This document shows positions 1 through 28,121 of a stretch of 28,121 nucleotides of DNA, piece after piece. The position numbers and the translations under genes are program-made. Origin of the DNA: Bolinopsis microptera (lineage: Eukaryota > Ctenophora > Tentaculata > Lobata > Bolinopsidae); contig NW_026971854.1 of the NCBI RefSeq assembly GCF_026151205.1, forward strand, positions 1 to 28,121, given 5' to 3'. Each line of letters starts with the position of its first letter. The stretch's first letter is position 1. Under the pieces are notes generated by a model. The model was not told where the DNA came from. It searched no databases and saw only the letters and a list, made by a program, of their open reading frames with translations.

Positions 1-927
1 GGGATTTTGGGATTGCCGGTATATCTGGTCTCACGGTGCTACTTCTCCGGTTTGAGATAACGGCTTCGACCGTTTGGTATATAAATATTCGTAACATCTG
101 ATAAGGTGTCATAACATAGCTGAGCGGCGAATGACGGTCCTCAGATTGACGTGAACTGACTGATGACAAGTGTACAAATATTCAAGTAAATGTGTTAAAA
201 GATTTGTAATAATAGGACAGCGCGCTGGTCAGTCGCTAGCCAATAAACCGTGACCAGCTGATTTATGGGGGAGATACATATTTGTAAATTACAGATTGTT
301 AGAAAGTTAGAATAGTCGGAATTTCTAGAAAGGATGAAGGGATGGACGTGGGGTGTAAATAATTTCTTAAGATTTCTCTGAAAATATCCGTAATATGCGG
401 CGAATACGTCAGCACTGCTGGTTAGAGTGAGAATATGATTACAGCAATGTAAAACCTCTCCCCTTCCATAGACCCTGAAACGCCAAATAATATTTAAAGG
501 TTAATCTATCTTCTATCCTATTCAATACCTTATATGGACATGTCAGGAACCGCAGGTATGTTAAATATTTGACTGTAATTCTCGTTGAATCTAACGACTC
601 CCTTGTTCCTAAGTAACTTGATATGATCTGAAATTGATAACTTTTATACGGATTACAGGGACACAAAGTCCACTGCATGTTGATAAAATGAGTCCTAAAA
701 TATTCTTACATCTACTTTATATGGGTCGTTATTCCTGTCTCTCTGAAAATATAAAATACCTGTCAAGGTAGAAATGGAGATGGCTTTACCAAAGCAGAAC
801 AGTAGTAACTAATGATCACAACTACAAGGTTAGTAAAATAGGCCGTGCACTGGATGCCTAGTTTAGCGTTGACCCCACATATATATCAGTACAGGGGTCA
901 CACTGATGTGTAACATTGTGATCGCGG

Positions 928-987
928 CCCTATTGTTGTAACCAGCTACTGATCCAGTGCTACTGCGGAGCTGGTAACAATAGAGGG
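928..987 (+). other. Imperfect hairpin in intron (miRNA-precursor-sized)
   Basis: The arm at 928-947 (CCCTATTG...ACCAGCT) is the imperfect reverse complement of 969-987 (AGCTGGTAAC...GAGGG), with two small bulges and a loop of about 21 nt. It sits inside a larger weak fold-back in which CACTGGAT near 849 mirrors ATCCAGTG near 952. Size and shape would suit a small-RNA hairpin, but a decayed MITE is at least as likely. No function can be assigned from sequence alone. Confidence 0.3.
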
Positions 988-1083
988 GGGATAGTAAGGG
1001 TGACCTGACATTTGCATATCACGTGTTGGAGACGTGGACTAGACAATGAAATAACACTCTAAACTTTCACAGTTAGACAACCA

Positions 1084-1111
1084 CCCCCCCCCCCCCCCCC
1101 CCCCCCCCCCC
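1084..1111. repeat. Poly-C tract, 28 uninterrupted C
   Basis: An unbroken run of 28 cytosines follows CCA at 1081-1083. It is a mononucleotide microsatellite; the C-rich strand can form an i-motif and the G strand a G-quadruplex. Its true length may vary between individuals or be affected by sequencing slippage. Confidence 0.9.
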
Positions 1112-1482
1112 AGTAACAGTTTAACCCGGCCCAGGTTGATGGAAGACTTAATTTACAGTCCGTGTCGACTTACAGTGTAAATAGGATCATACGCCCACTT
1201 AGAACACCTATCAGACTACCAGTCTGTCTAATAGAGGACTAGCAGTAATTATTACTGGTTACTAGTTATCCTGTCCTGCATATTAATAAATTACAGCGTT
1301 ATTGTTACTTTATTGATAGTAATACTCTGACAGAAAAGTATGTTGTGACAATGAATACTGTAAAATACATATTCCTGACCAAAGTAAAATCATACAAATT
1401 AATCCCATTCCACGGACACTAAACCCCACAAATAACTTAAATAAAATCATAAAGTAATTTAACTTAACGCGCACAATTTCAG

Positions 1483-1663
1483 ATTAATTACCACAAAGAT
1501 TACAATCAAAGTGTGAAAGGAACGAAGATGAGCGTGGCTGATGATCCAGAGAGTCTGCGCGCCAAGAAGTCCCAGAACCAGCTCTCCTCGCTCAAGTACC
1601 ACGGCAAGGACCGCACTAACCCTGCTAGTACTCCCCTCAATAGACCTGCTTTCTCTTCTCCTG
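1483..1663 (+). CDS. LASP: LASP-like gene, internal exon: nebulin repeats
   Basis: This exon encodes the end of the first and all of the second nebulin-type repeat of a LASP (LIM and SH3 domain) protein, an actin-binding adaptor of the cytoskeleton. It opens INYHKDYNQ, matching the YKxxFEK core of a nebulin repeat, then SVADDPESLRAKKSQNQLSS and LKYH. This parallels the second repeat of LASP1 (SVVADTPELQ..KKTQDQIS..KYH) residue for residue in layout. The acceptor AG is at 1481-1482. The donor GTAAAT begins at 1664, leaving one base of a split codon (phase 1), which the exon at 8636 completes. The ATG at 1528 lies inside the repeat and is not the translation start. The LIM domain must be encoded upstream of the window. 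Identity rests on the repeat motif together with the SH3 exon at 12785. Confidence 0.85.
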
Positions 1664-1999
1664 GTAAATACTTGTAGATATGATAACGGTATTGCTCCTT
1701 TACATTCGCTGTGGTCTGATCTTATCAGATCCCTATTAGTTTATTTTAAGGGAGTATGTGGGGTTTTTTTACTATATAAAAGCTTCCATTAATATTTTGT
1801 TTTGTGGAGTCAGGTAGTCTAGTACACAGGTAGTTAGTATTTACAGCCACGTCATGAACCTTTGTAAAATAGTAGTGGAGTCTTACGTAAGATCTTGAAA
1901 TAGATCAAAACCATAGAAAGTGACGTTATCTCTCGTATTTTTACTTGATAGAGTTGTTGGGTAAAAGCGCAATGTAATAACGAGCAGATTGCAGCACAC

Positions 2000-2799
2000 A
2001 TTATGGGCAGGGTTGCCGGGGGACCTTAAAAACCTTAAAAAACCTTAAAAACCTTAAAAACGGCAATTTTGGGCAAAAAACCTTAAAAAAGACGTGAAAA
2101 ACGGGCCAATTTTCGGGTTTTTAAGGTTTTTTAAGGTTCCATACCTAAATTATACCTAGCTTGATGTAGATCTAAATGGATTTTCCGGATTAGTAAAATT
2201 TTCTGAAATTATACCTAGCTTGATGTAGATCTGATAAGATTTTCTGAAATTATACCTAGCTCGGTGTAGACCTGATAAGATTTTCTGAAATTATACCTAG
2301 CTCGGTGTAGATCTAATTGGGTTTTTCTGAAATTATACCTAGCTTGTTGTAGATCTAATTGGGTTTTTCTGAAATTATACCTAGCTTGTTGTAAATCTAA
2401 TTGGGTTTTTCTGAAATTATACCTAGCTTGTTGTAGATCTAATTGGGTTTTTCTGAAATTATACCTAGCTTGTTGTAGATCTAATCGGGTTTTTCTGAAA
2501 TCATACCTAGCTCGGTGTAGATCTAATTGGGTTTTTCTGAAATCATACCTAGCTTGTTGTAGATCTAATTGGGTTTTTCTGAAATTATACCTAGCTTGTT
2601 GTAGATCTAATTGGGGTTTTCTGAAATTATACCTTCCCCCTTTAGATATGTCATATGATTGCAATTTCTGTAGCGGAAAACCTTAAAAAACCTTAAATTT
2701 AACTGTTTTGGACCTTAAAAATGGGTCAAAAGGGGCCTTAAAAGACGTGAAAAAACCTTAAAAATGACTCTCAAAAATGCCGGCAACCCTGATTATGGG
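2000..2799. mobile_element. hAT-type MITE with 8-bp target-site duplication
   Basis: The element spans 2008-2791 (784 bp). Its ends are inverted: CAGGGTTGCCGG at the left and CCGGCAACCCTG at the right, a 12-13 bp terminal inverted repeat of the CAGGGTTGCC type common in hAT transposons. It is flanked by a perfect 8-bp direct repeat, ATTATGGG, at 2000-2007 and 2792-2799, the duplication size made by hAT transposases. There is no transposase gene, so it is non-autonomous. Inside, AACCTTAAAAA-type satellite-like stretches (2021-2140 and 2679-2765) flank a minisatellite of about eleven 41-42 bp units. Inside the intron of a transcribed gene it will be carried in the pre-mRNA. Confidence 0.88.
2155..2636. 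repeat. Minisatellite, ~11 units of 41-42 bp, inside the hAT MITE
   Basis: The unit begins ACCTAGCTTGTTGTAGATCT and ends TTTTTCTGAAATTAT. Left-hand units are 41 bp and diverged; most others are 42 bp and nearly identical, suggesting expansion from the right. Because 42 is a multiple of three, the minus strand carries a spurious repetitive open frame (YNFRKTQLDLQQAR units). No unique spacers separate the units, so this is not a CRISPR array. Confidence 0.9.
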
Positions 2800-4064
2800 T
2801 GCTGCGAGCTGTACACTCCACCCTGCAAAATAACAGACCTGTGCAGCAGTGGCGTAACAGTGAAGTTTCGCTACCTATCATCTCGTATTGGACTTTGCGT
2901 AACGTCTCTGTGATGGGTCGTTACGGGAAATCGGGCAGGGTAACGCGTGGTGGGCTGGCTAATTTGTCGAACAAGAGTGAAGAGCGTTCACCGTCAGATG
3001 TTCAGCCTAAATATCGTGCTGATAGCATGCCCTTATAAGGAAGTTTTTGGAAGGTTGAACCTGTGTTCCAGATCTCACAGTCAAATAGAGTTGTTGTCAC
3101 ATTATGGAGCTACATCGACAACCAGCGAAATCTTACAACATCCTGATCCATGTCATCAATTGTTAGCTGCAATTAGGCCACACATAGCCTTTACTTTGGA
3201 TATATAGCTCCGTGTATCATACGTTTGCAACTCGATGAATTATTCACGTACTTCAGGACGCAGCGATGTGTAATTCTCATGAATATGAAAACAGGTCTAC
3301 TTGTTTAACGAGATGGAATGTGCAACAAAATATTTTCAACGGACTGTTCGCGAGCCATTCGTTCGTGTGATCGAACGTAACGCGCGCGCACCAACCGCAT
3401 GGCGGTTGCGAAACGACGTAACTTATTTGAAATAATCGATTTCGAATATTTGCCTAATACTTCGATCTCATTATATTAAGACGCAATGAAACTACCGGAC
3501 CACGATGTATGGGGACTTGCCACCCCAATCCCCATGACAACATTAAAATATATCGACTCAGTAACATCGTTTCCTCAAATTATTTGTTATATAATAGTGT
3601 TGAAAGTATTAAAACTATATTATATTAAAGTCACTATTGTGACGGTACATTAGAACTCAGTTTTTCTGATCTCAGTTTATCCGATATTAGAAATATGATC
3701 AAGCGTACACTGCTAGCAATTAATGATAGTAATTTGTATTTCTGTATTTAAGAAAACTGGTAGGGTAGGACAGATTCTAATATTATTATAAAGGGTCTCA
3801 ATAAGAGGTCTCGACTGCCTAGGCGTCAGACCTTGGCAGTCGGTAGTTTTCCTCTGGCCCGGGATCAGCTGACCCTAGGGACCAGAGGATAAAGGTGTAG
3901 AAACTTTATGTATCTACAAAACTTTCAAGGTTGTTTTTACAAGAGACAGGGCTTGCTGCGCAAGGGAAGAAAAGCGGGAGAAACACTCACAAATTATACA
4001 AATAAATATTATAAAACATAGCAAAAAGAAATTCAAACAATCCTACACTACTACAAATGTTTAT
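2800..4064 (+). other. Intronic sequence without recognisable gene
   Basis: Mostly unique sequence. Around 3797-3895 two short stem-loops can be drawn (GACTGCC...GGCAGTC and CCTCTGG...CCAGAGG), preceded by TATTATTATAAAG, which may be the remnant of a small structured retroelement. Open frames of 60-90 codons show no recognisable domain and overlap in different frames. Confidence 0.45.
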
Positions 4065-4127
4065 TACATACTACAATGTGATACTTACATACTACAATGT
4101 GATACTTACATACTACAATGTGATACT
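4065..4127. repeat. 21-bp tandem repeat, 3 perfect copies
   Basis: The unit TACATACTACAATGTGATAC plus one T occurs at 4065-4085, 4086-4106 and 4107-4127 with no mismatch. It is a small minisatellite in the intron. A T-rich tract follows at about 4207-4270. Confidence 0.92.
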
Positions 4128-4339
4128 TATAAAAATCAGGGGAAATATTATCTTAAAATACTGCTTTCTCAGTTACAGATATTTTTCTTGGTTTTTCCAT
4201 TTTGTGCTTTTTTTTTTTCTTTTTTTTTTTTTTTTAACTTTTTTTGTAATTTTCTTTTCTTTTTTCCCTCCTAAACATGAATATTAAGCAAGTACAAAAT
4301 CTCATGATAACATTAAGTGATGTTGAGAAGGGACATAAG

Positions 4340-4638
4340 AGCCTGAGGTTCTGGTGGTCTACAGGTGTTTCACCAGCTGTTTGATCAAGTTCTAGCCCGT
4401 TACTTGGACTAGTAACGGGGGAACTAACAGTGTTAATAGTTTAAACTTTGTGCTATAACTGAACCTCAGGAAGAAGACATCTGGCAATGCCAGGGAGTGA
4501 GTAGCTCTAGCCGGCAGCCATCCAATGGACTGCTGCCGTTACCGACCCCGGGGGTGCTGACCACGAGTATCAGCCTCGGACCCACTACTCACTAGCTCTG
4601 GTGTTCTGAGCGGGGGCCATATTATTATTATTATTATA
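4340..4638. repeat. Structured, ATT-tailed repeat (SINE-like candidate)
   Basis: GC-richer than its surroundings and full of self-complementary arms: CCTGAGGTTC (from about 4350) mirrors GAACCTCAGG (about 4461-4470); CCCGTTAC and GTAACGGG form a tight hairpin near 4398-4421; AGTGAGTAG (about 4496) mirrors CTACTCACT (about 4586); GGCAGC mirrors GCTGCC near 4514-4537. The segment ends in an (ATT)n run at about 4620-4637. Structure plus a simple 3' tail resembles a short retroelement, but no A/B-box promoter or target duplication was identified. Confidence 0.4.
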
Positions 4639-4678
4639 AAACAGGATCTTACCGACAAAAATGATTCTTAAAAATACC

Positions 4679-6089
4679 TTAAGGGGAGATACACCAAAAA
4701 CGTTTTTGCTCCGAACATCGATTTTATTTTATATTATGGTTAAATAGACAAAAAGAATAAGATTGCACACCTTCAAAATTTTCTAAAAATATTCCCTCAT
4801 CGAGAAAAAAAAAATTTTTCTTTTTCGAAAATTTTTAAAATTTGGAGAAGTCTGTCACTGTTATACCGATAACTCGGCCATTTTAAAAGTTTTTTTTGGC
4901 TGATTTTTTACTGAACATTACTTACACTCCGTACAAGACAACCCATTAAAGAATTATATAATTGAACAATAAATGACCAAGTTACAGACCAAACAAGGTG
5001 AAAAAAGAAAAATTGGGATTTTTGCCTACCACCAAAGTTGTACATTTTACCACTCGCCCAGGTCATCGGATATCGCTTCAAAAATTTTTGTGAGTGTAGC
5101 TGATGATCATATCAAACTTTTTGGAACAGGATTTCTCTCAGTTTTGAGTTTTAAGGTATGAAATGTGGCCTAAACGACTTAGTAAAATTCATCGTAAAAA
5201 AGGGCCAAACATGGCCGATTTAAGGCTTAAAATGCCTATAACTCAAAAAGTATCAGTTTTTTTGTAATAATTTTTACAGAATCGTAATCAGCTTGAGAAG
5301 ACGAATCTTTTAGTACCAAATAGGTGATTTTAGAAGACAAATTGTCTTAAATAATTTTCCAGCTCGAACACAAGGGTCCCCCCTTGTATAAATTTTGTAC
5401 AAATTGTACACATTTTTTTACAAATTTTGTGTCTTTAACCATTATAAATTTGGTACTAAAAGATTCGTCTTACCAAGCTGATTACGATTCTGTGAAAATT
5501 ATTACAAAAAAAACTGATACTTTTTGAGTTATAGGCATTTTAAGCCTTAAATCTGCCATGTTTGGCCCTTTTTTACGATGAATTTTACTAAGTCGTTTAG
5601 GCCACATTTCATACCTTAAAACTCAAAACTGAGAGAAATCCTGTTCCAAAAAGTTTGATATGATCATCAGCTACACTCACAAAAATTTTTGAAGCGATAT
5701 CCGATGACCTGGGCGAGTGGTAAAATGTACAACTTTGGTGGTAGGCAAAAATCCCAATTTTTCTTTTTTCACCTTGTTTGGTCTGTAACTTGGTCATTTA
5801 TTGTTCAATTATATAATTCTTTAATGGGTTGTCTTGTACGGAGTGTAAGTAATGTTCAGTAAAAAATCAGTCAAAAAACTTTTAAAATGGCCGAGTTATC
5901 GGTATTACAGTGACAGACTTCTCCAAATTTTAAAAATTTTCGAAAAAGACAAATATTTTTTTTCTCGATGAGGGAATATTTTTAGAAAATTTTGAAGGTG
6001 TGCAATCTTATTCTTTTTGTCTATTTAACCATAATATAAAATAAAATCGATGTTCGGAGCAAAAACGTTTTTGGTGTATCTCCCCTTAA
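4679..6089. mobile_element. Giant palindromic (fold-back) element 1, TTAA-flanked
   Basis: Arms at 4683-5321 and 5448-6085 (about 640 bp each) are near-perfect reverse complements around a 126-bp spacer. The ends read GGGGAGATACACCAAAA and TTTTGGTGTATCTCCCC, bounded by TTAA at 4679-4682 and 6086-6089. A TTAA duplication is known for the piggyBac and Kolobok superfamilies; the G-rich termini fit Kolobok-type MITEs better than typical CCC-starting piggyBac ends, but I cannot decide. The same 62-codon frame appears on both strands (4973-5161 plus, 5609-5797 minus) merely because the arms mirror each other. There is no transposase. The few arm mismatches (for example near 4892 and 5214) suggest recent origin or gene conversion. 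Confidence 0.85.
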
Positions 6090-7444
6090 GGGGGCATACA
6101 CCAAAACAGTGGTTTGTGCCGTCCAGACCAAATGACCTCATAGGCAGTTCAGTGACCTTCTAGCGCACCGTTTCCACACCAAAAAAATTATTTTGAGAAT
6201 ACCCATTTTTGTAATCGACCATTTCCTGGTTGAGAGTGCAATTTTCGGAAAAAATTATTTTGTGGTTGAGACGCTATAAGTTAATCATTTCTTGCGGTAT
6301 CGGGTTGAAATTTTGCTCGCCGTTTATTCACATCTATTTCAAGGTGTGTGTAAAATCTTGATATCGTATCTAAAAAGGCTGGAGTGTTATGAATTTTTAA
6401 AGTCAAAAAGCTAAAATTGTCCTTTTCAGGCTTATTTTAACAAAAAGACAGTCAGGGAAGATCGGATTGATTTATTGCTTGACATCAAATTGTTCTCTGA
6501 ATTCTGGCGCAGTTTTTGATGCCCTCAAAAATGTTTTTACTCATTCAGCTTCAGATCTATTGGACCTCAAAGCCAAACAACAAATTTAGGCACATTTTTC
6601 GTTTTTAATATTTACTGATTTTTCTAAAATTTTGATAGGAATGTGCTAGTGACTTTTTGAAGGGTGCAAAATAACCGCAACTAGCACATTTATATATGAG
6701 TTATGAACAACAAAACACCCTAAAATGCTTCCCTTTGAAGTTATGGGAGAAAATGTAATTTTTTGGCTTTGCAGATAAAAAATCACATTTTCTCCCATAA
6801 CTTCAAAGGGAAGCATTTTAGGGTGTTTTGTTGTTCATAACTCATATATAAATGTGCTAGTTGCGGTTATTTTGCACCCTTCAAAAAGTCACTAGCACAT
6901 TCCTATCAAAATTTTAGAAAAATCAGTAAATATTAAAAACGAAAAATGTGCCTAAATTTGTTGTTTGGCTTTGAGGTCCAATAGATCTGAAGCTGAATGA
7001 GTAAAAACATTTTTGAGGGCATCAAAAACTGCGCCAGAATTCAGAGAACAATTTGATGTCAAGCAATAAATCAATCCGATCTTCCCTGACTGTCTTTTTG
7101 TTAAAATAAGCCTAAAAAGGACAATTTTAGCTTTTTGACTTTAAAAATTCATAACACTCCAGCCTTTTTAGATACGATATCAAGATTTTACACACACCTT
7201 GAAATAGATGTGAATAAACGGCGAGCAAAATTTCAATCCGATACCGCAAGAAATGATTAACTTATAGCGTCTCAACCACAAAATAATTTTTTCCGAAAAT
7301 TGCACTCTCAACCAGGAAATGGTCGATTACAAAAATGGGTATTCTCGAAATAATTTTTTTTGATGTGGAAACGGTGCGCTAGAAGGTCACTGAACTGCCT
7401 ATGAGGTCATTTGGTCTGGACAGATTTGGTGTATGCCCCCTTAA
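6086..7444. mobile_element. Giant palindromic (fold-back) element 2, TTAA-flanked
   Basis: Arms at 6090-6764 and 6777-7440 are near-perfect reverse complements with only about 12 bp between them. The termini are GGGGGCATACACCAAA and TTTGGTGTATGCCCCC, flanked by TTAA at 6086-6089 (shared with element 1) and 7441-7444. The end motif (GATACACC/CATACACC) shows kinship to element 1, while the interiors differ. The left tip has a small extra segment (about 6107-6118) relative to the right tip. It is non-coding and non-autonomous. Confidence 0.87.
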
Positions 7445-8635
7445 TGCGGTAAACTGTACCATTGAAAAAGATTTTCCCAACATCTGTTGCATGCAGCTAT
7501 ATCTTTAATTTCGTTCAATTCATACAAGTTGTCCATTTGCAAACTTCTACTATTTAAATCACTTCTTAAAACCGATAACAAGTTCATTCTAGGTCTCCTC
7601 AATCTTCCAATGAATAAATTATCTGATTTAATAGCAAATGAGAGAGCCGTTTGGGCTGGGATGTTCTAATATAGTATATAAAAAGTATTCAAACAATATA
7701 CACATAATATCACTATCACCCTATTATATAAAAAGAAACCTTCAAAAATTCAATATATTTCCCAACTGAAATATTGGCAGAAACATTTGAAATTTACCCT
7801 TGTTGGCCTTGTGGCTCCAAGTTCAAATCGAGACTCTCTATATCCGCAAAGTTCTTTCTCACCCCTCTGTCTCCCCGGAAAGAAATTACTGTTGTTTTAA
7901 GGATTTCAAATAGAAGGGTAGGACGGATTGTTAATTAATAAAAGGATGCGGCAGAAGAGCTGCGCAAAAGTAAGAGCGGAAATGGTCTTGATAATGGGCA
8001 AAAAATCGTTTAATGATTACGAATTACACAATTTCTTTAACAAAAGTACTAGTATTCATAATCCACTAAGTCCGCTTAACAGTTAATTACCAAAATTTGC
8101 TAATGTCACAATAAAGAAGTGGGGATTATCTATCATTGTAAATTAAATGTTTTAAATTATATAAACCCTGCTAGGATACGTTATAACTCATAACGGAGAG
8201 TATACAGAAGTAGATGACGGTAAGTGTGCGCTCGCTTGTGTGCGCTCGCTTGTGTGCGCTCGCTTGTGTCCCGCTGTATTTCTCACTCACCGATCACCAT
8301 CCTTGGCATCTTTTCGCGGGTCATTCTCATCATCATCAGCATAATTTCAGAACTTGAGGCTATATTTACACATATAATGGCCTTCTTCCATTTTCTGCTG
8401 AAATAACACCTTGTAATTGTATCAATAACGCCCAAAAAAATGGTCTAGCGCTAAAATTGGTACTTCATCGTTTTAGCTACATAGTTTCTTGTACTTGTTC
8501 CTATGTTGCTGCAACTCCCTTGGATTGACAATCCCAATTCAAAAAGATTGCGCGTAATGTTTTCATAGTCTTCAAAAGCAACAGCATCAAAATCACCGTA
8601 CATCAAATAAAATATATCAAGCACGCCCATTTCAG
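7445..8635 (+). other. Intronic sequence before linker exon
   Basis: AT-rich sequence with no recognisable gene. It includes a 14-bp tandem repeat (8224-8265). The last 20 bases before 8636 provide the acceptor CCCATTTCAG for the linker exon. Open frames on the minus strand across 8451-8822 are antisense shadows of the linker exon's GC-rich code. Confidence 0.55.
8224..8265. repeat. 14-bp tandem repeat, 3 perfect copies
   Basis: GTGTGCGCTCGCTT occurs three times without mismatch at 8224-8237, 8238-8251 and 8252-8265, within the large intron. Confidence 0.92.
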
Positions 8636-8823
8636 ATGATAAGCCGAAGTCCGTGTCCTCCGAACCAGAGGAGGCCCCCCGCTCCGCCAGCCCTGATGTG
8701 CTTGTCTCCAATGAGTTGGAGGCCCCTGCCGAGGTTCTAGCTCCTCCAGAGCCTGTGCCTGAAGCTGAACCTGAACCAGTGTTGCCTGAGGCCCCACCTG
8801 CTGAGGAGGCCAAACCTAACAAG
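8636..8823 (+). CDS. LASP: LASP-like gene, linker exon 1 (Pro/Glu-rich)
   Basis: The acceptor TTTCAG ends at 8635. The leading AT joins the single G left by the exon at 1483-1663 to make an Asp codon, after which the frame reads DKPKSVSSEPEEAPRSASPD and continues as Pro/Glu/Val-rich low-complexity sequence to KPNK. The exon is 188 nt and ends in phase 0 at donor AAG|GTACTT (8824). GC content is much higher than the flanking introns, as expected for coding DNA. In LASP proteins the segment between the nebulin repeats and the SH3 domain is a disordered linker that varies widely between animals; this matches in position and character, but the composition (acidic PE-rich rather than Gln/Ser/Tyr-rich as in vertebrate LASP1) is this gene's own. 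Confidence 0.8.
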
Positions 8824-8943
8824 GTACTTCAAAACATTGGATCATACTTCATAGTTATAATTAACCTATTGTCATAATTTTATGTTTCGATTGATCACCA
8901 TTTACCAAGTATTTGAATTTGGGGCGTAATTTATTTAACTTAG

Positions 8944-8994
8944 GTAAAAGGACTCGCGGCAGCTTTCCAGGATCCAGCAGGAATGCAGGCTCCG
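8944..8994 (+). CDS. LASP: LASP-like gene, 51-nt microexon
   Basis: A phase-0/phase-0 exon too short for ordinary gene calls. The acceptor TTTAACTTAG ends at 8943 and the donor CCG|GTAAAA begins at 8995. It encodes 17 residues, VKGLAAAFQDPAGMQAP, and fits without a frame break between the neighbouring linker exons. Being a multiple of three with symmetric phases, it could be skipped without disturbing the SH3 frame. The short helix-prone GLAAAF segment stands out from the disordered linker. Support is splice sites, phase and absence of stops; no protein match is claimed. Confidence 0.6.
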
Positions 8995-11151
8995 GTAAAA
9001 TTATGGCTAAAAACAAGCGAAAAAATAGTTGCTATTAAGTGGTGGCAAAATATTTGCTATAAACTAGCCGCAATCTAGTTGCTAAAAACAAGCGGCTATA
9101 TCAGTTATCAGCGGCTACAGTTGTATATAGTTGCCATAAACTATCGGCAAAATATTTGCTATGAAGAAGCGGCTGTCATTTACCTGCAGCCGCCAGCCTA
9201 GCCACTGATATAAAGCGTTTCCAAACTCTCCAGGATAAATAAAAATAGAAGCAGTTTGAACAAGGCAGATCGTAATTATAGATAATAACTTGTGAAAGTG
9301 GATTTAAAGTTTTATCAAAAAGTGTACTGTACAATGCACGTCGAATTATTTGTGACTACGGTCACTTTGTTTCCATCCAAAACCAGCTGCACTTATATTG
9401 ATATCATCCAATATTCCTTCATAACTTATCCAACGCAGTTGTCCCCTATTTTCTATAGCACTACAGTAAATGTCCCTAAGTATTTTGTGAATAAGTTATT
9501 TTTATCACTATACTGTAATTTGACCAAAACCCATAATTGGGTGAGAAGACCGCTGCCAGTGTCTCTCTTTCCCAAACAAAAGTAAATGATATTAATTTGA
9601 ATGACCTTCTGCAAATGCAAAATGATACCGAGAATGAAATCGGTCGCTCGTTTTTCCCATTCATTCACGGCTTACGAATTGTATAAATAAGTTTCGATTA
9701 ATTGCATCAATCACATGCTGTAAAAATCTATTTTGGTTGCTTTCGGGTCGATACCTAGTATTTCGGGATAATATAAGGGCGGTATAGTTAGTGTCCAATT
9801 AACTGATGTTTATTGAATCGTTATTGCCAAGTACAGCTGCCTTCGGGTAGTTCTTCTTAATCTATTACAATTGTAATTGTAAATGAATGGGAAAAGCGAG
9901 CGACCGATTTCATTCTCGGTATCATTTTGCATTTGCAGACGGTCATTCAAACTAATACCATTTACTTTTGTTTGGAAAAGAGAGACACTGGCAGCGGTCC
10001 ACTCTACCCAATTATGGGTTTTGGTCAAATATTATCTCTTTTTGATTAATGTCAGGGTAATGGGACTACTGCGGAAATACCTTAGTATTGACTATTGCTG
10101 TATAACTACTACAGAAGTAATCCCGATAACACTCGACCCCTGCCTGATCCAGATGATGTCACCATTTTACCTTCACACAGACATCAAACGCTATAAGAAG
10201 ATGACGATCAGACCTCGTTAATGTCAGGGTACTTTACAAAGTCGAAATATAAAGTGATAACTTCATTGATAAGGACGCAATTTCAACGATTTCGAAATGT
10301 TACCTTTGAAAACATTTCCTTGTGTTTAGATAAGCATATCTGTCGATCACTGACTGAATATGCCACTTTATACTCATTCAAGTTGGCATTAAATTCATAT
10401 ATAATGCCATTTAACTGTCGTGGGAAAGCAGAATCTAATCGACATCACGAATGGGCAAAATTCTCACCTTTTGCACGTGCAAACTTTGAGCGGACGTTGC
10501 GTGCGCATTTAATATTGAATCACCGTAAATTTTTGCATGTTGGTATTTTATATAAAGTTTGATAAACGAACAAAGTTTCAAAAGATTTCAATGAGAACTT
10601 ACATTTCAACGGGACTCAAAAGTTGGTAAAAATCGTGTAAATAGCAATTTTCAGTGATTTTAGCAATTTTCAATCAATTTAGGCGTGTCCCCACGTGTGC
10701 AACTTTTCGATTTTCAACTTTTAAATTCGCCTAATGCACAATATAGACCTATAGGAAGCAGAACTAAGCTCCACAACCCAAGGGATGGCCCAACACCAGA
10801 GAATACTAAATCACAAAATGAGTGTTTTAATAAAATTATTCTGAACTTAAAATATGCCTGCTGAACTACTTTCGGTGAGTCTTTATGCCTGAAAAACAGT
10901 AAAGGGGGTATAATAGTATAGGGGGTAAATAGTATAGTGAGTATAATGGTGGCGGTCGTGCTTGCCAGCACTGTGATATCAGGTTGCTGACTAAAACCCT
11001 TGTACGTTAAAAACTGCCTGTGCAACCAATTAACCAAAGCTCTGCGCTGTCGTTTCGAGTTCTTATATCCACACAGTTCTATAATTTACAACAACCAGCT
11101 TAGCTACTTGTATTGTTAGCCTTTATTAATATATCAATACTATTTTGTCAG
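8995..11151 (+). other. Intron of the LASP-like gene
   Basis: A 2157-bp phase-0 intron from GTAAAA at 8995 to TTTGTCAG at 11151. It contains a patch of internally repeated words (GCTAAAAACAAGCG, GCAAAATATTTGCTAT) at 9000-9190, a long inverted repeat at 9522-10029 (separate entry), and a 14-bp direct repeat TTAATGTCAGGGTA at 10046-10059 and 10218-10231 around a 158-bp segment. No coding sequence is evident in the rest; open frames such as those at 10221-10562 and 10714-11037 lack any recognisable domain. Confidence 0.6.
9522..10029. repeat. Inverted repeat, ~148-bp arms, ~214-bp spacer
   Basis: The left arm, about 9522-9668, starting at TTTGACCAAAACCCATAAT, is the reverse complement, with roughly ten differences, of about 9883-10029, which ends ATTATGGGTTTTGGTCAAA. 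Either two copies of one small element inserted head to head, or this is a small fold-back element. No transposase and no clear target duplication were found. The matching short open frames in the two arms (minus and plus) are mirror images and not genes. Confidence 0.82.
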
Positions 11152-11292
11152 GTCGACAGTGACGAAGAGGCAGTAGTAGAGCCCCCAGCCCCTGAAGAAG
11201 AAGCCGCGCCCCCTGCTGCTGAAGAAGCACCTCCTGCTCCTGAAGAGGAAGTGGCTGCTGAACCCCCTGCTCCTGTCGAAACAGTTCCTCAG
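11152..11292 (+). CDS. LASP: LASP-like gene, linker exon 2 (Pro/Glu/Ala-rich)
   Basis: A 141-nt phase-0/phase-0 exon between acceptor TTTTGTCAG (ending 11151) and donor CAG|GTTCGG (11293). It encodes 47 residues starting VDSDEEAVVEPPAPEEEAAP and ending PAPVETVPQ. The repeated PAPEEE/APPAAEE blocks indicate a disordered acidic spacer grown by codon-level repetition (GAAGAA, CCTGCT). It continues the character of the exon at 8636 and leads directly into the SH3 exon at 12785 in phase 0, or into the short stop-bearing exon at 11407. Confidence 0.8.
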
Positions 11293-12784
11293 GTTCGGCT
11301 CACTTTTCTGGCACCCGCATGAAAGTTCGATTTCCCCCTTTTTTAGAATTTTGAAGTTAAGCTTGTAGGCTTTTCGGCAGCACTAAATGAAATTTATCTA
11401 AAATAGGAAGAAAACGAAGAGGCAACCGAATAAGTAAGTGAGCTGTGCAAATCTTACCACGTGACAGCCACGTGACCAACTAATTCAGTAATTAATTGTT
11501 TAATTAGTGTTCATAAGTTTTGTAATGTTGGCTGTTTGAACTGTCTGTTGGCAGAAATTAACATGTAATCATTGTCTCAAAGTATAGTTGTTAAGGTGAT
11601 GTACTAATGTGGGCTGCGGTGTTGAGCAGAGCGTTATATTGTGCTGCATAACTTGTCGAAATATCAGAGTCACTGGTTTTATAGCGTTTAGTAAAAATAT
11701 GCTTTTAGAATAAAAAGAAAGCGCTGACGCAGCTTTGTTTTTCTGCTACGATTTAGGATTCCTATAGAAAATGTAAAATTAAATGTAAATTAAATGTACA
11801 TTAAAATAGTTGTTGAGTTGAAGATAACAAGTGGCCTCAGCTAACTATTTCAGAGCGCCTGATTCCGTAGTTGGTAAGTGCGGCCCTCAGGCCCAGCATC
11901 ACTTCAAGTGCCTCTGTCTTATGAAGCACTTCAATTATAATTACCAGTGATTATTTCCCCACATCTTATAATAGCACACAAGTCACTCAATTCACTGTCG
12001 AGGTCTTCAGGTCTTCAGAGTCTTCTATTCAGTTCAGAGTTTTCTACCTACAATTATTTAGGATAGTAATCACACAACCTTTCTTCATCTACCTATTTTC
12101 GAGTGTCCCTTAAGCAGCTAACGTCTGTTTACAACATGTTTCCCTCATTTAAACATTTATTTAACCGTGTGAGATTGAACGAATTCCTTACTTGTCGAAA
12201 AACCCATTTAGTTGGACCTTTGCTTTGTCACGAAGGGTCAACAATCAGAATCCCCCTGGCTATATATGGTTGGTAACAGCTTCTTAGCGCTTTGGAAGTA
12301 TGGTGGTGGCCGGTGAACTTGGACTCGCAAAATCGATCAGAAACTGAAGAAATTATTGACTGGTATGCAGAGCAGTTGACGTTATTGACTGAGATGCAGA
12401 GCAGTTGACGCCTGACAGTGACCGCCACGACAGAGCTGTCATAGTCTCACAGGGATTCTGATGTTTGACTAACTTTGTTCCTTTCCACTCTTAATATCAT
12501 CATCGATGAGACAGATTTTAGCAATAGACGATCTTACTTTTTTATCTTTAAAAAAAAACAAAAAATAAAACCCCTAACTGAGCGATAATATGTCTCCTTC
12601 AATGAAAAGCACCGTGCTTAACACGGAACTAAACCTTAAGTTTCTCCTGCCGCATTTACCAACTATAATTTGTATATCCTTTCCATTTTCATGCAAGTGA
12701 TTCTTTCAAAGGCCCTAGATAACCTTCTTAAATGTCTTATCGCATGTCCAAGATAAACATAGCTTAATTATAACGTTTTTTCAG
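11293..12784 (+). other. Intron of the LASP-like gene containing an alternative exon
   Basis: A phase-0 intron ending ACGTTTTTTCAG at 12784. Apart from the exon candidate at 11407-11433 it is AT-rich and non-coding by eye. A tandem duplication of 29 bp (TTATTGACT.GTATGCAGAG... type unit) lies at 12353-12410, and repeated AGGTCTTCAG/TTCAGAGT words occur around 12000-12045. Confidence 0.6.
11407..11433 (+). CDS. LASP: Candidate alternative terminal exon of the LASP-like gene
   Basis: After acceptor ATCTAAAATAG (ending 11406), 27 nt read in phase 0 as EENEEATE followed by TAA (11431-11433), and the next bases are a perfect donor, GTAAGT. The acidic composition continues the linker of the preceding exon, which argues that this is a real exon rather than chance. 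If included after 11292 the protein would end here without SH3; if skipped, translation runs into the SH3 exon. Whether the mRNA is then spliced onward or ends nearby cannot be told; a stop right before a downstream junction could also make it a decay-triggering exon. Confidence 0.5.
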   Translation, partial: EENEEATE

Positions 12785-12955
12785 TTTGTTGCCGTGTATG
12801 AGTACGACGCTGCCGATGAGGACGAGGTCACGATCAAGGAGGGAGATATTATTATCAATGCGGAAATTGTTGCGGAAGGTTGGATGGTCGGAACAAATTC
12901 TCGAACGGGACATACTGGCATGATGCCAAGCAACTACGTTGAACCCCAATCTTGA
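12785..12955 (+). CDS. LASP: LASP-like gene, terminal exon: SH3 domain and stop
   Basis: The acceptor TTTTTTCAG ends at 12784. The exon encodes a complete SH3 domain in 56 residues and stops at TGA 12953-12955. Landmarks: the ALYDY-like motif as VAVYEYDAADEDEVTI, the n-Src region with EGDIIINAE, the conserved Trp in EGWMVGT, the RTGHTGMMPSNYVE strand and 3-10 helix. This pattern (DEDEV, DGW/EGWM-GT, RTG-TGM-P-NYVE) is specific to the nebulin/nebulette/LASP subgroup of SH3 domains, which bind proline-rich partners such as zyxin, palladin or VASP in other animals. With the nebulin-repeat exon at 1483 it identifies the gene as LASP-family. The C-terminus PQS is slightly longer than in vertebrate LASP1. 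Confidence 0.92.
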   Translation, partial: FVAVYEYDAADEDEVTIKEGDIIINAEIVAEGWMVGTNSRTGHTGMMPSNYVEPQS

Positions 12956-14090
12956 ATTTTTATGACTTGTGCATAATTAAGTGAATTTTGAAAATTTGTT
13001 TTTAAAATTTTTGCTACAAAATGTCTCCTTGAAATTAAATGTTTCGCAAATCACGTTTTTATGACAACCGTAGATTTATCATTTTTACTCTCGATTAAAA
13101 TTATATTTTTCAATATTGTACATATCATACGCATGGATGATTTATTGATATAGGGAAATTGCGCTTTGAGGCTGTTTTTATGCTGGTTAAGCCATGTACC
13201 AAACATTTTCATCGTCATTTTATTTTCATTTACGATTGAGTCATTTTAGAGCGTAATCGCAAAAATTGCTCCTTCAGTCACATCGAATTGAATTATTTTG
13301 AAACTTTCAAAAGATGTTGATTTTTAAAATGTTCGTGCTTAAGCATTAAGCTTTATTTTATTTGATTTTACGTGGCTATGGATGGAAACTCTTTTTATTA
13401 AATTATTAGGCTTGACCGCTTTTGAGTCGTTTAACTCTAGATAAATATATTTTGAGTCTAATTTTGAGTCTAATGCCAAGGCTGATGAAAATCTATTGAT
13501 ATTCTCAAAGTTTATTAACCAAACCGATATTTTACTTCATGCCTGTCGTTAAAAGGATCAAACCTTTGAACGAGTTTTTAGAACAGTATGAGATAATTCA
13601 CATAAAATGTACTTGCCTGGCCTGACACCAGACACACGTGTCCAGTGTCCCCTCTTGAGCCTCCGAAAATAGTTGAGGTCGCAACGTCAAGCGTCAGACG
13701 AACGTACGTACTGGCATTTAGGTAATTTAACGGCGGACATTGCACGTAACGCACATGATACAGTGGGTCTGATGCCATATGTTTTGGTCGTTTTTGACGT
13801 GCGCTCGAGTTTAAGTGTATGCCAGTATGTCACGTGATATTAAATTGGCAGTAAGTCTGGCAACTTCGTCTAGTAGACCATACTTTGGCGACCGTGTGTT
13901 AGTGTCACGAGCCCGTCAACAGATTGCCAAGTTTCAAACGTAGTTGTAAGCTATTTCTTTTGCGAATTTTCTGCTAACGTATTATATTAGTGGTCCGATG
14001 TAATCAGCCTTAAAAGGAGTGTGAATATCAACTAATTCGACCTTTAGCACCCCAGTGGAGACTTTAGCCATATTGTTTTGACACTTGACA
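12956..14090 (+). other. 3' UTR of the LASP-like gene and intergenic DNA
   Basis: The first few hundred bases are T-rich and carry ATTAAA-type polyadenylation words (about 13034, 13094 and 13397); no AATAAA was spotted, so the 3' end is uncertain. From about 13570 the sequence becomes more GC- and CpG-rich, with CACGTG words near 13637 and 13832. A 66-codon open frame on the minus strand (13578-13778) has no recognisable domain. The stretch ends at the first 44-bp direct repeat bounding the retrotransposon nest. Confidence 0.5.
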
Positions 14091-14134
14091 TTGATACGAG
14101 CTCAGGGCTGGTTAATCTACGTCACGGTACGCGT
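14091..14134. repeat. 44-bp direct repeat, left copy
   Basis: Begins TTGATACGAGCTCAGGGCTG and ends GGTACGCGT. It is identical to 27827-27870. It marks the left edge of the retrotransposon nest: the outer element's coding sequence starts immediately after it, and the flanks outside the two copies do not match each other. The simplest reading is the target-site duplication of the outermost retrotransposon. Confidence 0.85.
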
Positions 14135-14479
14135 AGACCTCTCTATACAGAAGGGTGGTGTGCCAGGCGTCCGTGGGTGCACGGAGCATTTTGGTGCCAT
14201 GTGGGAGGTACTGAAGGAGGCAAAGGTCAAGAAGAAGGATCTGAGTGTGGTATGGCTTGACCTGGCTAACGCTTACGGAGCGGTACCCCATGTTCTGATT
14301 GCCAGGGCCCTCCGTTTCTACAACGTCCCCGAGAAGGTTATCAATATTATCCTACGGTACTTCTCCGGGGTATTCGGAAGGTTCTCCTCAAGAACGGTGA
14401 CATCAGACTGGCAGCAGTTTGAGATAGGAATCTTCATGGGGTGCAGGTGTGTGATATCAGTCATCTTGTTTGTCTTGTG
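14135..14479 (+). pseudogene. Outer element RT, N-terminal fragment (split by insertion)
   Basis: Encodes the fingers and palm start of a non-LTR reverse transcriptase: SIQKGGVPGVRGCTEHF, then VVWLDLANAYGAVPH (motif A with the catalytic Asp in LDLANAYG), then the SVILFVL strand following the GxxxGC turn (motif B region). The frame is open through the 44-bp repeat upstream, but that part is flanking DNA. It stops at a TGA (14478-14480) created by the junction with the inserted RTE-like element; the same frame resumes at 17023 as VLCMNLG. Neighbouring families of this type read ILFALAMN at this point. The start of the RT and anything before it are missing. Confidence 0.78.
14471..14479. repeat. 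Target-site duplication of RTE-like insertion, left copy
   Basis: TGTCTTGTG, identical to 17023-17031. The two copies flank the inserted RTE-like element. Confidence 0.85.
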
Positions 14480-16983
14480 AATCCAATGATAACGGAAAAC
14501 GGATGCTAGATTTCTGTACTATGCACCAGCTGACGATCGGAGGCACACTTTTTGAACACAAGGATATCCACAAGACAACATGGAGATCCCCAAATGGTAA
14601 CACCGTCACTCAAATTGACCATATTTGTATTTCAACGAGATGGAGCCATTCATTGCTTGATGTCAGGAGCATGAGAGGAGCAGATATAAATACTACTCAC
14701 TACCTGGTAAGAGGATATGTATCTATTAAGCTTAAGTGTCCACAGAAAAGAAAGAAGCGTGTAAGACAGCCTGCTTTAGAGAACTTGCGTGATAGATCTA
14801 AGAGCCAGGAATATAGTAACAAAATAGCTGAAAAATACTATACCAACGATCAGGAGCTTGGAAACTCTCCTTTAGAAGAACAATGGAAGAAATTGAGAGA
14901 CATTATAACTGATATCTCGTTTGAAGTTCTGGGTGAAAGGGGCCGGAAAAAGAGAACAGAACATCTCTCAAAGGATACTAAGAATCTCCTAAAAGAACGA
15001 GGTGAGATTAAAAAGAAACCTAGTACTGCTGAGAATCGTGCTAAGTACTCGCAGATTAACGGTCTTGTTAGGCAGAACTGTAAAAGAGATGATAATGCCT
15101 GGGCTGTTAGAGTAGCTGAGGAATTGGAAGAGGCTGCCAAGCAGGGTCAACAAAGAGATGTGTGGCAGAAAATAAAATCCCTTACAAACAAGAGAGTAAA
15201 CAGATCTGCGGCAGTGCGGGATAAGAATGGGACACTTATATCAGATCCCGAAGCTCAGTCACATCGCTGGGCCGAATATTTTGAAGAACTCTTGACGCCA
15301 GCAGCAGATGCGGTGGATTTCTCTCTATTGGATGAGGACGAAAAGGTACTTTCTTTTGAATATCTTAGTAATGATGATGAGCCACCGTCCTTGTTTGAAA
15401 TTGAGGAAGCTATCAAGAAGTTGAAGAACTACAAAAGTGCTGGAATTGATGAAATTTCAAATGAGCAGTTAAAGTACGGTTCTCCTGGACTTCTGCCTTG
15501 GTTAAAAGATTTGTTTGAAACTGTATGGAAAAGTGAGGATATTCCTAGTGATTGGAGGAAAGGAATCATCACCATCATCCCAAAGAAAGGGGACCTCACA
15601 TATTGCAACAACAACAGAGGGATAACTCTACGCTCCACCGTATCGAAGTTATTTCAAATCGTGTTGTTAAAAAGACTAAGTAATGGGCTTGAAAAGTTAC
15701 TTAGAGAAAATCAGTGTGGTTTTAGGAGAAACCGTTCTTGTATAGATCAGCTATACTCCCTTCATTGTATAATACACAATTGTATAGAATTCAACGTCCC
15801 TTTGTATATAAACTTTATTGATTTTAAAGCTGCTTTTGATTCAATCAATCGTGACTTTATTTGGAAAGCTTTTGAACATTATGGTCTTCCAACAAAATAC
15901 ATCAATGTTTTCAAAGCGTTCTTTAGAGCAACTGAAAGTGCAGTTCGTGTCAATGGGGAATTGACAAGATGGTTTGATGTCGATTCGGGGACTGGACAAG
16001 GTGATGTGCAAGGGCCTCCCATTTTCAACCTTGTACTTAACTGGGGATTAGAACTTGCCGAGAAGTTTAAAAATATATCGCGTGGTTTTACTCTTCAGTA
16101 CAGACAAAGTTCCAGACAACCGGAAAAATGTGTCATTGATTTGGACTATGCTGATGACATAGCAGGCATGGATGACACTGTCGAGGGACTGCAAGAAACA
16201 ACGGACAATATTGCGAAATACTGTGGGCTTGGGGGTTTAAAGATGAACGCAAAGAAAACAGAGATCATGGTAATTGGGAAAGATACGTCGCAGCACCCAC
16301 TCCCAGAGAATAGGACCATAGATATTACTGTCGATGGAAACTCTGCAAAGCAGGTCACTCAATTCACTTATTTGGGTGCCAAAATTACATCGGATGGCAA
16401 GATCGATAAAGAAATAAGTGTCAGGATTGGAAAAGCAACCGGAGCTTTTAACCAACTCAATAACATTTGGAAGAATAAGAACATAAGCATTAACAACAAA
16501 GTGCGAATCTACATCGCAGCTGTTCTTACCATTCTGACCTATGGAAGTGAGATATGGAACACGACTCAAGTGCAGACAAGAAGATTAGAGTCTTTCCATC
16601 AGTACTGCTTACGCAGAATCCTGAGAGTGAGGTGGTTCCATCGAGTAAGAAATGAAGATGTTTTAAGAAGGGCATCAATAACTGCTCTTACTGACATAAT
16701 AGCAACAAAACGGCTACGTTGGTTTGGACATGTCAGTAGAATGCCTGAAGATCGGTTACCTAACTATCTACTTGAATGGAAACCCAAGCATGGGAAACGA
16801 TCAAGAGGCAGGCCTAGGAAGAGCTTAAATGATGTATTTATTGAAGATGCTGAGCAGAGATTGGATCGTAATGGACTCACGATTGATTGTATGAGAAGAT
16901 TGGCTGCAGATCGAAAAGGATGGAGAAATATTACCCGCCGAAGTTGTATAATACAAAGTAATGACGCAGATGACGCAGACTAA
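14480..16983 (+). pseudogene. RTE-like endonuclease-reverse transcriptase, 5'-truncated
   Basis: About 830 codons remain. Order: the last ~80 residues of an exonuclease-endonuclease-phosphatase domain (NGKRMLDFCTMHQLTIGGT, TTWRSPNG, QIDHI); a basic linker; RT with FIDFKAAFDS (residues ~450-460 counted from 14470), GTGQGDVQGPPIFN and LDYADDIAG (~558), carrying the catalytic Asp residues; and a C-terminal RTE/BovB-style tail (LRWFGHVSRMPEDRLPNYLL, GKRSRGRPRK). In place of the usual endonuclease end S-D-H-H it reads NTTHYLV, so the catalytic Asp is gone. There is no native start codon: the open frame at 14470 begins in duplicated target DNA. The protein is therefore not functional as a full element, although the RT motifs look intact. 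Confidence 0.82.
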
Positions 16984-17022
16984 TCCTTTTGGATGGAGAT
17001 CTCGCCATGTAACATGTATGTA
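14480..17022 (+). mobile_element. 5'-truncated RTE-like non-LTR retrotransposon, nested
   Basis: 2.54 kb inserted into the RT of the outer element, flanked by the 9-bp duplication TGTCTTGTG. The 5' end is cut inside the endonuclease domain. The 3' UTR is very short (about 39 bp after the stop at 16983) and ends CATGTAACATGTATGTA, an ATGT-type simple repeat; short UTRs and microsatellite tails are typical of the RTE group. The reading frame is uninterrupted, pointing to a young insertion. The insertion is in the same orientation as its host. Confidence 0.82.
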
Positions 17023-17031
17023 TGTCTTGTG
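17023..17031. repeat. Target-site duplication of RTE-like insertion, right copy
   Basis: TGTCTTGTG, matching 14471-14479. Joining the outer element through a single copy keeps codons in register (VLCMNL across the junction). Confidence 0.85.
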
Positions 17032-18886
17032 CATGAACCTAGGGCATGAACACCTAAAGTCTAAGGTTCCGAAAAGCATTGAGTACATCAAGGATGACAC
17101 ACCGATACCAACTCTGAAGCTGTTTATGGACGATAGCTGTCTGACGACCGCACGTGCAGAGGATATGCAAACGTTACTTAATGTGTTTCAGAAGTACGTG
17201 GACTGGTCCAGATTTAAGTTAAAGTCCTCCAAGTCCAGAGCACTGGTGTTGAAGAAGGGAGTGGCTGTGAGGTGGGTTGAGGAGGTAGTGGTAGGAGAGG
17301 AGGAGGTGGAGAGAGAAGAGTTGTGTTTGCAGTTGGGTGGTGAGGTGATTCCGAATGTGTCCGAGAAGCCGATAAAATTCCTTGGGAGATGGATAAGAGT
17401 GGAAGGAAATGACAAATCAGTCATCGACTCAACCAAGGTCGACCTTAACACTTTTCTTCGGAGACTCGATGAAAGTTCCCTTACTGGACTCCAGAAGTGC
17501 TGGGGATATCAGTACATGGTCCTTCCAAAACTGAAGTGGCCTCTTGCCATCTATGATATTCCGATCACAACAGTTACTAGATGGGAACAGAATACCAATA
17601 GTTTCCTCAGGAAGTGGTTAGGGGTGGGGCACACTCTGAGTGGTCTTTGTCTGTTTAGTCAATCATCCAGTGTGGCCTTACCGGTGAGCATTTTGACAGA
17701 TACATGGAAGATAGAGAAGTGTCGACTGTTGCAATCCTATCAGACATCTAAGGATGACCTGATTAAAGCAGTCCAGCCCCAAGTTCGTTCTGGTAGAGTT
17801 TGGAGGCCTGAGACAGAACTGGAAGAGGCCAGAAGAGATTTGGTCTGTGAATCGGTGCGAGGGATGGTGCAACCTCAAAAAAGAGTTGGCATCGGTTTTG
17901 GTGACTGGAAAAAACCTTGGGAGAGGATGGATGAGCGGGAAAGAGAGAGGGAGGTTATGCTGAGAGTGAAGGAGAACATTGAAAGAGAGAGGGAGGTGCA
18001 AGTAGGTTCTCTGGAGATGCAGAGCAGGTGGGGTGAGTGGAGAGAGCTCGTAATGAAGACAGATTTGAGCTGGCATACACTTTTTAAGTATGGTGAATCA
18101 CTTATTGGGTTCATGCTAAGTGCTGTGTACGGCACCCTCTTAACCCCCTCTATGGTTTCCAAGTGGAGTGAAGATGAGGATGGGAAGTGCAAGTTATGTG
18201 AGGAGAGGATGGGCACCATTCAGCACATTTTGGCTGGGTGTAAGGTGGCCCTTAGTCAAGGAAGATATAGATGGCGGCACGACAAGGTTCTGAAGCAGAT
18301 CTCTGAACAGGTTGTCTTCCATTGTGATCGCCGAGTGAACACTTATAAGAACAAGGCCGGCGATGGAAGGCAGTTCATTGATTTTGTTCCTGCTGGGAAA
18401 AGAAAAGCAGGTACAGACGACCGGAAGGAGAGTCGTGGTTTTGGGATCCTGAGTGGGTATCGGGATTGGATAGTGCTGTCAGACCTTGAGGGGCAGCTTA
18501 AGTTTCCCAGTGAGATTGTGGAAACACGGCTGAGGCCGGACCTTGTGATATTCTCAAGGTCGGCAAAGACAGTTATTTGGTGGGAGCTAACAGTACCATC
18601 TGAAGAGCGGATCGCTGAATCGCACGACTACAAGCTCGACCGATACAGCGGTCTGCAGGCTGTGATTCAGGCGAAAGGTTGGTGCTGTTATAATGCCGCA
18701 GTCGAAGTTGGAGCTAGGGGAGTGGTTGCGCAGAGTTTGGAGAGAGCTGCGAGGAGGATTGGTTTTAGGGGAAGAGAGCTGAAGAAGCTGGTACGGGACA
18801 GCGGGAAAGAGGCAGCCCACTGTTCCAGATGGATTTACTTGTTATCGAGAAAGAGGGAGTGGGAGTTCAGGAAGGTTGGAGCTTGA
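17032..18886 (+). pseudogene. Outer element: RT C-terminal part, zinc knuckle, probable restriction-like endonuclease
   Basis: Continues the RT interrupted at 14479. Domains in order (residue numbers from the open frame at 16961): RT motif C as LKLFMDDSC (~52-57), thumb with KSSKSRALVLKKG and KFLGRW, a long helical basic region with many ERERE stretches, a zinc-knuckle CKLCEERMGTIQHILAGC (C-x2-C-x8-H-x4-C, ~409-426), the segment GRYRWRHDKVLK, then RPDLVIF...WWELTVPSEER (~525-550) and KLDRY. The RPD-x(n)-E-x-T arrangement after a Cys/His motif resembles the C-terminal restriction-like nuclease of R2-type elements. The frame is intact to TGA at 18884-18886. The upstream stretch 16961-17022 belongs to the inserted element. 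Clade assignment is inference; RT identity is firm. Confidence 0.75.
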
Positions 18887-19181
18887 GAGTTCACTATAAC
18901 ATCTAGAGGTACCATAAACGTTATCTCGTCGCCAATTGCGAGCTCTAACGGGTCTCCTCAAGTGACTCTCGGATCAGATGGTGGTTCAAGGGTGGACTGC
19001 TGGGGCGCCTGACAGGAAACCGTATTGCGATTAAAGCCCCGAAACGGTGTCAGGTTGGTAACTGATGATTCTGATCCATGCTCCTGTGAGTTTTGCTGTT
19101 GTATCTCAACTCGCTAAACTGAGGCATCTCCGCATCTTGGGTGAATATGCGTACATCTTCATACTAAACCCAGGTGTGGCA
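18887..19181 (+). other. 3' UTR of outer element, first part
   Basis: Non-coding sequence after the stop of the RT/endonuclease frame, GC-richer than the host introns. It ends in GGTGTGGCA (19173-19181), a word found again at 27471-27479. That match is taken as the target-site duplication of the minus-strand element between them. Confidence 0.55.
19173..19181. repeat. Possible target duplication of CR1-like element, left copy
   Basis: GGTGTGGCA, repeated at 27471-27479, directly next to the simple-repeat 3' end of the minus-strand element. Confidence 0.5.
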
Positions 19182-19186
19182 TGGAG

Positions 19187-19212
19187 GATTTACACAGGAT
19201 TACACAGGATTA
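19187..19212 (-). repeat. 3'-terminal simple repeat of CR1-like element
   Basis: On the plus strand GGATTTACACAGGATTACACAGGATT: two tandem copies of a 10-bp unit plus a partial one. It lies about 100 bp beyond the RT stop codon and is read as the tail recognised for reverse-transcription priming. Confidence 0.6.
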
Positions 19213-19315
19213 AAATTAAATTATAGATCCATTATCATGGACCGTCATAATTGTACAGAGATTAATGAAAACATTCATCTTTCCTTGAAGTCAGGGCCAG
19301 GGTTATCCTTAAATC

Positions 19316-21811
19316 TTAATTATGACTAATTCGCGAGGTTCTCACCAAATTGATAGTAAAATTGTTTAAGTTTCGTGCATTTGAATTCCGCTGACGCATA
19401 TCTTCGGTGAAGCTATTTCGCTCTTCGGAGCAGCGAAGGAAATAAGTGCACACACAATTGACAGCATAGGAGCGCCTTTCTTGAAATTGAATATACTGTG
19501 GGGTGTTTGGTTGAATATTAAGTGAACGGTGGCAGTGAATATGGAGGCTCTGGTGATTTTGAGGAATTACAGTTGAGTTAGGAGACAAAATTTCCATAAG
19601 ATGGACTTTGAGATTTGTTTCATTGATATTGCTTGAGTCGGTGATTTCAGTGCTTATGTCAATGAGTGGCATTTGAGAGAGATTTTTGACTAATTTCGAC
19701 CTCTGTTTTGAATACAAGTCACATATGTAAAGAACATGTGACTCGTCTTCGATTGTCTCAACGCCCATACTTGATTGACACCACGCACATAGTCTTTGCT
19801 CACGGGGTGTGTTGGAGTATCTGCCTTTTTCAATATGGAGATCATGGGCGCTGATTCTAAGTTTTGTGGTGCTATAACGACGAGAGAAGCCTTTGCATAA
19901 GTGTAAGTAGGGCTCTCGTTTAAAGGTGTGTTTGATTGAGTGATAGAATGAGAGTTTAGAAGAAGTAGATTTCTGATATTCCCAACATTTTTTGAATTGA
20001 TTGGTTAGAGCTTCGATGATGTTAGGAATTCTATACTTTTTGCTGCATAGTGGTTTGATACATTGACTGAAATTTGACTGATTTTTGAGGGAGTCTTTTA
20101 AAAATTTGTGATCACTTACAGGGTTGGGCTTGGCTTTGTTGGCTGCATTTGTATTGAGAATTCGGTGCGCGGTTACGTGATCTAGTTTGTAAATTTCATC
20201 TAGTTCAAGGAGTGGTTTTATGTATCGATACCAAGGTAAGTTTAGTGATTTTTGTTCTTTTACGGCTGCAGTAACAAACGAATTCGACTTTGATTTTGTA
20301 TTTAGCCTTTTAAAGTAATTTAATGTTAAGCGAATTGATTGATAAATCAGAGGAATTCTCCCTGTTTCTCCCCATACACCTACATTTGATGCTTTACGAT
20401 GGACTCCCAATGCCCATTTTAGGAATGAAATATGCACTCTTTCTTGCAGAGAGGCGCTGATTTTTTTAAGTAAGTTAGTAGTGGTTGCTTCTGTCGAGTT
20501 AATCGTTTTGCAGAGAGATTTGTTGATCGTACTAGTGGGTGTCCATATTGGAGCACCATATAATAAAATGGGCTTGATGAGAGAGTCGAACAGTGTAAGG
20601 AGTGCTTTAAAAGATAACTTTGAACGCATGACAACCCTTTTCAGGCCAAAAAATGCACGCATTGCTTTGGTTTTAAGGTTTTGTTGAGCGATCTGCACTT
20701 GACCCGATTGATGAAGTTCAAATCCAAGGTAACAATAACTGTCAACAATTTCAAGATTAGATCCGTTGAGTGTAAATTTGATGTTTTGTACGTCCTGTTT
20801 TAACGCTTTCTTACCAAAGATGACTGCTTGAGTTTTGAGTTCATTGATTTCAATGCCCCACTCCTTACAAAAATTACCGAGAATATTAAGTTGCATTTGG
20901 GTGGTTTCCTGGTCGAGTGAAAGGAGTATAAGGTCATCCGCCCACAGCAGGTGGCTAACAGTAACATTTGAAAGTACGGGGCAATTTGGAAAATCTAGGA
21001 GGCAGGACATATCACTGAGAAAAACTTTAAAAAGGTCAGGTGAGAGTGGGTGACCTTGTTCTGTACCTTTACGTATCTGGAAGCGTTTACTGAGATGACC
21101 AGATAATTTTATGTAAGCGTACGAGTTTGAGTACATATTTTTGAGGACATTGTAGAAGTTTCCAGTTATGCCATTTTTTGCGAGTTTGAGGAAAAGGGCT
21201 TGACGGCAGACTGAGTCGAATGCTTTTTTAAAATCAACAAATACTGCATATACAGGTTTCCCCAAAAGTTTATATTTTGATGCTATAGTTTTCATGGTTA
21301 GTATGTGATCGTATGTTTGAGCTTTCTTTGTGAAGCCTAGTTGGTTAGGTGGGTCAGGGCAGTTTTCAGAGCGGAAGTGAATGAGTCTTTCTAAGAGAAT
21401 AGTTGAGAAGAGTTTTCCTATGACACTGCTGACAGCAACTGCACGGTAATTATCAGGATCCGATTTATTTCCCTTTTTATGAAGTGGAGATATAATGCTG
21501 ACGTTCCAGGGATAAATTCCTTGTGAGAAGCAGGCGTTAAAGAGGTTCAACATAATCAATTTATGATTGGTGTCCAGAGATTTTATAATTTCGTTATTAA
21601 TCATGTCGAGTGAGGAAGCTTTACCATTTTTGAGGGATTTTATACTGGAGTCAAGTTCTGTTGTGGTGATTAAGCTGTTGAGTGACTCAGGATGAGTTGC
21701 ACCTTGATTTATCAAGTCAGCTTGATCAATCATAGAAACTTTTTTATTTTCATTTATTGTTTTGTGGTTATCAGAATATAAGTTACCAAAAAAAGTCTCG
21801 AATCTATTCAT
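19316..21811 (-). CDS. CR1-like ORF2, reverse transcriptase part
   Basis: Codes for a non-LTR reverse transcriptase. Seen motifs: SLDMINNEIIK (motif 1 region), PLHKKGNKSDPDNYRAVAVS, AVFVDFKKAFDS (~188-198; motif A Asp), GTEQGHPLSPDLF (motif B), LLWADDLILLS (~286-296; catalytic Asp pair), a thumb with GYxLGFELHQSGQ-like SYCYLGFELH, and near the C-terminus LRISAHDLHIEKGRY followed by a zinc knuckle CAWCQ...HVLYIC (~672-700). The ATG at 21811 is probably not the native start: the same frame is open upstream to about 21901, and it continues the endonuclease reading frame after a one-base shift at the G7 run 21886-21892. Otherwise intact to the stop at 19316. Confidence 0.85.
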   Translation of the reverse strand: MNRFETFFGNLYSDNHKTINENKKVSMIDQADLINQGATHPESLNSLITTTELDSSIKSLKNGKASSLDMINNEIIKSLDTNHKLIMLNLFNACFSQGIYPWNVSIISPLHKKGNKSDPDNYRAVAVSSVIGKLFSTILLERLIHFRSENCPDPPNQLGFTKKAQTYDHILTMKTIASKYKLLGKPVYAVFVDFKKAFDSVCRQALFLKLAKNGITGNFYNVLKNMYSNSYAYIKLSGHLSKRFQIRKGTEQGHPLSPDLFKVFLSDMSCLLDFPNCPVLSNVTVSHLLWADDLILLSLDQETTQMQLNILGNFCKEWGIEINELKTQAVIFGKKALKQDVQNIKFTLNGSNLEIVDSYCYLGFELHQSGQVQIAQQNLKTKAMRAFFGLKRVVMRSKLSFKALLTLFDSLIKPILLYGAPIWTPTSTINKSLCKTINSTEATTTNLLKKISASLQERVHISFLKWALGVHRKASNVGVWGETGRIPLIYQSIRLTLNYFKRLNTKSKSNSFVTAAVKEQKSLNLPWYRYIKPLLELDEIYKLDHVTAHRILNTNAANKAKPNPVSDHKFLKDSLKNQSNFSQCIKPLCSKKYRIPNIIEALTNQFKKCWEYQKSTSSKLSFYHSIKHTFKREPYLHLCKGFSRRYSTTKLRISAHDLHIEKGRYSNTPREQRLCAWCQSSMGVETIEDESHVLYICDLYSKQRSKLVKNLSQMPLIDISTEITDSSNINETNLKVHLMEILSPNSTVIPQNHQSLHIHCHRSLNIQPNTPQYIQFQERRSYAVNCVCTYFLRCSEERNSFTEDMRQRNSNARNLNNFTINLVRTSRISHN

Positions 21812-21852
21812 ATCATGACTGTCAAAATTTAAAGTTTCCTTTTTCTGATTTT

Positions 21853-23241
21853 TTAGTTTTTTGAAAGATTGCCAGTTGAGAATTTCCCCCCCTCTATATC
21901 CTCATTCATACGTGCGAAGAATTCGTTTTTGGCAGAGTTCTTCAAACGCTTATAGCTACCCTTGACAAGATAATAGTTTTCACGTATAAGGTTGTTTGAC
22001 GGAAATTTTGAGGTTGCATCTGTAGCTTTACGAAATTCTCTTTTACCTAATCTCGTTTTCCAGTTAAACCAAGGTTTGTTTGAGGTGTGAGATTTTTTGG
22101 GTGGTTTGGTTTGTTTGAAACACTTCGAGGCCATGTCGCGAAGATGTTCTGAAAGTCGTTTGTTAATGTCTTTAAGTTCAGTTTCATAATTACGGACATT
22201 GTCTGCTAAAATATTTTGATTGGTGAGTAAGTCGATGTTCGATTGAAGTTCTTGGATTAAGGTCAATGATAGATTTTCTGACTGAGCTTCGAAAAAGTCG
22301 TCTTTGTTCTCTTCGTTGATAATGAATCTGGTTGGCGCTGTCTGATATGTGTCCTGTAATGGGGCACATTGGTTGATCGCGAATCTATTGCATTTTAATT
22401 CAGTACTGAGGGGCCTATGATCAGAATGTTCGGTGAATGTCAAGATTTTGAAGTAGTTGATTCTGATCTTTGTGGAGTTGGTCACTGCAATGTAATCAAT
22501 AACGCTGCACCCATTTTTTTGGATACTTGTGAAGTTTCCTACAAGATCTCCTAGGGTACGGCCATTCAGAATAGTGAGTTGGTTATGTTTGACTAGGTTA
22601 AGAAAGTGTGTACCGTAAGTATTTGTGATAGAGTCTAGTGAGTTTCGGGGGAGAAAGTTGTCAGGCTCATAATCGTCTGGTAAGGGAACAACGTTGGTTG
22701 AGTCTTCTCTTATCATACCCGTTTTTTGTCCTATACGAGAGTTAAAGTCCCCACACAGTATGACTTCGCCCTCCTCCCGAAGTTCGTTCACAACGTCTTC
22801 AATGTTCTTTAAAGCATCTTTGCCATTGTCAGTCGGGTTTGAGGCTGATGAATTAAATGGTCTAATGTAAACGTTAACTATGAATGTATCTTCTGATAGG
22901 TTAAAGAAATCCTTGTCTAGTCGACAAACTAGGTAGTCTGAACACTCTGTATTCTTGATAAACTCAATCCCTTCAATAAGCTCATTTTTAATGAGGATAC
23001 CGACACCTCCTGATTTACCGTCTTTCCTTATGTTGCAGATTGATCGATATCCTACCAAGTGAACCTCTCTCCTAATTTCCTGAAGACAGGCTAAGTCATG
23101 ATCTTTGATAACATTTTGAAATGATTCTATTTCAAATTTGCTCCCATCTACTGATGATGGCGATTGGATATTCCAAGAGAGTATTTTAATGCTATTTTTA
23201 TTTATTGAAACCTGTGTATTTTTTTGTGTGTTTCTAGTCAT
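21853..23241 (-). CDS. CR1-like ORF2, AP-type endonuclease part
   Basis: An exonuclease-endonuclease-phosphatase (APE-type) domain that would nick target DNA. Motifs in order: ILSWNIQS (~19-26), the catalytic Glu in CLQEIRRE, KSGGVGILIKN, VNVYIRPFN, ILCGDFNSRIG (~160), NGCSVIDYIAVT (~245) and the terminal HSDHRPLSTEL (~272), all with expected catalytic residues (N, E, D-x-N, D, D-H). A basic linker with KPWFNWKTRLGKREFRKA leads towards the RT. The frame ends at 21853 in a short out-of-register tail after the G7 run; the following codons in the other frame (open from about 21901) run into the RT. The start ATG lies 42 bp after the ORF1 stop, consistent with a separate ORF2. Confidence 0.87.
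   Translation of the reverse strand: MTRNTQKNTQVSINKNSIKILSWNIQSPSSVDGSKFEIESFQNVIKDHDLACLQEIRREVHLVGYRSICNIRKDGKSGGVGILIKNELIEGIEFIKNTECSDYLVCRLDKDFFNLSEDTFIVNVYIRPFNSSASNPTDNGKDALKNIEDVVNELREEGEVILCGDFNSRIGQKTGMIREDSTNVVPLPDDYEPDNFLPRNSLDSITNTYGTHFLNLVKHNQLTILNGRTLGDLVGNFTSIQKNGCSVIDYIAVTNSTKIRINYFKILTFTEHSDHRPLSTELKCNRFAINQCAPLQDTYQTAPTRFIINEENKDDFFEAQSENLSLTLIQELQSNIDLLTNQNILADNVRNYETELKDINKRLSEHLRDMASKCFKQTKPPKKSHTSNKPWFNWKTRLGKREFRKATDATSKFPSNNLIRENYYLVKGSYKRLKNSAKNEFFARMNEDIEGGKFSTGNLSKN
21886..21892 (-). other. G7 run separating endonuclease and RT frames
   Basis: On the minus strand GAG GGG GGG AAA in the endonuclease frame. The RT frame is closed by a TGA at 21904-21902 just upstream and the endonuclease frame by TAA at about 21855-21853 just downstream, so the change of frame must occur in this 50-base overlap. 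Either a one-base deletion from a G8 run or -1 slippage on GGGGGGG would join them. Confidence 0.75.
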
Positions 23242-23282
23242 GGTATTATATGTATAAATGAGAATATATTATGTGAGTGTAA

Positions 23283-26200
23283 TCACGTTCGACTAAGAGG
23301 AGAAGGTTCCAATCCTCCTGTAGAGCGGATTTTCTTTGGCTTGTTGAGAAGCAATCTTGTCATTTCATGGATACTGTGACGGAAGTTTCCTAGAATGACC
23401 TCTTTGCCTCTTGTTGAAAGGTGGACTCCATCGTTCGTGTGATACTCTCCTGTCAGATGGTTATCATGCATGAAGTTGGCGTTGGGGTTATAATACAAAG
23501 ACCGCTCTTTGAAGGGTTTTCGTTCGTTTTTATTAGTCACGGTCACAAATTCCCAAATTGCATCCCTTATCTCACCAATCCTTGCGTTTGCTTCGTTGTC
23601 AGATGTCATTAGTGGCATTGAAAAGAATAACTTTGTACCTATCAGGGATTCCTCTACGAATAGTGAAAATTGAAATATGTTGTCGAGACTTACTCTTAGG
23701 TCGAACTGTTGGTTGGCATCATTGACTCCTAGGTGAACATAGATGAAATCAGGTTGTGTTCTTAATAATTCATCTTTGACATGTTGGTCTTTAAGTCCAC
23801 CTGTGTCCCGCTTGTTGATTAGGGTCAATTCATGGTTCTTTCCGAGGGCATTCTTGGTGTCCATACCCTGGACATGTCTCAGGATTGAGTCTGAGATGAG
23901 GGTCGTCTTGAACACTTTTGAGGGCGTGGTGGATCCTGAAGTTTGACGAGTGAAGTCGGAGTTCTGAGTTCTAATGAAATCGGAGTTCTGGGTCCTGGTG
24001 AAATTGGAGTTCTGAGTTCTGGTAAAGTTGGAGTTCTGAGCTTGAGTGGAGGTCTGAGCTCGAGAAACCGAGGAAGTCATGCTGAATCCATTGTTTCTTC
24101 GGGACAACAGGTTGTTTTCTCTACTGTGAGTTCTTTGATCTCGAAAGGGTGAGGGAGGTTGGTAGGGTGGAGTGTATGATACATCATCGTCATTAGGGGA
24201 ATAGTCAGGTGGGACATCGGTACTGATCGCGCCATTCCATCCTTCTGACTGAGTGACTATTTTGTGAATTTCTTTAATCAACTGTCCGTCTTCCCGAAAG
24301 AATGCACTGTTGTAGTAGTTTTTGAGGTCAAATTTTAGTTTTTGAACACTTTTGTCTACTTCGTCCGTTATCGTTTCTGCTATAGAAATCTCCGTGAAAA
24401 CCTCGTCTACTCTGTTTTTGATCCGTGTGGTAGCTGACAGGTTTTTCTCCCAGAGGTCTTTGACCTTTTGCATTTCCTTCTTGCCAACCTCGAGGAGTTT
24501 TTCGATTTGCTGGATGCTAGTATCGGAGCACTTAAGGCTGTTAACCTCAGATGTAAGTTTCTCCAACTCCTGCTTAACGTCAATAACTTGGTTCTCGATA
24601 ATCGTCTGGACCCATGCGAGAGAGGGGAGTTTCGAGTCTAAGTCCTTATTCAGAGAGCTCCTTGCTGGTTCTTTGGGTCTAGACATCACATTCATCATTC
24701 TTGCTCTCCTTTCTGTAACAGATCCTTCTGTGGAGCAACCATTCCTCGTTAGTTCCTCGTTGAGGATGGGTTCAGGAAGATGAGCAACACAAGCAATAAG
24801 TGTCTCGGGAGGGACCGTGTGGTTCTCCACAAGAATAACTGTTCTTTCGGTGTCTTCGGGAGATACAGGGCCAACGTTGGGATCATCTTTGCTTACATCC
24901 AGATGAAGTGACGCATGTGTCTCAGAGGGCGACCTGATGATTGGATTACTATCCAACAAACTAGATCTGCCTTGCTCAGTTAAGTAAGAGGTCTGCGCTT
25001 CGGTCAGTTTGATATCAGTAGCGCTGGATGGGGTGATAGTAATGTCAGGGATATCCGTCGTCTTGTTAAAGGTCATTTGTAGTCCATTATCTTTTTCTAA
25101 GTTAAAGTCAGGTCTAAAGGGATCATCTGCACTAGATCCTTGAGGTTGCTGATGTGTAATAATGTCAGGTATCTCCGTCGTCTTGTTAAAGGTCATTTGT
25201 AGTCCATTATCTATTTCTAAGTTAGTAAAGTCAGGTCTAAAGGGATTATCTGCACTAAATCCACCATCTGTGGAAGATTGAGAGGGAGCCGTTTCTGACA
25301 GAGATGAGACTGAGGTCTGGTCACTTACACAATTTTCCTCGATCACAGTTGAAGGGGATCCAATGAAAAAAAGAATAAGTTGTTCGTTTTGAATATCACT
25401 CTTTCCTCTAGGTATGGAATGCATGTACTCAAGAGTGGAATTTCCTGAGAGAACACACAGAGATCCTGAGTGCATGGGCACCAAATGGGTTACTTTAGTT
25501 CCCCGTTTCAGTTTGAGTGATCTTGGGGCCCCAAGAGAAAGAATGGCAACTGTGGGTTTCGCACCATGTTTTCCAGCTAGTGTTTCGTAGGGGATATGAT
25601 CGTTATAACTTGGGAGTCGCCTGATTACTATGTTGGTGATAGTTGTATTAAGTTCAAATATTGAGCTCGCTGACTTCTCGATTTTCTTGGTGAGGTAGCT
25701 GATCTGATTTCTAAGGTTACTCTCCGGGGTCGAGTCATCTGGATGACCCTCAGACTCTACGCAATCATCTTCGATCTCCAGATTTATCTCTTGACGGCTA
25801 CTCGTTTGGTTAGGGTAATTTGATATGTCAATATTCAGCTCACTAAGCAGCCGTTCAGCGGCGTCGAAGTCAATGAAATCCTCGATGTAGTGTAAAGTAC
25901 ATTTCTTTTTCCTTTGATCCAGGATGTATACGCCGTTCTCCGTGATGGCCTTTGGTTTATTTGACTGTTTCTTTTTCCTCTTTTCTTGACTTGAACTACA
26001 CTCACTAACACTTCTCTCACTGACACTCCTCTCACCTGCACTCATCTCATTTACACTCCCAGATGCACTGCTCTGCTCGGAGTAACTCCTCATTCTGCGC
26101 GAAATCTTCTCTCCGGGATTCCAGTACGGACTTAAGGTTTTTGGTAGGCGAGATGGTTGACTGCTTGAGAGAGTTTCCGTGGGGTGTGTTTTCTTAGGAG

Positions 26201-27470
26201 TGCTGTTTGAGTTCTGTGATCTGGATTCATCGGAGAGATCTTCTTCTCGGACCATAAAAACTTGAAGTTGCTGATTGAAGAATGGAGTAGGTAGATATCT
26301 TTTTTTCTCCGTAACAAGCGTTGAACTGTAGGTATCGAAAGGTTCCAAATGAAATTTAGATAATTCAAATGAGCCGACGATAGAGCAAACGGCCAACATA
26401 AAAACAAATGTCAAAAAAACCTGATACCTTGTCAAAGTGTTTTTATACTTCAAAATTTGTTCCAAATTTTGCTCCAAATTTTGCTCCAAATTTTGCTCCC
26501 AAATTTTATTATGGCACAGGATGTGTGAGGTTGGTGAGGTGAAAGAATATTCCAGATTGGGCGTTTCTATGCTATCATAGTGACTACGTGGCACTTCGGC
26601 TCTGCCGCATTGGGTCGGACGGGTCTCGGAAAAAGCGAGCGCAGGTACACGAGCGCGACGAACGTGGCCACAAGCGAGGTGGTACCTAGTAACCCTGGCA
26701 CTGACTTCTACCACTAAATATTCGGAGCGATCAATAAAATGGTAATCGAAAAAATCTTCAACAAAATCTCGCCAAGTCCACTCATCAAATAAAATAGGGC
26801 GTTGGGGCACTATTACATTTCCTATCAGTATCATGTTAACATATTTAAAGAAACTCAAGAAATCAAAACAATCAACAAAGACATGGCATGAGCCCAAGTC
26901 TAAAAATAGGTCGGGGCGTGGGGCCACTGCAAGTATCACATTCGAAATATCACAAGTACATTCAAACAATACGTCATTATTCCACATAGTGTGTAGCATC
27001 GGAATATAATACGAGAAAGTTCCAAGACACCGGAAGTACGTCTGCGTGTAAGTAAAATGCAAATGTTCATTTAAACAGATGAGCGAAGAGTTGCAGTTAC
27101 ACGGGTGGTTGAGTGTGTAGGTACACTTAAAACTGATGTTAAACATAATCGGGTCCCTGATCGTTGTACGATATAAGTGCGAGTAGAAGCACAAACCCGG
27201 TTTTAAGCGAAAAGAATCCAAATCCAGTCCCAATTCCAGTTCCGATATGTCCAGAGAATTAGAAATAGGGTTAGGCGGAGGGGCAGGTCCAGTTCCAGCC
27301 ACAGTACTGGCCACGCCAGCGACTAAAAGTATCAACCACGTCACGGTGACAGTGGTAAATCGAAGAGCGTTTAAATGTGTAACGAATGCAAATGTGCAAT
27401 AGTGTCTATGAGTCAGTGCAATAGTGGCATGTGTCAGTGAATACGGGCGAGCGGATGCAATAGCGAAGGT
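23283..27470 (-). CDS. CR1-like ORF1: membrane-like N-terminal region, coiled coil, SGNH esterase
   Basis: An uninterrupted frame of about 1400 codons (open on to 27512 with no ATG; the first in-frame ATG is at 27146). Residue numbers are from 27494. Residues ~46-66 are a hydrophobic stretch (TVTWLILLVAGVASTVAG); ~100-320 are Cys-rich (LCFY, HPCNCNSS, FECTC, GSCHVF) with N-glycosylation sequons NIS and NSS; ~340-355 are EQNL repeats; ~360-378 are a second hydrophobic segment (VFLTFVFMLAVCSIVGSF). Then follow Ser-rich low-complexity sequence, an internal duplication (~745-815), a coiled coil (~975-1060), TRTQNSNF octapeptide repeats (~1150-1185) and an SGNH/GDSL esterase: ISDSIL (~1198-1203), HLGVNDAN (~1253-1260), DGVHLS (~1354-1359). 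The esterase ORF1 is known in CR1/L2-type elements; the membrane-like region is not one I associate with them. Confidence 0.75.
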   Translation of the reverse strand, partial: TFAIASARPYSLTHATIALTHRHYCTFAFVTHLNALRFTTVTVTWLILLVAGVASTVAGTGPAPPPNPISNSLDISELELGLDLDSFRLKPGLCFYSHLYRTTIRDPIMFNISFKCTYTLNHPCNCNSSLICLNEHLHFTYTQTYFRCLGTFSYYIPMLHTMWNNDVLFECTCDISNVILAVAPRPDLFLDLGSCHVFVDCFDFLSFFKYVNMILIGNVIVPQRPILFDEWTWRDFVEDFFDYHFIDRSEYLVVEVSARVTRYHLACGHVRRARVPALAFSETRPTQCGRAEVPRSHYDSIETPNLEYSFTSPTSHILCHNKIWEQNLEQNLEQNLEQILKYKNTLTRYQVFLTFVFMLAVCSIVGSFELSKFHLEPFDTYSSTLVTEKKRYLPTPFFNQQLQVFMVREEDLSDESRSQNSNSTPKKTHPTETLSSSQPSRLPKTLSPYWNPGEKISRRMRSYSEQSSASGSVNEMSAGERSVSERSVSECSSSQEKRKKKQSNKPKAITENGVYILDQRKKKCTLHYIEDFIDFDAAERLLSELNIDISNYPNQTSSRQEINLEIEDDCVESEGHPDDSTPESNLRNQISYLTKKIEKSASSIFELNTTITNIVIRRLPSYNDHIPYETLAGKHGAKPTVAILSLGAPRSLKLKRGTKVTHLVPMHSGSLCVLSGNSTLEYMHSIPRGKSDIQNEQLILFFIGSPSTVIEENCVSDQTSVSSLSETAPSQSSTDGGFSADNPFRPDFTNLEIDNGLQMTFNKTTEIPDIITHQQPQGSSADDPFRPDFNLEKDNGLQMTFNKTTDIPDITITPSSATDIKLTEAQTSYLTEQGRSSLLDSNPIIRSPSETHASLHLDVSKDDPNVGPVSPEDTERTVILVENHTVPPETLIACVAHLPEPILNEELTRNGCSTEGSVTERRARMMNVMSRPKEPARSSLNKDLDSKLPSLAWVQTIIENQVIDVKQELEKLTSEVNSLKCSDTSIQQIEKLLEVGKKEMQKVKDLWEKNLSATTRIKNRVDEVFTEISIAETITDEVDKSVQKLKFDLKNYYNSAFFREDGQLIKEIHKIVTQSEGWNGAISTDVPPDYSPNDDDVSYTPPYQPPSPFRDQRTHSRENNLLSRRNNGFSMTSSVSRAQTSTQAQNSNFTRTQNSNFTRTQNSDFIRTQNSDFTRQTSGSTTPSKVFKTTLISDSILRHVQGMDTKNALGKNHELTLINKRDTGGLKDQHVKDELLRTQPDFIYVHLGVNDANQQFDLRVSLDNIFQFSLFVEESLIGTKLFFSMPLMTSDNEANARIGEIRDAIWEFVTVTNKNERKPFKERSLYYNPNANFMHDNHLTGEYHTNDGVHLSTRGKEVILGNFRHSIHEMTRLLLNKPKKIRSTGGLEPSPLSRT
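23945..24050 (-). repeat. 24-bp tandem repeat within ORF1
   Basis: Four or so imperfect units encoding TRTQNS(N/D)F just upstream of the esterase domain. It is in frame and therefore tolerated; it probably arose by slippage. Confidence 0.8.
25046..25262 (-). repeat. ~100-bp tandem duplication within ORF1
   Basis: Two copies encode (N/D)PFRPDF...NGLQMTFNKTT(E/D)IPDI, with small differences including a TN insertion in one copy. The frame is kept. Confidence 0.8.
26455..26500 (-). repeat. 12-bp tandem repeat within ORF1 (EQNL units)
   Basis: CCAAATTTTGCT is repeated three to four times on the plus strand, giving EQNLEQNLEQNLEQ on the minus strand just before the second hydrophobic segment. Confidence 0.85.
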
Positions 27471-27826
27471 GGTGTGGCAAGGCCTAAAAGACACAGTCAG
27501 ATAGTTGTCAGCTCACTGACTGTAAGGGAGAAGGTATATCCGTATTTCGCTGCTACTGATGCAGTCCTTGATCTGGCAACCAAGGCTTCTCTGTTTTTCG
27601 TCTAACTATGTACCGTTGGGCTTGTGGAACCCGTAGGGGGGACATACATAGGTTGGAATGGTTTTGTGCACCAAGAGGAGTGAGGGAATGAGGGTGAAGA
27701 GAGAGCTAGAGAGTTGTTAGGGTGGTTAGGATCAGTAGAGCAGTAGGTGGAGTGTTTGGTTGGAGAGTTCTGTTTTTGCTGTATAGCATTTTAGTCACTC
27801 CGCAGTTTATTAACTGTGTCTCAACT
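27471..27826 (+). other. Probable 3' UTR of outer element, second part
   Basis: Begins with the second GGTGTGGCA copy and ends immediately before the right 44-bp repeat. No long open frame on either strand. Purine-rich in the middle (about 27660-27765). The alternative reading is 5' UTR of the minus-strand element; the duplicated 9-mer favours the outer element. Confidence 0.45.
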
Positions 27827-27870
27827 TTGATACGAGCTCAGGGCTGGTTAATCTACGTCACGGTACGCGT
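27827..27870. repeat. 44-bp direct repeat, right copy
   Basis: Identical over 44 bp to 14091-14134, then diverges on both sides. It marks the right edge of the retrotransposon nest; host DNA resumes at 27871. Confidence 0.85.
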
Positions 27871-28121
27871 CAGAAAATAATACAGCTGACATCCGAGTGT
27901 GTGTGTTCGAGCGATTTGTACAACATTTCTGCATTCTGTAATGTTTCAAATTTAATTCAAATGTTCTAATGTTCCGATTGCCCACGTGACTACTTCTTTT
28001 AAGTCTCGTGACGTGGGACAACCTCCCCACTATTTTTTATCAACCAACCCTATCACTGAGCTAATGCTGTCATTAACGTGACAATCCCGATTTAGTAAAA
28101 TGCATTGAAAATCTTATGCGT
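27871..28121. other. Host flanking DNA right of the retrotransposon nest
   Basis: No gene recognised. An imperfect inverted repeat CCCACGTGAC / GTGACGTGGG at about 27981-28017 contains an E-box-like CACGTG and a CRE-like TGACGT half-palindrome. In the uninterrupted ancestral chromosome this sequence would directly follow 14134. Confidence 0.4.

Follow-up and report, generated by a model that had tools for sequence, protein, structure and literature searches.

A hydrophobic, constrained N-terminal extension of ORF1 in a lineage of non-LTR retrotransposons of the ctenophore Bolinopsis microptera

Results and discussion

In a clade of APE-type, esterase-type non-LTR retrotransposons of Bolinopsis microptera, the typical parts of the ORF1 protein (ORF1p) are preceded by another 300-400 residues that include hydrophobic helices. 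We think it rather probable that this stretch is a genuine extension found throughout the lineage and that its helices are inserted in a membrane. Coding-type constraint on the N-terminus is strong in family F2, moderate in F3/F5 and modest in F1, the family of the element described here.

The element and its ORF1 frame

The window, i.e. the whole stretch of DNA analysed (28,121 nucleotides), is one entire contig (C95) of the searched genome, which comprises 264.65 Mb in 232 contigs. It contains an APE-type element of 8217 bp (~8.2 kb) on the minus strand (27401..19185; Table 1). A short tandem repeat of the TAATCCTGTG type is present at the 3' end, and the position of the 5' end agreed within 3 nt in all ten rows having a 5' end. 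ORF2 matched PF03372, PF14529 and PF00078 above the Pfam cut-off, as expected for an APE endonuclease and a reverse transcriptase (RT). The ORF1 frame listed in the first-pass annotation spans 27494-23283 (minus strand) and comprises 1403 aa. As proposed there, it joins the N-terminus to a predicted coiled coil and a putative SGNH esterase in a single frame, with domain matches that are sub-threshold. Codons 1-31 are flank outside the element, and the flanking sequence 27494-27424 matches another repeat, found in at least 29 places. Given that 720 bp of flank beyond the 5' end still lies inside the window, the right window edge does not truncate the element, and the suspicion that the true N-terminus might be missing proved unfounded.

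Elsewhere in the window, two further retroelement frames were found on the plus strand at 14470-18886, one with an RT and DUF6451 and the other with the end of an RT and zf-RVT (Pfam), and a minus-strand frame at 2215-2664 is built of a repeated RYNFRKTQLDLQQA-type unit.

Table 1. Features of the F1 element in the window; codons are numbered along the 1403-aa ORF1 frame
Feature	Position	Strand	Remarks
Entire non-LTR element	19185..27401	-	ends shared with other copies; 3' end of TAATCCTGTG-type repeats
First hydrophobic segment, codons 46-66	27297..27359	-	precedes first AUG; no sign of constraint
Predicted 5' hairpin, in-frame GTG (27314-27312, codon 61) in loop	27302..27325	-	z -2.18; 8/200 shuffles fold as well
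Earliest ATG of the element, all frames considered (codon 117)	27144..27146	-	
Extra ORF1 N-terminal region, Cys-rich, hydrophobic, codons 117-414	26253..27146	-	open in 6/7 rows; omega 0.47; changes by position 6/7/17
Moderately hydrophobic stretch, codons 153-171	26982..27038	-	Wimley-White scale
Moderately hydrophobic stretch, codons 212-230	26805..26861	-	KD19 1.53
Transmembrane-like helix, codons 358-377	26364..26423	-	KD19 2.11; no A/B differences in 3 pairs counted
Degenerate AlkB-like stretch, codons 646-704	25383..25559	-	PF13532, E 9.1e-5, below cut-off
Short ORF1 module common to the families, codons ~893-934	24693..24818	-	weak hhalign matches
Predicted coiled-coil region, codons 948-1058	24321..24653	-	sub-threshold coiled-coil-type Pfam matches; omega 0.08 (946-1080)
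SGNH/GDSL-like esterase match, codons 1234-1364	23403..23795	-	DS, GVND, DGVHL motifs; omega 0.11 (1200-1403)
ORF2, APE endonuclease part	21853..23241	-	PF03372/PF14529
ORF2, RT part	19316..21811	-	PF00078; frame differs from endonuclease in window copy

Constraint on the F1 N-terminus

Five of the seven full-length F1 rows have an uninterrupted frame from the first element bases to the ORF1 stop, and in six of the seven, codons 117-414 are free of stops. Row L004 has one frame break, 3' of the N-terminal part, and the seventh row, L006, is broken throughout; of the shorter copies, L010 retains just the end of the N-terminus, and L007-L009 retain fragments of it. Indels within codons 117-414 of rows L001-L005 amount to -12, -12 and +6, and the chance of 298 open codons at the given base composition is about 3e-8 (P). 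The long open N-terminus noticed earlier thus holds for codons 117-414 and not for the flanking codons 1-31. Considering this P value, the open copies and the third-position excess described below, a chance open frame is unlikely. An intron origin was likewise discarded, as the internally deleted copies L008 and L009 lack GT-AG junctions.

When the F1 subfamilies A and B were compared, with L006 excluded as an apparent noisy duplicate of L003, omega was 0.47 for codons 117-414, 0.20 for codons 415-610, 0.28 for the AlkB-like stretch, 0.26 for the linker and 0.81 for codons 720-945; for codons 43-116 it was 1.17. Stops in other copies or a dN/dS near 1 had been named beforehand as signs against the region; codons 117-414 are free of stops in six of the seven rows and have an omega below 1, and the stretch with the first hydrophobic segment did not stand up to this comparison. 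The omega of 0.47 proves little by itself, because an unconstrained stretch upstream of ORF1 in family F6, which also has a hydrophobic peak, comes near 0.5 as well. Better evidence appears to be offered by the distribution of changes over the three codon positions: 6/7/17 (window vs L003) and 7/7/18 (window vs L005) in codons 117-414, 11/10/31 and 11/10/32 for the same pairs in codons 946-1403, and 3/3/4 before the AUG. The third-position pattern of codons 117-414 resembles that of known coding sequence. The synonymous excess is modest (8/18 fixed differences, P 0.02; pair mean 11/30, P 0.04).

One may object that in F1 the N-terminus is no longer translated and forms a 5' UTR, in which the open frame is an ancestral leftover or a product of chance, and that ORF1 begins downstream of it. 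This would fit with the lack of an AUG before codon 117, with the weak codon usage of the F1 N-terminus (z 0.5 and 2.2 vs 5.5 and 7.7) and with the F6 stretch, which is presumably untranslated and yet likewise open and hydrophobic. Taking F1 alone, some doubt about the N-terminus would indeed stay. Nevertheless, the P value for the open codons, the third-position excess, the indels in multiples of three and the strong constraint on the corresponding region of the sister family F2 make an untranslated N-terminus improbable.

As to L006, its 3' flank is identical to that of L003 over 625 bp and its 5' flank is 84-88% identical. The same insertion appears to occur twice on contig C8, once in an error-rich form, which perhaps reflects an uncollapsed haplotype in the assembly.

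Hydropathy, composition and the 5' hairpin

Both hydrophobic segments that had been noticed in the window copy are present (codons 49-67 and 359-377, KD19 1.98 and 2.11). No ATG was found between 27401 and codon 117, so that the segment at codons 46-66 lies ahead of any AUG; it is unconstrained as well, which leaves this first segment unsupported. Shuffling of F1 residues 117-414 reached the observed hydropathy maximum in 87 of 1000 cases, and the helix at codons 359-377 is therefore not exceptional for its composition. The maximum KD19 of the N-terminus is 2.11 in F1, 3.06 in F2 and 2.60 in F3, against 1.16, 1.02 and 0.99 in the rest of the respective proteins. AlphaFold2, run twice on window proteins in single-sequence mode, gave a mean pLDDT of 36 and 32 and no usable structure.

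From hydropathy alone we infer that ORF1p may be membrane-anchored. An alternative reading is that the N-terminus is coding and does not span a membrane, forming instead a hydrophobic, Cys-rich domain for self-association, condensates or metal binding. Constraint is observed, whereas hydropathy is the sole membrane sign, and such a domain agrees with the Cys content of codons 117-414 in F1 (4.4% vs 0.8%, which bears out the Cys-rich stretch of the first-pass annotation), with that of the F2 N-terminus (4.1%) and with the F1 peak that does not rise above composition. It sits less well with the helices of F2 and F3, whose KD19 was reached in 0 and 6 of 1000 residue shuffles, respectively. We consider a non-membrane domain a serious minority reading, with the odds clearly against it.

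The layout in F1 and F2, in which a Cys-rich stretch is framed by hydrophobic ones, might also suggest that a secreted or membrane module was captured, in an Env-like manner, with a signal peptide (possibly made via a non-AUG start), a glycosylated ectodomain and an anchor. However, the AUG comes only after the first segment, which shows no constraint in F1 or in F3/F5, and the N-glycosylation sequons, to which weight had been given earlier, occur at chance level (2 vs 2.2 expected in F1, 3 vs 3.8 in F2 and 3 vs 2.6 in F3). Moreover, searches of the N-terminus against Pfam, NCBIfam and PDB sequences, and of the F3/F4/F5 N-terminal alignment against viral contigs, recovered nothing significant. 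Capture of such a module, as the first-pass annotation had suggested, is very improbable.

A 5' hairpin is predicted in five families (start regions of L011, L017, L021 and L030, and window 27302-27325), with z values of -2.2 to -4.1. The F1 hairpin, which overlaps the first hydrophobic segment, is the counterpart of the ATG hairpin found in F2, F3 and F5. The codon at the loop is ATG in these three families, CTG in the F4 copy and GTG in F1, and it is predicted to be the likely start codon in all five. In F2, F3 and F5 the stretch that matches the first segment ends in this ATG. In F3/F5 the 15 codons ahead of it show no constraint (omega 1.13), and those of F2 show only 1 and 1 changes, too few to judge constraint. 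In F1, a non-AUG start could possibly include part of the first hydrophobic segment.

The N-terminus in related families

Family F2 was found via the F1 ORF1 body (around 30% identity over aa 481-714 and 24-25% in the esterase), and its RT is 60% identical to that of F1. It has the same ORF1 layout, with a frame of 1229-1254 aa in all six fetched rows and a strong helix at aa 310-334. Over aa 18-381 (362 codons), omega was 0.18-0.22 (P 1e-7 to 2e-6) against three diverged F2 rows, which belong to one subfamily and hence amount to nearly one comparison; the values for the F2 esterase, 0.14 and 0.18, are close to this. Indels over aa 18-381 are -6, +3 and +6. Changes by codon position range from 6/6/23 to 8/7/24 in aa 18-300; in aa 301-381, where the strong helix lies, there are just 8-9 changes, flat over the codon positions, too few to resolve this part separately. 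The comparison with L039 over aa 382-640 was spoiled by a deletion and left unused.

Further families were recovered by an RT search at 46-52% identity. The N-termini of F3/F5 gave an omega of 0.41 (bootstrap 0.25-0.64), with changes by codon position of 30/20/41. The N-terminus of F4, a family represented by a single copy (L030) that is frame-broken further downstream, is 39% identical to that of F3 and includes an invariant block (codon positions 70/50/102). The N-termini of F3, F4 and F5 are homologous, and F2 is distantly related to them: F2 and F3 align at the protein level with a z of 4.85 (0/200 shuffles) and a score of 63 without the start motif. The F1 N-terminus did not match those of the other families (z -0.9 to 1.5), and the number and position of the helices vary between families. 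Copies L018, L019, L022, L024, L025, L028, L029, L032 and L033 lack the family N-terminus or most of it.

In the RT tree, which takes in only families of the searched genome and no named CR1/L2 reference RTs, F3-F5 fall together at 96/94 and F6 joins F1 and F2 at 82/86, which is not firm. Given the same layout in the sister family F2 and the constrained N-termini in F3-F5, the data support the hydrophobic N-terminus, seen in F1, F2, F3, F5 and the one copy of F4, as a lineage trait and not as a capture by the window copy. Of the two origins put forward in the first pass, it is thus the lineage with a membrane-like ORF1 N-terminus that was borne out.

A stretch at G000:C6:15743035-15743298 weakly matches aa 69-146 of the F2 N-terminus (40%, E 1.3e-4) and is perhaps a remnant of another family.

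The ORF1 body and the AlkB domain

Pfam matches to the SGNH esterase and the coiled coil were below cut-off in F1, F2, F3 and F6, with Ser/Asn/His motifs in F1, F2 and F6. The latter three keep the GxND motif; in L017 and L019/L020 (F3, F4) it reads GTRD or GAHD (F4 by eye), and judging from these residues catalysis may be lost there. The short module shared by the families, for which the F1 hhalign profile was built from 3 of the 5 open copies, is perhaps SAP-like. A 2A-type peptide is not apparent, as NPGP is absent from the four ORF1 proteins checked.

The AlkB-like stretch of F1 has a counterpart at the same place in F2 (E 0.041, below cut-off), and no AlkB-type Pfam match was found in F3 ORF1. 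HxD is absent from the aligned columns of F1-F5, in an alignment that is loose, and F1 retains the second His only.

Family F6 (L023:2946-5180, L034-L038; L026 and L027 hold no F6 ORF1) carries an intact ALKBH3-like AlkB domain ahead of the coiled coil and an esterase-like part. The match is full-length (E 1.6e-22 and 2.3e-22), the nearest solved structure is human ALKBH3 (E 2e-15), and HxD, H and R are kept in all six rows. Omega of the domain is 0.05 in comparison with four diverged rows (two closely related pairs) and 0.09 for a single near-identical row. This AlkB-bearing non-LTR ORF1 is perhaps the more novel find, and the intactness and strong constraint of the domain suggest that RNA/DNA methylation or alkylation is important, either for the elements or for the way in which the host controls them.

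A conserved MQD appears to be the start of F6 ORF1, and omega after it is 0.12-0.16. The last 44 codons before MQD are open and without indels in the compared rows (omega 0.47-0.54); the upstream sequence is hydrophobic (KD19 2.04) and flat by codon position, with an omega of 0.53-1.30 before these 44 codons. A constrained hydrophobic N-terminus was not found in the F6 rows compared, and F6 probably is without the extension. As the placement of F6 is not firm, either a loss in F6 or an earlier branching of F6 is compatible with the RT tree.

A possible membrane role of ORF1p

Retroviral Gag assembles at a membrane, and we found no sequence relation between Gag and the ORF1 proteins, so that the comparison serves as a working analogy only. 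Most likely, translation would begin at the 5' hairpin or downstream of it, and the N-terminal helices would insert ORF1p into an internal membrane, e.g. the ER or the nuclear envelope. There the coiled coil would multimerise ORF1p, the esterase could act on lipids or acyl groups, and the RNP would assemble on the membrane in a Gag-like way. We infer membrane insertion, compartment, topology, start codon and the role in transposition from the sequences. A wider scenario is that an ALKBH3-like demethylase was taken into ORF1p and that, where it decayed, a constrained membrane N-terminus would serve RNP assembly at a membrane, a lipid-acting, Gag-like strategy without Gag; this we put forward tentatively, with less than even confidence.

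Parts of this scheme have precedents. In zebrafish ZfL2-1, ORF1p forms dimers through the coiled coil, and the esterase cleaves esters (PMC3905857); in the same paper, Schneider et al. (2013) report that the esterase domain binds negatively charged liposomes, speculate that membranes participate in the assembly and transport of LINE RNPs, and draw the analogy with membrane assembly of Gag. For L1, an involvement of ESCRT was reported subsequently (PMC5478143). The window element resembles such CR1/L2 esterase-type elements in having an ORF1 with a predicted coiled coil and an SGNH-esterase-like part and an ORF2 with APE and RT (PMC3905857, PMC4120745), and a membrane role has already been proposed for this type. 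It differs by the extra hydrophobic N-terminus and the AlkB-like stretch, neither of which is in the ORF1 table of PMC4120745. Orchid Ty3/Gypsy elements also acquired an AlkB domain (PMC9289625), but these are LTR elements of a plant with the domain in a separate ORF, whereas here it is found in a non-LTR ORF1 of an animal. Compared with AlkB/ALKBH3-type 2OG-Fe(II) dioxygenases, F6 shows the complete domain, including HxD, H and R, whereas the match in the window family is partial, sub-threshold and without HxD.

In open-licence PMC text, titles and abstract beginnings did not describe a transmembrane or signal-peptide ORF1, nor, among the matches listed, AlkB in non-LTR elements; for the ctenophore LINE literature, those of the matches listed mentioned neither trait. 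A conserved hydrophobic, membrane-type N-terminus before the same kind of esterase would provide a natural test case for the idea that LINEs make use of membranes.
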